A DNA stretch of 56,495 bases from an uncultured Selenomonadales bacterium. Its GTDB lineage: Bacteria > Bacillota > Negativicutes > Acidaminococcales > Acidaminococcaceae. Position 1 is the first letter of the stretch. The number at the start of each line of letters is the position of its first letter. Shown piece by piece: positions 1 through 56,495 of the stretch. The DNA lies in the NCBI GenBank assembly GCA_900315925.1, contig ONAV01000005.1, positions 1-56,495 on the forward strand, written 5' to 3'. The position numbers were made by a program, and so were the translations under genes. Below the pieces are notes generated by a model. That model was not told the origin of the DNA, made no database searches, and was given only the letters and a program-made list of their open reading frames with translations.

Positions 1-241
1 AGCATACCGACCGCTAAAAACCTTTTGCTTTTAAAAAACATACACTTACCTTCTTTCGTTAATATATTTACATGAATTAATGATACAAAATCAAATTGCC
101 AAAGTCAACCCGAAATTGCAGAGAATAGATAATCAATACCGGAATTCACAAAAGGGCATGGCGAAATAACCGCAGCCTGCTTTTGCAAGCCGCAATGACC
201 CGGCATGCTATTAAGGATACGCTGATTACATATAAAAGCCT

Positions 242-865
242 TTACATCCTGGCCCGAAGATAATCCATCGCTTCCGGAAGATTCTCCACAATCACTTCAG
301 CCAGTCTGCGCATTTCGTCATCGGGCTGCTGCATGTCCGGCACCATGATGGGATGCATCCCGGCCCGGTGTGCCGCTCGGATTCCGTTAAAAGAATCCTC
401 CAGCACATAACAGTTTGCAGGAACGGCTCCCAGCGCTGCCGCCGCTGCCAGAAAAATATCCGGTTCCGGCTTGCTGCGGGGCGCCATGGCTTCATCCAGC
501 TCCAGCCTCACAATATCCGAACGGGTGGAAGAAGCCAGCGCCAACGGCACGCCCCGTTGTTTCAGTTCTTGTAAAATTTCCGCAACACCGGGTTTTAAAG
601 GAAGCCTGCCCTCTCCATACCGTTCACGGAACAAAGCCGTTACTTCCTTTTTATACGTTTCATACGGAAAATCCTCCCCGTATTTTTCCCGGAACCGTTT
701 CCCCGTTTCCTGCCGGTTATTGCCCTGGACCCGCATGCATATTTCCACAATATCCGGAATGTTGTGTTTTTCGGCAATGACCTGCCAGCATTCGATCACC
801 AGCCGCTCCGAATCAAAAATCACGCCGTCCATATCGAAGATGACGGCCTGTACCTTTTCATTCAT
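242..865 (-). CDS. HAD-superfamily hydrolase, beta-phosphoglucomutase-like, possibly internally shortened
   Basis: This 207-residue cytoplasmic protein has the HAD motif I FDMDGVIFDSE (residues 10-20), motif II LASSTRSD near residue 113, motif III RSKPEPD and motif IV EDSFNGIRAA, so it should be a phosphomonoesterase or phosphoglucomutase-type enzyme; the substrate cannot be told. A GGAGGA site lies about 10 bases before the ATG. Oddity: between IVRLEL and RSKPEPD only DEAMAP remains, whereas family members usually have about 19 residues there, including a core strand of the type FDVIVGGD. About 13 residues therefore seem missing in frame. The protein may be inactive or this may be a sequence error. 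Divergent from the acid phosphatase gene. Confidence 0.85.
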   Translation of the reverse strand: MNEKVQAVIFDMDGVIFDSERLVIECWQVIAEKHNIPDIVEICMRVQGNNRQETGKRFREKYGEDFPYETYKKEVTALFRERYGEGRLPLKPGVAEILQELKQRGVPLALASSTRSDIVRLELDEAMAPRSKPEPDIFLAAAAALGAVPANCYVLEDSFNGIRAAHRAGMHPIMVPDMQQPDDEMRRLAEVIVENLPEAMDYLRARM

Positions 866-968
866 TGTCAGTTATCCTCCTGCTATCTATTATAAACCAT
901 GTTGTCATGTTATAATAGGAGTATCATAAAAATTCAGAAGTTATTTTTTTTCCGGGGAGGTCTGCACC
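866..968. promoter_or_regulatory. Divergent promoter region
   Basis: Two facing TATAAT hexamers lie here: one on the + strand at 911-916, serving the acid phosphatase, and one on the - strand at 894-889, serving the HAD gene. Neither has a clear -35 hexamer. The + gene has a GGGGAGG site 8 bases before its ATG. Confidence 0.4.
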
Positions 969-2156
969 ATGAATCGTATCCGTCGTTTACTTCTCACATC
1001 CGGCACACTGCTCATGCTCACCGCCGGCATTTGCTTTGTAACCGCTCCGGCCGACGCTGCCGTAACCCCTGTCGCCCCGTTGCAGGAGGAAATGCAATTC
1101 CTCACCCCTTTGCAACAGACCGAAGACGAACGCCTGATGGCGGTTTTGTGGGTACAGCGTTCCGCCGAATACCGCGGCCTGAGCTACCAGGCCTACAATC
1201 TGGCAACCATGGAAGTGGATAAAGCCCTCGCACAACGCAGGGAAGAAGAAAAGACCTTGCGGAAAGCAACCGCAAACAGAAACAGGGAAAGACAACGGAA
1301 CGGCTCGACGTCCCGCGATGACGGACGCATTCCGCCGGAAAACGAAACGGGAAAACAGTCGGGGCAAAAAGGCAGTCTCCGCCCGCTGGCCGTCGTTCTC
1401 GACATTGACGAAACCATCGTCAGCAATGCGCCGCTTGGGGTGTATTATCTTGAACATCCTGAAGCAAGAGCCAATTACAATGCCTGGGAGCAGTGGATCG
1501 TGCAACACAACGACTTGCTGCCCGGCGCCGGGGACTTTCTCAAATACGCCGACAAACACGGCATTCAGGTTTTCTACGTAACCGGCCGCGGCCCTCAGGA
1601 CAAAGAAGCTACCAGTCGTTTTTTACAGAAAGCCGGTCTCCCCTTTCCCGACGCAACCCATCTGCTGATGAACGACCGCAGCGGAAGCAAGATGAACCAC
1701 TTCGCCCGACTGGCGCAGCGCTATGATATCATCTGCTATCTGGGCGACAACGCCGGCGATTTCCCCATCGGCGCGGTGCGGGAAGACAATCCTGTAATTT
1801 ATAAAGAGGAAAATACCGACAAAAATTCCGGAAGCGCAATAACGATACAAAACAACGGAACAAAACACCTTGCTGTTGCTAAAACGAAAACAGAAATACA
1901 AAACGGTAAGCCCAAAACCGAAATGCCGCTGGATATTGAGTCTATGCTGAAGCATGATAAAAATGCAAAGCGCAACCGAATCGTTGACGAACATAAACAT
2001 TCCTTCGGCACTAAATTCATCCTGCTGCCCAACCCCATGTACGGCGACTGGGAAAGCAACCTGGCGAAAAAATACCGCAAGCTGCCGCCAGAGCAGCGTA
2101 TTGCCTTACGGAAAGCAGTGCTGAAGAGTTTTGAAATCAAAGAAAAAAGAAAGTAA
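969..2156 (+). CDS. Secreted HAD class C acid phosphatase (e(P4)/5'-nucleotidase lipoprotein-like)
   Basis: The 395-residue protein starts with a signal peptide (RRLLLTSGTLLMLTAG, then an APADAA cleavage region). No lipobox Cys is evident, unlike true e(P4). The catalytic motif VVLDIDETIVSN sits near residues 140-151; FYVTGRG and YLGDNAGDF follow, and the C-terminus has FILLPNPMYGDWE, a hallmark of the OmpP4/class C acid phosphatase family, which removes phosphate from nucleotides at the cell surface. It is longer than usual because of two charged low-complexity inserts (about residues 85-135 and 275-340). The ATG at 969 has a good ribosome binding site (GGGGAGG). Confidence 0.88.
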   Translation: MNRIRRLLLTSGTLLMLTAGICFVTAPADAAVTPVAPLQEEMQFLTPLQQTEDERLMAVLWVQRSAEYRGLSYQAYNLATMEVDKALAQRREEEKTLRKATANRNRERQRNGSTSRDDGRIPPENETGKQSGQKGSLRPLAVVLDIDETIVSNAPLGVYYLEHPEARANYNAWEQWIVQHNDLLPGAGDFLKYADKHGIQVFYVTGRGPQDKEATSRFLQKAGLPFPDATHLLMNDRSGSKMNHFARLAQRYDIICYLGDNAGDFPIGAVREDNPVIYKEENTDKNSGSAITIQNNGTKHLAVAKTKTEIQNGKPKTEMPLDIESMLKHDKNAKRNRIVDEHKHSFGTKFILLPNPMYGDWESNLAKKYRKLPPEQRIALRKAVLKSFEIKEKRK

Positions 2157-2175
2157 AAATTCACATTTCGTTTGA

Positions 2176-2204
2176 TTGCTTTTACGGACAACTTGTGCTA
2201 CAAT
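2176..2204 (+). promoter_or_regulatory. Promoter of the tmRNA gene
   Basis: TTGCTT at 2176-2181 and TACAAT at 2199-2204 are 17 bases apart. The predicted transcript start is near 2211, which leaves a leader of about 118 bases before the mature tmRNA 5' end. The leader can form GCTGC-ttta-GCAGC, CGGAT-ggaa-ATCCG and CCTGC-cgtga-GCAGG hairpins. Confidence 0.6.
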
Positions 2205-2328
2205 TCATATACACAAAATCTGCGGAAACGGTGCTGCTTTAGCAGCCTGTTCTGACAGCGCGACGCAGCGGATGGAAATCCGACGTTCAGCTGTTACTCA
2301 TTCCTGCCGTGAGCAGGGGCCTTTAACC

Positions 2329-2645
2329 GGGGGTGTAAAGGCTTCGACGGGTATAGGTGGTGTACGATAAGCGAGCCGTGGTTCCATCAGCACGTTAAAC
2401 GGTGGACGTTTGCCTGATTTAGGCGCCCGTTCTGCCAATCCGGCTCCCGCAGGAGCGGTAAGAACGTCACTTAGCGGGATCGTCCGTGAGCAAGGTTCGT
2501 AGCTCCGGGTTAAATCTTACGAACTAGCGATGGCGCAGCCGGTCGGCAGGCGGTGTCGGAGCGAAACAAAGTATGCTGTCTGCGCTCGGAGAAAGTTGTA
2601 TGACAATATGTTCGGACGAGGGTTCGACTCCCTCCACCTCCACCA
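2329..2645 (+). ncRNA. ssrA: Transfer-messenger RNA (tmRNA), tag frame not recognisable
   Basis: The 5' end GGGGGTG pairs over 7 bp with CACCTCC just before the terminal ACCA. AGGCTTCGACGGG (5') and GAGGGTTCGACTCCCTC (T arm) are standard tmRNA signatures, and GCGAGCCGTGGTTCC follows as in clostridial tmRNAs. The RNA is about 317 bases, shorter than the usual 350 or so in Firmicutes. After the GGTGGACGTTT stretch (2401-2411), where a run of tag codons ending in ALAA-type residues is expected, the sequence passes directly to GCCTGATTTAGGC. I find no in-frame tag. The last 14 bases are the attachment core of the downstream element. Confidence 0.85.
2632..2645. repeat. attL core, 14-bp direct repeat at the tmRNA 3' end
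   Basis: CTCCACCTCCACCA here recurs at 18939-18952. Just inside the element, GTGACTCCTT (2648-2657) is an exact inverted copy of AAGGAGTCAC (18919-18928) at the other end, which suggests matched recombinase-binding half sites. Confidence 0.75.
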
Positions 2646-2682
2646 GAGTGACTCCTTATTTTTAATAAGTTAAATATAGTGA

Positions 2683-2713
2683 AGATGCCAGTATTTCGCT
2701 GGCATCTTTTTTT
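2683..2713 (+). terminator. Rho-independent terminator inside attL
   Basis: AGATGCCAG-tatttcg-CTGGCATCT is a 9-bp stem followed by T7. It stops tmRNA transcription before it enters the convergent recombinase gene and replaces the native terminator lost to the insertion. Confidence 0.85.
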
Positions 2714-2715
2714 GT

Positions 2716-4368
2716 TCAGGATACTTTATTTTTGTATCGTTTTAATTCTTTTCTGCTGATGGTTATTGTATCCTGAAATCCTGGTTTACAAACAAACGAT
2801 GGAATAAGATTAATTTTCAAATCAACATTATCTATCCCGACTATTATTTTGTCTACGAAAACGTTTATAATTTCTTTTGTTTCTTTCAGGTTTCCCGAAA
2901 GAAATTGACGTTTCGCCGTATTAATGAGCTTTTTTAAGACGTTTTTATCTGGAATAGCAGTAGTAGTAGCCTTCATATCCGACAATTCCCTTTCTGCTTG
3001 CTCTTTCTGAATTCCGACCGATTCTAACTGTGACAGTATACTTTTTCGCACAATATCACTGTCCGTTTCAGAGATTGCTTTCAACAAATTACTTTCCTGT
3101 CGTCTATAGTCAGTTAAGGAAGATTGCAGTCTTTTTATGTCAGCGCTGTTACTTTTACATCTTTTTTGCACGTATTTTTTAAATCTGTCCATAATTGTAT
3201 CAACAATTCGAGGGTTGAATATTGATTTTGACAGAGTAGTAAGAACAAAAGGTTCAATCTCATTAAGCCTAATCGGTTTGTTTTTACACTCGCAAGAACT
3301 TCCCCTGCTGGCGCGGTTGCCGCATCTATATGTTATATAAGGCTCCTTGTATTTAGGGGAACGGTTGTAATTACCTGTATATGCGTAGTTACAGACGCCG
3401 CAGATGATTTTTCCAGATAATAAATAAGGTACAATATATTCAGGATGGCGGATTTGTTTGCGTTTATCCATAATATCCTGTACTTTTTTAAAGTCTTCCT
3501 TGGATATTATTGCCGGAATCCCATCGGGGATGATGATCCAGTCTTCCGGGCGCTTATATTTATGTGAGTTGCGCGTATGTGAAAACGGATCCTTTCCTGT
3601 ACACTTATTAAATATTAAGTCTCCTTGATATTTACGATTACGTAGAATATCGTGAATGGAATTTTTTTTGAATGGATGACCGGATTTTGTATTATAGTTC
3701 ATAGCGTTTAATCTGTTAATAATTTCTATATATCCTGACCCGTCAATGATCATCTGGAAAATTAACTTAACAATTCTAGCCTCTTCCTCGTTGACAACAT
3801 ATTGCTTTCGAGATTTTCCGTCGCCGGTGGTGACGGACTCAAGGTCATACCCTAGTGGTGGAGTGCCTCCATTGGTATAGCCATTTTGGGCATTAATTTT
3901 CATACCTTTCATAACTTCTCTAGATAAATTTTTGCTGTAGTAGGCTGCGTAGCTTCGTAAAATCGACTTGGTTACATCGTTGATTGGTTCGTCAGAATTA
4001 ATAGGCTCAGCCACGCTGATCAAAAAGACACCATAACGTTTTAATTCATCTTCGTAAATCAATCCTGTACGTTCATCCCGCATGAAACGATCGTATTTGT
4101 GTACTAGTACGATGTTAAATAACATGTTTTTTGCATCATTAATCATATCCTGAAATCTAGGTCTGTCCGCATTTGTACCTGAACAGGCTTCGTCAACGTA
4201 CCTTCCGGTAATGACGATTTTCTCTCGACCTGCAAAATCTTCTATAGCTTTAACCTGAGCTTCAATGCTGTTGCCATCATTCTGTGCATTGCTAGAGTAT
4301 CTGGCATAAAGGGCGGCCGTTATGGGCCGGCCCTTAGATAAATCACGCAACATTTCCAGTATTTCCAT
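2716..4368 (-). CDS. Large serine recombinase (integrase)
   Basis: About 550 residues. The N-terminal resolvase domain contains LYARYSS with the likely nucleophile Ser25, then the Recombinase domain, a zinc ribbon (CGVCNYAY ... YRCGNR) and a C-terminal coiled coil, the architecture of phiC31/TnpX-type integrases. I chose the ATG at 4368 because GGAGGAAGCTC precedes it; an open frame extends upstream to 4422 without a good site. Its stop lies 70 bases from the attL core, so it should catalyse integration and excision of the element. Use of the tmRNA end is more typical of tyrosine integrases, but none is present. Confidence 0.93.
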   Translation of the reverse strand: MEILEMLRDLSKGRPITAALYARYSSNAQNDGNSIEAQVKAIEDFAGREKIVITGRYVDEACSGTNADRPRFQDMINDAKNMLFNIVLVHKYDRFMRDERTGLIYEDELKRYGVFLISVAEPINSDEPINDVTKSILRSYAAYYSKNLSREVMKGMKINAQNGYTNGGTPPLGYDLESVTTGDGKSRKQYVVNEEEARIVKLIFQMIIDGSGYIEIINRLNAMNYNTKSGHPFKKNSIHDILRNRKYQGDLIFNKCTGKDPFSHTRNSHKYKRPEDWIIIPDGIPAIISKEDFKKVQDIMDKRKQIRHPEYIVPYLLSGKIICGVCNYAYTGNYNRSPKYKEPYITYRCGNRASRGSSCECKNKPIRLNEIEPFVLTTLSKSIFNPRIVDTIMDRFKKYVQKRCKSNSADIKRLQSSLTDYRRQESNLLKAISETDSDIVRKSILSQLESVGIQKEQAERELSDMKATTTAIPDKNVLKKLINTAKRQFLSGNLKETKEIINVFVDKIIVGIDNVDLKINLIPSFVCKPGFQDTITISRKELKRYKNKVS

Positions 4369-4807
4369 GAGCTTCCTCCATTTCAATATGTAAGCGATAA
4401 AGCATTTTAACAAAAATGTCAATAGCTTCTTCTTCTAACTTTTTGCTGTTTTTATCAAAATTAACAACAATGATTTTATCTTTATCCATTTTTAATAACT
4501 CCTTAAATTTAAATGGGAAATAATGACGTTTGAGAGAGATGCTAGGCGGGCCTTGTCTGCATATACAACTGGCTAGTAGCATTACAACCAAAACGATTAC
4601 TGGTTCGCAGCAAACGTAAAAGTTGTTTACCTGATTCACTTCCATAACTGAAACAATCAGGAGGCCGAGCAGCAAAAGGAATAGGTATCTGTTCCGTTTG
4701 GGCCGATTGAATGCATCCAGTATCAAGAGGACGGTACGGATATGCTGTACGTCGCTAGTGATATTGATTTTCTGCTTTTTGTAATCGCATTTGATTTTCA
4801 GTTTCAT
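4343..4807 (-). CDS. Small membrane protein of unknown function
   Basis: 154 residues with two predicted membrane helices (YLFLLLLGLLIVSVM and PVIVLVVMLLASCI), a charged N-terminus and a C-terminal region rich in Lys and Glu. It overlaps the start of the recombinase gene by 26 bases, so both are probably co-transcribed from the 4835-4912 control region. I do not recognise a family. Its place upstream of the integrase suggests a role tied to mobility or its control, but nothing in the sequence proves this. Confidence 0.6.
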   Translation of the reverse strand: MKLKIKCDYKKQKINITSDVQHIRTVLLILDAFNRPKRNRYLFLLLLGLLIVSVMEVNQVNNFYVCCEPVIVLVVMLLASCICRQGPPSISLKRHYFPFKFKELLKMDKDKIIVVNFDKNSKKLEEEAIDIFVKMLYRLHIEMEEAHGNTGNVA

Positions 4808-4834
4808 CGGGTCGGCCTCCTTTCGTTTAGCGTG

Positions 4835-4912
4835 AGATAAATATATCTTGTTCTAATCATACAATGTTTTGACCACCTTGTCAAGTATTAGAAAGAAATA
4901 AATTTATCTTGT
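4835..4912. promoter_or_regulatory. Paired 17-bp operators between recombinase operon and regulator
   Basis: AGATAAATATATCTTGT (4835-4851) and AAATAAATTTATCTTGT (4896-4912) match at 15 of 17 positions in the same orientation, 61 bp apart, and each has a palindromic core (AGATA..TATCT; ATAAATTTAT). They lie in the intergenic region of two divergent transcripts, as expected for binding sites of the regulator encoded at 4965. Confidence 0.55.
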
Positions 4913-4964
4913 CTTCCGTTTTTCAGCTATTTATGTTATTATCGTTAATATGGGAGGCGATAGT

Positions 4965-5612
4965 GTGGATTACAGGTATTTAGATCAGGACGAAATTACC
5001 CAGTTATTAAAGGAACACTTTAATATCAGCATCACCAAAGGCACGTTTACCCGGTATAATCAGTTAGGTTTTATCTTGATGCCGCAGAAGCTGACTGGAG
5101 TTTCCGATAATAACCGACGGGTTGGATACCACCCATTTGTTCCTGCTGAGCTTGCTACTGCTTTTCTGCTTTTTAAAGGCGACTGGCTCGAATCTGACAG
5201 TGATTTTCGTATCGGACGTGCCACTGTACAAGATGTCTTCTTAGGCCGGTTGTTGTTTTATCAACATTCTGTTTTAACAAATTTGCCGTCTTCTCTTTCT
5301 GCATATACAAATGAAATTGACAGCTTCAGCACATCAATTCGTTCTTTTATCTCTGACACTGATTCTTTGTCTGATGAGGTATCCATGAATCTGGTTTCTG
5401 TTAAGGAATGTCTGGATTTTTACAATACACAGGTGTTACAGCCTTTTCTTAATTCCGGTATCCGTGACTCCTACCTGAATTATATTGAAGACACATACAG
5501 AATCACTTTCCTGCATATTGTTGATACGATTTTGCTGCCAGGCCGTAAACCAATGCCGTTGAAGAGAATTATTCCGCCGGACGTTGTTTCCAAAGATTCC
5601 CTCCCCTATTAA
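4965..5612 (+). CDS. Putative DNA-binding regulator (MerR-like N-terminus)
   Basis: 215 residues if started at the GTG at 4965, which has GGGAGG 8 bases upstream; the ATG at 4950 overlaps that site and is less likely. The N-terminus (DEITQLLKEHFNISITKGTFTRYNQLGFI) resembles a winged-helix recognition region in which a helix is followed by R-Y-x-x-x-G-F/L as in MerR relatives. The remainder is mostly helical and unassigned. It is transcribed away from the recombinase gene and flanks the paired operators, so it probably controls element mobility. Function is inference. Confidence 0.6.
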   Translation: MDYRYLDQDEITQLLKEHFNISITKGTFTRYNQLGFILMPQKLTGVSDNNRRVGYHPFVPAELATAFLLFKGDWLESDSDFRIGRATVQDVFLGRLLFYQHSVLTNLPSSLSAYTNEIDSFSTSIRSFISDTDSLSDEVSMNLVSVKECLDFYNTQVLQPFLNSGIRDSYLNYIEDTYRITFLHIVDTILLPGRKPMPLKRIIPPDVVSKDSLPY

Positions 5613-5618
5613 CAATTG

Positions 5619-5656
5619 CGCCTTCCTCACCAATAGCGATGAAGAAGGCGTTTTAT
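5619..5656 (+). terminator. Terminator of the 4965 regulator gene
   Basis: CGCCTTC (5619-5625) pairs with GAAGGCG (5644-5650), followed by TTTTATTATT. It lies between convergent genes. Confidence 0.7.
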
Positions 5657-5662
5657 TATTGG

Positions 5663-6223
5663 CTAAACAATTAGCATTCGTATCGCTGCTATCAGGGCTC
5701 TCTTCTGCGCAAGCTGAGCGCATGTGTTCACGCTGGCTTTCCTGAGACCGGGTTCTAACAGTGTACTGGCGGATCCGATGCTTTCGATCACTGATGCTCC
5801 GTCAGGATCAATCAGAGAAATTTTAACTGTTATTGTATAACCGGCAGACGTACCATCGGCACTAACCACATTGTTTAATAGAGTTACCTGTGGACGAAGC
5901 TGTAGAAAGTGCATGATACGCAACGCGCCTTCGCGGAACAAAACAGGGTTCGGAAATGATGGCAGTTTTCCATAGTCGCGCCCTTCTTTTAAATTTGTAC
6001 GGATCCATGATTTTAAATCCTGTTTTGGCGTGGTCTGTACGGTCATTGACGTTTTCGCCGGCGCCGAATTTATAACCGGAGTTGTTTTATTGGTTGGTAA
6101 CGGTATAATCGGTTCCGCTACTTTTAACGCATTGTTGCCGTATGATGCCGTCGATACGTTATTCTTCTGTGCGGCTGCCGCCTGAGCCTGAATTAAATTT
6201 TTAATATCATCTATACGTGCCAT
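5663..6223 (-). CDS. Phage-type recombination protein, probably single-strand annealing-like
   Basis: 186 residues. A Gln/Ala-rich, Pro-rich disordered N-terminus (to about residue 70) precedes a domain with LKEGRDYGKLPSFPNPVLF, a motif common in phage and mobile-element proteins encoded beside YqaJ exonucleases, and a C-terminal NTCAQLAQKRALIAAIRM, like the conserved K-R-A-x-x-x-A helix of Rad52/Sak-type annealing families. It ends soon after this motif, so it is short. It is the last gene of the leftward operon with YqaJ and RadC. The annealing role is inferred from context and motif only. Confidence 0.5.
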   Translation of the reverse strand: MARIDDIKNLIQAQAAAAQKNNVSTASYGNNALKVAEPIIPLPTNKTTPVINSAPAKTSMTVQTTPKQDLKSWIRTNLKEGRDYGKLPSFPNPVLFREGALRIMHFLQLRPQVTLLNNVVSADGTSAGYTITVKISLIDPDGASVIESIGSASTLLEPGLRKASVNTCAQLAQKRALIAAIRMLIV

Positions 6224-6246
6224 AATATTTTACCTGCCTTTCCTTT

Positions 6247-6921
6247 TTATAATTCGCCATGTTCTTTGAAACTGTAATACCTGTTGCTGCCGCAGCCCAG
6301 GATGATATGATCGATGAGTGGTATCGAAACTGTTTCGCACGCCTGTGCCAAGGCTTTTGTCAATTCCCGGTCGGAAGTGCTCGGCGAGGGGTAGCTTGAA
6401 GGATGCGAATGGGCAGCTATCAGGCTCGCCGCGTGACCCGTTATGGCAGCTGCCAGAACCTCTTTAATGCCTACGATCGAGCTGGTAAGGCTGCCTTCTG
6501 AAATCTGTTTAACACGGATCACCCTGTTTTTTGTATTGAGAAGCAAAACGAAAAATTTTTCGTGAGTCTCGTAAGACAGATGCTTCTGAAGGTACGCAGC
6601 AGCATCACCGGGCGAACTGATATGTTGGCACTCGGTTGCCGGCATATGGGCTATCCTTTTGCCAACTTCTATAGCCGCCAGAACCCGGGCAGCTTCTGTA
6701 TTTGTCAGCTTTCCCAGGTATTTAATGCCGTCGTAATCCTCTGAAGACAGGATGCTGAGCCCTTCCTTCTGTCCTGAGAAAAGTGTCAATTCTGTACGTA
6801 GCAGCCGTTCAGCTTTTTCCCGGTTACCCAGGATGATGGTCAGCAAATCTTCCGTAGTTACCGATTTAGGTCCCTGATTCTGCATGGCTTCAATGGACTC
6901 GCTTACTCTTAAATCTCTCAT
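6247..6921 (-). CDS. RadC-family JAB/MPN domain protein
   Basis: 224 residues from the ATG at 6921, which has GGAGGAAGAATA upstream. It has an N-terminal helix-hairpin-helix-like part and a C-terminal JAB domain with the metal motif H-S-H-P-S-S-Y-P-S-P-S-T-S-D (JAMM signature HxHxxxxxxxxxxD). RadC proteins are frequent on integrative elements, and their biochemical activity is still unclear. A GC-rich inverted repeat near 6952-6980 separates it from the upstream YqaJ gene and may adjust expression. Part of the leftward operon. Confidence 0.88.
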   Translation of the reverse strand: MRDLRVSESIEAMQNQGPKSVTTEDLLTIILGNREKAERLLRTELTLFSGQKEGLSILSSEDYDGIKYLGKLTNTEAARVLAAIEVGKRIAHMPATECQHISSPGDAAAYLQKHLSYETHEKFFVLLLNTKNRVIRVKQISEGSLTSSIVGIKEVLAAAITGHAASLIAAHSHPSSYPSPSTSDRELTKALAQACETVSIPLIDHIILGCGSNRYYSFKEHGEL

Positions 6922-6990
6922 TATTCTTCCTCCTGTTTTCATAATAAAATATAGCCCGGCCATTTTTGGCGCGGGCTTTAATTAAACATT

Positions 6991-8031
6991 TTATTTTGTT
7001 CTGCTTTTGATGGTGCTGATGGAAAACCTTCTGCTGGTCGTTACACTGGTACACTGATCGATTTGTTCTGGCGTGAGCAGATTCAGTTCTTTCAGTTTTG
7101 CCGTACTAAATCTTTTTGTTTCCAGAGACTTCCAGCTTATTCTGTGATGGCCGCCGGCTATTATGGCAGTTTCATTATCTTTCATTAATGTCATAAGCTG
7201 TGCCTGGGCAGTCTCCTTCCTTTTCTCTGCCAGTTTGATTGCTTCTGCCGCATCCAGATAATCCTGGACGATTTTTCCTGCAGTGCTGTCCAGTATTATT
7301 TCCTTTGGTTCTGATTTGGAATAAATCTGCCCCAAAAGACTGCAATCACTGGTTACGGAAACCGGTGGCGGCATAATGTTAGGCAAGAAGTACTGTTCAT
7401 ACCAACTACGTGCAAGCAACAGCATGCCTGTGATGGTTTCGTTATCCCGCTCAATCCGATGGTAAACGAAGTGATTGCCCCCTAAGAGAGCTATTATGTA
7501 TCCAAAGTTTAAATTCGTGATATAAAGGTACAACTGAATCTGAAGATAGTAAGGGGTAGGAATGAAACCTGGTTCGCCGTTTTTCCATTCTTCCTGTGCA
7601 GCATACGAATTTGCTGTTTTGCATTCTATGACACCTACCTGACCATTTACGGTTGTCACTCCATCCAAATCAGCAATTAAAAAAGAAAAACGTGGATCTG
7701 TCGCCTGTAAAACATAGGGAATTTCTTTAACGGGATACCCGGTACGCTTTGAAAATTCGGACCGCAGAATAGGTTCCATCACATTTCCCCAGTAGCAAGC
7801 CTCATTGGCCGGTTCCTTTTTTACCAGTTGCTTTTTAATGCAAAAAGTTTTTGCGGGACTAGCCCAGGGACTACAACCTATAACAGAAGCTATCTCGCTT
7901 CCGCCAATGTAATTTTGACGGAGATCCAGCCATTGTTCTCTGGTCATTTTCCTGCGATCCGCCAGGATGCGATAGGTCTTGCTTTTTTCAGCTTCCTTTG
8001 TAATAGTTGCCGTTGTTGTCATTTGTAACAT
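6991..8031 (-). CDS. YqaJ-like viral recombinase/exonuclease
   Basis: 346 residues. IGGSEIASVIGCSPW, ADLDGV and IECKTA, followed by QIQLYLY, form the PD-(D/E)XK nuclease core of the YqaJ/lambda-exonuclease family, which degrades one strand of double-stranded DNA to feed a strand-annealing partner. A second in-frame ATG at 8031 is 8 bases from GGAGG and is preferred over 8037, which is only 2 bases away. It pairs with the 5663-6223 product two genes downstream. The C-terminal 120 residues are helical and probably mediate partner or multimer contacts. Confidence 0.9.
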   Translation of the reverse strand: MLQMTTTATITKEAEKSKTYRILADRRKMTREQWLDLRQNYIGGSEIASVIGCSPWASPAKTFCIKKQLVKKEPANEACYWGNVMEPILRSEFSKRTGYPVKEIPYVLQATDPRFSFLIADLDGVTTVNGQVGVIECKTANSYAAQEEWKNGEPGFIPTPYYLQIQLYLYITNLNFGYIIALLGGNHFVYHRIERDNETITGMLLLARSWYEQYFLPNIMPPPVSVTSDCSLLGQIYSKSEPKEIILDSTAGKIVQDYLDAAEAIKLAEKRKETAQAQLMTLMKDNETAIIAGGHHRISWKSLETKRFSTAKLKELNLLTPEQIDQCTSVTTSRRFSISTIKSRTK

Positions 8032-8101
8032 AATCATTTCCTCCTTAAAATTAATAATCTGTAACCGTCGGGCAGACGGTTCCGGTTGTTGCTTTTTCTG
8101 A

Positions 8102-8374
8102 TTAATATTTGATTATGTCTAACACGTCATACCAGTTCTTGCCTTTTGTTTGGGCGGCGGCGTCTTTGACTGCCTGTAACTCTTTGAACGGTACGCCTGC
8201 CAGTTCTGCAGCATCACTCAGACCGCTTAGGTACCCATACCTTTCCCGGACAAATCCGCTCAGCACGTCGTATCCGGCGTAGTGGTCTACCGGTGTGTCA
8301 TCATAGATCGCGTCGATAAGCTTGACCACTTCTTCAGCGATGATTTTTAGCAGTTCTGATTTGTACTTATTCAC
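8102..8374 (-). CDS. Small acidic protein of unknown function
   Basis: 90 residues, starting at a GTG with GGAGGT 6 bases upstream. The start overlaps the stop of the upstream gene (GTGA), indicating translational coupling. The sequence is mostly helical with no motif I recognise. Part of the leftward operon of the element. Confidence 0.6.
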   Translation of the reverse strand: MNKYKSELLKIIAEEVVKLIDAIYDDTPVDHYAGYDVLSGFVRERYGYLSGLSDAAELAGVPFKELQAVKDAAAQTKGKNWYDVLDIIKY

Positions 8375-8817
8375 TTGTTTACCTCCTTAAAAATCATTTT
8401 TTCGAATTCTTTTTCATCATAGGGCTTTAAATCAGCAATTTCAGCACAGATAGCTGCAGCATCAGTAATGTTACTGGCTTCCAGAAATTCGATCAGTTTT
8501 CGGTACAAAGATCCATATTCATCACAATGTAACTGTTCCGGCCATTGAAGTGGGCAGTACTCACAATGGATTTCCTCATCGTTTATCCAGTTTGCTTCCT
8601 GATAGAGCATTGCGGCCTGACATGCAAAACAATAATTCCTGGGGTTTCGTTCTTCTGCTGAAAAATGAAGACATAATAATTCTTTCTTAAGCTTGTCCAA
8701 CGCGCCGTAAGCATTGTAATAACCGTTGCCGGAGTAATTTTTCCGGGCGGCAATCTGGATATTTTCTGATAATAACAGCCAAAGTTTCCTGTGTCCTTCA
8801 TAATTAAAAAATTCCAT
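8371..8817 (-). CDS. Cys-rich small protein of unknown function
   Basis: 148 residues with two Cys pairs, CFAC near residue 64 and CEYC near residue 86, spaced like a zinc-binding site. The rest is helical and acidic. It has a GAGGAGAG ribosome binding site and is coupled to the downstream 90-residue gene. I do not recognise the family. Position upstream of YqaJ suggests an accessory role in element DNA metabolism. Confidence 0.6.
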   Translation of the reverse strand: MEFFNYEGHRKLWLLLSENIQIAARKNYSGNGYYNAYGALDKLKKELLCLHFSAEERNPRNYCFACQAAMLYQEANWINDEEIHCEYCPLQWPEQLHCDEYGSLYRKLIEFLEASNITDAAAICAEIADLKPYDEKEFEKMIFKEVNK

Positions 8818-8832
8818 AAATCATCTCTCCTC

Positions 8833-9039
8833 TCATTTAATCAACGCCAAAAACAGACCTACATATCCAACAGCGAATATGCCGACGAACAGCAAGAAAA
8901 TCGACCTGATCAGGGAGACTTCGCCTGCAATAGGACGGATATCTTCCCTGAACTTCCTTACTGCATCCATCAGGATTCTTGCCAGCAGATAAACACTGGC
9001 ATACAACAACACCAAAAAACTTAAGACAACCTTGCGCAT
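8833..9039 (-). CDS. Small two-helix membrane protein
   Basis: 68 residues with hydrophobic segments at 4-22 and 45-66 and a basic stretch between them. GAGGTG lies 7 bases before the ATG. It is the first gene of the leftward operon, 16 bases from the next. A phage-like accessory membrane protein is possible; no function can be assigned. Confidence 0.5.
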   Translation of the reverse strand: MRKVVLSFLVLLYASVYLLARILMDAVRKFREDIRPIAGEVSLIRSIFLLFVGIFAVGYVGLFLALIK

Positions 9040-9369
9040 ATAAACACCTCACTTTCTTTTCCAGCCTGTAAAGTCGGCCATACTCCAGATTTCCTGGAAA
9101 ACAAATACGACCGCCCGCTATTAAACGGACGGCCGTCAAAGTCTATGGGGTATGGGCACCGTTACACACAGCCGTAAAGCCCCAGAAGAAATACCTGTCG
9201 CCGGCAATTCGTAACGGTTTGGAATCATAAAAGTTCAATTCTTTGAAGCAAAAAAAATAAAATTTTTAATTCAATGCCTTTAATATGTGAAATATATTGA
9301 AGTAATGATAGGCTAGCAACAGCGAAGCGAAATGCTTGCTGCTGACTTTAACTATAAAGGAGACAACTC
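9040..9369. promoter_or_regulatory. Divergent control region of the element
   Basis: A 330-base gene-free stretch between the leftward recombination operon and the rightward XRE/Rep operon. It holds an exact 8-bp inverted repeat ACCGTTAC (9158-9165) / GTAACGGT (9211-9218) enclosing 45 bases, a GC-rich imperfect palindrome around 9107-9136, and a very AT-rich segment at 9240-9310. No convincing -35/-10 pair is seen. It is the natural place for operators of the 68-residue XRE protein. Confidence 0.45.
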
Positions 9370-9576
9370 ATGTCAGATTCTTTACGTCAACGTCGTAAGA
9401 AGCTGGGATTGCGGCTTCTTGACGTGGCAAAACATACCGGTGTGTCGATAGGCAGCGTATATAATTACGAGACTGGTCGGCCAGGCGGCGTAATCAAAGA
9501 CAAATTCCAGGCGGTCATAGATTTTTATGACAAAATGGAAAAAGAGAAACAGGAGAAAGAAAATGCTGAATCCTGA
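9370..9576 (+). CDS. XRE-family helix-turn-helix regulator
   Basis: 68 residues, almost entirely one Cro/C1-type HTH: LRQRRKKLGLRLLDVAKHTG then VSIGSVYNYETGRPGG, with a short charged helical tail. AAAGGAGA lies 7 bases upstream of the ATG. First gene of the rightward operon; its stop overlaps the next start. Likely autoregulates the divergent control region. Confidence 0.8.
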   Translation: MSDSLRQRRKKLGLRLLDVAKHTGVSIGSVYNYETGRPGGVIKDKFQAVIDFYDKMEKEKQEKENAES

Positions 9577-10168
9577 AGCGACAGAACTTTCCCGCAATGC
9601 GTTACCATTGCAGTTGGAAAACCTTAAACAATCATATCCGTTTTTCCGGGTAATCTATGTGACCGACAGCGTTTATGACGGAAATGATATGTGTGCCAAG
9701 ATGGACTACTATAATTGGATAGATGCGACGGCCCTGGATCTTGAAGGCAGACCCCACAACATTCAGCTTAAGGCGAGAGAACCTGGACATAACGATCTGG
9801 TATTCATTGTCAGACATGTTACAGATGCCGACATGATTCGCAATCCATATTTTGGCTTTACCTTTGGCGGCGAAAAGTATTCATTCGTTCTGAACAACAT
9901 TGAAATTTTCTGTGAGATGGTTAACGACATAATTTATAACGTGCGGGCATCGGATCTGATGGCCCTGGAGTTTGACACAGGCGGCGAAGACAATCCGTTT
10001 ATTAAAAACGTTTGCTGCCAGGAATATGTCGATTCATCCGGTAACAAATTTCATTCCGGTAATTTTTACGCATTTATTTCCGTAGATAAAATCATAGAAC
10101 TTAAAGAGCGTCTGCTGAAAGCAGAGAACAGAGAGCATTATGAGCATACGCACAAGCAAAAACTGTAA
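9563..10168 (+). CDS. Unknown protein of the Rep operon
   Basis: 201 residues starting at the ATG at 9563, preceded by AGGAGAAAGAA inside the end of the XRE gene; a longer frame from 9527 lacks a site. The protein is acidic, mixed alpha/beta, with no membrane segment and no motif I recognise. It overlaps the next gene by 29 bases. Context suggests a role in element maintenance. Confidence 0.6.
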   Translation: MLNPEATELSRNALPLQLENLKQSYPFFRVIYVTDSVYDGNDMCAKMDYYNWIDATALDLEGRPHNIQLKAREPGHNDLVFIVRHVTDADMIRNPYFGFTFGGEKYSFVLNNIEIFCEMVNDIIYNVRASDLMALEFDTGGEDNPFIKNVCCQEYVDSSGNKFHSGNFYAFISVDKIIELKERLLKAENREHYEHTHKQKL

Positions 10169-10598
10169 ACAGCAGATTTTATCTGACAGGTCGCCAGTCA
10201 GATCTTTACTTGAGAGCATGCTGACGGCAGCCATGGCCTGGGTCGCCCGCAAAAAAGATAAACAAACCGGTAAAAGGATTGGCCGGGTTACCCAGGTCGA
10301 AGATATAATAAAGTATGGTAAGGATTCATTCAGTCTTCATGGCCGATGTGGGGAAAAAACGATCAGTATCAATGATATCCGGGGCGAAGCCGTATTCCTC
10401 AGGGTGTTACCTTCAGGCAAAATGGATACTGCAGACTATTTCCTGTTCTGTCTGGGCGGAGGGAATTATATCCTGACTGATTGGGGAACTGTCTGGCGGG
10501 TATTGGATAAGCTTAAAGGAAAAGGGGTAGTTATTTACGCTGATTGCTGGCGGCTCAATAAAAATAGTTTTCTTGCACTGCTGGACGTGATGACCTGA
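10140..10598 (+). CDS. Unknown basic protein of the Rep operon
   Basis: 152 residues with a Lys/Arg-rich first half (ARKKDKQTGKRIGR) and a compact second half rich in beta strands. The start overlaps the upstream gene; a weak GAGAG site precedes it, and an internal ATG near 10218 with GAGAGC is an alternative. No family recognised. Confidence 0.5.
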   Translation: MSIRTSKNCKQQILSDRSPVRSLLESMLTAAMAWVARKKDKQTGKRIGRVTQVEDIIKYGKDSFSLHGRCGEKTISINDIRGEAVFLRVLPSGKMDTADYFLFCLGGGNYILTDWGTVWRVLDKLKGKGVVIYADCWRLNKNSFLALLDVMT

Positions 10599-10610
10599 TC
10601 TGATTTAATA

Positions 10611-10638
10611 TTGCGTTCCTCTGAAGGTATGATATAAT
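10611..10638 (+). promoter_or_regulatory. Promoter of the Rep leader
   Basis: TTGCGT (10611-10616), 16 bases, TATAAT (10633-10638). Transcription should begin near 10645, at the left edge of the large hairpin. Confidence 0.6.
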
Positions 10639-10649
10639 ATGTAAAATAA

Positions 10650-10750
10650 TTATGTCGGTTTCTCGCTGAAAATTTTTCTGTAGAAAATGGATGCAGCGTA
10701 AGCGTAGAGCCATTTTCGTTAAACAGAATTTTTCCTAGAAACCGACATAA
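10650..10750. repeat. 101-base hairpin between promoter and Rep gene
   Basis: The outer arms TTATGTCGGTTTCT (10650-10663) and AGAAACCGACATAA (10737-10750) pair perfectly over 14 bp. Inside, GAAAATTTTTCTGT (10668-10681) pairs imperfectly with ACAGAATTTTTC (10723-10734), and AAAATGG (10684-10690) pairs with CCATTTT (10710-10716). A small CCCC-tctc-GGGG hairpin follows before the Rep start. It could be an mRNA leader or antisense-control target, or the replication origin recognised by the Rep protein. Confidence 0.75.
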
Positions 10751-10789
10751 ACCCACCCCTCTCGGGGGGAGAATTGAGAGTGTATTGCT

Positions 10790-12262
10790 ATGATTCATAC
10801 CTTTGAGATCTACTACCCGCTGAACAGAAGATCGGCTGTGTACTGCGTGGCAAATCTTAACAGGATAGCCAGAGAGTATGGGCCGCAAAACGGCAAACCC
10901 AGATATTTCAGTGATGCATACGTCCATGAGTTTTTGGATGGTAATCTGAATTCACTCATATATCATACGGAGTTTCTGTTTCTTGGGCTGCACCATATAA
11001 AGTTTACAAAAAAGCCTATAACAGCAAGTTCTGCTTTATATTTCATTTACTTCCGTATCGAACCGGAGGTATTTATCACACACAATTACTCTCTTAACCT
11101 GTTCCAGTGTAATGAAAACAATTATGATGCTTTGCAGTCCCGCTTTGGAGAAGTAGTGTATCAGATTTTCCCAAAAGCGATTGAACACAGACCGCTGGAA
11201 GGAAGCATTATTGACTGTTTGCCTGATGAAGAAGAAAGAAGATATGCCCGTGATCTTGAATTCAGATATGATTTGCAGCAGCTAAACCGGGATGAGCTGG
11301 AATTCTATCGGTTCCGTTATATTTATTCCATTTTATATTTGGGTCTTGCTAAAATAGCCCGCGTTGACTATACCGCTGATTTCCACTGTGAATATCCTGA
11401 TACTTTTATAAAGCTGGTGCGACGTTCCTACGTTGACCACGATAGAAAAAAAAGGAAGTTGTACCTGAACAATGATAACTATCTGGCTGCATATCATAAG
11501 ACGGTAGATGGTTTTGTGATTTATGGTAAGCAGAAAAAGTACATGCTGTCCCGGTATGATGAGAAACCAAATATTGAGCAGTTAAGACAGGCGGCTGCCA
11601 ACGTCATCCGTATCGAATATGTCTGGAAATGCCGCGACCGAAAAAAACAGATTCAATTTACACGGCTGAATCTGCCAGCCAGAGGTCAGATTACTTATGT
11701 ATCAACCCCCAGCCTCTGTGGAATGATGCCTTATATCATTCAGGATATTGGCGCGGGTAAGCTGCGTGAAGAGTATTATAAGCATATTGGCGGCGGTCAG
11801 TGGATGTCCGATTACCACTGGTATGATAAAACTCTGGCTAAATCTGATCTGACAGAAACAATGAAGCAAAGAGTGTACAGACTGGCTTACCTGATATCAG
11901 AAGTACGACATCTGAATCAAAGTGAAGCTGCATTTGTTCAGGGTAGGGATATACAGCGCAAACGCGGCCCTGAAACATTACATGTTCAAGGACATAAGGA
12001 CGTTTTTCGTAATTACATAAATATAATGCGCAGACTTGGACTGCAGCCGTTTCGAATTCCAGAAACAGAGAATTGGAAGGTCAATGGCAAGATCGTAACT
12101 CATGTATCCTCTGAATATGATAATTTCACCATGGTAGATATGGGCATTGAGAACCACGAGATACTTAACTGGATATGCGAGCACGAAGCCGACTACGTCA
12201 ATTATGAAAGCACAGTTGCCGATCTGAAGGCCATGTATAACCGGTACCGTCCTACTGATTGA
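10790..12262 (+). CDS. Putative replication initiation protein (gene II/X-like)
   Basis: 490 residues. The centre has KIARVDYTADFHCEYPDTF, resembling the RIDY-type strand of phage/plasmid replication proteins of the II/X and Rep_trans groups, and later NVIRIEYVWKCRDRKKQIQF, like the R-x-E strand of the same proteins. The C-terminal third is helical. It sits directly after the 101-base hairpin, which fits an initiator beside its origin. The ribosome binding site is weak (TTGAGAG, 10 bases). The assignment rests on motif likeness and context; the catalytic Tyr is not identified. Confidence 0.5.
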   Translation: MIHTFEIYYPLNRRSAVYCVANLNRIAREYGPQNGKPRYFSDAYVHEFLDGNLNSLIYHTEFLFLGLHHIKFTKKPITASSALYFIYFRIEPEVFITHNYSLNLFQCNENNYDALQSRFGEVVYQIFPKAIEHRPLEGSIIDCLPDEEERRYARDLEFRYDLQQLNRDELEFYRFRYIYSILYLGLAKIARVDYTADFHCEYPDTFIKLVRRSYVDHDRKKRKLYLNNDNYLAAYHKTVDGFVIYGKQKKYMLSRYDEKPNIEQLRQAAANVIRIEYVWKCRDRKKQIQFTRLNLPARGQITYVSTPSLCGMMPYIIQDIGAGKLREEYYKHIGGGQWMSDYHWYDKTLAKSDLTETMKQRVYRLAYLISEVRHLNQSEAAFVQGRDIQRKRGPETLHVQGHKDVFRNYINIMRRLGLQPFRIPETENWKVNGKIVTHVSSEYDNFTMVDMGIENHEILNWICEHEADYVNYESTVADLKAMYNRYRPTD

Positions 12263-12339
12263 ATTTCAATATTACCCTGCGTGCGCCAAAACACAGAATG
12301 GGTTATTTCAATGTCATTAAGTTAAGATTTTTCGAAAAA

Positions 12340-12371
12340 AATACCCTCTGCTCATTTAAGCAGAGGGTATT
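12340..12371. terminator. Bidirectional terminator between convergent genes
   Basis: AATACCCTCTGC-tcatttaa-GCAGAGGGTATT is a perfect 12-bp stem flanked by an A-run on the left and TTTATATT on the right. It separates the Rep gene from the convergent gene ending at 12431. Confidence 0.85.
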
Positions 12372-12430
12372 TTATATTCTCTATTGCATTTTTCGATAAT
12401 ACATACTTGTAAAAATGGGATTTATATTAT

Positions 12431-13069
12431 TTAAAAATAATTATTCCTCATGTAATCATTTACAAGTTTATGAAGGGGGTTGTCTGGTTTTTGATTTTCT
12501 TTTGTTATATTATCTTTCTTTAAAATTCCTTGCCGTGCTTCATTTGATCTAATAAAAAGTTCAGTAGCAATAATTTTATCTCTTGCTACCACCTTATTTT
12601 CGGAAAAAATCACTGCTAAATCATATAACGCATCTGGTTCGCAGTCCTTTGCTCTATGAACTAACCCTATACAAGCTTGTGCCATATAATCTCCACTCGA
12701 TGCTCTATCACGAAAAAAATTTAATAAAATATCAAAATCTATATTATAACGTTCCGTATTCTGCTGATAGGTCGGAAGCCATTGATTATTATACTGTTCA
12801 TGATTTTCTTCACTATTTTTATACTGTACAGGCTCTTTTTCACCATATTTGCGAAAGAGCTTTGATGCACATAAAAATGCTGCCACAAGTATTATAATTG
12901 GTGCTCCCACGCCTATTGGAAAGAAAGCAATGCCACAAAATAGCAAAAAACCACCCAAAAGCCAGCCAGATACACCGCCTTCTTTTATGACGCTGAACGC
13001 TTCGGAAATAAGCTCTAAACCAAATAAAAAAAACATTACAAGAAAGCAAAATCCCACAAAATAACCCAT
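12431..13069 (-). CDS. Membrane protein with Sel1-like C-terminus
   Basis: 212 residues from the ATG at 13069, which has GAGGTG 5 bases upstream; a longer frame lacks a site. Two or three membrane helices occupy residues 1-70, followed by a polar Gln/Asn linker and a helical domain (ASSGDYMAQACIGLVHRA, DALYDLAVIFSE, DKIIATELFIRS) that looks like one or two Sel1/TPR-type repeats. Function unknown. Upstream lie several AT-rich -10-like sequences. Confidence 0.6.
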   Translation of the reverse strand: MGYFVGFCFLVMFFLFGLELISEAFSVIKEGGVSGWLLGGFLLFCGIAFFPIGVGAPIIILVAAFLCASKLFRKYGEKEPVQYKNSEENHEQYNNQWLPTYQQNTERYNIDFDILLNFFRDRASSGDYMAQACIGLVHRAKDCEPDALYDLAVIFSENKVVARDKIIATELFIRSNEARQGILKKDNITKENQKPDNPLHKLVNDYMRNNYF

Positions 13070-13247
13070 ATTGCACCTCGTATAGAATAATAGTATCCCA
13101 AAAATTATACGTATGAGAATTTTCGTTCTTATTATATCATAAAATTTTTTGCTGGGCAAAACCAAAATTTGACGTAACTCAATGACATTGATGGTTTGTT
13201 TTCAGTTAAGCTGGCTTTTATTCGCCGGAAACACTATAACCCATAAA

Positions 13248-13293
13248 ACAAAAAAGGAGCTGGCGCCAGATTATATAACCTGACAACAGCTCC
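13248..13293 (-). terminator. Possible minus-strand terminator
   Basis: On the minus strand GGAGCTG (13293-13287) pairs with CAGCTCC (13262-13256) around a 24-base loop, followed by T6. No minus-strand gene leads into it directly, so it either stops read-through or ends an unannotated antisense transcript. Confidence 0.4.
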
Positions 13294-13314
13294 ATTCTCA
13301 TTTTGGCAGCTTGT

Positions 13315-13343
13315 TTGACAGTTCATTTCATATCTGATAAAAT
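13315..13343 (+). promoter_or_regulatory. Strong sigma-70 promoter for the structured RNA
   Basis: TTGACA (13315-13320), 17 bases, TAAAAT (13338-13343): near consensus. No open reading frame with a ribosome binding site follows. Confidence 0.7.
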
Positions 13344-13348
13344 TTAAA

Positions 13349-13781
13349 TGCCAGATGAGTGGATGGAAGCATCTCCTGTCGAAGCTCACCAATCTGGAGG
13401 AGGTCCGAGGATGCTCTGACAGGACCGACTTAAAAGGACTAAAGAACTGGTCTGCAAGTGGGCATGAGGCCCTTACTGCCCCAGTTAATTCTTTAGTAAC
13501 AAAAGGTGTTTGATTGAAAGTTCGCCCGGTACTTGAAACGCCGGTGTCCAACTTTCTTTCAGCGTCTTTTGTGAGCTTCTTCATGGTGATCCCCCCCAGC
13601 GATTGCTGCTGGGTTGGCTTGACCCATGCTGAAGTAAAAATAGAGCGATTCCTCGTGAATCCGTTTGATGTTTTTCATCAGGTGGCCATGATATGGATTC
13701 GCTCCAACAAAAGGGCTCTCCGCCTGTACCACCCGGTTTGTTACCGGGAGAGGTCCAGGAATAACGGAAGGGCCTTTTTTA
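13349..13781 (+). ncRNA. Candidate large structured non-coding RNA, family unknown
   Basis: About 430 bases of stacked helices: CCAGAT/ATCTGG closing a first domain; GGTCC/GGACC; ACTAAAGAA (13438-13446) with TTCTTTAGT (13489-13497); GGGCA/TGCCC; GAAAGTT/AACTTTC around CCGG/CCGG; CATGG/CCATG around CCCAGC/GCTGGG; GAGCGATTCC/GGATTCGCTC; CCGTTTGATG (13661-13670) with CATCAGGTGG (13676-13685); CCCGGT/ACCGGG. Several pairs are G-U on the + strand but A-C on the minus strand, so the RNA should be read on +. AGGCCCTT in one hairpin loop (13467-13474) is complementary to AAGGGCCT before the T-run at 13775. No coding frame with a start signal exists. Size and mobile context recall ROOL/GOLLD-type RNAs, but I cannot match it to one. 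Confidence 0.6.
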
Positions 13782-14001
13782 TTTCTCTTTGCGCCCAGCG
13801 TGGCCCAAGAGGTGGACCCGCACGGAAAAGCAGACATACAGTATATAGGAAAAACAACGTTGTAACCATGTTGGATGTCACAAAAGCCAGCATTTATGCT
13901 AGTTTCAGAATTAACTTATCTGAAAAATGGCTATGATTTTATGATTATCAAACATGTATTCGTAATAAATTACATCTGTAGAAATACGGACAATTAAAAA
14001 T

Positions 14002-14020
14002 TCCGGATTTTGAATCCGGA
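14002..14020 (-). terminator. Terminator after vsr
   Basis: On the minus strand TCCGGATT-caa-AATCCGGA, an 8-bp stem, is followed by ATTTTTAATT. Confidence 0.75.
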
Positions 14021-14026
14021 GGAAGT

Positions 14027-14476
14027 TTACAGCTCGCAATACTGCTGCTCTGAATTTAAGAACTGGATACAGTCACTGACGACCTGGTTTGCAATCTCTG
14101 CAGACCGGGCCATATTTTTTACCGTACATTCCCATACGATGAGGCATTTAATGTTCTTTGCCGCCAGCATTTCCGCAACAGCACGGTCGCGGGCAATGTT
14201 ATTTATAAATTTGTTGTTCCAGTAATCCTGTCTGGTTTTCGGAACGTACGCATATTTACATCCGGTATGCCGATGCCAGAAACAACCATGTACAAAGATC
14301 GCGGTACGATATTTAGCCAGATACAGATCAGGGTGTCCGGGAATATAGCTGACGTTTTTTCTGTAACGCAGACCCTTTGAAAACAGCAGCTTGCGGAAGA
14401 TAATTTCAGGCTTTGTGTCCTTGCTTCGTATTGCCGCCATGTTTCGGCTTCGTTCTTCGCTGGATTTTATATCCAT
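14027..14476 (-). CDS. vsr: Very short patch repair endonuclease
   Basis: 149 residues. SSEERSRNMAAIRSKDTKPE at the N-terminus, GHPDLYL with the catalytic Asp, IFVHGCFWHRHTGC and the C-terminal VIWEC define the Vsr family, which nicks next to the T of T:G mismatches formed when 5-methylcytosine deaminates. Its ATG overlaps the stop of the restriction enzyme gene (TAATG), so the two are translationally coupled. Presence beside a cytosine-5 methylase is the classical Dcm-Vsr arrangement. Last gene of the operon. Confidence 0.95.
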   Translation of the reverse strand: MDIKSSEERSRNMAAIRSKDTKPEIIFRKLLFSKGLRYRKNVSYIPGHPDLYLAKYRTAIFVHGCFWHRHTGCKYAYVPKTRQDYWNNKFINNIARDRAVAEMLAAKNIKCLIVWECTVKNMARSAEIANQVVSDCIQFLNSEQQYCEL

Positions 14477-15663
14477 TATTCCGTTTCTTTCTCCTGTACA
14501 TATTCAATAAATTTTTTCAGACTCCAAATCTGACTTCGCCATTCTCCCGGATAAGACCTGATGTATTCACTGGGTACTACCAGCGTAACTTTTTCTGCAG
14601 ACATTTCCTCCATCTGTTTGGAAGACATTCCCTGTTGAAGCGTGCATAAGAACTTTGTTTCACCTCGTAGCCGATCAGCTTCGTTCAATATCTGGCGCCA
14701 CCGATCTTTACATGTGGTTTTAGCTGCCAGAGATGTCAGTTTGTCAGTTCTGAATAATGGGTTATGATAAGCTGCGCCTGACGGAAAAATAAAATCCGGA
14801 GTTTTGTTTCCTTCTGTGATAACTTGGGGTTCATATGATACGCCGTTGCCGTCAAAAAGGGCAGCCAGATGATGTTCCAAACTCTTACCTGCGCGGCTCA
14901 TTCTTCGATTAATCAATGATTTGGCAAGTTTAATGAACTCGTCAATACTTGTGAATCCGCGTTGTATGGACGGCCATTCAAGAGCGTGTTCGACCGCTTT
15001 GAAGACCCGGTACTCTTCAATGGTCCAGTCTACCAGCTTTTTGTCTGGATCTGTATGGATATATTCTTCGTGATCGTAAACTTCTCCCTGAATCTGCCTT
15101 GCAACCTTTGCCATGACTTTAGTCTCCGGAAATTTTGCATCCGGCCCCAAGCTGGTGATAAAACGTTCAATAGCTGCAGCTTCTTTCGTTTCAAACTGAA
15201 TGGAGCCGGTATCGATCAGATTATTGGTCTGAGCCGGACTCATTCCGAATGCATCCAGAAACTGATCGATCAGGTCAGCGTTATCCAGTACAAAGGCCTG
15301 GTAATCTTCGTCAGAGTATTTTACCAGTACAAACAGAGAACCTGTGTATTCCGGTCGCAGAAATTCAAATCCGCGCCCAAATCTGGTAATCCGATATTCG
15401 TTACGTGTCCCGCATCCATAATAAATAAAACGCGAATTCGTAACTGTCCCATCTTGCCAGGCTATTTTAACAAATCTGTCCTGGTTTTGCCCTTTTTGGA
15501 AAGACTGCCCAAATAGAATTGGAACGGCTGGTTTGGATAAATACAGACCGGCCTGATGGGCTCCGGTTTTACCGGTATCATTGGCTGCGAGAAATTTGCA
15601 GAAAGCCATTTTTCCGCCCATTACTGATATTATTGCCTGTGATGCGAGGTTCTGCATATCCAT
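14476..15663 (-). CDS. EcoRII-family type II restriction endonuclease
   Basis: 395 residues from the ATG at 15663 (AAGGA 6 bases upstream; the frame opens earlier at 15684). The N-terminal half matches the effector-binding part of EcoRII in layout, and the C-terminal half has TPDFIFPSGAAYHNP, AAKTTCKDRWRQILNEADR and a late VVPSEY, the EcoRII-C nuclease signature (PD...K-x-x-x-K). EcoRII cuts CCWGG sites; the same specificity is likely here given the Dcm-like partner and Vsr, but is inferred. Lies 22 bases after the methylase stop. Confidence 0.88.
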   Translation of the reverse strand: MDMQNLASQAIISVMGGKMAFCKFLAANDTGKTGAHQAGLYLSKPAVPILFGQSFQKGQNQDRFVKIAWQDGTVTNSRFIYYGCGTRNEYRITRFGRGFEFLRPEYTGSLFVLVKYSDEDYQAFVLDNADLIDQFLDAFGMSPAQTNNLIDTGSIQFETKEAAAIERFITSLGPDAKFPETKVMAKVARQIQGEVYDHEEYIHTDPDKKLVDWTIEEYRVFKAVEHALEWPSIQRGFTSIDEFIKLAKSLINRRMSRAGKSLEHHLAALFDGNGVSYEPQVITEGNKTPDFIFPSGAAYHNPLFRTDKLTSLAAKTTCKDRWRQILNEADRLRGETKFLCTLQQGMSSKQMEEMSAEKVTLVVPSEYIRSYPGEWRSQIWSLKKFIEYVQEKETE

Positions 15664-15685
15664 AAGATATCCTTTCCTGTACAAC

Positions 15686-16825
15686 CTATGATTCTACTGA
15701 TTCTGCTCCTGTTTCCAGTTCGTTCAGTTTCGCTACAATCAGCTGCGCGACGTCTGTCATAAGCGGTACTACGACTGAATTGCCAAACTGTTTATACGCC
15801 TGTGTATCTGATACTGGTATCCTGAATGTATCCGGGAATCCCTGTAGTCTTGCACATTCTCTGGGTGTCAGTTTACGCGGATTGCGTCCTTTCTGTTCAA
15901 TCAGAACTTCGGAACCGTCTTTATAGTATCTGGCGCTGAGTGTCCTTGCAACACCGTTTACGGGGGCAATACCATAGCCGAAACCGTTACCGGCTGCCTT
16001 GTGCTTGGCTGCGTAATCCTGTAGGTACTGCCACAGCTTATCTGACAGAGTGTACTTATCAGAGACATTATCCTGAAGGATATCGGCAACTACCGGCTTT
16101 GGTGATACCGGTGTAATATTAAAATCGAATTTAATGTCTGATCCGAAACGTACTTTATCAAATCCGACAATGATAATGCGTTCCCGGTGCTGCGGAACGT
16201 AATGCTGACCATCGATCACTTGGTAAAAAATCTCATATCCCAGCTCAATCAGTGATTCCCTGATGACTTGAAACGTATGGCCCTTGTCGTGGCTGCAGAG
16301 GTTCTTTACGTTTTCCAGCATAAACGCTTTCGGTCGTTTAGCTTTCAGTATCCTGCATACATCAAAAAACAGAGTACCCTGAGTTTTATCTTCAAATCCT
16401 GTGGCCCGCCCCAAGCTGTTCTTCTTGGATACGCCCGCAATCGAAAACGGCTGGCATGGAAACCCGGCTACCAAAACATCGTGATCCGGAATGTTTTTGG
16501 CATCAACTTTTGTTATGTCGCCGTCCGGCACTTCACCGAAGTTTGCGAAGTAAGTGCGCTGACAGTATTTGTTCCATTCATTAGAATATACACAACTGCC
16601 TCCGGCAGTTTCAAAAGCGATACGCATACCACCAATACCGGCGAACAAATCAATAAATGTAAAATTTCCGCTTTTCAGACTGCGTTTCTGCTTCTGCTGT
16701 TCAAACAGATCCATAATGGCGAAGGATATGCATTCCTGGATGGTCTGTCCGGAATATTTCGCATATTCTGCCAGTTCTTCATAAACTATATCGTCTAATC
16801 GAATGTGTAGTTGTTTATTTGCCAT
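15686..16825 (-). CDS. DNA (cytosine-5) methyltransferase with N-terminal ribbon-helix-helix domain
   Basis: 379 residues. Residues 1-50 ([20 protein letters not shown], then [14 protein letters not shown]) look like a ribbon-helix-helix DNA-binding domain. The methylase follows with motif [13 protein letters not shown], motif [13 protein letters not shown] (catalytic Cys), motif VI ENVKN, motif [15 protein letters not shown], a target-recognition region and motif X QFGNSVV. It protects DNA from the EcoRII-like enzyme, probably modifying CCWGG. The fused domain likely represses its own promoter, the role the N-terminus plays in M.EcoRII. First gene of the M-R-V operon. Confidence 0.93.
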
Positions 16826-16853
16826 TCTTTGCGCCTTTCGTTAATTAATTTCT

Positions 16854-16890
16854 TACTTGAAAGTATAGCACTTCCAAAAGGAAATTACAA
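16854..16890 (-). promoter_or_regulatory. Methylase promoter with overlapping palindromes
   Basis: On the minus strand TTGTAA (16890-16885), 17 bases, TATACT (16867-16862). TTCC-aaaa-GGAA (16872-16883) lies in the spacer, and the palindrome TACTT-GA-AAGTA (16854-16865) covers the -10 edge and start point. Both are candidate operators for the methylase's own ribbon-helix-helix domain. Confidence 0.6.
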
Positions 16891-16960
16891 CGAAAAGGGA
16901 AATATTTGGTATATTATTTTTCCCGCCGGTTATTATGGTGCCTGTAGCTTAATTTGCGGC

Positions 16961-16997
16961 AAAAAAAACCGGAAGCGCCTTTATGGCTTCTTCCGGT
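16961..16997 (-). terminator. Terminator of the 17054 gene
   Basis: On the minus strand ACCGGAAG (16997-16990) pairs with CTTCCGGT (16975-16968), followed by seven further T residues. Confidence 0.85.
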
Positions 16998-17053
16998 ATT
17001 ATTTGATTAATACGTTTGTTGGTCAATGGTTACTGTTTAAAAATAATTAACTA

Positions 17054-17632
17054 TTATTCTGCCATCAGTTTTTCTGCATCGTCCAATGCTTTTGTCCAAT
17101 TTCTCCACCTTATTTTTGCGTCTTGAATACGGAAAGCTTCAACAGAGCCTTTAACTACATTTTCGCTGCTTGGTGGATTTGCGGTTAATCTTACCCTGTT
17201 TCCTTCTTGCTTTCCGTGCGAACTTATTGTGATTGCTTTCTTTAATTCTGTCGGATTTGCTCTAAAGCAGATTAATTCATGTACGTATCCGCCGTTTGCC
17301 CTATGAGTAGGTTCACCAATCATTGTAAATTCATGAGCTGTTGTCCCATCACCCCAGTAAAGTTTATCATAAAACATCCATTGTCTACCAGAGTAGAACA
17401 AATACAAATTACAAGCTTTTACACCGTCGACAACACCTACAGTTAACTCTAATCCCATGTCCTTAAATAATCGATATTCTTCAATAGTACTAACTTTACC
17501 ACTAATGTCTTGTTCTGTTTTTATTGTATATTTTCCCGGATTTTGTGCTTTCCATTCATCTGAAAACTTAGCAAGAGCAATGTTTGACATAGCCAGCAAT
17601 AAAACTGTTACTACTGCAATCTTTTTTATCAT
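17054..17632 (-). CDS. Secreted protein of unknown function
   Basis: 192 residues. A clear signal peptide (KKIAVVTVLLLAMSNIALA, cleavage after ALA) leads a mature domain with alternating beta strands (TIKTEQDISGKVSTIEEYRL, KACNLYLFYSGRQWMFYD). The ATG at 17632 follows AGAGGT by 8 bases. No family recognised. It has its own terminator and seems to be a single-gene cargo unit of the element. Confidence 0.65.
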   Translation of the reverse strand: MIKKIAVVTVLLLAMSNIALAKFSDEWKAQNPGKYTIKTEQDISGKVSTIEEYRLFKDMGLELTVGVVDGVKACNLYLFYSGRQWMFYDKLYWGDGTTAHEFTMIGEPTHRANGGYVHELICFRANPTELKKAITISSHGKQEGNRVRLTANPPSSENVVKGSVEAFRIQDAKIRWRNWTKALDDAEKLMAE

Positions 17633-17827
17633 CACAATTTACCTCTTTTCCTAAACCGTGTTTTGTTATAAAAAAAGAATATCAAGTACAATTAATTTTA
17701 TCACGCAGCTCTGGCCTTTTCAATATATCTCTTAAGTTAAAATAATGGACTGTCGATTAAATTTCGACAGTTGATTAATTATTTAAATTATGACTGGTTA
17801 TATCAACCAGATCTTAACCTAATGACA

Positions 17828-18160
17828 TTAGTTGCTAGTCGAGGTATTTATAGTAAAAAACATACCTACATTTGTATCTGCCGAACCGCACACGCTCAGT
17901 CCGATAACTTCTGCGCTGCCTCCTTTATCTATACAGGAAGCTATCAGCGGCGCGCTTTCCTTATTTACGTTTCCGATTTTAACATCAGTGTTGCCGTGAC
18001 AGTATCTCACCTGAACACAATTTTTATCCTGCGCGCAGCTATAATCCCGCACCAGTTTTAAATCTGATGGTTGCATATCAAGATAACCCGCTATAATATT
18101 TCGCAATATGATCTGCCCGTCGCAAAATGTACTTCCTTTAAGCTGGCAATTTATTTTCAT
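17828..18160 (-). CDS. HIRAN-domain protein
   Basis: 110 residues covering a single HIRAN-like domain: INCQLKGSTFCDGQ at the start, LVRDYSCAQDKNCVQVRY in the middle and VKIGNVNKESAPLIASCID near the end, matching the family pattern D-x-N-A-V followed by I-G-x-V/I-x-x-x-x-A. HIRAN domains bind DNA ends or single strands and occur as a recognition module of Rad5/HLTF helicases and alone in bacteria. The ATG overlaps the resolvase stop (ATGA), so both are made from one mRNA, suggesting joint action on element DNA. Confidence 0.7.
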   Translation of the reverse strand: MKINCQLKGSTFCDGQIILRNIIAGYLDMQPSDLKLVRDYSCAQDKNCVQVRYCHGNTDVKIGNVNKESAPLIASCIDKGGSAEVIGLSVCGSADTNVGMFFTINTSTSN

Positions 18161-18762
18161 TGATTAGAGTCCCTCCGGGTTTGTGTATCCTGTTTTTGCC
18201 GTTGTTTCCGCCGATAACGTCCAAGCGTAGAAGTACTGATTCCGGTCATTTCCGAAATTTCTCTATATGTATGCGTATTAGCGTCTAAAAGGCTCATAGC
18301 AAGCGTTATTCGTTCTTTTGGAACCGGAGGTCGTCCTTCCTTATAACCGGGCCGTGAGCGGGCAATTTCCTTGCCGGCAGAAGTACGTTCGAGTATTAGA
18401 TCTTTTTCAAATTCTGCTATTAATAAAAGAATTCTAAAAATTAATCGTCCTGTGGGTGTATCTTCCAAGAGCCCCATATTTAATACATGCACGCAAACTC
18501 CTTTATTAAAAAGAGACTGAATTGTATCAAGCCCTTCTGTCAGACTGCGAGCAAACCGATCGAGCTTACATACGATAAGCTTGTCTCCTTTATCTAATTT
18601 GTTTAACAGTTCTTCAAACTTAGGCCTTGCAGTTGTAGCTCCCGTGTACTGTTCTTCAATGATTACTTCGCAGCCGTTCTTTTGCAATTCGGCTCGTTGT
18701 TCCTCTAAAGAATTGCCTTTAACCTGGCCATGTGTGCTTACCCTCGCATATCCGTAAATCAT
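18157..18762 (-). CDS. Small serine recombinase (resolvase/invertase)
   Basis: 201 residues. YGYARVSTHGQ contains the nucleophilic Ser (about residue 9); VCKLDRFARSL and GRLIFRILLLIAEFEKDLILERT are the other catalytic and dimer-helix motifs, and the C-terminus is a Hin/Tn3-type HTH (TYREISEMTGISTSTLGRYRR). The ATG at 18762 has GGAGGAAAAA upstream. It faces away from attR, with repeated candidate recombination subsites just upstream. Confidence 0.93.
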   Translation of the reverse strand: MIYGYARVSTHGQVKGNSLEEQRAELQKNGCEVIIEEQYTGATTARPKFEELLNKLDKGDKLIVCKLDRFARSLTEGLDTIQSLFNKGVCVHVLNMGLLEDTPTGRLIFRILLLIAEFEKDLILERTSAGKEIARSRPGYKEGRPPVPKERITLAMSLLDANTHTYREISEMTGISTSTLGRYRRKQRQKQDTQTRRDSNQ

Positions 18763-18799
18763 AATAAATATTTTTCCTCCTTAGTTTTGATTGCCAGTT

Positions 18800-18852
18800 T
18801 TGATAGCGCCAGAATCCGTATCAATACATTGAATGAATGATGCTATCAATAC
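18800..18852. promoter_or_regulatory. Candidate res site of the resolvase
   Basis: TTGATAGC (18800-18807), GTATCAATAC (18818-18827) and GCTATCAATAC (18842-18852) are related sequences, the first inverted relative to the third. Repeats of this sort directly upstream of a resolvase gene are typical of res subsites that also repress the gene. Confidence 0.5.
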
Positions 18853-18938
18853 TGTTAAGTTTTGACCAAATTTAAAATATGGCTGAAATGCACATAATAA
18901 CTGATGTTTCAAAACTTTAAGGAGTCACGAAGGTACTG

Positions 18939-18952
18939 CTCCACCTCCACCA
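18939..18952. repeat. attR core, 14-bp direct repeat
   Basis: Exact copy of the tmRNA 3' end CTCCACCTCCACCA. The inner inverted repeat AAGGAGTCAC is at 18919-18928. The element boundary is therefore near here. Confidence 0.75.
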
Positions 18953-18996
18953 AATTGTACAGTTCCACATTTACAATGTCAGGTATGGTGAAAAAT

Positions 18997-19037
18997 AATA
19001 CGGAGATGCTTGTTAAACAGGCATCCCCGTATTTTTT
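18997..19037 (+). terminator. Original tmRNA terminator, displaced
   Basis: AATACGGaGATGC and GCATCcCCGTATT form a long stem followed by a T-run. Before insertion it would have stood about 45 bases after the tmRNA 3' end. Confidence 0.8.
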
Positions 19038-19138
19038 ATGATATTTTATTCTGACGTTAAAATCAGGGTTTGTATCCAACAGGGCTGTCAGACCAGACCA
19101 AATGCAAACGCCCGGTGAGAGATACGTTCCTCCGACGA

Positions 19139-19609
19139 TTACTTTTCCATTTCAAGCATCAGCTTCGTAAACGCAGAACGGCTGATGACGCCGGCAAGTT
19201 TGTCGCCGTCAGTGACAAATAAGCGCTTGATTTGCTTGTTGAACATGATATTGGCAACCCGTTCCAGACTTTCCGACACGTCCACCGTCAGCGCCGGCGA
19301 AGTCATAACTTCCCCGGCCGTTTTGGCCATGTATTTCCGACGGGCGTCCTGATATTTTTGCATCCTTTCAGCATCCATGCCCCAAATTGTCGACCAGATA
19401 CTCGGCTCGTTCGGCGCAATCTGGTTCCGCATAAGATCAAGTTCGGTCACTACACCCAGTACTTTTCCCTGATCATCCACAACAGGAAATCCCGAAATAT
19501 CGCATGCCAGCATCAGCTTGGCAACTTCCTTGACCGGAGTCTCTGGTCCGACTTTTACAACTTCGGTTTTCATAATATCTTTTGCAATTTTTTTCGCACT
19601 TTCCGCCAT
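19139..19609 (-). CDS. CBS-domain pair protein
   Basis: 156 residues from the ATG at 19609, which follows AAGGAGG by 8 bases; the frame upstream to 19660 lacks a site. Two CBS motifs occur: DIMKTEVVKVGPETPVKEVA ... ISGFPVVDDQGKVLGVVTELDL and VMTSPALTVDVSESLERVA ... IKRLFVTDGDKLAGVISRS. Free-standing CBS pairs bind adenosine nucleotides and regulate partner proteins; no partner is adjacent, so the role is unknown. Housekeeping side of the element boundary. Confidence 0.9.
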   Translation of the reverse strand: MAESAKKIAKDIMKTEVVKVGPETPVKEVAKLMLACDISGFPVVDDQGKVLGVVTELDLMRNQIAPNEPSIWSTIWGMDAERMQKYQDARRKYMAKTAGEVMTSPALTVDVSESLERVANIMFNKQIKRLFVTDGDKLAGVISRSAFTKLMLEMEK

Positions 19610-19807
19610 TCTAAATGCCTCCTTTTTATTTGCTCCTGCATGTACACTGACAATAAGCATGACGCCTGATGGCCTGTTTTCCTGATTACATTCAAACTTA
19701 AAGTAAACTCGAAAAACTTTATTGTATTATATCATGTTTTGATTGAATTTTAAACTGTCATTGCACTAAACAGCTTATATTTTTAAGAAGATGCTGCAGC
19801 CTTCCAT

Positions 19808-20524
19808 TCACTCCAGTGCAAATTCAAGGTCAACGTTGGCGTCGACGGTGATGACGCCCGGATCCAGTTCGGTAGGTGTGGATTCCGCCATATCCATGCT
19901 GGCCGCTTTTGCCATCACCATGTTCCGGTTCACGGCGCGGGTCGCGTTGCCGGTGGTGCTGAAGCTGGCATGAATCAGATGTCCCAGTGAACGTCCCCCT
20001 GCTCTCGCAACTACGGCCGCTTTACTTCTTGCGTTGGCCACTGCTTCTTCCAGCAGACGGTTTTCAAACAGAGAGCGGTTGTTCAGCCCGAATTCCACTC
20101 TGTCAGCGGTAACGTTGCAGCCAACGGACTTATCGATGACCGCGCTCAGTTTTTCCAGATTTTTGATTTTCACTTTGTAGTCTGCCCGGGCAACGTAACC
20201 GGTAAGCCTGCGCTTATTATTTTCATAACTGAACTCCGGCTGCAGCGAGTAACGGACCGTTTGGATATCCTCTCCGGGAATCGCCTGTCCTAACAGCATG
20301 TGTTTAAACGTTGCCATATCTTTCGCCAGATTCTCTCTGGCAGTTTCTGCCACAGCCGCGCGCTTTTCCAGATTTCCGTACAGCGTCGCCATATCCGGCG
20401 CAACTTCCGCGCTGGCATGCCCGTTCACAGAAATGCTGTCCCGTTCCGCCGCCAACGCGCCGCTGCAGAAAAATGCAAACACTGTCATCATCACGAGTAA
20501 TAACGCAATACATTTCCGTTTCAT
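19808..20524 (-). CDS. SIMPL (DUF541) domain periplasmic protein
   Basis: 238 residues with a signal peptide (CIALLLVMMTVFAFFCSGALA) followed by RDSISVNGHASAEVAPDMA, a typical beginning of the SIMPL/DUF541 family, and the late VVARAGGRSLGHLIHASFS. These proteins form oligomeric periplasmic or outer-surface assemblies and have been linked to stress tolerance. Single gene with its own ribosome binding site. Confidence 0.88.
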   Translation of the reverse strand: MKRKCIALLLVMMTVFAFFCSGALAAERDSISVNGHASAEVAPDMATLYGNLEKRAAVAETARENLAKDMATFKHMLLGQAIPGEDIQTVRYSLQPEFSYENNKRRLTGYVARADYKVKIKNLEKLSAVIDKSVGCNVTADRVEFGLNNRSLFENRLLEEAVANARSKAAVVARAGGRSLGHLIHASFSTTGNATRAVNRNMVMAKAASMDMAESTPTELDPGVITVDANVDLEFALE

Positions 20525-20634
20525 AAAAACCTCCGTTTCTGCTGTCCCATCTTAAGGAAACACTGACTAAAAATCTATTAAATCTGTCAACAGTTCTTTT
20601 CCGTTTTACAGCGTAACGCGCAACGCTTTTTTCC

Positions 20635-21015
20635 TCACGCTTCCGCAATCACTTCAATTTCAACCAGCCCGTCTTTGGGAAGAGCCGCCACCTGAACAGC
20701 GGAGCGGGCCGGGCAGTCCTCTTTGAAAAATTCGGAATACACCGCGTTCATAGCCGCAAAATCCTTCATATCTTTTAAAAAGACGGTAACCTTCACCACT
20801 TTTTCCAAACCGGAACCAGCCGCTTCCAGCACATGCTTTACATTGGTCAGGGACTGGCGGGTTTGCCCCGTCACGCCGCCTTCCGCGAATTGTCCCGTTT
20901 CCGGAACCAGCCCCAGCTGTCCGGACGCAAATACAAACCCGTTGGCTTTGATCCCCTGGGAATAGGGTCCGATTGCCCCCGGCGCTTTGGTTGTCGCTAT
21001 AATTGTTTTTGCCAT
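20635..21015 (-). CDS. ridA: RidA-family enamine/imine deaminase
   Basis: 126 residues from the ATG at 21015, preceded by AGGAGG 8 bases away. Motifs AIGPYSQGIKANGFVFASGQ, KVTVFLKDMKDFAAMN and PARSAVQVAALPKDGLVEIEVIA are diagnostic, including the Arg (in PARS) and Glu residues that bind the substrate carboxylate. RidA hydrolyses reactive 2-aminoacrylate released by PLP enzymes. Divergent from the racemase gene; usual length for the family. Confidence 0.95.
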   Translation of the reverse strand: MAKTIIATTKAPGAIGPYSQGIKANGFVFASGQLGLVPETGQFAEGGVTGQTRQSLTNVKHVLEAAGSGLEKVVKVTVFLKDMKDFAAMNAVYSEFFKEDCPARSAVQVAALPKDGLVEIEVIAEA

Positions 21016-21247
21016 GTTCATTACCTCCTGTATCGCTGCTCCATTGTATCGCTGCTGTCTGTAGTATTCCAAAAAATTGTGTCAGTTTCATGGAAACCGG
21101 ATTTTTGTTTGAGCATTTTGCTCTTTTCAATTATATCACAACAACCGCTTTTGTTTTTTTACTTTTTATCACATTTTGTGTTATAATTCTTTCCGTAAAA
21201 CGAATATCAGTTGCGTCGTCCCTTGCGGCGGCAGAATGGAGACAGAC

Positions 21248-21961
21248 ATGAAAACTATCGGCATTATGGGGGGCATGGGCCCCATGGCAACCGTAGATTT
21301 AATGCAGAAAGTCATTGTGGCCACCAAAGCCATCAAAGACCAGGAACATATCCACACGGTCATCGATAACAACACCAATGTGCCGGACCGGTCCGAGTGC
21401 ATCTTCGGCAAAGGTCCCAGCCCGGTTCCGGAAATGGTAAAATCGGCCAAACTCCTTACCGCCATGGGGGCTGATGTGATCATCATCGGCTGCAACACGG
21501 CTCATTATTTTCTGCCGGAAGTGCAGAAACAGGTGAAGACGCCTTTCATTAATATGATTGAAGAGACGGCAAAATTCTGCGAGGAGGAAGGGTATCACAC
21601 ACTGGGGCTTTTGGCCTCTGCAGGCACCTGCGCCTCCGGCATTTACAAAAAAGAATTTGACAAGCTGGGCATGACCCTGCTCCACCCGGAAGAAGCGGAA
21701 CAGGAAATCATCCACGAAATGATCTACGAAGGCGTAAAAGCTACCAATTATAATTATGACGCCACGCCTGCCCAGAATGTGCTGCGCACCATGGAACAGC
21801 GCGGCGTGGAAGCTTTCATCTTAGGCTGTACCGAAGTGCCGGTGGCAGTACAGATGTACAAGCTGCAGGGCTGCTTCGTAGACGCAACGGAAGTACTGGC
21901 GGAAAAAGCAGTGGCCTGGGCCGGCGGCGAAGTCATCAGCAGTCTGCCCCGCAAAGGCTGA
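21248..21961 (+). CDS. Aspartate/glutamate racemase family protein
   Basis: 237 residues from the ATG at 21248, with GGAG 6 bases upstream; earlier in-frame Met codons lack sites. TIGIMGGMGPMATVDL, the first catalytic Cys in IIGCNTAHYF and the second in ILGCTEVP are all present, so a PLP-independent two-base racemase is expected, most like aspartate racemase (RacD/YgeA). A TATAAT at 21182-21187 is a likely -10. Confidence 0.9.
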   Translation: MKTIGIMGGMGPMATVDLMQKVIVATKAIKDQEHIHTVIDNNTNVPDRSECIFGKGPSPVPEMVKSAKLLTAMGADVIIIGCNTAHYFLPEVQKQVKTPFINMIEETAKFCEEEGYHTLGLLASAGTCASGIYKKEFDKLGMTLLHPEEAEQEIIHEMIYEGVKATNYNYDATPAQNVLRTMEQRGVEAFILGCTEVPVAVQMYKLQGCFVDATEVLAEKAVAWAGGEVISSLPRKG

Positions 21962-22114
21962 GCGCCTGTAGTTTTGCAAAATTTTTGCAGATTTGCAAGT
22001 TTTTTGTAGAAGAAAGCGCTGTGCAACACGGTTTGAAAGAATCGGAACTCATGCAGTGCTTTTGCAATGTGTTAAGGAAACGCTGATGAATCAGCGTCTC
22101 CTTTAGGAAGGATC

Positions 22115-22873
22115 ATGGACGCTTACACACAATATTTAATCATCTGCCCGCTGTTGTTTCTGGGCGGCTTCGTGGATTCCATTGCCGGAGGCGGCGGCCT
22201 CATCACCCTGCCCGCTTATCTGCTGGCAGGCCTGCCTCCCCACCTGGCGCTGGGCACCAACAAATTCAGTTCGGCCATCGGCACCAGCGTTTCCACCGCG
22301 CGCCTGGCCATCAACGGATTTATCAAACTGCGGCCGGCCCTGATCTGTATCGCCGGCGCCTTTATCGGTTCATCCATCGGGTCAAGGTTGACGCTGCTCA
22401 TCAGCGATGAGATTTTCAACAAGTTGCTGATCATCGTACTTCCCATCGCGGCGTTTTACGTTATGCGCAACAAGGGACTGAGTCAGGACCCCAATTCGTA
22501 TGTAGACAAGACGGATGCCAAAACGCCGCTGCGGATTGCCGTCATTGCATTTTTCATCGGCGGATACGACGGCTTTTACGGCCCCGGGGCAGGCACGTTT
22601 TTACTGCTGGCCTTAACGGGCTGGGCCATGTTGGATGTGCGCAACGCAGCCGGACTGACCAAAGCCGCCAACCTGACTTCCAACATTGCCGCGCTGATCA
22701 CTTTCATTCTCAGCAGCAATGTAGATTACCAGTTAGGCCTGGCAGGCGCCGTATGCAATTTCATCGGCGCGTACATCGGGGCCGGCATGGTACTGACCAA
22801 GGCAAACAAAATCGTCAAGCCGCTGATCATTGTGGTGCTGGCGCTGCTGTTTATTAAAATTGTAACGAAGTAG
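22115..22873 (+). CDS. TSUP-family (TauE/SafE) membrane transporter
   Basis: 252 residues with about 8 membrane helices. FLGGFVDSIAGGGGLITLPAYL and PPHLALGTNKFSSAIGT form the conserved first TSUP half; GGYDGFYGPGAGTF begins the second half. The family exports sulfite, sulfoacetate or related organic anions; the substrate is unknown. GGAAGGATC precedes the ATG. Confidence 0.92.
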   Translation: MDAYTQYLIICPLLFLGGFVDSIAGGGGLITLPAYLLAGLPPHLALGTNKFSSAIGTSVSTARLAINGFIKLRPALICIAGAFIGSSIGSRLTLLISDEIFNKLLIIVLPIAAFYVMRNKGLSQDPNSYVDKTDAKTPLRIAVIAFFIGGYDGFYGPGAGTFLLLALTGWAMLDVRNAAGLTKAANLTSNIAALITFILSSNVDYQLGLAGAVCNFIGAYIGAGMVLTKANKIVKPLIIVVLALLFIKIVTK

Positions 22874-22885
22874 AAGTAGTAATAA

Positions 22886-23066
22886 TAAAAAAGAACAGAC
22901 ATCGCAAAAACAGAAACGATTGCTATTCCATGGACTCATTCGCCTGTGGCTTCGAAACTCGGTGCTTCGCACCTCAAACAGTCGGAGCCACAGGCGTCTC
23001 ATTTCGTCTCATGGAATTACGCAACCGTTTCCTATGTTTTGCTTATGCCTGTTCCTTTTTTGTTAT
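22886..23066. repeat. 180-bp palindromic extragenic element / bidirectional terminator
   Basis: Nested arms run from AAAAAAGAACAG (22887-22898) to CTGTTCCTTTTTT (23049-23061), through CGCCTGTGGCT (22941-22951) with AGCCACAGGCG (22986-22996), to an apical GGTGC-ttc-GCACC. T-runs lie outside on both strands, so it can end both the TSUP transcript and the autotransporter transcript. Parts recur elsewhere: ATTCCATGGACTCATTCGCC at 22925-22944 and 42037-42056, and the AAAAAAGGAACAGGCA arm near 31253. Confidence 0.8.
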
Positions 23067-23080
23067 TGATATTTCATTTA

Positions 23081-26000
23081 TCAGAACATATACGCTACAT
23101 TTACATTGCCGCCAAAGCCACGATGTTTGCCGCCATATCCATAAATGCTGATGTCCGTCTGCCACGGGTTCGTCTTCGTCGCGTTCATGCGCAGGCCAAT
23201 CTCACCCCGTACGCTGCTGCCCTTGATGCTGGCCGCCCGAATCGCCACGCCGTTGACCACGCCTTTTGCTTCGCCGTCGAACTCGTATTCATAGGCCAGA
23301 CCGCCGTACCAGTTCCACTTCTTATCCGTAGTGCCGTACCGGGCGCCGATCCGCAGCACGCTGCTGGCCACGCTGTCCAGATTGTAATGCTGTACCGCAT
23401 CAAACTCCACACCGTCCCGTTTGGTATAGAAGTATTTGCCGTATACATCCAGACTCCTGCCGCCGTTATAACGGAAAATTTTGCCAACACCCACATGCGC
23501 GCCGTAATAATTCGCATGCACATCGTAACCGTACGTGTTCCCGAGTCCGTCCCGCATAATGTCGCTGGAACTTTCGCTCAACCGGCCTAACCGGAAGCTA
23601 GCTTCCGTATACACGTCATGCTTGTTCGTCCACTTCGCCACCAGACCGCCGCCGGCATACCGGGCGTCGCCGTCTCCCCGGCTCGCATCGCTGTGCAGGG
23701 TAAAATTGGCTTTTCCGTATTCACCGAACACACCGTACTCCAGTGAACCGCCTTTCACTTCCCGTTTTGCTCCCACAGCCACCGCCGCATTCCAGGAATT
23801 GACGTTCACATGGCTGCCCGTCTCATACCGGTTCTTGCCACCGCCAATCGCTGCGCCTACGGTGGAGCCGTCCGGCGCCACATTCGCTACGTCGCCCATG
23901 CCGTCCAAGGCTTTTCCAATGTAATCGTTTCCGATTGTCAGCGCGGTCACGCCTGCTTCTGTCGCCATCACCGTCTTGTGCGTCTGCTCGGATACGCCGG
24001 CCCCCGTCTTCGTCCGGAAGATTAAGTCCTTACCGGACAGGGACGCCGTACCTTCTCCTTCAAAGGCCGTGCCTACCCGGTACTTGCTGCCGGTAATCGT
24101 TCCCACCTTGTCTCCAAAATCGGAAACCAGGGTCGTCTGCCGGTCTGCGTCAAGGTAAATCATATTGGTAAAGTTGATTTTGGAAGTATCTACGTCCGCA
24201 CCGGAAAAAGTGATGTTACCCGGACGCGTCAGCAACGCGCCGCTGTCCTTCCATTCCACATCGCCAAAGGTCAGCTTGCTGGCCTGGTTCGCTGCCGCCG
24301 TGAAGACCACATTATTACCGCTGTTGGCAAGCTTGCCCGTAATCGCCGCATCCACCGTCACACCGGAAACCGGAGTATAGCTGTATGCTTTTTCTTTTTC
24401 TTCATTCACAATCGCCGTCAGCGTTTCGTTTGCCTTCAGCAGTGTCATGCTTTCACCGGCCGCTACTTTTTCCGGCGCGGCATACGTCACGTCAAATTTA
24501 TCGGTGCCGATTGCCGTGACGGTAGCGTAATCATACTCCGTTGCGCTGCTGCCATCGAACAGCACGGCATCCTTCTGCCAGTTCATCGAGCTAAGGGTAA
24601 CTGTATTCACGTTTTTCTTTCCCACCATGTAGATCAGGTGATTCTTCTCTGCATTAAGCGTTACGCCTTTACTTTGGACACCTGCCAGCGCAATGCCTTT
24701 TTCTTCCTCCTTAAAGCTTGTCCCCTTATATACGTTTGCACCGGTTATTGTCGCAGCAGCAAAGTACTTATCCGTATTACTCTGCAGGATATCAATATGG
24801 TTGCCCGGATCAATGGTAGGCGCGGTCATACCATCCGTTTTGATCGTCGCACCATCAGCGATCGACCAGCTTTCCGGTACATCAGACGTTGTCCCGCTCC
24901 AGTTACCAAGATCCACACTACTTAGCGTCACACTGTCTACCGTATACAAAACTGCGCTTCCATCAGACGTTACCGTGCCGCTAGCCGTTGCATTGTATTT
25001 GATTTTCTGTGCATCTTCATACCCGGTAACCGCAACCGTCTTTCCGGTATTGTTGGCAACAGTGGTTGTTAGATTCGTTGCATTGACCACCAGTTTCATG
25101 GAATCGTTCACCGCAATGACCTGATTGGTCGCGGCAAACGTCAGATTTGCCGCGTCAACCGTATTGGCTGCGGCAAACGTCAGATTGGACAAATCCCGTG
25201 CGATACCATTTTTAGCAAATGTGACTTCACCAAAGGTCACGCCTTTGATTGCACTTGCTGCAACCGAATAATTGATTGCCTTACTGTCCGCTGCCAATAA
25301 CACTTTCCCGGTGACGCTTTGGGCCAGCTTTACGCCGTTCACGCCGGTAGTCTCGGTCATATCCACAGGCGCTAAATCAACCCCGGAAGTAGAAATCGTT
25401 ACACCCGAACCGGTTGCATGGTCAAGCTTGATTGCGCTTAAATCACTGCCGCTTGTCAGCAGTCCCATGGAACCGGAAGACGGAATCTGATCAAAATTTA
25501 TATCTTTAATGTCCAGCGTGTTTACATTCTCTACCATCGTCGCTTCCAGAGCAGGTATCGTTGTATCCCACTTCACAGAATGCACGACGATCTTATCAAA
25601 CTGGCCTACATAGTCCACCTTATTATTGACAGTGCCTTCACTTGTCTTTCCATACCATACTCCGTTAACACCGTCTTTAATACCTCCCACATGCAGTTCG
25701 TTGCCGGTACTGCCTGTATTATTGGATCCGTACAGGGATACATTAGGCAAGGCAGAGGTACCTTTCAGGTTCACGATATTATTGTTGGCGGTCCCGCTGT
25801 TCGTGTATCCGGCATAGATCCACCGGCTGTTCACGGTTCCTCCGGTAATCGTTACTGCATTATTTGAAACCGAACCCGAGTCCGAATAACCGCCGAAGAT
25901 AGTATCTGTCACTGTGCCGCCATTGATTTCAACCGTATTCCCGGTCGCACTGCTCCCACCGGAACCGCCTTGCATAGAACTGACCGTACCGCCATTCACA

Positions 26001-27838
26001 ATAATGCGATTGTTATCCGCTGCACCAGTTGCAACGCCGCCATTGATATAGCCTTGTACTGTACCGCCCTCAATCGTAACCGTGTTGTTCTTCGCATCCT
26101 TGTTCCGACTCCAGCCTGCGGTAATGCCGCTTGGCAGTTTCGCGCTGTCGCTGACGGTAACCTCATTGTCACTCGCCGTACCTTCCGTGTATTCAGAGAC
26201 GCCGCCATACACTGTCAGTTTTACTATGCTTTCGCCACTTACTTGTACTTTATTACCGTTGGCATTTCCGGTTTCGCTGTAGCCGCCGTAAACCGTATCG
26301 CCTGAGCCTGCCCTGGAAGCTTTCACCTCACCGCCGGTAATTTCCACTCTGTTGCTGTTTGCATTGCCGGACACTTTTCCTTTCACAGCTCCGCCATATA
26401 CCGATCCGCTCACCGTACCACCAGAAATGTGCACCTCGTTACTGGTTGCATTTCCGGTGTCACTACTATAAGAAGAATTCAACTCAACGCCATACACATT
26501 GCCGGTTACGGTTCCGCTGTTAACATATACTCTGTTTTGCGTTTTATCTTTATGCCAACCATAGCCTCCAAATACATCCCCTGTTACCACTGCGCTGCCG
26601 TCAATGGTAACCGTATTATCCGTAATAACCGCAGCGTAGTACGCATCCCTTGCGCCGATCACAAGACCGGTCACCTGCGCCGTTCCTGTGACGTTTACGT
26701 GGTTTCCGCTTGAAACCGGATCTCCCGACGAAGTCCCGTCGTTAGCGGCGCCAACCACAGCATAGCTGCCAGCAGAAGTACCAACGGTTCCTTTGCTGAC
26801 GTTCACGGTATTATTGTTGGCTTCTTTCGATGAATATGCGCCCGTTACAGAACCGACCGTGCCGCCCTGGACCGTGACAGTATTATTCGTTGCATTGAGG
26901 TTGCTGTTACCGCCGTACACCCGGCTTATCGTCCCGCCCGTGATGATTACCGTATTATGTGTTGCCTCGCCGGAAGAAGTGTTGCCGCCGTACACGTTGC
27001 CATTACTATACGCGTTGCCGGTCACCGTACCTCCGTTGACAGTTACTGCGTTATAGGATGCATTGCCGTAATACGAGTTACCGCCGTATACATTGCCTTT
27101 ACCGTACGTGTTACTGCTCACCGTACCGCTGTTGATGGTTACCGCGTTATACGATGCATCACCGGAAGTAGTAGTGCCGCCGTACACATCTCCGGTCACC
27201 GCACCGCCGTTGACGGTAAGCGAGTTGTTACTGACGCTGCCGCCCCAGGACAAGGCGCCTGCCGCGTCAGTCAGACCCGTTCCCGTCAGCGTCACGCTAT
27301 AGCCGGATACATTTGTGCTGGCGCCCGGGCTGGCTTGGACCAGCGCTCCAACAGTCGTCTTCGCCCCATCTTTCATCAATTCACCGGAATCATTAAATGG
27401 ACTCTCAATTATTACCTGTTGGGTAAAGGGAGAATAATAATCTGTAATATCAACAAGATTTCCATTTTTAGCAGTAGTCGTTATTGATTTTCCTGACGGA
27501 CCAACCACATTTCCGTAAAAATATTTATTTGATCCAGTTTTCTGGTCTATCAGTGTTTGGTCAACAGTCAGCGTTTTCATTGGTCCCTGAAATGTGTAAA
27601 TGCTCGCTACACTTTCCAGATTATTGGTTACATCTACATTGTCAATTGTTATTTCGTAACGCTTCGCCTCCGCGGTCGTACCGAATCCGCAAATCAGCAC
27701 AGCCGCTACCCCCAAGGACACCGCAGCCATCCGTAAGCTTCGCGCGCCACATCCTTTGGTATTGCGTTTTGCTAGCTCGCTGGTCACTACGTAACAATGT
27801 TTTGCCTTGCTCCACACAACTTTGTAAATTTTGTTCAT
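23081..27838 (-). CDS. Giant ESPR-type autotransporter adhesin, copy 1
   Basis: 1585 residues. It begins with an ESPR segment (MNKIYKVVWSKAKHCYVV) and a long signal peptide ending near residue 55. The passenger (about 60-700) is made of repeats of the form N-x-V-x-I-x-G-G-T-V-x-G-x-V-Y-G-G, expected to fold as a beta-helix; a less repetitive region follows, and the last 275 residues form a beta-barrel ending in VNVAYMF with terminal Phe. Type Va secretion and a surface adhesin role are expected. GGGGAGGGGC precedes the ATG. It follows a U32-like gene by 135 bases and ends at the palindromic element. Confidence 0.9.
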   Translation of the reverse strand: MNKIYKVVWSKAKHCYVVTSELAKRNTKGCGARSLRMAAVSLGVAAVLICGFGTTAEAKRYEITIDNVDVTNNLESVASIYTFQGPMKTLTVDQTLIDQKTGSNKYFYGNVVGPSGKSITTTAKNGNLVDITDYYSPFTQQVIIESPFNDSGELMKDGAKTTVGALVQASPGASTNVSGYSVTLTGTGLTDAAGALSWGGSVSNNSLTVNGGAVTGDVYGGTTTSGDASYNAVTINSGTVSSNTYGKGNVYGGNSYYGNASYNAVTVNGGTVTGNAYSNGNVYGGNTSSGEATHNTVIITGGTISRVYGGNSNLNATNNTVTVQGGTVGSVTGAYSSKEANNNTVNVSKGTVGTSAGSYAVVGAANDGTSSGDPVSSGNHVNVTGTAQVTGLVIGARDAYYAAVITDNTVTIDGSAVVTGDVFGGYGWHKDKTQNRVYVNSGTVTGNVYGVELNSSYSSDTGNATSNEVHISGGTVSGSVYGGAVKGKVSGNANSNRVEITGGEVKASRAGSGDTVYGGYSETGNANGNKVQVSGESIVKLTVYGGVSEYTEGTASDNEVTVSDSAKLPSGITAGWSRNKDAKNNTVTIEGGTVQGYINGGVATGAADNNRIIVNGGTVSSMQGGSGGSSATGNTVEINGGTVTDTIFGGYSDSGSVSNNAVTITGGTVNSRWIYAGYTNSGTANNNIVNLKGTSALPNVSLYGSNNTGSTGNELHVGGIKDGVNGVWYGKTSEGTVNNKVDYVGQFDKIVVHSVKWDTTIPALEATMVENVNTLDIKDINFDQIPSSGSMGLLTSGSDLSAIKLDHATGSGVTISTSGVDLAPVDMTETTGVNGVKLAQSVTGKVLLAADSKAINYSVAASAIKGVTFGEVTFAKNGIARDLSNLTFAAANTVDAANLTFAATNQVIAVNDSMKLVVNATNLTTTVANNTGKTVAVTGYEDAQKIKYNATASGTVTSDGSAVLYTVDSVTLSSVDLGNWSGTTSDVPESWSIADGATIKTDGMTAPTIDPGNHIDILQSNTDKYFAAATITGANVYKGTSFKEEEKGIALAGVQSKGVTLNAEKNHLIYMVGKKNVNTVTLSSMNWQKDAVLFDGSSATEYDYATVTAIGTDKFDVTYAAPEKVAAGESMTLLKANETLTAIVNEEKEKAYSYTPVSGVTVDAAITGKLANSGNNVVFTAAANQASKLTFGDVEWKDSGALLTRPGNITFSGADVDTSKINFTNMIYLDADRQTTLVSDFGDKVGTITGSKYRVGTAFEGEGTASLSGKDLIFRTKTGAGVSEQTHKTVMATEAGVTALTIGNDYIGKALDGMGDVANVAPDGSTVGAAIGGGKNRYETGSHVNVNSWNAAVAVGAKREVKGGSLEYGVFGEYGKANFTLHSDASRGDGDARYAGGGLVAKWTNKHDVYTEASFRLGRLSESSSDIMRDGLGNTYGYDVHANYYGAHVGVGKIFRYNGGRSLDVYGKYFYTKRDGVEFDAVQHYNLDSVASSVLRIGARYGTTDKKWNWYGGLAYEYEFDGEAKGVVNGVAIRAASIKGSSVRGEIGLRMNATKTNPWQTDISIYGYGGKHRGFGGNVNVAYMF

Positions 27839-27877
27839 CTCTTAGCCCCTCCCCTGAATTTCAGTTCAGTTATAAAA

Positions 27878-27937
27878 ATCAAAATTGACAACCGCTAAAC
27901 TTCCTTCGCGGGAAAAACCGTTTAGCCTGATTTTGAT
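27878..27937. repeat. Intercistronic hairpin before autotransporter 1
   Basis: ATCAAAAT (27878-27885) and GCTAAAC pair with GTTTAGC and ATTTTGAT (27930-27937). Lying between the U32-like and autotransporter genes, it could reduce or adjust read-through. The second module has no counterpart in its 40-base gap. Confidence 0.5.
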
Positions 27938-27973
27938 AAAACGTTACGATTAAATTCGCATACCTGCTTCCGT

Positions 27974-29038
27974 TCACTTCGTCACTTTTACCTTAAACCG
28001 GAACCGTTCCCAATAGGCTTCGGGAACCAGGGACTGCAGGATGCTTTCGCACAACTTGCACTTCGCGCAATCTTTACATTCACAGGTCAGCAGTTTGTCC
28101 GGTACTTTATCTAACGTAATCTTTGCCAGCGCTTCCGGAGTTGTCATACGACGGGCAAAGCTCACCGTCCCGGAAATCATTAAATCGGTAAGTGCCATCT
28201 CGTTATTTTCGGTAAGGTACGCATCCATCGTTTTGAACGGGTAATCGCCTTCCGAATTTCGTCCCGCGATTTTATAAATGTCCACATATTCGTCAAAGTG
28301 TTTCTGCCAACGCGGCAGAATCCAATTAGCCCGGAACAGATCCGCGATCCCGTTTTGGCAGCAGCTGAGGAAACCTGCATAACACCCAAGCGCAACAGAC
28401 AAGTTGTGGCACATGGAATTGGGGCAGCCCATGAGGCACCCTTCGTTGATGAGGCATTTCAATTTATAGCCTGCCTCATGCATCTCTTTCAGTTTCGTCG
28501 GCGTCCGCAAAATCTCCCGGGGTGGATTGAATACTTGTGCCCCGCACTGTTCCCTCCAGATTTCCATCTGCCGCAAGTTCCACTGATACCCGTTGCAGGA
28601 AGTATGAATTTCAAGCTCCGGCAACAGTGCGTGCAGTAAAACAGCAATGCGATAGTCGGACAGGATCAGTCCTTCCAACCGGTACCGGTTCACTTGCTGC
28701 GCCAGCGTAATCGCAAACCGTTTCAGTTCTTCTTCCGAATTAAATTGGTAGTACATGGCATTGACGGGACAGATGCGGCGTATTCTTCCATAAGAGATAC
28801 GTAAAAATTCCGCACAGTTTATCATGTACAAAGCGCGTTTTTGTTTTGTGTCCGCCGCGTTCACTTTACTTCCGTCTTTTCCGTCGAAAAGGAACCGCAC
28901 ATGGGACAGCATTTCCTCATTGGGCAGTTCGCAGTACACATGATCAATATTTTGTTTGCGTTTTTCCGCTTCCTGCAAAAACCATTCAGGGTTTGTGCCG
29001 TTGTACGGAAGGGAATAGATTCGTCGTTTTGGGTTCAT
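27974..29038 (-). CDS. U32-peptidase-like Cys-rich protein, copy 1
   Basis: 354 residues, no signal peptide, so cytoplasmic. LEGLILSDYRIAVLLHALLP and EIHTSCNGYQWNLRQ, followed by CLINEGCLMGCPNS, resemble the TIM-barrel core of the U32 family (UbiU/UbiV, RlhA, TrhP), most of which bind a 4Fe-4S cluster and hydroxylate substrates without oxygen. Cys at 90, 148, 195, 201, 205 and 226-227 and a C-terminal CECKDCAKCKLC cluster (319-330) suggest one or two iron-sulfur sites. It is upstream of and co-oriented with an autotransporter, as is its paralogue at 39680. Modification of the passenger is a hypothesis only. Confidence 0.7.
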   Translation of the reverse strand: MNPKRRIYSLPYNGTNPEWFLQEAEKRKQNIDHVYCELPNEEMLSHVRFLFDGKDGSKVNAADTKQKRALYMINCAEFLRISYGRIRRICPVNAMYYQFNSEEELKRFAITLAQQVNRYRLEGLILSDYRIAVLLHALLPELEIHTSCNGYQWNLRQMEIWREQCGAQVFNPPREILRTPTKLKEMHEAGYKLKCLINEGCLMGCPNSMCHNLSVALGCYAGFLSCCQNGIADLFRANWILPRWQKHFDEYVDIYKIAGRNSEGDYPFKTMDAYLTENNEMALTDLMISGTVSFARRMTTPEALAKITLDKVPDKLLTCECKDCAKCKLCESILQSLVPEAYWERFRFKVKVTK

Positions 29039-29139
29039 GTTTTTCTCACTTTTCTGTAACTATTTATTCAGCTGTTTTCGTGCACACTCTTCTATTATCA
29101 ATTGTAATTCCATTTTGTAAAATTTACCGCTGTACCCAG

Positions 29140-29203
29140 GTACAGGTTTTGCAAAATGCCGCCAAAAATACCTGTACTTTTGCTTCAAAAACCTGTACTT
29201 TCG
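29140..29203. promoter_or_regulatory. Operator array of module 1
   Basis: GTACAGGTTTTG (29140-29151, inverted) is followed by TACCTGTACTTTTG (29169-29182) and AACCTGTACTTTCG (29190-29203). The last two share ACCTGTACTTT exactly 21 bp apart, two helical turns. The same order occurs in module 2 at 41777-41850. It lies between the divergent U32-like and LuxR-type genes. A TATAAT at 29259-29264 is a likely -10 of the latter. Confidence 0.6.
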
Positions 29204-29392
29204 AAAAAATAGTTTGCACTGAGCCTTGCGCAATGGTACACAGCCCCTAATTCTGTGCTATAATTCTTTCGGTAATCGATTCAGGGCAAATGGCAACAGC
29301 GGTTCATGTATCTTCCCGCTTTTCCCAATTCTGCCCACCGGTTTTTTTGCATCAGCAAGGAACCAAACGAAATGTCGAAAGGATCCCTCGTC

Positions 29393-31243
29393 ATGTTCCG
29401 TACCCAGATTTTGCTTAATGCCCTTTGCCTGTTCTCCAGCGTAACAGTTTACCTGGCAGTAATCGGCGCATCGTCTCAGGTTTCCGATCAGCTTGGGATG
29501 GCAGCGCTGAACCTCTTTTTTATGTTATCCACAGCCGCCGGAATTTTTGCCTTTGGTTTTTTCCGCGGCCGTGTTCCTGCGTTTCCTCCAGCTCATGCCC
29601 AGCTGGCCGCGTTCTGCGTCAATGCTGCCTGCGTCGCCGCCCTGGTCAACATCCTGAATGTCCGGCCTGGTTTTGGACTGCGATACGCCGCCCTGTTCTT
29701 ATTTACCTTTTCTAACGGTTATATAACCGGCAGCCTTTTCTCACAGATTGCCCGATACATTCCTGCTGCCAGGCAGGGCTTCTGCATCGGCGCCTCTTTA
29801 GCCAGCGCCCACTTCTTCCTGTTCCTTTCGGATACACTGGTTGCTGTCCTCCACATTCCCACGCCGCACGCCCTGTTTTTCCTGTTCCCGGTTCTGGCGT
29901 TGATGGCGTATCTTTTACTTCACAATGAAACGGAAGAATTCCCTGACAAAAACGCAACGCCTTCACCCGATCCTTTCCTGCTGCGTCACGCACCGCTGTT
30001 CCTGCTGGCCGCGGTACTGTTATCCCTGACGGTAGGTTTCAGCGACAGCCTTTTCCTGACCCGGCACGCGGAGTTTATGGAGTGGCACCGCTATACACGC
30101 TTTATTAATGTAGGCGGCTTTCTTTTGGCCGGCTGGCTGGCGGATTCCCGTCCGTTTTATCTGCCTCTGGCTGCGTTGCTGGCGCGAACGGTGTCTCTGG
30201 GCTTCTGTGTGTTTATGCTGGAAGGCGGGGCCGTGAGCATCTCTTCCATCGCTGACTGCTTTTTTACAACCTTTTTGATTGTTTTTCTTATCTGGGTATT
30301 TATCACACTGTCGCCCCGTATGCCCAGCCCCGAACTCTGGGCCGGTATGGGACGCATCGTGGAACTTCCCTGCGGCGCCATCGGTACGATGCTTGGCATT
30401 TTCCTGTTGCAGCGGCTGCCGGTGTCCCTCACCTTTTTAGTGTACATGGCACTACTCATGTGTTCCGGCGCCCTGTTTTACCAGGCCATGCTAATCTGGA
30501 TCCGGCGCAGTAACCGCCCGGTCATCCTGGCCACGGTTAATGAGCCGGAGCCAAAAAACAAAATAAACGGAACAGTTTGGCTGACAGATAATTACAATGC
30601 ATGGGAAGCAAAAATAAATAATGCACCGACGTTGACAGATCATGACGCCGCTGCATTGGAAATTGAGAATACAAATGCAGCGACGCTGTCCGACTATCGC
30701 ATCGCTGCATTGGAAATTGAAAATATAAATGCAACGACGCTGTCCGATTATTACGCCGCTGCATCAGAAGATGACGAAGATATTTTATTGAATACAGAAA
30801 GTTATATTACCGATTTTTCGAATCTTGATCTGGCAGAAAAGGAAAATGCAACCCAGCCGGAGCCGGAAGCAATTCCCTCCTCTGCCAGGGCAAACGAAAC
30901 CAGGACGCAACCCGATGAGGTTCCGCCCCCTGCTCTTTCCACTACGTTCAATATGACACCGGAGCAGCTAGACGAACTGCTGCAGAAGTTCAAAGCCTTC
31001 TACCATCTGACCCGGCGCGAAACAGAGATTTTGCGGGAGCTGCTATGGGAACGCAGTATCCAGGAAATTGCCGAAACGCTGGTCATCACGCCCCGCACCG
31101 TGAAATATCACATCAGCAATCTGTTCCAGAAAACCGGCGCGACGACGCAGAAAACCCTGAAACGCATTTTGCGCAAACAAAAACGCCGCTTCGATTCCGG
31201 TCTTGATGTAGTACCGTCAAACGAAGACGACGCAGAAGAATGA
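29393..31243 (+). CDS. Membrane-anchored LuxR-type regulator, copy 1
   Basis: 616 residues. About 12 membrane helices fill residues 1-370, arranged like an MFS carrier; an acidic low-complexity linker follows, and the C-terminus is a LuxR/GerE HTH (YHLTRRETEILRELL, IAETLVITPRTVKYHISNL). I chose the ATG at 29393 because AAAGGA precedes it and it aligns with the start of the paralogue at 42369; the frame opens earlier at 29306. It is divergent from the U32-autotransporter pair and is its probable regulator, sensing a membrane signal or ligand. Similar fusions are abundant in gut Coriobacteriia and Negativicutes. Confidence 0.82.
   Translation: MFRTQILLNALCLFSSVTVYLAVIGASSQVSDQLGMAALNLFFMLSTAAGIFAFGFFRGRVPAFPPAHAQLAAFCVNAACVAALVNILNVRPGFGLRYAALFLFTFSNGYITGSLFSQIARYIPAARQGFCIGASLASAHFFLFLSDTLVAVLHIPTPHALFFLFPVLALMAYLLLHNETEEFPDKNATPSPDPFLLRHAPLFLLAAVLLSLTVGFSDSLFLTRHAEFMEWHRYTRFINVGGFLLAGWLADSRPFYLPLAALLARTVSLGFCVFMLEGGAVSISSIADCFFTTFLIVFLIWVFITLSPRMPSPELWAGMGRIVELPCGAIGTMLGIFLLQRLPVSLTFLVYMALLMCSGALFYQAMLIWIRRSNRPVILATVNEPEPKNKINGTVWLTDNYNAWEAKINNAPTLTDHDAAALEIENTNAATLSDYRIAALEIENINATTLSDYYAAASEDDEDILLNTESYITDFSNLDLAEKENATQPEPEAIPSSARANETRTQPDEVPPPALSTTFNMTPEQLDELLQKFKAFYHLTRRETEILRELLWERSIQEIAETLVITPRTVKYHISNLFQKTGATTQKTLKRILRKQKRRFDSGLDVVPSNEDDAEE
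30575..30770 (+). repeat. 54-bp tandem repeat in the LuxR linker
   Basis: Units begin near 30575, 30629, 30683 and 30737 and encode 18-residue repeats such as TLSDYRIAALEIENINAT. The units drift but stay in frame, so copy number could vary and change linker length. Confidence 0.7.
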
Positions 31244-31252
31244 CTACAAACA

Positions 31253-31292
31253 AAAAAGGAACAGGCAACGCAAAAACAAGAGACTTCGTTCC
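31253..31292 (+). terminator. Terminator of LuxR copy 1
   Basis: GGAAC (31258-31262) can pair with GTTCC (31288-31292) ahead of TTTATT. The left flank resembles one arm of the 22886 palindromic element, so it may be a degenerate copy. Confidence 0.45.
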
Positions 31293-31354
31293 TTTATTGC
31301 TTTGTTCGGGAAAGCTGCCACTGCGCTGACGCGTTAAATCTTGGGAACAGAAAA
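31293..31354. repeat. Extragenic repeat shared by both modules
   Basis: About 62 bases from TTTATTGCTTTGTTCGGGAA to GAAAACG recur at 42202-42264 with only a few substitutions. Here it lies between LuxR copy 1 and the Rpn gene; in module 2 it lies upstream of LuxR copy 2. Confidence 0.75.
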
Positions 31355-31427
31355 CGTATCCACTTTTCACACAGGTTTTTCTTGCGCGCAACAGTAAACT
31401 GCGATAAAATGAAGCTACGGAAGGATT

Positions 31428-32297
31428 GTGCCAGTCCGAAAGCGAGGCGAAAATTTGTACAGTAACATTGACTGGGACGCGATAACCATCAAAAACAACT
31501 TCCTCTTTCAGGAAACCCTGCGGAACAAATCACTCTGCAAGCAGCTTCTTGAACGTGTCCTGCACATACAGGTCAAAACGATCCGTTACATGGAAACAGA
31601 AAAGACGATGAAGGCTAAGCTGAGCAGTAAGAATACCCGGCTTGATGTGTATGTGGAGGATAAGGACGGAAACGTCGCTGACATTGAAATGCAGACGACA
31701 GATACCAAAAGCGTGATTAACTACGATGAGCGGGATGAAAAGACAATCATCCGCGAGCTGCCGTTACGGACGCGTTACTACCAGAACATCATCGGCACCA
31801 ATATGCTGCGCAAGGGCATGCACTATCGCGAATTGAAAAAAGCTTACGTGATTTTTATCTGCACCTTTGATCCCTTTGGGGCCGGTCTGCCTGTTTACCA
31901 TTTCACCTATCGCTGCAAGGAAAACGGCAACCTGCAGATGGGCGATTTAACGGAAAACATCTTTTTGAATGTGAAGGCAGCAGACAAAACTGACGATGAA
32001 GAGCTGGCGGCATTTTTGCGTTATGTAAACGGACAAAAACCCGACAGCAGTTTTACGAAAAAGCTTGACGAGGAAGCTACGCGCATCAAGAATAACGACG
32101 ATTGGAGGTTGAAGGCTATGACATTAGATATGGAAATTAAAGATATGAAGAAACGTATTGCAAAGCGCGAACGGGAAAAAGGAAAACAAGAGAGCAAAAT
32201 CGAAATTGCAAAAAAATTGCTTGACGATGGTATGGATGTTTCCAAAGTTGCTAAACTTACCAATCTTTCTGTTAAAGAAGTAACTGCACTGGCGTAA
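31428..32297 (+). CDS. Rpn-family PD-(D/E)XK nuclease
   Basis: 289 residues from a GTG with GGAAGG 5 bases upstream. RLDVYVEDKDGNVADIEMQ carries the catalytic Asp and Glu-x-Gln of the Rpn/PDDEXK transposase-like family, after an N-terminal segment (IKNNFLFQETLRNKSLCKQLL) typical of the group; Rpn proteins promote DNA recombination and are linked to phage defence. The C-terminus has a Lys/Glu-rich coil and an HTH-like VSKVAKLTNLSVKEVTAL. It sits between the two surface modules, which share long near-identical stretches, and could favour recombination between them (inference). Confidence 0.87.
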   Translation: MPVRKRGENLYSNIDWDAITIKNNFLFQETLRNKSLCKQLLERVLHIQVKTIRYMETEKTMKAKLSSKNTRLDVYVEDKDGNVADIEMQTTDTKSVINYDERDEKTIIRELPLRTRYYQNIIGTNMLRKGMHYRELKKAYVIFICTFDPFGAGLPVYHFTYRCKENGNLQMGDLTENIFLNVKAADKTDDEELAAFLRYVNGQKPDSSFTKKLDEEATRIKNNDDWRLKAMTLDMEIKDMKKRIAKREREKGKQESKIEIAKKLLDDGMDVSKVAKLTNLSVKEVTALA

Positions 32298-32362
32298 CTA
32301 TTTACCTTTTACGTAGAACGTTTTAAATTAATAAATTAAATTGTGACTGCACATTCTTCCCA

Positions 32363-32392
32363 AAATGCCTGCCAACACGGCGGGCATTTTTT
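32363..32392 (+). terminator. Terminator of the Rpn gene
   Basis: AAATGCCtGCC-aacac-GGCgGGCATTT followed by T residues. Confidence 0.8.
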
Positions 32393-32420
32393 ATGAATAA
32401 CTGCAAAAGTGAAATTTAAA

Positions 32421-32444
32421 AGAGGCGCGGAATCCCACGCCTCT
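32421..32444 (-). terminator. Terminator of autotransporter 2
   Basis: On the minus strand AGAGGCG pairs with CGCCTCT, followed by TTTAAATTT. Confidence 0.7.
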
Positions 32445-32467
32445 CATTTCGTTTTCCGGATATTCAA

Positions 32468-35400
32468 TCAGAACATGTACGCCACGTTCACATTGCCGCC
32501 AAAGCCGCGGTGCTTGCCGCCGTATCCGTAGATGCTGATGTCCATCTGCCACGGGTTCGTCTTGGTCGCGTTCATCCGCATGCCGATCTCGCCCCGCACG
32601 CTGCTTCCCTTAATGCTGGCCGCCCGGATTTCTGTGCCGTTCACCGAGCCTTTCGCCTCGCCGTCAAATTCATACTCGTAGGCCAGGCCGCCGTACCAGT
32701 TCCACTTTTTGTCCGTGGTCCCGTACCGGGCGCCGACCCGCAGCACGCTGCTGGACACGCTGTCCAGATTGTAATGCTGCACCGCGTCAAATTCCACGCC
32801 GTTCCGTTTGGTATAGAAGTACTTGCCGTATACGTCTAAACTCCTGCCGCCGTTATAGCGGAAAATTTTGCCTGCGCCCACATGCGCGCCGTAGTAATTG
32901 GCATGCACGTCGTAACCGTATGTGTTCCCTAACCCGTCCCTCATAATGTCGTTGGAGCTTTCGCTTAACCGGCCTAACCGGAAGCTCGCTTCCGCATACA
33001 CGTCATGCTTGTTGGTCCACTTCGCCAACAGGCCGCCGCCGGCGTAATGGGCATCGCCTTTGCCCCGGCCCGCATCGCTGTGCAAGGTGTAATTGGCTTT
33101 GCCGTATTCACCGAACACGCCGTATTCCAGCGAACCGTTCTTCAACTCCCGTTTGGCCCCCACGGCCACCGCCGCGTTCCAGGAGTTGACGTTCACATGG
33201 CTGCCTGTCTCGTACCGGTTCCTGCCTCCGCCAAGGGCCGCGCCCACGGTAGACCCGTCCGGCGCCACGTTCGCCACGTCGCCCATGCCTTCCATGGCTT
33301 TGCCGATGTACTCGCTGCCCACGTTCAGCATAGTCACGCCCGCGTCTGTCGCCATCACCGTCTTGTGGGTCTGCTCGGATACCCCGGCCCCCGTCTTCGT
33401 CCGGAAGATTAAGTCCTTGCCGGACAGGGACGCCGCGCCTTCCCCTTCAAAGGCCGTGCCCACCAGATATTTGCTGCCGGTAACGGTTCCCACCTTGTCG
33501 CCGAAATCGGACACCAGCGTCATCTGCCGGTCTGCGTCAAGATAGATCATATTGGTGAAGTTGATTTTGGACGTATCCACGTCCGCACCGGCAAAGGTGA
33601 TGTTACTCGGACGCGTCAGCAGTGCGCCGCTGTCCTTCCATTCCACATCGCCAAAGGTCAGCTTGCTGGCCTGGTTGGCAGAAGGAGTAAAGGTTACCGC
33701 GTTGTTACTAACAGCCAGTTTGCCCGTAATGGCTGCGTCCACCGTCACTCCGCTCACCGGGGTGAAGCGGTACGCTTTGGATTTTTCTTCATTTACAATA
33801 GCCGTCAGCGTCTCGTTTGCCTTCAACAGCGTCATGCTTTCGCCCGCCGCCACCGTTTCCGGCGCAGCATAGGTCACGTCAAACTTGCCCGCGTCCACTG
33901 CCGTCACGTTGGCGTAATTGTAATCCGCGCTGCTGCCATCGAACAGAGTCGCATCCTTCTGCCAGTTCATGGATCCAAGAGTAACCGTATCTGCCTTTTT
34001 CACATCTACTTTGTAGACAAGGCTCTTGCCTTCGTCCGCCATCGCCACGCCTTTCGCCTGCGTGCCGGACACGGTCACATTGTTCTGCGTTTCGCTGAAC
34101 GCTTTCCCGTTCGCTTCGTCATACTTGTTAGCGCCGCTGATGTTGGCGTCATCGAAGAATGCGCCGCTCGCTGTCATAATTGTTCGGGAACTTCCAACGG
34201 CAACCTCCGGCTCGGCAAAGCTGCCAGCCGCCACTTTCACGCTGCCATCTTCCGCCGTCCAAGTATCCGGAACGGACGATTCGCTGCCTGTCCAGCCGGA
34301 CAGGTCCACATCGGTCAGCTTCACTTCATTGATCTTGTACTTCACCGCGCCGGGTTCCGTTGCTACTGCACCTTTGGCTTCCGCTTTAAACGCAACGCCC
34401 TGTCCGTCTTTGTAGTTTACGGAAACTTTGCTGGCGGCCTTGTTAGCCTCGGACTGGTCGGTAAACGTTCCCGCTGTCATTCCTGTTGCAGAAAGCAGCG
34501 TCATGGAACTGGAGCCGTCAGCTTTCAGCAGTTTGTCTGTTGAACCCGTCACCTTCAAATCCGCCACGTTAACAGTCACAGCCGTTGCGGAATTGAATTT
34601 ATATTTCGCTGCGTCGTTGGTGTAATAGGCTTTGCTGTCGTTCCAAGTTACGCTGCCATTCAAGGTAACCGTTTCCACATTTTTGTCGCCAACCTTGTAA
34701 ATAATCTGCGTCTGCTCACTGTTTTGCTCCAGCGTGTCGGTGTGTTTGCCCGCAAAAGCCATGGTTTCAGAAACGGCGTCGGTGAAATCCAGCGGATCCA
34801 TTGTCTTTGTCGTAAAATCTTTCAGTGTTGCCGTACCAGTTCCCTTGATTGCCTGCGTCGCATCCACGACAACCATAGTGTCGCCCGCGTTCATGGTTGC
34901 CGTCGCCCCGTTGGAAAGACTGAAGCCAGTTGCAATAATTTCAGCGTTTGTTAAATCATACGTGCTGTCAAACCCGCGCGCCTTTCCGCCTTTTGTATAC
35001 GCCACAGAACCCAGCGTAATCCCTGTCACATCTTTCTTGCTCTGCTGATAAATCAACTGATTTGCGTTACTGTCGTTCACTTTTACGCCGCCGCCTGTGG
35101 TTGTACCTGCAGAAATGGTCACCCCGCTTGCATGATCAGGAGTTTCCGCAATCGACTCGCCGTTCGCTTTATATTCGTAATCACCGACCACCTTTATGCC
35201 GGTCAGATCCACGCCCGTAACCGTCAGCACCGGTTTTTCGTCGCCGGGCTTCATGCTGCTGACATCCATGCCGTTAGTTTCCACGGTTGCGCTTACTTGA
35301 TTGGTGTTATCTTTCGCCAGCGTCCAACCCGTTGCGTCAAAGGTCGCTTCGTTTCCGTTCCAGTTTGCAAGGTCCACAATATTAACTGCAGTACCCACTG

Positions 35401-38400
35401 CCTGGTACCCGATTTCATTTGCCGTTGTCCGTACTACCGTGCCGCTCAGCGTGGCATTCAGGGAAACCGCATTACTCAGTTCATAATCAAACGTCTGGGT
35501 ATGGTCACGATTCGTCCCTGCTGCCAGATTCTCTGCGCCGGACAACAGTTTCATTGTGGCGTTGGGAGACGCCGCTTCCGGATTGGAGAACTGCAAATTG
35601 GTTGTATCAATATCGGCGTCAGTCACCACCGCGTAACTTAGACCTGCGGGTGACGTACGGCCCGTACCCCAGTCCATAGTGCCGAAGGTCACACCGGTTG
35701 CACCGTTAACATCCACTTTGTATAATACATTTTTATAACTGTTATTGGCATCCAGTGAAACCGTGTGCGAACACTGTGTATTGATCACCACACCCGAGCC
35801 ATCGTCATCAGACGAAGCACTATCTTTAACCTTAACCGATGTCGTTGTCGAATTCAGCGTAGCCGTGCCGCCGTCATAGGTCAGGGACAACGCATTCAGG
35901 TCGTTGTCCGTCTGGGAAGCCAGCAGGGTCATCTGCCCGCTTGTCGCAGACGCAAGATTCGTGGCCGCAGAAATATCAAGCGCGGCTTTTATGCTGTCAT
36001 CGTAATCAAAGTTTTTTGCAGACAAAACCGTTTTGCCGTTATCCCAGGCCACGGCTTCAGTCAAAGCAATAGTCTGGAAATCTGAGACCGATTCAGACTG
36101 AACGCCGGTAGCTCCTATGTTAAGCGTGTTGCCGGTAGAATTTGTTTCATCCCCAAAGCCGCCAATCAAAGCAGCCACCGTTATTGCTTTCTCAACGTTT
36201 ACTGTGTTGTTGGCAGCAGTACCAAGAGTTACTGTATAAGACGAAAGCTTGCTAGCTGTACCGCCGTAAATCCTGGCATCTTTCCCTATTTCAGCATTAT
36301 CTTTAATCGTTACGGTATTGTCGGAAGCAGAAGCCGTAGCCCAACCGCCGGCTATATAACCATTTATTGTACCACCGCTGATGATGACCTTGTTTTTATC
36401 AGCAGTAACCGATCCACTTACTGTGCCGCTTCCTCTGGTGTCGACATGTCCAATGCCTCCATAAACACTTACATTCCCGGAAAATGTACCACCACTGATT
36501 TCCACCGTATTATTGTTTGCCGTTCCCTTTGCCGTTGCCGTTGATTCAGTTCCATAAGCAGCTGGAGTAGCAAAAACATAACCACCATAAACATCTGCAT
36601 TTCCGGAGTATGTGCCACCGCTAATAGACACTTTATTATTGTCCGCCGTTACAGTTGCAATTGCCGTACCGGATAAAGCAAGGGGTTGAGCCATAGTCCA
36701 TCCGCCATAAACTTCTACATCTTTAGAGTATGTACCGCCGCTGATGTCCAATGTATTGTCATTTGCCGCCGACGTTGCAGCGAACGTCTCGCCTGCAGTT
36801 CCAGTTGAAGGCGCGGTATATGATTCTCCACCGTAAAGCTTAAAAACTATCTGGCCGGTAAATTTTCCTCCGGCGATGGTTACAGTATTATCGGTTGCAT
36901 TACAGCCGTCCCCACAGCCGCCAACAACTTTACTATAACTATCAGATTCACTTCCTTCATCTGAGCCAATCGTACCATTGCTGATAATCACTTTATTCTT
37001 TTTTGCATTATTGTCCATCTCGCTCGCTGTACCGCCTGTTATAACCACCCCATTCTTGTTAACAATGTTTCCTCCGTTGATGGTTACTGTATTATCGGTT
37101 GCATTACCGTCGCGCGAATATCCGCCATGTACCTTACCGGTCACCGTGCCGCCGATGATTTCAACTTTGTTTTCCTTCACCTCACCGGTTGCTGCTCCTT
37201 CCACTAAACCACCGTACACATTACCAGCCACCTTACCGCCGCTGATGATGACCTTGTTGTTATCCGCCGATGACGAAGACGTTGCTGTACCGCCACCACT
37301 TTCTGAAGTACCATCGGCATGCCCGTAACCTCCATAAACATTTACATTTCCGGAGAATGTACCGCCGCTGATTTCCACCGTATTGCCATTCGTTGTAAGC
37401 GTCGTAACAGCTTCCTCACCCGAGCCATATACACCGGCTGAAGCAGTTCCATAACCTCCATAGACGTCTACGTTTCCAGAGAATGTACCACCGCTAATCT
37501 TCACCGTATTTTCATCTACCGTTGCCGTTAGAGTAACTTTCGAGTCCGTTCCAAATATAGCACTACTTGAGGCGGATGAATAAGCGCCATAAATTTTTAC
37601 GTTTTCGTTATCAGAGAATGTGCCTCCGCTGATTTCCACTGTATTTTTATTTGCTGCTACCGTTGCGGTAATTACCTCGCCCGTCTCACTATGAGAAGTG
37701 AAAATATTTTTAGTCTTTCCACCATAAAATTCAAAAGTATTCTCACTGGCAAAGCTTCCGCCGCTGATGGTTATTGCATTATCGGTTGCGTTGCCACCTC
37801 TAGGACTCGCATCGCCGGCAATAACATAAAAGCCGTTTTTATATTGACTTCCTTCATTGGAACCAATCGTACCGTTACTGATGATTACTTTGTTGCCGGT
37901 CGCCTTATGAGCAGCGTCGTATACTTCACCGCCTTTAATTTGTACTCCAGATGTGTTAACAAGAGTTCCGCCACTGATAGTTACTGTGTTATCAATTGCA
38001 TCGCCGTTTTCTGACGAGCCTCCCAAAATCCCTCCATAGTAAAATTTCACGTCTCCATCGATGACAGAAACACTGTTGCCAATTGCATCCCCCACAGTTG
38101 TCAACCCGCCATACACTCCGTAAACTGTGCCGCTCTTGATTTCCACTTTATTTTCTTTTACGTCGCCATTTGCCTTACCTCCAATCACACCGCCATACAC
38201 ATAACTTATGGTACTGTTGTTGGCGTCAACAGTAACTGTATTATTCGAAACATTAACTTTCTTTGTGCTGGTTGCATCATCGTTACCGCCAACCTTGCCA
38301 CCATAAACGTAAAGATAATCATTTGCAGACGAATTTATGAAATTCCCAATATTCACCGTGTTGTTGGTAACGTCGCCATATTCTACCTTATCAACTGATG

Positions 38401-39640
38401 TATTTACTCCCCAACCACTAGCTTCTGACCACGTATAAGTGGTAGTAGAATATTTGGCCATAGCGGTACCGCCATAAACTTCAACATCTTTTCCAAGCAC
38501 AGCGTTTTCTTTAATCGTTACGGTATTTCCGCTGGCAGATACGGCCCCCATACCCCCATACACATTGCCGTTCACAGTACCGCCGCTGATTTGCACTTCG
38601 TTATTGGAAACGGTACCAGTCAATGTTGTATGTTCTACGGGTGAATCGCCTCCAACCGCTGAATAATCGTTCCGCACAGATTCTGTTGAGTTCTTCCCGC
38701 CATACAAAATAGCATGTACCGTTCCGCCGGTTACGAATATTTGGTTTCCGTCTACTTTACCACCCCAGCTGGAACCACCTGAAATATCCCCTGTATACCC
38801 TTTAGTGGCGTTTTCTTTTTCAGTGCCTACGGTACCGCCACTGATGTACACCTTATTATTGATAGCCTCCTTCACACCAACACCGCCGGAAACCGCTTGG
38901 CCGGTATTAAATGGTTTTACGGTACCGCCTTTTATATAAACTTTATTGTTATCGGAAACGTCGCCATCGCCTCCCCAAACATTACCTTGAACCAACCCGC
39001 CATTAATGGTAACCGTATTATCCGTCGCTTTACCAGGGGCAGCATAGTACATTCCCATTGTAGCGCCGTACACATTATAGTATGTACCTGCATTAATAGT
39101 AACTTCATTTTGGGTAACCAAACTTTCATCCGTTTTTGTCTCACTGCCAATTGCGTAACCGCCTATCACAGACTGGGTGATATTAGTGCTGTCTCCGTTA
39201 ACTGTAACTGTATTGCCACTGACCGTTCCCACATCAATGCCCGCGCCTACAAACATCCGCCAGTTAGGAGCACTCGTAATGGTAGCATGATAGTTTTGTG
39301 CATTTGTTGCTTCGCCACTTTCAAAAAACTGATTGCCATAACCGTAATCGTTTTGGCCGCCGTAAGAAGAAATAAAATTTGCCTCAGTAAACGATTTTGT
39401 TACTCCGCCCTTTTCTACCGTACCAGAAATTTTGTAGCTTGATGCCGCTTCCGCCACAGACTCACCAAAAATCGGGAGCACTGCCCCAGAGCACAACAGG
39501 GAGGCCGCCACGCCTAATGATACCGTAGCCATCCGTAACGAACGGGCACCGCAGCCTTTGGTCTGGCGTTTTGCCAGCTCGCTGGTCACCACGTAGCAAT
39601 GTTTCGCTTTGCTCCATACCACTTTGTAGATTTTGTTCAT
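32468..39640 (-). CDS. Giant ESPR-type autotransporter adhesin, copy 2
   Basis: 2390 residues. The N-terminus (ESPR and signal peptide) matches copy 1 almost exactly. The passenger, about residues 70-1150, holds many repeats such as NTVEISGGTFSGNVNVYGG, a beta-helix pattern with more and longer units than copy 1. A less repetitive linker region follows (about 1150-2000). The last 500 or so residues are nearly identical to copy 1, including the barrel and terminal NVAYMF. GGAGAGGAG lies before the ATG. It is 40 bases downstream of the second U32-like gene, so the pair is co-transcribed. Function: surface adhesin (inferred). Confidence 0.9.
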   Translation of the reverse strand: MNKIYKVVWSKAKHCYVVTSELAKRQTKGCGARSLRMATVSLGVAASLLCSGAVLPIFGESVAEAASSYKISGTVEKGGVTKSFTEANFISSYGGQNDYGYGNQFFESGEATNAQNYHATITSAPNWRMFVGAGIDVGTVSGNTVTVNGDSTNITQSVIGGYAIGSETKTDESLVTQNEVTINAGTYYNVYGATMGMYYAAPGKATDNTVTINGGLVQGNVWGGDGDVSDNNKVYIKGGTVKPFNTGQAVSGGVGVKEAINNKVYISGGTVGTEKENATKGYTGDISGGSSWGGKVDGNQIFVTGGTVHAILYGGKNSTESVRNDYSAVGGDSPVEHTTLTGTVSNNEVQISGGTVNGNVYGGMGAVSASGNTVTIKENAVLGKDVEVYGGTAMAKYSTTTYTWSEASGWGVNTSVDKVEYGDVTNNTVNIGNFINSSANDYLYVYGGKVGGNDDATSTKKVNVSNNTVTVDANNSTISYVYGGVIGGKANGDVKENKVEIKSGTVYGVYGGLTTVGDAIGNSVSVIDGDVKFYYGGILGGSSENGDAIDNTVTISGGTLVNTSGVQIKGGEVYDAAHKATGNKVIISNGTIGSNEGSQYKNGFYVIAGDASPRGGNATDNAITISGGSFASENTFEFYGGKTKNIFTSHSETGEVITATVAANKNTVEISGGTFSDNENVKIYGAYSSASSSAIFGTDSKVTLTATVDENTVKISGGTFSGNVDVYGGYGTASAGVYGSGEEAVTTLTTNGNTVEISGGTFSGNVNVYGGYGHADGTSESGGGTATSSSSADNNKVIISGGKVAGNVYGGLVEGAATGEVKENKVEIIGGTVTGKVHGGYSRDGNATDNTVTINGGNIVNKNGVVITGGTASEMDNNAKKNKVIISNGTIGSDEGSESDSYSKVVGGCGDGCNATDNTVTIAGGKFTGQIVFKLYGGESYTAPSTGTAGETFAATSAANDNTLDISGGTYSKDVEVYGGWTMAQPLALSGTAIATVTADNNKVSISGGTYSGNADVYGGYVFATPAAYGTESTATAKGTANNNTVEISGGTFSGNVSVYGGIGHVDTRGSGTVSGSVTADKNKVIISGGTINGYIAGGWATASASDNTVTIKDNAEIGKDARIYGGTASKLSSYTVTLGTAANNTVNVEKAITVAALIGGFGDETNSTGNTLNIGATGVQSESVSDFQTIALTEAVAWDNGKTVLSAKNFDYDDSIKAALDISAATNLASATSGQMTLLASQTDNDLNALSLTYDGGTATLNSTTTSVKVKDSASSDDDGSGVVINTQCSHTVSLDANNSYKNVLYKVDVNGATGVTFGTMDWGTGRTSPAGLSYAVVTDADIDTTNLQFSNPEAASPNATMKLLSGAENLAAGTNRDHTQTFDYELSNAVSLNATLSGTVVRTTANEIGYQAVGTAVNIVDLANWNGNEATFDATGWTLAKDNTNQVSATVETNGMDVSSMKPGDEKPVLTVTGVDLTGIKVVGDYEYKANGESIAETPDHASGVTISAGTTTGGGVKVNDSNANQLIYQQSKKDVTGITLGSVAYTKGGKARGFDSTYDLTNAEIIATGFSLSNGATATMNAGDTMVVVDATQAIKGTGTATLKDFTTKTMDPLDFTDAVSETMAFAGKHTDTLEQNSEQTQIIYKVGDKNVETVTLNGSVTWNDSKAYYTNDAAKYKFNSATAVTVNVADLKVTGSTDKLLKADGSSSMTLLSATGMTAGTFTDQSEANKAASKVSVNYKDGQGVAFKAEAKGAVATEPGAVKYKINEVKLTDVDLSGWTGSESSVPDTWTAEDGSVKVAAGSFAEPEVAVGSSRTIMTASGAFFDDANISGANKYDEANGKAFSETQNNVTVSGTQAKGVAMADEGKSLVYKVDVKKADTVTLGSMNWQKDATLFDGSSADYNYANVTAVDAGKFDVTYAAPETVAAGESMTLLKANETLTAIVNEEKSKAYRFTPVSGVTVDAAITGKLAVSNNAVTFTPSANQASKLTFGDVEWKDSGALLTRPSNITFAGADVDTSKINFTNMIYLDADRQMTLVSDFGDKVGTVTGSKYLVGTAFEGEGAASLSGKDLIFRTKTGAGVSEQTHKTVMATDAGVTMLNVGSEYIGKAMEGMGDVANVAPDGSTVGAALGGGRNRYETGSHVNVNSWNAAVAVGAKRELKNGSLEYGVFGEYGKANYTLHSDAGRGKGDAHYAGGGLLAKWTNKHDVYAEASFRLGRLSESSNDIMRDGLGNTYGYDVHANYYGAHVGAGKIFRYNGGRSLDVYGKYFYTKRNGVEFDAVQHYNLDSVSSSVLRVGARYGTTDKKWNWYGGLAYEYEFDGEAKGSVNGTEIRAASIKGSSVRGEIGMRMNATKTNPWQMDISIYGYGGKHRGFGGNVNVAYMF

Positions 39641-39679
39641 GATGGACTCCTCTCCTATTTCATTTTTTGTTTAATTAGT

Positions 39680-40768
39680 TCATTCCGTCACTTTAATCTT
39701 AAATACAAACCGGCTGTGATACTCCTCCGGTATCAGTGAAGCAAGAATGGTCTCGCACAGTTTGCACTGTTCACAGGAACTGCATTCACAGGTCAGCAGT
39801 TTGTCGGGAACTTTATCTATGGTGATCTTCTGTAAAATTTCCTTTGGCAGCATGCGATGGGCAAACATGATGGTGCCGGAAATCATCAGCTCTTCCAACG
39901 GCATATCATTATTTTCCGTCAGGTAGGCGTCCATGGTCTTAAAGGGGTAATCGCCTTCAGAGTTCCTTCCTGCGATTTTGTAAATGTCCACATATTCGTC
40001 ATAGTATTTCTGCCAACGCGGCAAGATCCAGTTGGCCCGGAACAGGTCTGCTATGCCGTTCTGGCAGCAACTCAGGATCGGCGCGCTGCAACTCATCGCA
40101 ATGGACAGGTTGTGGTTAAAGGAATTGGGACAGCCCATGAGGCAGCCTTCGTTGATCAGGCATTTTAGTTTGTAGCCTTTGTCGTGCATCTTTTTTAAAT
40201 TCTCTGGTACGCGCAAAATTTCACGGGGCGGGTTGAACACTTTCACGCCGCACTTGTCCCGCCAGATTTCCATCTGCCGCAAATTCCATTGATAGGCGTT
40301 GCAGGAAGTGTGGATTTCCAGTTCCGGCAATAGGGCATGCAGCAAAACGGCCATACGGTAATCCGAAAGAATAAAACCCTCCAGCTGGTAATAGTTGGCC
40401 GCCCGGGCCAAAGAGATGACGAAGTCTTTCAATTCTTCTTCTGTATCGTATCTGTAGTACATAGCGTTGACGGGACAGATGCGCCGCACCCTGCCTTTGG
40501 AAATGCGCAAAAACTCCGCGCAGTTTTTGACATAGTTTGCGCGTTTCAGGTTTGTTTTCTCTGGATCAGGGTTTGCTTTTTGTTTGCTGCCGGTGTTCTT
40601 TTTTCCGTCAAAGAGAAAACGGACGTGGGAAAACATATTACTTTCGGTAAGAGGCAGCTCGCAGTACACATGATCAATATTTTTTTTGCGTTTTTCCACT
40701 TCCTGCAAAAACCATTCCGGGTTTGTGCCGTTATACGGAAGAGAATACATGCGATGATTAGCTCTCAT
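39680..40768 (-). CDS. U32-peptidase-like Cys-rich protein, copy 2
   Basis: 362 residues, a close paralogue of the 27974-29038 product over the whole length: the same LPYNGTNPEWFLQE start, RRICPVNAMYY, INEGCLMGCPNS, GIADLFRANWILPRWQK, NSEGDYPFKTMDAYL and C-terminal CECSSCEQCKLC cluster. Cytoplasmic and probably an iron-sulfur protein of U32-like fold. The ribosome binding site is weak (AAGGCG). The conserved pairing with an autotransporter on both occasions is the main clue to its role. Confidence 0.7.
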   Translation of the reverse strand: MRANHRMYSLPYNGTNPEWFLQEVEKRKKNIDHVYCELPLTESNMFSHVRFLFDGKKNTGSKQKANPDPEKTNLKRANYVKNCAEFLRISKGRVRRICPVNAMYYRYDTEEELKDFVISLARAANYYQLEGFILSDYRMAVLLHALLPELEIHTSCNAYQWNLRQMEIWRDKCGVKVFNPPREILRVPENLKKMHDKGYKLKCLINEGCLMGCPNSFNHNLSIAMSCSAPILSCCQNGIADLFRANWILPRWQKYYDEYVDIYKIAGRNSEGDYPFKTMDAYLTENNDMPLEELMISGTIMFAHRMLPKEILQKITIDKVPDKLLTCECSSCEQCKLCETILASLIPEEYHSRFVFKIKVTE

Positions 40769-40826
40769 TATTATCTTTCGCCTTCTCTATTTTTTGTAGA
40801 TATTATGGACGAAAAAACTCTCTGTT

Positions 40827-41018
40827 TCAGTTAAAAAACATTACATCAAACTCAACTTCCAAAAATTCGCAGAGCTTTTTAGCCTGTTCAATGGTAAACT
40901 GCGACGGATCTTTTTCTAATCTGCGAAACGTTGAAACATGGACGTGCAATGCTTCCGCACATTCTTTCTGCGTTTTTTTACGCATGAGTCGCGTTGCCTT
41001 CGGCGTAAGATGTTTCAT
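40827..41018 (-). CDS. Small XRE-family regulator
   Basis: 63 residues, one HTH domain (KKTQKECAEALHVHVSTFRRLEKDPSQFTIEQAKKLCEFL). AGGAGG lies 8 bases before the ATG. It is upstream of and co-oriented with the second U32-autotransporter pair; module 1 lacks it. May regulate the pair or the divergent XRE gene. Confidence 0.8.
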   Translation of the reverse strand: MKHLTPKATRLMRKKTQKECAEALHVHVSTFRRLEKDPSQFTIEQAKKLCEFLEVEFDVMFFN

Positions 41019-41293
41019 ACAGAAAACCTCCTGTTACATCATTACCCATTTTAATTATATGGGTTATAAAAATTACAGTCAACCACAATTAGTAGAGTTT
41101 TTTCTCCACGATGATTTCCGGTTGAAATTCTGACGTTTTTACTATAATATGTAATGAGAGCTATGCATTTGTAAAAGATAAATGCAGTAAGAGATCAAAC
41201 GGCCGGCTTCGTTTGAAAGGAGCCGCAGGGCAAACGATCCTGCTTTCATTTCTGTTTATGCCGCCAGCTAACGGCGGCGGACTGGACATCATT

Positions 41294-41647
41294 ATGGGAA
41301 TTAAAGAAAACTTAAAGGCGTTACGGAAACAGCATAACCTGTCCCAGCAGGAGCTGGCAAAGATTGCCGGCGTAACTGACAAGGCCATCTCTACCTGGGA
41401 ATCCGGCACCCGCATCCCCCGTATGGGGGCCATTCAAAAAATGGCGGATTATTTTGGGTTGCAGAAGAGCGACATCATTGAAGATAATTCCAGAATTTTA
41501 TCCGGCGATGGATCCACGTGGACGCATGCCCGGGAATCGGAAGGCAATGAATCGGACTCGCAGCTTTTGCAAAATGCAAAACGCGATTTGTCGCCGGAAG
41601 ATTATCGACTGGTTATTGCCCTGATCAAGCGGTTGCGTGAAAAATAA
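41294..41647 (+). CDS. XRE-family regulator
   Basis: 117 residues from the ATG at 41294; the frame opens at 41213 but the HTH begins right after this Met (IKENLKALRKQHNLSQQELAKIAGVTDKAISTWESG). A middle section with ADYFGLQKSDIIEDN is typical of phage-type repressors, followed by a helical tail. The ribosome binding site is weak. Divergent from the small XRE gene. Confidence 0.82.
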   Translation: MGIKENLKALRKQHNLSQQELAKIAGVTDKAISTWESGTRIPRMGAIQKMADYFGLQKSDIIEDNSRILSGDGSTWTHARESEGNESDSQLLQNAKRDLSPEDYRLVIALIKRLREK

Positions 41648-41700
41648 AAGAATACTGTGGAACCACAATTCTGTACAGTCACGATTCAAAAGTTCAAATC

Positions 41701-41740
41701 AAAAAAATTACATTACATTTTTATGTAATGTAATTTTTTT
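41701..41740. terminator. Perfect 18-bp hairpin, bidirectional terminator
   Basis: AAAAAAATTACATTACAT, a 4-base loop and its exact complement ending in T7. It ends the XRE transcript and could act both ways. Confidence 0.85.
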
Positions 41741-41776
41741 ACTTCTTTTATTTTTATAAATATCCTGCTGTACCGG

Positions 41777-41859
41777 GTATAGGTTTTGGTATAGTTTTTA
41801 AGTTATCCACAGGCAAAACCTAGACTTTTGTGGATAACTACCTGTACTTTTGTGGATAA
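41777..41859. promoter_or_regulatory. Operator array of module 2 with DnaA-box-like repeats
   Basis: GTATAGGTTTTG (41777-41788, inverted), ACCTAGACTTT (41818-41828) and ACCTGTACTTT (41840-41850) repeat the order seen in module 1. Interleaved are three perfect TTATCCACA boxes (41803-41811 on +; 41829-41837 and 41851-41859 on -). AGTTATCCACA and TGTGGATAACT form an 11-bp inverted repeat. Confidence 0.6.
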
Positions 41860-41917
41860 CTTGCCAAATTATATCTAAATTGGAAAAATTTCCCTGTAGT
41901 GTTTTCTAAAAAAATGA

Positions 41918-41947
41918 CGTCTGCTGTTTTTCAGCAGATGTTTTTTT
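41918..41947 (+). terminator. Terminator-like hairpin in the 41.6-42.4 kb gap
   Basis: CGTCTGCTG-ttttt-CAGCAGATG followed by T7. A transcript beginning in the operator region would stop here. Confidence 0.7.
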
Positions 41948-42076
41948 GGATTAGGTTGTGTTCATTTTACGATTCCAGTATTTGTGTTTTTGTACCTCTT
42001 GCGTACTAATATGAATTGCTCATAAGGAACTCCCTGATTCCATGGACTCATTCGCCAGAGGATTATTTTCCCTCTC

Positions 42077-42096
42077 CCGGTCACTTAAGTGACCGG
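42077..42096 (+). terminator. Perfect 20-bp palindrome with T-run
   Basis: CCGGTCACTTAAGTGACCGG followed by ACTTTTTT. It stands just after the 20-base extragenic repeat at 42037-42056. The rest of 41648-42368, a 720-base gene-free stretch, holds the operators, these hairpins and the repeat at 42202-42264. Confidence 0.65.
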
Positions 42097-42201
42097 ACTT
42101 TTTTCGTAACTCCAGCAGCGATGTGGCTTTCCAGCCTGCTTTCTGTTATATATATAGACAGTCTTATTTGTCTGTCTCAAGGTAACACTTCTTTCGTTCA
42201 T

Positions 42202-42264
42202 TTTATTGCTTTGTTCGGGAAAGCTGCCACTTCGCCGACGCGTTAAATCTCGGGAATAGAAAAC
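42202..42264. repeat. Second copy of the shared extragenic repeat
   Basis: Near-identical to 31293-31354, including CGGGAAAGCTGCCACT and GACGCGTTAAATCT. About 105 bases upstream of LuxR copy 2. Confidence 0.75.
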
Positions 42265-42304
42265 GCAGACGGTTTATCCACATTTGATTTCTTTTCAGTT
42301 TTAC

Positions 42305-42338
42305 TTTAAAATTACCGGGAGTATTGTTATAATATAAT
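42305..42338 (+). promoter_or_regulatory. Promoter of LuxR copy 2
   Basis: TTTAAA (42305-42310), 17 bases, TATAAT (42328-42333), with a second TATAAT overlapping at 42333-42338. Confidence 0.55.
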
Positions 42339-42368
42339 GTATAGAAAAACCATAGGAAGGAAGACACT

Positions 42369-44048
42369 ATGCCCTGGAATCTGATTTTACTTCACAGCGC
42401 TCTGTTCTTCATCTACGTGATGATTTACATTGCCTTGCTCACCTCTTCCCTGACCACCGCCGGAAAGCTTGGCCCCATGGAGATGAATCTGTGGCTGGTA
42501 ACGGCGCCTGTCGTGGGTTTTTTCCTGTTCGGGTTCACCTTCCGCCGGTTTTCCCATAAACAGTTCCGCCAGTTGCTGGCCGCTTTTCTGGGTATTCTTG
42601 GTGTTTCCATCGCAACGTTGGGACTGGGAGTGACCGCCGGGGCTGGTTCGCTCTGTACGGGTATCGGCCTGCTTCTGTTTCCTCTGGGTACAGGATATAT
42701 TTACGGTTACCTCCATTACCTGATGTGCCGCTGGCTGCCTTCCGGTCGCCGGGGTCTGTGCATCGGTCTGGGTTTCGCTCTGCCGAACCTGCTCCAGTTT
42801 CTGGTGGACTGGCTGCTGAAAATCACAGCCGCCCCGCCCTTGTTCCTTTGGGGTCTCCTGCTTGTGGTTCTGGCATTCATGGCAACGCTGCTGCTGCGGA
42901 CAAAAACCTGGGGACTTGTGGAACGACCCGTTGCGCCCCGTCCTCTGATTACCCGCAACCTTCCCCTGCTTTGCTGCATCTGTGCGATCATGGGCCTGCT
43001 GGTGGGGCTGAACGATACCGTCAGTCTGGTCCGTTACGATGAATATGTCGATTTTCACTTTTTATCCCGAGTGTACAGCGCCATCGGATTTTTGCTGGCA
43101 GGCTGGCTGGCCGACCACTATCCCCTGTGGCTGCCACTGACCGCACTGTTGTCCAAGGCCGTTGTGCTGGGGTTCCATGTGCTGGCGCTGGAAGGCTATC
43201 CGTTTTGGATCACCGTGTGCGGCGACGCGTTCTTCACGGCAGCCCTGAACCTGTTTGTCGTCTGGCTGTTCGTTTCCGTAGCATTGCACACCCGCCGTCC
43301 TGAACTCTGGGCCGGCATGAGCCGGGCTGCGGAACTTCCCGTAGCCGGTCTGGCCGGCATGCTGGGGAGCACCCTGTTGCAGGCCTTTCCGCCTTTTGTT
43401 ACCCTGCTGGTCTTTGTGGCTGCGCTGCTGTTGGCCATGGTACTGTACTACCGCTGCTTCCTGCTTTATTCCGATTCGCTGCTGAAATCCCGGGCGCCCA
43501 TTTTGCTGCCCCATACCGGTAAAATCGTGTTAGCTCATACAGGCGAAACCATTTTTGTGACAGTTCCCGCTGCGGAACAGAAAATACAGGAACCGGTTCC
43601 CGATACCACTTCTGGAAATAATGCAACGGATGCAATGACCGTAGAAGATGTTGCAGAAGAAACAGCGGAAAGCAAGGCCTCGGAGTTTAATTCCGCAAAT
43701 AGTATAACGGAGAAAGAATTTCCAGCAGAAATTACAAACAGCAAATTGACGGAAACGAATTCCCGCAAGCCAAGTGCGAATGAAATCTCAGAGGAAAAGC
43801 TACTGGCATATAAAACCCATTACGGGCTTTCCGTTCGCGAAACAGATGTTCTGGCGCATATCCTGAAAGACCGTTCCATCAATGAAATTGCAGAAGAATT
43901 GTTCATCTCGCCCAGCACGGTAAAATTTCATGTGGCCAATCTTTTGAAAAAGACCGGCGCCGGCAGCCAGCGAAGATTAAAACAGATTGTCAGTGAGTAC
44001 GACCGCTTCCTGGACGAAAGCCAAAATAAAAAAGCGGATAACGAGTAG
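42369..44048 (+). CDS. Membrane-anchored LuxR-type regulator, copy 2
   Basis: 559 residues, paralogue of the 29393-31243 product. About 12 membrane helices (residues 1-370) with the same conserved LLAGWLADHYPLWLPLTALL and RRPELWAGMSR blocks, a Glu/Thr/Ser-rich linker without the 18-residue repeats, and a LuxR HTH at the C-terminus (YGLSVRETDVLAHILK, IAEELFISPSTVKFHVANLL). GGAAGGAAGAC precedes the ATG. Divergent from the second U32-autotransporter pair with the two XRE genes in between, so probably its regulator. Confidence 0.83.
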   Translation: MPWNLILLHSALFFIYVMIYIALLTSSLTTAGKLGPMEMNLWLVTAPVVGFFLFGFTFRRFSHKQFRQLLAAFLGILGVSIATLGLGVTAGAGSLCTGIGLLLFPLGTGYIYGYLHYLMCRWLPSGRRGLCIGLGFALPNLLQFLVDWLLKITAAPPLFLWGLLLVVLAFMATLLLRTKTWGLVERPVAPRPLITRNLPLLCCICAIMGLLVGLNDTVSLVRYDEYVDFHFLSRVYSAIGFLLAGWLADHYPLWLPLTALLSKAVVLGFHVLALEGYPFWITVCGDAFFTAALNLFVVWLFVSVALHTRRPELWAGMSRAAELPVAGLAGMLGSTLLQAFPPFVTLLVFVAALLLAMVLYYRCFLLYSDSLLKSRAPILLPHTGKIVLAHTGETIFVTVPAAEQKIQEPVPDTTSGNNATDAMTVEDVAEETAESKASEFNSANSITEKEFPAEITNSKLTETNSRKPSANEISEEKLLAYKTHYGLSVRETDVLAHILKDRSINEIAEELFISPSTVKFHVANLLKKTGAGSQRRLKQIVSEYDRFLDESQNKKADNE

Positions 44049-44178
44049 ATTCGTCTCCGTTTTCTTTCTTCTTGTTAATCATTATCTTAATTCTGTTTTC
44101 TATCTTTTATTATCGTAATTCTATTCTCTGATTATATTTCATTTTAAAGGTTTTCTTACATTGTAAAGAGGGGTTCCC

Positions 44179-45348
44179 ATGTCTGCTTTTTTTAATTCTG
44201 TTTTTACTTCCGTTTCTTCTGCTGCTTCAGCCTTGCTGACGCCGGAGTTCTGGGCCGTTCAATGGCCTCTGTGGAAAATGTCCATCCTGACCTGCGCTTC
44301 GATTTTGGTGTTCCGCATCTGTTACCGTTCATTCATCTTGAAGCTGACAACGCATTTAAAAGAACGGTACCATTACGATTATATCGACAGCTTCGCGAAG
44401 GCCTTTAACCATCCCATCCAGGCTTTTTTGTGGATTCTGGCTTTTTATTCCTTCATCGTCCTCAGCCCCCTGAGTCCGTTTTCCCAGCATCCTGCGTTTG
44501 ATAAGATCCTGCGCAGCAGCCTGATCATCTGCCTCATCGGAGGCGTGTACAATCTGTGCGACGCAGGGCACGGACTCATCATGCAGCTGCTGAAGCGTTC
44601 CAATCAGCAAATTGACGAAACCATCGGCGAGCTGATTTCTGCTCTGGCACATATGCTGTGCATCATGCTGGGCGTTGTCATGGTAGCCAAGGAATGGGAC
44701 TACGACATCACCGCATTCATTGCCTCTCTGGGTATCGGCGCCATGGCCATCGCCTTTGCCGCCAAGGATTCCCTGGCTAACGTTTTCGGCAGCATTGTCA
44801 TCATCACGGAGCGTCCCTTTGTGGTCGGCGACTGGATTTCCGCCAACAATGTGGAAGGCATCGTAGAAAAAGTCTCGTTCCGCAGCACCTGCATCCGTAC
44901 GTTTTATCAGGAACTGGTGTATGTGCCCAACAACCTCCTGAGCAACACATCCATCACCAACTACACCCAGCGTCAGAAGTACCGCATCCAGTTCCTGCTG
45001 GGCGTCACCTACAGCACTACCCGGGAGCAGCTGCAGAATGTCTGTCAGCAGATCCGGCAGCTATGTGAGCAGATGGATGATATTTATAATGAAGGATTTG
45101 ATGTTAATTTCTTCGAGTTCGGCGACAGCTCCCTGAACATTCGCATCGTCTGTTACGCCAAAGTACCTGAGAACACGCAAAACTATGCTCTTAAGAATTC
45201 CATGTATCATAAAATTCGGGAAAAGTTTAATCTGGAAGTCATGAGAATTCTGGAAGAGAACGGAGTAAGCTGCGCCTTCCCCAGCCGAAGCATCTACTTT
45301 GAAACGCCGATACCGGAAGCTGTTAAGGATAATGATACGGAAAAATGA
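44179..45348 (+). CDS. MscS-family mechanosensitive channel
   Basis: 389 residues. Several N-terminal membrane helices precede the pore-lining and beta domains: GIGAMAIAFAAKDSLANVFGS, ITERPFVVGDWIS, VEGIVEKVSFRSTCIRTF and YVPNNLLSNTSITNYTQR, all MscS signatures. It releases solutes on osmotic downshock. AGAGGGGTTCCC precedes the ATG. Single gene. Confidence 0.94.
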   Translation: MSAFFNSVFTSVSSAASALLTPEFWAVQWPLWKMSILTCASILVFRICYRSFILKLTTHLKERYHYDYIDSFAKAFNHPIQAFLWILAFYSFIVLSPLSPFSQHPAFDKILRSSLIICLIGGVYNLCDAGHGLIMQLLKRSNQQIDETIGELISALAHMLCIMLGVVMVAKEWDYDITAFIASLGIGAMAIAFAAKDSLANVFGSIVIITERPFVVGDWISANNVEGIVEKVSFRSTCIRTFYQELVYVPNNLLSNTSITNYTQRQKYRIQFLLGVTYSTTREQLQNVCQQIRQLCEQMDDIYNEGFDVNFFEFGDSSLNIRIVCYAKVPENTQNYALKNSMYHKIREKFNLEVMRILEENGVSCAFPSRSIYFETPIPEAVKDNDTEK

Positions 45349-45365
45349 ATTTTACACTAATTGCA

Positions 45366-45487
45366 TTGTAAATTTTAAATTTTGTGCTATAATACAAGTA
45401 GAGATAGCCGATGTAGGACGTCGGCTTCCCCTAAATCAATAGGTTTGAAAACCGCCGACCGTCAATCGGCGGTTTTCTCATTTTTTG
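45366..45487 (+). ncRNA. Antisense RNA antitoxin of a type I toxin-antitoxin pair
   Basis: Promoter TTGTAA (45366-45371), 16 bases, TATAAT (45388-45393); start near 45400. The RNA ends at AAAACCGCCGA-ccgtcaa-TCGGCGGTTTT (45448-45476) followed by CTCATTTTTT. It covers the 3' half of the toxin frame on the opposite strand. Its first bases (GAGATAGCCGATG ... GTCGGCTTCCCC) closely resemble the predicted 5' end of the toxin mRNA (GAGATAGTCGATGGTCGGTTCCCC). Confidence 0.7.
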
Positions 45488-45556
45488 TGAGAAACCACAA
45501 ATACCATTAACATTGCAAACGCCACCGCAAGGGATAACGCTTCAAACACTGTCATA
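45431..45556 (-). CDS. Holin-like type I toxin peptide
   Basis: A 41-residue peptide: MTVFEALSLA, then a single hydrophobic helix (VAFAMLMVFVV), then a basic tail (SHKKLRKPPIDGRR). This layout matches the putative holin-like toxins (TxpA/BsrG/Hol_Tox) of Firmicutes, which insert in the membrane when their antisense RNA is lost. AGGGGG lies 9 bases before the ATG; TATAAT on the minus strand at 45620-45615 gives an mRNA start near 45607. Too short for ordinary gene calling. Convergent with the antisense RNA. Confidence 0.75.
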
Positions 45557-45666
45557 GTATCGCCCCCTCTCTTTGGGGATTGGGGGAACCGACCATCGAC
45601 TATCTCCGAAATGTATTATAGTACAGTTTTAAGTTTTTTAGAACATATTTTCGAAAAAAAATACGT

Positions 45667-45691
45667 GCCGGAAGCAGGCAGCAATTCCGGC
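45667..45691 (-). terminator. Terminator of adenine deaminase gene
   Basis: On the minus strand GCCGGAA pairs with TTCCGGC, followed by ACGTATTTTTTTT. Confidence 0.8.
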
Positions 45692-45703
45692 GCGCATGTT
45701 TTA

Positions 45704-47437
45704 TTACTCACACCACAAATCCACATGTTCAAAGCGAACCACGTCCACCAGGCCCCGGTCTGTCAGCCGCAGCTCCGGAATGACAGGCAGGGAAAGGAAA
45801 GCCAGGATCATAAAGGTACTGAATTCTTCCGGTATGCCCAGTTCCTTTACCCAGAACTCTAGCTGGCTGATTTGGGAATTTACAACCACCGCATCCCGGT
45901 CGCTCATCAGTCCGGCAATGGCCAGCGGCACAGTCGCCCGTACTTCCCCTTCGCTGACGATGATCAGACCGCCGCCGATTTCCCGAAGCCGGTTCACAGC
46001 CACCACCATATCCTCATCGTTGGTGCCTACTACAGATAAATTATGAGAATCGTGCCCTACCGTTGTAGCAATGGCGCCCCGTTTCAACCCGAATCCGTAG
46101 ACAAAGCCCAGACCGACATTCCCTGTGTTGTGATGGCGTTCGAACACTGCCATCTTCAGAATATCCCGTTCTGTATCGCTGACAGCCTCCCCATTCCGAA
46201 TCGCAGGCTCCATGTGCAGCTTGGTAGTCAGCAGCTGGGTCTGGCTGATGCCGATCACGCGTATCCGTTTACCGGGCTTCGCAGGGATTCTCAACTCTTC
46301 TTTCGTCACCGCAGGCATGTTCATGGACTGGCCCGGCATCTTCAGCACCGGCTTGCTCTTCCACAACAGTCTGCGGTTCTTTACTACCAGCGCGCCGCCC
46401 TTTACCACGTGGACCGGCTGGAAGGGTCGTAGTCCTTCAAAAGCAACGATATCCGCCTGATAACCCGGCGCCAGCGCGCCGACCTGTTGCAGTCCGTAGC
46501 ACTCGGCAACGTTCAGCGTAGCCATGGGAATCAGGTCTTCCGCTTCATAACCGAGAGACATACCGATATCTATCAGATAGTTGATGCTGCCCTGTTCAAT
46601 CAAATCGTCCGCGTGCCGGTCATCGGTACACAGGCATAGCCGCCGGTTATCCACTTTGTCCAGCACCGGAAGCAGATCTACCAGATTATGGGCTGCGCTG
46701 CCTTCCCGCAGGAACACATACATACCCCGTTTAATTTTCTCCAGCGCTTCCGCAGGCGTCACGCATTCATGTTCCGTCGTAATCCCGGAAGCAACATAGG
46801 CATTCAGAGCTTTGCCGGAAATGCCCGGCGCATGTCCGTCCATCTTCTGCTTGTAGAACAGCTTCAGCTTATCCATTTCTCCCTGCAGCTTGGACAAAAT
46901 GCCGGGGAAATTCATCATTTCCGCCAGGCCCAGCACACGGGGACTCAGATTGCGCAGCCGTTCCATATTTTCCGGGGTGATCCGGGCGCCGGAAGTGTCC
47001 ATGTCCGTCGCCGGCACACAGGAAGGAACCATCAGGTACGCGGAAAACGGAATGCCTTCCGTCTCTTCCAGCATAAACCGGAAACCGTTTTCCCCCAACA
47101 CATTGGTAATTTCGTGGGGATCCGTAATCGCGCCGGTTACACCGTTCAGCAGCAGCACCTTCACCATTTCCCGGGGGGAAAGCATGGAACTTTCAAAATG
47201 CACATGGGCGTCCATCAGCCCCGGCGTAAGATACAGGCCGGTCACATCAAGAATATGTTTGCCCGTGTAGTTACCGATGCCGACAATCTTACTGCCGCTG
47301 ATAGCAATATCCGCATCTTCCCAGGTTTTCAGGAACACGTTGAACACGTGCCCCCCTTTTAACACAAGGTCGGCCTCCTGCCGGCCTGCCGCTACGTCAA
47401 TCTGATCTTCCAGGCTGCTTGCCCGCCAAAAATCCAT
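45704..47437 (-). CDS. ade: Adenine deaminase
   Basis: 577 residues, the usual length. PGLMDAHVHFESSMLSP (metal-binding His pair), TDPHEITNVLG, DGHAPGISGKALNAY, GITTEHECVT and CTDDRHADDL are the conserved steps of the Ade amidohydrolase barrel, which converts adenine to hypoxanthine for purine salvage. The C-terminal domain has VGHDSHNLSVVGTNDEDM, also typical. GGGAGGAAAC precedes the ATG. It is followed upstream by a small unknown gene separated by about 20 bases. Confidence 0.97.
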   Translation of the reverse strand: MDFWRASSLEDQIDVAAGRQEADLVLKGGHVFNVFLKTWEDADIAISGSKIVGIGNYTGKHILDVTGLYLTPGLMDAHVHFESSMLSPREMVKVLLLNGVTGAITDPHEITNVLGENGFRFMLEETEGIPFSAYLMVPSCVPATDMDTSGARITPENMERLRNLSPRVLGLAEMMNFPGILSKLQGEMDKLKLFYKQKMDGHAPGISGKALNAYVASGITTEHECVTPAEALEKIKRGMYVFLREGSAAHNLVDLLPVLDKVDNRRLCLCTDDRHADDLIEQGSINYLIDIGMSLGYEAEDLIPMATLNVAECYGLQQVGALAPGYQADIVAFEGLRPFQPVHVVKGGALVVKNRRLLWKSKPVLKMPGQSMNMPAVTKEELRIPAKPGKRIRVIGISQTQLLTTKLHMEPAIRNGEAVSDTERDILKMAVFERHHNTGNVGLGFVYGFGLKRGAIATTVGHDSHNLSVVGTNDEDMVVAVNRLREIGGGLIIVSEGEVRATVPLAIAGLMSDRDAVVVNSQISQLEFWVKELGIPEEFSTFMILAFLSLPVIPELRLTDRGLVDVVRFEHVDLWCE

Positions 47438-47456
47438 GTGACTGTTTCCTCCCGTA

Positions 47457-47759
47457 TCAGAGCGTCATACCATCGTCCCAATTGACTTTGATTTCCTGGA
47501 TGGTAACGGTGTATAAACCGTATTCGTTCAGAAGTTCTTCATCGATCTCGTCCATTTCCTTGCCGAACAGGATCTGATCTTTTTTGAATTCCTCGCCGAA
47601 TTCCCTGACGTTATATTTCTTTTTGATGATTTTACGCAATACGGAAGGAACCTCTTCCACTTTTGTTTTGGTTTCGTCTACCGCAAGGAGGACCGAGTCC
47701 TCCAACCGGTCAGGGCTGATGTTGTTTACTTCGACAGCTTTAATTTCTACGTATTTCAT
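47457..47759 (-). CDS. Small protein of unknown function upstream of ade
   Basis: 100 residues from the ATG at 47759, which has GAGGG 5 bases upstream. The sequence is charged and soluble with no known motif. The 19-base gap to ade suggests co-transcription. No function can be assigned. Confidence 0.65.
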   Translation of the reverse strand: MKYVEIKAVEVNNISPDRLEDSVLLAVDETKTKVEEVPSVLRKIIKKKYNVREFGEEFKKDQILFGKEMDEIDEELLNEYGLYTVTIQEIKVNWDDGMTL

Positions 47760-47873
47760 GTTATCCCTCTTTTCTGACAACGCTTCTTCTTGAATTCGTC
47801 GGTGCAGTTAACTTATTATAATTATACCAAAATTATCCGAGTTTGAAAACTGCCGGCCTTTTTCCCTGCCAGC

Positions 47874-47903
47874 AAAAAAGCCCGCCACATCTCTGCGGCG
47901 GGC
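47874..47903 (-). terminator. Terminator of the HU gene
   Basis: On the minus strand GCCCGCC-gcagagatgt-GGCGGGC followed by T6. Confidence 0.9.
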
Positions 47904-47916
47904 CGGTTATCATGAA

Positions 47917-48231
47917 TTATTTTTTACCTTTTTTTGCGCCTTTCTTTTTGGCCGGTTTTGCATTGACAGCTTCTTTAAAGGCTTTGCCTGCTTTGAATGC
48001 AGGAACGGTAGCAGCGGCAATCTTGATTGGTTTGCCATTCTGCGGGTTTTTGCCGGTGCGGGCAGCACGTTCACGGGCTTCGAAAGTACCAAAGCCGATT
48101 AACTGTACTTTACCTTTCTTGGCAACTTCGGCAACGGTTGCTTCGATGATGGCTTTCAGGGCTTTTTCTACGCTTACCTGGGTCATTTCGGTTTTTGCGG
48201 CAACGGCTGCTACGAGTTCTTTTTTGTTCAT
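47917..48231 (-). CDS. hup: HU-family DNA-binding protein
   Basis: 104 residues. MNKKELVAAVAAKTEMTQ, VQLIGFGTFEARERAARTGK, NPQNGKPIKIAA and VPAFKAGKAFKEAVN are standard HU blocks including the DNA-wrapping arm. An extra Lys-rich tail (AKKKGAKKGKK) makes it about 12 residues longer than typical HU and should raise DNA affinity. GGAGCG precedes the ATG; own terminator. Confidence 0.97.
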   Translation of the reverse strand: MNKKELVAAVAAKTEMTQVSVEKALKAIIEATVAEVAKKGKVQLIGFGTFEARERAARTGKNPQNGKPIKIAAATVPAFKAGKAFKEAVNAKPAKKKGAKKGKK

Positions 48232-48363
48232 GATGAACGCTCCTTTTGTAAAAATTTTTTTTTGTGAGAGTACATAAACACTGGGTTCACAAATATAATA
48301 TCAGTATTTATCATAGTTTGCAAGGGGTAAAATGCGAAAAACCCGAAAAAATCTGATATTTTT

Positions 48364-49212
48364 TTAAAAAAAGTCACCAAACCGTTCTGCAAATGCCTCT
48401 TCCGGCATCTTTTTGTATTCCCGCACATATTGTTTGAACAGTTTCTGCCGGTTCTCGCCCAGCACCATTCCCATATAAATCCGGGGAATACTGTACCGTG
48501 CCTGTTCGTTTGCCGTCCCGCGGTCATTCACGGCAAAACCGGCCTTATAGCCCGCTTCTTTCAGTACAGCAATCACCGACGCGTCATAGTCTCCATAGGG
48601 ATAGGCCAGCGCCGTAACCGGTTTGCCTGTCAGTTTTTCCAGATACGCTTTGGAATCCGATATTTCTTTTCTCTTTTCCTGTGGGCTGATCTGCGTCAGG
48701 TATGGATGCGACATCGTATGCGACCCAATGGAAAAAAGCGGATCGGCCGCCATTTCCTTCAGTTCTTTCAAAGTCACGTAGGGATACCCTTTGAGAGCGG
48801 TGTCGATCGCTTTCGGGAAAATAAAGAACGTAGCGTGCATATTCCGTTTTCTGAGTTCCGGCGCCGCCAGAAGATAAATGCCCTCATACCCGTCATCGAA
48901 AGTGATCAGAACGCTCTTTTTGGGAAACGACTGTTTCGACATGCCGTCTATGAACTCTTCCATGGACAGCGTCCTGTATCCCTTTTGTTTGAGCCAGTCC
49001 AGCTGGGCGCAAAAATCTTCTCTGGTAACATCAAAGTTGTTCAGCGGCCGGGTCTTGATATCGTGATACATCAAAACCGCCGGAAAGGCAGCGCGGGTCT
49101 CTGTCGATGCTTTGGCACCTTCTGCCAGCGGCATCGTAAAAAAGAAGAGGAAACACAAAAGCATGCAATACAAACACCGTGTTATTTTCAGCATCGTTTT
49201 GCCTGAGTTCAT
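48364..49212 (-). CDS. Polysaccharide deacetylase family protein, secreted
   Basis: 282 residues with an N-terminal signal anchor (YCMLLCFLFFFTMPLAEGAKA). The NodB domain has PAVLMYHDI, SVLITFDDGYEG (catalytic Asp and metal Asp), IGSHTMSHPYL (metal His residues) and ALAYPYGDYD. Such enzymes remove acetyl groups from cell-wall or exopolysaccharide sugars outside the membrane. GCGGAGGT precedes the ATG. Confidence 0.93.
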   Translation of the reverse strand: MNSGKTMLKITRCLYCMLLCFLFFFTMPLAEGAKASTETRAAFPAVLMYHDIKTRPLNNFDVTREDFCAQLDWLKQKGYRTLSMEEFIDGMSKQSFPKKSVLITFDDGYEGIYLLAAPELRKRNMHATFFIFPKAIDTALKGYPYVTLKELKEMAADPLFSIGSHTMSHPYLTQISPQEKRKEISDSKAYLEKLTGKPVTALAYPYGDYDASVIAVLKEAGYKAGFAVNDRGTANEQARYSIPRIYMGMVLGENRQKLFKQYVREYKKMPEEAFAERFGDFF

Positions 49213-49311
49213 AGGTTGTTACCTCCGCAGGAATTGGTTGTCCAGTTGCTTGCAATTTGCAAACAACTGGACAATTCTTCTCACTATATGTAGTTAATCA
49301 AGCGAGTTCGG

Positions 49312-50715
49312 TCAGCGCATGCCTTTCAGCTGCATCTTGTTTTCGTACATGGAATTGTCGGCCCGCTGCAGCACATCATTAGTGCAGGTATCCTGCGACG
49401 GATCAAACTCAGCTAACCCGTTGGCGACGACCAGGTCTCCTGTGAGCAGGTTTTTCCGGTTGTTTTGGTCCAGCTCCTGCATCAGCTGTTCCCGGTTTTC
49501 AAAATCGCTCCCGGTAAGGATGACCACAAATTCATCTCCACCAAAACGGAAAACCGGACTGTGCTGGAACACGTGACAGATGAATGCGCAGGTGTTTTTG
49601 ATATACTGATCCCCGGCCAGATGGCCTTGGGTGTCGTTGATCACTTTCAGGTCGTTGACATCGCAGACAACAATTGCAAACTGCAGCGGTTCCTTCTTCT
49701 TAATTGCCTGATTCAGCTGGTTTTCCCGCTGCTTAAAAGCACGTTTGTTTTTAATGCCGGTCAGCGAATCTTTCAGGGCCATGTCCTGCACAATATAAAA
49801 TTCTTTTTCCTGTTGTTTCTGCGCCAGGATGGCTGCCTGTAAATCCGTCTTCAGCTTCTTCTCGTTGCGGACTTCGTCGTCTACATCTTTGAACCCGTAG
49901 ATGATGCCGGATTTGCCGTCTTTTAATTTCAGCCGGATAAACTCCACCCGGTAATACCGGGTCTCTCCGTTTAAGATGCGCCGGTAGGTGACGGCGAAAC
50001 GTTTGCTTTCTGCCAGTTCTTTTTTAATGTTCGGCAAGGCAATTTCCCTGCGCAGCCATTCCCGGTCTTCCGGAAGGACCATGGTATCAATATAGTGGTT
50101 GGTAGCTTCGGTATAATACGCCTGCCGAAGAGCAGTCCGGATATGCGTGACATCATCTTCCTTATTAGGGTGACGGAACAGGGATATCCGTTCCGTATCC
50201 AGGTCTTTGATCAGCAGGACAGAGTCATAGCTGCTGGTCAGGGCTTCAAAGACGGAACGGTTCAACTCTTTGGAAGATTCCGACGCCAGCTTTTGTTCCG
50301 TGATATCAGTAGCAAAGACAAAATACACACCGCCGTATTCTTCCGACACGGCGTAATGCCCGTAGGTATCGACCCAGCGGGTGGCGCCGTCCCTGCGGAG
50401 GATGCGGTAGATGATGTGTCCGATAATTGATTTATTGGAAGAATATTTTGTTTTGATTGCGGAATTGATCTTTTCCCGGACATCGGGATGCAGCATTCCT
50501 GTGTAAACGCAGCCTGTGTGCTGTTTGAATTCGTCCAGATTGCGGCAGCCGAAAATTTCCATCAGTGCCGAGTTGACATATAAAAGTTCTTTGTTTCCTT
50601 CTTCCCTATAGATAAAAAAACCTCCGGGAAAATGATCCCCGAACTGACGGATCGCCTGCAGCGACTGTTCGTTAAGACTGAAGTGCTGGGCATTTTGTGA
50701 ATCGATGATGTTCAT
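49312..50715 (-). CDS. PAS-GGDEF protein, putative diguanylate cyclase
   Basis: 467 residues, soluble. A first PAS-like domain lies at about 20-145 (PGGFFIYREEGNKELLYVNS ... DITEQK), a second sensory segment at about 165-285, then a GGDEF domain with RFGGDEFVVIL near 395-405, intact for GTP cyclisation to c-di-GMP. DSLTGIKNKRAF marks its start. No EAL domain and no membrane helix. Signal unknown. Confidence 0.92.
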   Translation of the reverse strand: MNIIDSQNAQHFSLNEQSLQAIRQFGDHFPGGFFIYREEGNKELLYVNSALMEIFGCRNLDEFKQHTGCVYTGMLHPDVREKINSAIKTKYSSNKSIIGHIIYRILRRDGATRWVDTYGHYAVSEEYGGVYFVFATDITEQKLASESSKELNRSVFEALTSSYDSVLLIKDLDTERISLFRHPNKEDDVTHIRTALRQAYYTEATNHYIDTMVLPEDREWLRREIALPNIKKELAESKRFAVTYRRILNGETRYYRVEFIRLKLKDGKSGIIYGFKDVDDEVRNEKKLKTDLQAAILAQKQQEKEFYIVQDMALKDSLTGIKNKRAFKQRENQLNQAIKKKEPLQFAIVVCDVNDLKVINDTQGHLAGDQYIKNTCAFICHVFQHSPVFRFGGDEFVVILTGSDFENREQLMQELDQNNRKNLLTGDLVVANGLAEFDPSQDTCTNDVLQRADNSMYENKMQLKGMR

Positions 50716-50910
50716 GATCTTTCTGTTCTCCTGCTAAAAACCTGATGTGCAGTGTATTGCACAGCCTGAATACTGTATCAGTTGAATACTGATTCTTTCT
50801 CAACACATTTTACCACACTTTATAAAATATATCTATGATTAAAAACTTAAGTATTGAGAATTCAACCCATCATGATGAAGCATTTTATCAAGCGGGAAGG
50901 CTGACGTCTT

Positions 50911-51447
50911 CTATTTCGTCTTCACGTCTTGCTCTTCCAGCGTAAATTTCCAACTGCAGCAGCAGGTTTCATCCGTAATGTCCGGAAAACAGCTGACGCA
51001 CTCACAGGTGATGCGATCGTCAATGGCCCGGGCAAACTCTCCATATTCCACTATCCCCACTGTTTTGCAGGGATGAAATTCCATCCCCTTTCGTTTTCTT
51101 GCTGTTTGTACGCGACAATCAACCATGCGATAAAACAGCGTGTTCCCTTCAATACGGATCTCGTCGTCGTTAATGTTGGCATAAAACCTGAGTGACAACG
51201 CCTTCGCCAATCCCTCCAGTCCGGCATGTTCCGGCAGATGTAAGAAGTTTTTCAGTTTCAAGGCTTCCACGACCGTAAACTTTTTCCAGATTTCTACATC
51301 GTGGTACATGGCCTCTTCCATACCCCACCGCTTTTCAACGGACTGAAACCAGATGCCATCTGCCGCGAGCCAATTTTTGGCATAAATTTCCAAAAGCTCG
51401 ACCAGCTGTTCCCGTGTCAGATTATCCAATGCTTTATTATGGCTCAT
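50911..51447 (-). CDS. DUF6125/ATC hydrolase-like protein
   Basis: 178 residues, soluble. Blocks ALDNLTREQLVELLEIYAKN, GIWFQSVEKRWGMEEAMYHD, YRMVDCRVQTARKRKGM, HPCKTVGIVEYGEFA and ITCECVSCFPDITD match a family of Cys-rich proteins related to L-2-amino-thiazoline-4-carboxylate hydrolases and annotated as DUF6125. Conserved Cys and His residues may bind metal. Function unknown. Ribosome binding site AAGAGGGAAACG. Confidence 0.65.
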   Translation of the reverse strand: MSHNKALDNLTREQLVELLEIYAKNWLAADGIWFQSVEKRWGMEEAMYHDVEIWKKFTVVEALKLKNFLHLPEHAGLEGLAKALSLRFYANINDDEIRIEGNTLFYRMVDCRVQTARKRKGMEFHPCKTVGIVEYGEFARAIDDRITCECVSCFPDITDETCCCSWKFTLEEQDVKTK

Positions 51448-51589
51448 GTTCGTTTCCCTCTTGTAAATAGTTAGCTATGCTATCCCTTCACATCAGATTG
51501 CCACATCTTTTTTCTTTCAACATCGTTCTTTCTATTCCCGATTATTCCGGGCTGCGCTCTATCCCCTACAGATTTTGCGTTCTATCCCC

Positions 51590-54140
51590 TTACAGATTCC
51601 TTTCCCGTTTGATGTCCAGCCGCTCTTTCGCCAGGGTAATCGCCGCGTTGATCAGGACGCCGGCCACCGCGATGAAGAGGATCAGCGCAATGTCAACCGT
51701 TCCCACAGGCGCCAGTTTCAGCAGGGTGCGCATGGGCGGAACCACCAGGATGCCGATCTGCAGCAGAACGCCCACGACCGTGATGATGTTCAGCGCCTTG
51801 TTGTTCCAGGATTCTTTCGTGGTAAAAGCAAGACTGCCTTTAACCTTGCAGACGTACGCCATCAGCATCTCGTTGATGGCCAGGGTGCTGAAGCAATACG
51901 TCCGGCACAGTTTCAACAGTTCTTCGTTTCCTTCTAAATTCGCCAGAATATTTCCCGTTCCGTACTGCATGATTACGGGAAGCAGGAACGCCAGCAATGT
52001 CACGCCGCCGCTGATTAGGCCCTGGATTACGATATTCAGGTAATCGCTCCGGTTTAAAATGCCGGCCTTTACGTCCCTGGGCTTTTCATTCATGACGGCG
52101 TCCGAACCCACGTCCATACCCAGAGCCAGGGACGGCGCCGTATCCGTCAGCAGGTTCACCCACAGGATCTGGATGGTGGAAAGGGGCGAAGACAGGCCCG
52201 CAAAAATGGCCGAAGCCATCAGCACCACTTCGCCAAAATTGGACCGCAGCAGATACACTACCGACTTCTTAATATTGTTAAACAGGTTGCGGCCTTCCAT
52301 CACCGCATTCTTAATGGTGATGAAATTATCGTCCACTAAAATCATCTCCGCCGCATCCTTGGCCACTTCCGTGCCGCCGATGCCCATGGCCACACCGATG
52401 TCCGCCGCTTTCAGGGAAGGCGCGTCATTGACGCCGTCCCCGGTCATGGAGCAGATCTTTCCGTGAGACTGGAAAGCCTGCACGATCTGCACCTTGTTCT
52501 CCGGCGACACCCGGGCGAAGACGCGGTAATCCAGCACATTCTTCTTAAACTCTTCGGGATCCATCTCGTCGATCTCCGCGCCGGAAATGCTCTGGGAAAT
52601 ATCCGTGGCGATATCCAGTTCCTTGGCGATGGCCGCCTTCCTTGGGCGGGTCAATCATAGCGCCCAGCCCCACAAAGATCATGTCCTTTTCCTGGGGAAC
52701 CGTATCTCCTTCCCGGTAGGCCAGAGCCAGCACCCGGAGCGCGTCGGAACTCATGAGGTCCGCCGACTGGGTAGCACGAACCACGTCCTCGTTGGTGATC
52801 TCCCGTATGCCGTCCTCATCCAGGATGCGGTCACACCGGACGATGACGGAATCAATGGCGCCCTTGGTATAGGAAATATTCTTTATTTCGCCATTCCGTT
52901 CCACCCGGTCCAGGGTAGTCATCATCTTCCGGTCGGAATCAAAGGGAATCTCATCAAACCGGGTGATATCACGCATGATGTCGTAATAGCCCAGCTCCTT
53001 ATCCTTCGCGTACTTGATGAACGCGGTTTCCGTGGGATCGCCGATTTCCTCGCCAGTCTCTTCGGAATACTTTGCGTCGTTACAGGCGAGAAAACCTTCC
53101 AGCAGTCTGGCAAAGACTTTGCTGTCGGTCGGCAGCTCTTCCGGTTCCAACGCCTCGCCCGCAAGATACCACTTCACCACCGTCATCCGATTCTGGGTCA
53201 GGGTGCCCGTCTTATCAGAACAGATTACATTCACTGCACCCAGGGTTTCCACCGCGTGAATCTGCTTCACGATGGCGTTACGCTTGCTCATCTCCTGAAT
53301 GCCCGCTGTAAGCACCAGCGTTACCACAGTGGCCAGCCCTTCCGGGATGACCGCCACGGCAAAGGCGATGGAGATCATCAGGGTTTCAATGACAGGCGTG
53401 CGGTAAATAAAAATCTGACAGGCAAACATCACAATACACAGGACTACGCCCGCGATGCCAAGCACTTTGGAGATGCTGTCCAGATTTTTCTGCAGCGGCG
53501 TCTCCTGCTTCTCGATCTGATGCAGCATGCCCGAAATTTTGCCGATCTCGGTATGGTCGCCGATCTTTTCCACCACGCCCTCGCCGCGGCCGTATTCCAC
53601 CAGGGTGGACATGAAGACCTTATCCTTGCGGTCGCCGAGGGGCGTCTTCTCATCGCTTTTTTCGTTGCAGTCCTTCTCCACCGCAACGCTTTCGCCGGTC
53701 AGGGCTGATTCATTTACCTTCAGCGAGCTGGTCTGCTCCAACGCAAGATCCGCAGGCACCACGCGCCCCGCCTCCAGGATCACGTAATCGCCTACCACCA
53801 GATCCGCCGCCGGAATCTCCGTCTCCACACCGTCCCGGATCACCACCGCCGTGGACGCATTGATCCGCCGCAGGGCCTCCACGGATTTCTCTGCCGAAAG
53901 TTCCTGCACGGTGCCGATGATGACATTAGCCAGCACCACCACGATGATAATGATGCCGTCCACGATTTCCCCGGTCATGATGGAAATGACCGAGGCAGCC
54001 ACCAGCAGAAGCAGCAACGGCGACGCAAACTGCTCCGCGATCACAGAAAACAGACTCTTCTTCTTTCCCTGGGTAAGTACGTTCTTTCCCTGCTTCGCCC
54101 TCTCCAGGGCTTCCGCAGTGGTTAATCCTTTATTGCTCAT
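51590..54140 (-). pseudogene. Calcium-type P-ATPase, broken by an internal deletion
   Basis: Two overlapping frames encode one PMCA/SERCA-like ATPase. The first (54140-52545) has the membrane segments, LTGES, the phosphorylation site CSDKTGTLTQNR and ends at FVGLGAMIDPPKE, then loses frame. The second (52654-51590) resumes at AAIAKELDIATD and has VFARVSPENK, TGDGVNDAPSLKAADIG and the last membrane helices. The segment expected between them, with the VMITGDH..TA motif and about 25-30 residues, is absent, and the remaining join (around 52630-52650) is out of frame. No functional pump can be made unless this is a sequence error. Confidence 0.85.
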
Positions 54141-54260
54141 TTCCTTTGCCGCTCCCGTCTTTCCACTTAACCGGCTGCTCTTTCAAAAGCAAACCACTCA
54201 TCCTTATTATGAATCACACAACGATTTGTATTCACAGTCTCATCTATAAGCAATTATAAC

Positions 54261-54286
54261 AAAAAAGCCGCAGAAAAATCTACGGC
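54261..54286 (-). terminator. Terminator of the symporter gene
   Basis: On the minus strand GCCGTAG-attttt-CTGCGGC (one mismatch) followed by T6. Confidence 0.65.
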
Positions 54287-54349
54287 GATTCGCTTTACTC
54301 TTTACTAAACAGAGGATTTTTTTTGCCCTGAACTTTTCAATATGGCGTA

Positions 54350-55768
54350 TTATTCCTTTTGTTTTTCCATGCCCCAGGCGTATACGCCGTCAAGGCTTGG
54401 CAGAACATGCGGATCAAAATCCGGATCAAAGCCTTTTCCGCGCTGTTTTTCGTAGTCGTCCAGCGCAATCTTCGCAAAGGGGAACAGGCGGGCGATGGCG
54501 TACAGGTTGGTGGCGGCCAGGAAAGCCATGAACAAATCTGCCAGGTTCCACACCAGCGGCAGGGATGCAATGCTCCCGAACATGGTCATGGCTACCACGG
54601 CTGCCCGGAACACATACAACGCTATTTTGCTTTCCGTAAGGAAGGCCAGATTGATTTCGCCGTAATAATAATTGCCCACCAGGGAACTGAAGGCAAACAT
54701 CATGATCATGATACCAATAAATAAGATGGCCCATTTGCCCACCTCTATTGACAGGCTGTGCTGTATCAGTTCGATACCGGTGATCTGCCCCCCGATTTCA
54801 TAGGCGCCGGACAACAGCACAAGGGCGGCGGAAGCGGAACAGATCAACAGTGTGTCCACATAAACGCCGAAGGCCTGGATCAGGCCCTGTTTGGCCGGAT
54901 GGGTCACAAAAGCGGTAGCCGCCGCGTTGGGCACGGAGCCTTCACCGGCTTCATTGGAGAACAGGCCCCGCTTGACGCCGTTCATGACGCAGGCGCCGAA
55001 GCCGCCGGCTACGGCAGCCTGTGGAGCAAAGGCATTGCTGACGATCAAATAAATAACCTCGGGAATCTTTTCGAAATTCAGTATGACGACAATGAACGCC
55101 AGCAGCAGGTACGCACCTGCCATCACCGGCACCAGCATTTCGGCGACCCGTGCCACAAAGTGGGCGCCGCCGCAAATCACAAGGGCAATCAGGACTGAAA
55201 CGACTACGCCGACCACCATGCGGTCCCAGCCGAAGGCGGTTTGCAGAGACAGCGTGATGGTGTTGGCCTGCAGGGAGTTATAAACCAGCGCAAACGTTGT
55301 CATCAACAGCAGCGAAAACAGCTTCGCCAGGTTAGGCATGTGCAGCACATTCTGAATGTAGTACGCGGGACCGCCGTGAAAGGTCCATTTCCCTCTGGGC
55401 AGTTTATAAATCTGGGCCAGGGTGCTTTCCACGAAACCGGTGGCACTTCCTACAATGGCAACCATCCACATCCAGAAGATGGCCCCCGGCCCGCCCAGCA
55501 CAATGGCAATGGCAACGCCGGCAATATTGCCCACGCCCACGCGGCTGGCCGTGCTGATGCAGAAAGCCTGGAAGGAAGATATCTGGTTCCCCATCCGTTC
55601 CGTCCCTATCCCTTCCGCCAGCAAGCGGACCATTTCCCCTACAAGCCTGATCTGGACAAATCCGGTGCGGAATGTAAAATACAGTCCGAGACCAATCAAA
55701 AGCACGATCAGAACATAGGACCAGAGGATGGTATTTACCTGATTAATGGCAGCATTTAACGTTTCCAT
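54350..55768 (-). CDS. Sodium:alanine/glycine symporter (AGCS family)
   Basis: 472 residues with about 11 membrane helices. ISSFQAFCISTASRVGVGNIAGVAIA, GGPGAIFWMWMVAIVG, HGGPAYYIQNV and KRGLFSNEAGEGSVPNAAATA are AGCS signatures, so it should import alanine or glycine with sodium. The ATG at 55768 follows GGGAG by 9 bases; an upstream TTG at 55777 is less likely. Confidence 0.95.
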   Translation of the reverse strand: METLNAAINQVNTILWSYVLIVLLIGLGLYFTFRTGFVQIRLVGEMVRLLAEGIGTERMGNQISSFQAFCISTASRVGVGNIAGVAIAIVLGGPGAIFWMWMVAIVGSATGFVESTLAQIYKLPRGKWTFHGGPAYYIQNVLHMPNLAKLFSLLLMTTFALVYNSLQANTITLSLQTAFGWDRMVVGVVVSVLIALVICGGAHFVARVAEMLVPVMAGAYLLLAFIVVILNFEKIPEVIYLIVSNAFAPQAAVAGGFGACVMNGVKRGLFSNEAGEGSVPNAAATAFVTHPAKQGLIQAFGVYVDTLLICSASAALVLLSGAYEIGGQITGIELIQHSLSIEVGKWAILFIGIMIMMFAFSSLVGNYYYGEINLAFLTESKIALYVFRAAVVAMTMFGSIASLPLVWNLADLFMAFLAATNLYAIARLFPFAKIALDDYEKQRGKGFDPDFDPHVLPSLDGVYAWGMEKQKE

Positions 55769-55944
55769 AAGAAGCAACTCCCTTCAAAGAACAAAGAGCC
55801 GGCAACCTTTTTCCCAAAATGAATGCAATATATCGTTCCTATACAGTTTACGATTCCGGATATTTTTCTTGCTGTCTTCGATGGTAACGTAATCGTCATA
55901 GACCGGATCGTCTCCGTAACGGTTCCGTCCTACCGTTATTCCTG

Positions 55945-56265
55945 TCACAACCTGTCATACTTGTCCGCTTTTCCCCTGGCCTTATCCACCGGATACTTGG
56001 CCTCATTCTTACTCATCTTTTCATTGATAATTTCATCTTCGTCCAGGTCCAGTTTGTCCAGCATATTTCTGCAATACACCAGCACGTCCGCCAGTTCCTC
56101 CCTGACGTGGGCCACATCATACTCCGTATCGCTCCACTGGAAACATTCCAGCAGCTCATTGGCCTCAATGGAGATAGACTTCGCCAGATTGGCAGGCGTA
56201 TGGAACTGATCCCAATCCCGGTCCTCCGTAAATTTCCGGATTCTGTCTATGGTTTCCTGTTTCAT
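55945..56265 (-). CDS. MazG-like nucleotide pyrophosphohydrolase
   Basis: 106 residues from the ATG at 56265, 5 bases after GGAGG. RKFTEDRDWDQFHTPANLAK, SISIEANELLECFQW and VREELADVLVYCRNMLDKL carry the paired Glu/Asp residues that bind magnesium in the all-alpha NTP pyrophosphatase fold. It probably removes non-canonical nucleoside triphosphates. Confidence 0.92.
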   Translation of the reverse strand: MKQETIDRIRKFTEDRDWDQFHTPANLAKSISIEANELLECFQWSDTEYDVAHVREELADVLVYCRNMLDKLDLDEDEIINEKMSKNEAKYPVDKARGKADKYDRL

Positions 56266-56396
56266 GGTTTCCTCCAAACGATTTAAAAGAATCACTGACT
56301 CGCCCCATCATGTTCCGCCACTTTTAGCGACAATTCATAATAAAACAAAATTTGATATACGTTAACCGGTAACCTAACCAACCAAATTACTACTTT

Positions 56397-56495
56397 GTCG
56401 AGTAGACAGTCTCGACATACCTTTCCTCTATATGTGAAAGGCTTGCCTACTGCCCCTCACAGAACCGGACGTGCGGTTTTCTCGCATCCGGCTCT
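56397..56495 (-). mobile_element. 3' end of a group II intron (domains V and VI), rest outside the window
   Basis: Read on the minus strand, 56494-56462 starts GAGCCGGATGCG, has an A-rich GAAAA loop and ends CGCACGTCCGGTTC: the 33-base domain V with the AGC catalytic triad and the two-base bulge. Domain VI follows (56458 to about 56397) with a long stem ending in CTACTCGAC. The intron reads right to left, so its body and any reverse transcriptase lie to the right of the window. The intron-exon border near 56397 is approximate. Confidence 0.75.

Follow-up and report, generated by a model that had tools for sequence, protein, structure and literature searches.

A probable modular noncoding RNA beside a large serine recombinase in an uncultured Acidaminococcaceae bacterium

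Does the stretch of about 430 bases that follows a strong promoter in contig ONAV01000005.1 of an uncultured Selenomonadales bacterium encode a structured noncoding RNA and, if so, on which strand and of what kind? The window analysed here, 56,495 nucleotides in all, is one contig of a 2.56 Mb genome in 100 contigs. The promoter proposed in a first-pass annotation is present on the + strand (TTGACA at 13315-13320, a 17-base spacer and TAAAAT at 13338-13343), with an 11/12 match and an extended TG, and an RNA read from it would be expected to start near 13350. Promoter-like sites between 13000 and 14100 are no more frequent than chance (3 compared with 2.6 in shuffled sequence), and this promoter is notable for its quality only, not for the number of sites around it. 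The sequence TTTGACA..ATATCTGATA also aligns with the promoter-like start of an RNA unit, u1, in a relative described below (score 35, equalled by 0/200 shuffles, a thin margin given best shuffle scores of 33-34). The G+C content is 49% in the RNA region, 33% in the preceding 1 kb and 43% in the following 1 kb. The region ends in a hairpin with a T-run (13707-13785), and a mechanical list of open reading frames contains none of at least 80 aa starting on the + strand between 13,790 and 14,961. As read from these features, the anatomy of 13345-13790 is that of a stand-alone RNA gene, with a promoter, no kept frame, a terminal hairpin with T-run and no + strand gene directly downstream, and the predicted transcript would extend from 13350 to ~13780.

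The positions of the features discussed are collected in Table 1. To the left of the RNA, the tmRNA gene has a gene for a large serine recombinase as its immediate neighbour, and the stretch 2329-4422 that holds both is perhaps the edge of an integrated element. RadC and a RecE-like exonuclease are also encoded on this side, while genes for Vsr, an EcoRII-like restriction enzyme and a C5 cytosine methylase lie to the right on the minus strand. Searches of Pfam, PADLOC, NCBIfam and PHROGs returned nothing for the neighbouring frames at 9527-10168, 10140-10598, 10790-12262 and 12431-13165. Elsewhere in the window, a 145-aa frame (20635-21072) that seems partial matches positions 162-291 of the 294 in the PD-T4-2_B defence profile (E 2.2e-35), and an Rfam match to a group II intron family (56397-56495) is cut by the window end.

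Table 1. Positions of features in the window and of related elements in Succiniclasticum ruminis and its genus
Feature	Position	Strand	Basis or remark
tmRNA gene	2329-2645		Rfam; left of the RNA
Large serine recombinase	2716-4422	-	directly beside the tmRNA gene
ORF, 116 aa	13234-13584	-	ORF list
Hairpin GGAGCTG..CAGCTCC then T6, upstream of promoter	13248-13293	-	read from sequence
Sigma-70-type promoter TTGACA-17-TAAAAT, extended TG	13315-13343	+	promoter scan, 11/12
5' domain	13351-13432	+	folds and reading
5' domain closing stem CCAGAT/ATCTGG	13351-13356/13392-13397	+	folds and reading
5' domain hairpin GGTCC/GGACC	13402-13406/13422-13426	+	folds and reading
Hairpin H1, closing stem ACTAAAGAA/TTCTTTAGT	13438-13497	+	folds
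Hairpin D	13499-13572	+	folds
ORF, 140 aa	13514-13936	+	ORF list
ORF, 92 aa	13559-13837	-	ORF list
Hairpin A, conserved module	13573-13636	+	S. ruminis relative, model, covariation
Hairpin B, conserved module	13640-13709	+	3-copy covariation
Hairpin E with T-run, presumed intrinsic terminator	13707-13785	+	fold; model R3
S. ruminis u1: 5' part, A, insert X, B		+	reading and folding
S. ruminis u2: C, D, E		+	reading and folding
S. ruminis u3: 5' part, A then TTTTTTT		+	reading and folding
S. ruminis u4: C		+	reading and folding
S. ruminis u5: 5' part, A, B, insert G, E		+	reading and folding
S. ruminis further hairpin behind 12/12 promoter	L005, promoter at 11,651	+	promoter scan, reading
Palindrome with core ATACGGCGAAAATGGAGTAT	L005 10559-10592; L046; L048-L052; L044; L045; G000:C48:47728-47747		
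S. ruminis promoter-hairpin-T-run examples	L074 near 16,730; L126 near 1,050-1,280; L158 segments from 3,591 and 13,801		

The stretch had been described as lacking a translatable frame, which does not hold as worded: the RNA region is overlapped by three ORFs, each 80 aa or longer. At E 1, neither Pfam nor PHROGs yielded a match to any of them, the + frame over the RNA region corresponds to S. ruminis sequence in differing frames, and in hairpin B, where 57 ungapped bases hold 11 substitutions, these are spread 3/4/4 over the codon positions. Neither a conserved frame nor a family match was found, and a coding function here is unsupported.

Folding of 13345-13790 (446 bases) on the + strand gave -172.5 kcal/mol, compared with a shuffle mean of -135.2 (sd 6.3; z -5.9), and 0/100 shuffles folded as low. 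The minus strand also folds below its shuffles and nearly as well (z -5.3), so fold energy alone cannot pick the strand. The four helices named in the first-pass annotation can all be read in the sequence: ACTAAAGAA/TTCTTTAGT (13438-13446/13489-13497), GAAAGTT/AACTTTC (13516-13522/13550-13556), CCCAGC/GCTGGG (13595-13600/13608-13613) and CCGTTTGATG/CATCAGGTGG (13661-13670/13676-13685). The G-U pairs of the last had been taken to place the RNA on the + strand, a call that is borne out both by copies of hairpin B, all three of which keep two of the three G-U pairs while the third is replaced by C-G or A-U, and by the pair cells over the alignments of A, B and E (245 Watson-Crick, 29 G-U, 4 A-C and 12 other). 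The 29 G-U against 4 A-C cells therefore point to + as the RNA strand. This asymmetry weighs against a minus-strand product, whether an RNA or the 116-aa protein, being the real gene here. Such a product would be consistent with the minus-strand fold, the minus ORF 13234-13584 and the minus-oriented hairpin with T6 at 13248-13293, which is absent from the terminator scan list and hints at the end of a minus-strand transcript. That hairpin lies inside the 3´ end of the ORF, however, the ORF matches no protein family and the copies of A differ by single-base gaps when aligned, and we consider this reading highly improbable. As for the proposed 8-bp pseudoknot, AGGCCCTT (13467-13474) can indeed pair with AAGGGCCT (13768-13775), but the case for it is weak: a helix as long appeared in 12/300 shuffles, rising to 51/300 once G-U pairs were allowed, and the pairing would occupy the 3´ strand of the terminal stem.

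Among 150 relatives, a blastn-type search returned one further convincing genome, that of Succiniclasticum ruminis DSM 9236 (G004), a member of the same genus; G148 gave another match, of 37 bases (E 5.7e-4), which was set aside as coding-like by eye. When the window modules were compared by local alignment with an S. ruminis cluster of RNA units and with a unit on contig C33 of that genome (200 shuffles each), the promoter, A and B were each equalled by 0/200 shuffles. No significant relative was found there for the 5´ domain (144/200), H1 (200/200), D (26/200) or E (42/200), and with that score window D was rejected as a relative of the S. ruminis D hairpins. Neither flank of the RNA aligned significantly with the S. 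ruminis sequence (123/200 and 129/200). From this outcome, the conserved core consists of the promoter, A and B, and the other hairpins are variable. In the 5´ domain, crossing pairs AGCATC/GATGCT and CCTGTC/GACAGG are possible by folding and reading. Hairpin A is 91.7% identical to its S. ruminis u3 counterpart over 60 bases and scored 74.5 bits with R2, a covariance model of A for which the window copy is one of the four source copies. Hairpin B, the basis of model R1, has an AAU/C internal loop, a UAU bulge and a tandem of G-U/U-G pairs. The bulge, most of the loop and the tandem stay constant while the letters of the surrounding helix vary, and this retention suggests that B is not just a terminator but a site of recognition. 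By eye, A and B suggested duplicates of one another, a relationship discarded when their pairing registers were found to disagree. An interruption in its stem probably explains why the terminal hairpin E is absent from the list of a simple terminator scan. Model R3, for which the sources were six E hairpins of S. ruminis and not window E, ranks it first in the 56 kb (19.1 bits, E 0.024, a rough value from a terminator-like model).

The S. ruminis counterparts of the window promoter and of hairpins A and B lie in a 2.2 kb cluster (L005 9,897-12,110) made up of short units of promoter and hairpin, whose boundaries, names and + orientation come from our reading and folding. The promoter scan of this cluster gave 10 sites of at least 9/12, compared with 3.9 in shuffles, including four promoters of 11-12/12, all on the + strand; u1 and u3 have only weaker promoter-like sequences that are absent from the scan list. 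On contig C23 of S. ruminis (NZ_FONL01000002.1), promoters begin at 117,325, 117,926 and 118,029. Across the window and S. ruminis, A is found in four units and B in three. The order A-B is the same in the window and in u5, u1 has an insert between the two, and u3 ends with A. A D-E stretch is likewise common to u2 and the C33 unit, where it follows different 5´ parts. The C33 unit is 95.6% identical over 204 bases to a unit on C26, from promoter-like sequence through T-run, and elsewhere in the 2.34 Mb examined, another E was found on C26 and an E on C17. On C28, a promoter-like sequence of its own precedes a copy of the 3´ hairpin of the u5 5´ part (98.3% over 60 bases), and a further C26 stretch recurs at about 151.5 kb on C23 (94.4% over 251 bases).

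Several other elements were noted in the same genome. The RNA cluster is followed by a gene for a 568-aa sigma-70-like protein with a C-terminal HTH (L005 12119-13825), whose leader and start recur in G012 (L037; ~170 bases upstream seen). A SAM riboswitch above the gathering score (L116 18972-19061, on C17, ~0.8 kb from an E-type hairpin), detected at one of five other S. ruminis loci searched with Rfam, is not part of the RNA units. In 287 kb of S. ruminis intergenic DNA, 30 places have a promoter-like sequence followed within ~110 bases by a hairpin and T-run, compared with 1 in a single shuffle. Some of these are ordinary terminators or a tRNA; others look like tiny hairpin sRNA genes.

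The copies also permitted a test of the helices by covariation, which rests on three to six related sequences per module. In the three copies of B, 91.5% of the cells in 24 pairs are paired, and 10 pairs changed on both sides, compared with a shuffle mean of 4.6 (1/500 shuffles as high). Both-side changes were counted in 5/21 pairs of the four copies of A (1/500 shuffles as high) and in 8/23 pairs of the six S. ruminis E-type copies, among which window E is not included (2/500; both inner helices included). Partners slid along the alignment gave 0-3 for B, 0-2 for A and 0 for E, a comparison that favours the actual structures since these were derived from the same aligned sequences. The number of further pair types was not above shuffles for A (315/500) or E (416/500). 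Independent changes are few because only two genomes among those searched carry A and B. These double changes support the predicted helices of B, A and the S. ruminis E-type hairpins. Promoter, helices, covariation in these three modules, strand and modular make-up are thus all evident in the sequence itself. A promoter with a relative, compensatory changes, the G-U asymmetry and a terminal hairpin with T-run together make a structured + strand noncoding RNA beside the large serine recombinase a well-supported prediction.

How widely are these modules distributed? R1 gave matches at E 1 in 9/150 relatives (G000, G004, G065, G127, G132, G119, G061, G074 and G075). Those in G065 and G127 (E about 1e-4) are plain palindromes without the bulge and were judged false; inspection of the alignments showed those in G132 and G119 to be weak, and the last three have E values of 0.59-0.96. 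At E 0.01, R1 matched 3/380 genomes of the class (G000, G004, G065) and 2/398 of the phylum (G000, G065). R2 matched 3/150 relatives at E 1 and 3/379 class genomes at E 0.01 (G000, G004 and G069); the G069 match is a hairpin resembling a terminator and was judged false. Because these runs scored no more than 12-34 candidates per genome, they may have missed weak relatives. When the 14 genomes of the genus were searched more laxly, one run added tRNA-Ser matches in G003 and G008; another, with 150 of 280-479 candidates per genome scored, added weak matches in G010 (E 0.02; looks coding by eye), at another place in S. ruminis (1.05) and in G007 (4.73). Within S. ruminis, R1 found only the two B copies in 85 pieces (1.64 Mb); in 91 pieces (1.67 Mb), R3 recovered the six copies from which it was built, matched their opposite strands and gave weak matches at two other places (E 0.009 and 0.03). 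A pattern scan of genome contigs gave four loci, one of them S. ruminis; with R2, none of the remaining three scored better than E 2. No relatives of the window RNA were detected by blastn, at the sensitivity used, in phages and plasmids, or by five exact-pattern scans of viral contigs. Among the genomes searched, convincing covariance-model matches to A and B are thus confined to the window's genome and S. ruminis.

The tRNA-Ser matches raise the question of whether some modules descend from tRNA genes, B for instance being what is left of a tRNA-Ser without its D arm. R1 has an E of about 0.08 to tRNA-Ser(CGA) in two sister genomes, and u5B shares 23/28 letters with this tRNA. In a comparison with 22 tRNAs, u5B, the u5 5´ part and u5G were equalled by only 2/300 shuffles, as no window module was; the window 5´ domain was equalled by 12/300, window B by 64/300 and u1B by 292/300. 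When 24 modules were compared with 42 tRNAs, u5G scored 39 and exceeded every control. Control scores reached 36, however, the value of u5B, and the u5 5´ part dropped to 32, while the mean best score was 26.9, compared with 25.3 for mirrored, 24.6 for reverse-complemented and 24.3 for complemented modules. The modules of the window scored close to the controls. A tRNA origin is thus largely unsupported, and we give it very little credence.

A possible, though distinctly less probable, alternative to a selected RNA gene is that the hairpins are small mobile or repeated palindromes of the MITE or REP kind that are transcribed by chance and have no selected RNA function. Copies of such elements are flanked by inverted repeats or target duplications and moved by a transposase. 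As to origin, this reading overlaps partly with the one that we prefer. Like such palindromes, the hairpins are short, dispersed, imperfect and intergenic, with dispersed copies within one genome and a patchy distribution within one genus. A different MITE-like element, a ~36-base imperfect palindrome (core ATACGGCGAAAATGGAGTAT, at most three mismatches), is repeated in the genus, with matches in 9/14 genomes and 15 in S. ruminis (0-1 per genome for a reversed-pattern control), and it sits between several S. ruminis RNA units. This palindrome is missing from the window, however. Unlike MITE or REP elements, at least one pair of copies, those on C33 and C26, spans promoter-like sequence to T-run, modules combine within a unit, and the helices covary while the loop and bulge letters of B stay.

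The first-pass annotation had likened the RNA to ROOL and GOLLD, as a large structured RNA of unknown function on mobile DNA. ROOL RNAs are encoded in phages and prophages, often near tRNA islands, and form a homo-oligomeric cage. The size class, likely rumen origin and mobile-element context fit an ornate RNA of this type, and the window RNA lies beside the serine recombinase and the RecE-like gene, with the tmRNA gene ~10.7 kb off and no tRNA in the window. The likeness was not upheld. In the window, only the tmRNA and the group II intron reach an Rfam threshold, and the RNA region has no such match. At E up to 10, the 13100-14000 region gave 11 chance-level matches to unrelated families (lowest E 1.1), none of them to ROOL or GOLLD, the models of which were presumably included in the Rfam copy used. 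The S. ruminis cluster gave two matches below threshold to unrelated families (E 1.7 and 3.8). Moreover, the window RNA consists of separable, exchangeable hairpins shuffled into varying combinations rather than one architecture, and its candidate for a long-range pairing is weak. It is also shorter, at 446 bases, than a ROOL from cow rumen (659 bases) and than GOLLD, often over 800 bases, as given in the available text of PMC12286853. We therefore regard a cage-forming RNA as very unlikely; the stretch is probably a real modular noncoding RNA of ~430 bases that is unlike the known giant RNAs.

What might such an RNA do? We give a probability of about 0.5 to a reading in which it is built of exchangeable hairpin cassettes and would work in trans, as a scaffold or decoy that mobile elements carry as their cargo. 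The gene would be read from the strong housekeeping-type promoter to the terminal hairpin, and in its RNA a series of imperfect hairpins, most of them independent of one another, would follow in a row (5´ domain, H1, D, A, B and E). A and B belong to a small cassette family, so far limited to one genus, whose members occur in other combinations in S. ruminis, several of them behind a promoter of their own and with a T-run where they come last. The internal loops and bulges that a cassette keeps may make it a binding site, most likely for a protein, a role suggested solely by anatomy; that the whole is a trans-acting protein-binding RNA is a low-confidence guess. When the window was compared with S. 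ruminis contig C23 (87,001-146,000), matches were limited to the RNA and a distant recombinase (28% identity); the two loci therefore have different neighbours, and no partner protein common to both was found in the stretches compared. Since the two loci share no neighbouring gene fit as a partner, the partner is more likely a host factor, and we accordingly lean towards an RNA that travels as cargo and would act in trans as scaffold or decoy.

CsrB and RsmZ, sponge RNAs with many GGA-bearing hairpin loops, offer a parallel in that a hairpin chain is proposed to serve as repeated protein-binding sites. The window hairpins differ from one another, however, and GGA is not found once per hairpin loop (11 occurrences compared with 6.8 expected; 6 in the 5´ domain by reading). 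A crude CsrA-like pattern found nothing in ~2.34 Mb of S. ruminis plus the window, where an RNase III pattern was found, and CsrA is an unlikely partner. It is also unlikely that the RNA is an antisense regulator that base-pairs in trans with mRNAs through exposed loops. Such a regulator would be consistent with the variation of loops and 5´ parts between units and with the sRNA-like size and promoter/terminator layout, but the conserved letters of B are those of a bulge and internal loops, not of long single-stranded stretches, and a crude Hfq-like pattern found nothing in ~2.34 Mb of S. ruminis or in the window. The inserts u1X and u5G look coding-like by eye on the other strand, and antisense to adhesin genes was considered for them; at E 0.001, neither had a protein match beyond itself in ~2.34 Mb of S. 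ruminis plus the window.

A broader form of the cassette reading, which is doubtful at present, is that the genus holds a repertoire of cassettes shuffled like protein domains behind similar promoters, in which the cassettes would keep their binding motifs and mobile elements would carry custom chains as scaffolds or decoys. Among the listed titles and abstract openings of open-licence papers on Succiniclasticum noncoding RNA (rumen studies, to judge by title), ROOL and GOLLD, mobile-element hairpin RNAs and sponge RNAs, we found no hairpin-cassette RNA family. To our knowledge, the best-known large bacterial RNAs of unknown function each have a single conserved architecture. Searches with a single full-length model would miss a cassette family because only some of its modules are conserved. 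S. ruminis DSM 9236 provides a named, sequenced strain in which expression and partners can be tested. If the cassette reading is true, the RNA would belong to a family made of different strings of a few covarying hairpins, and would show how new structured RNAs could arise by shuffling.
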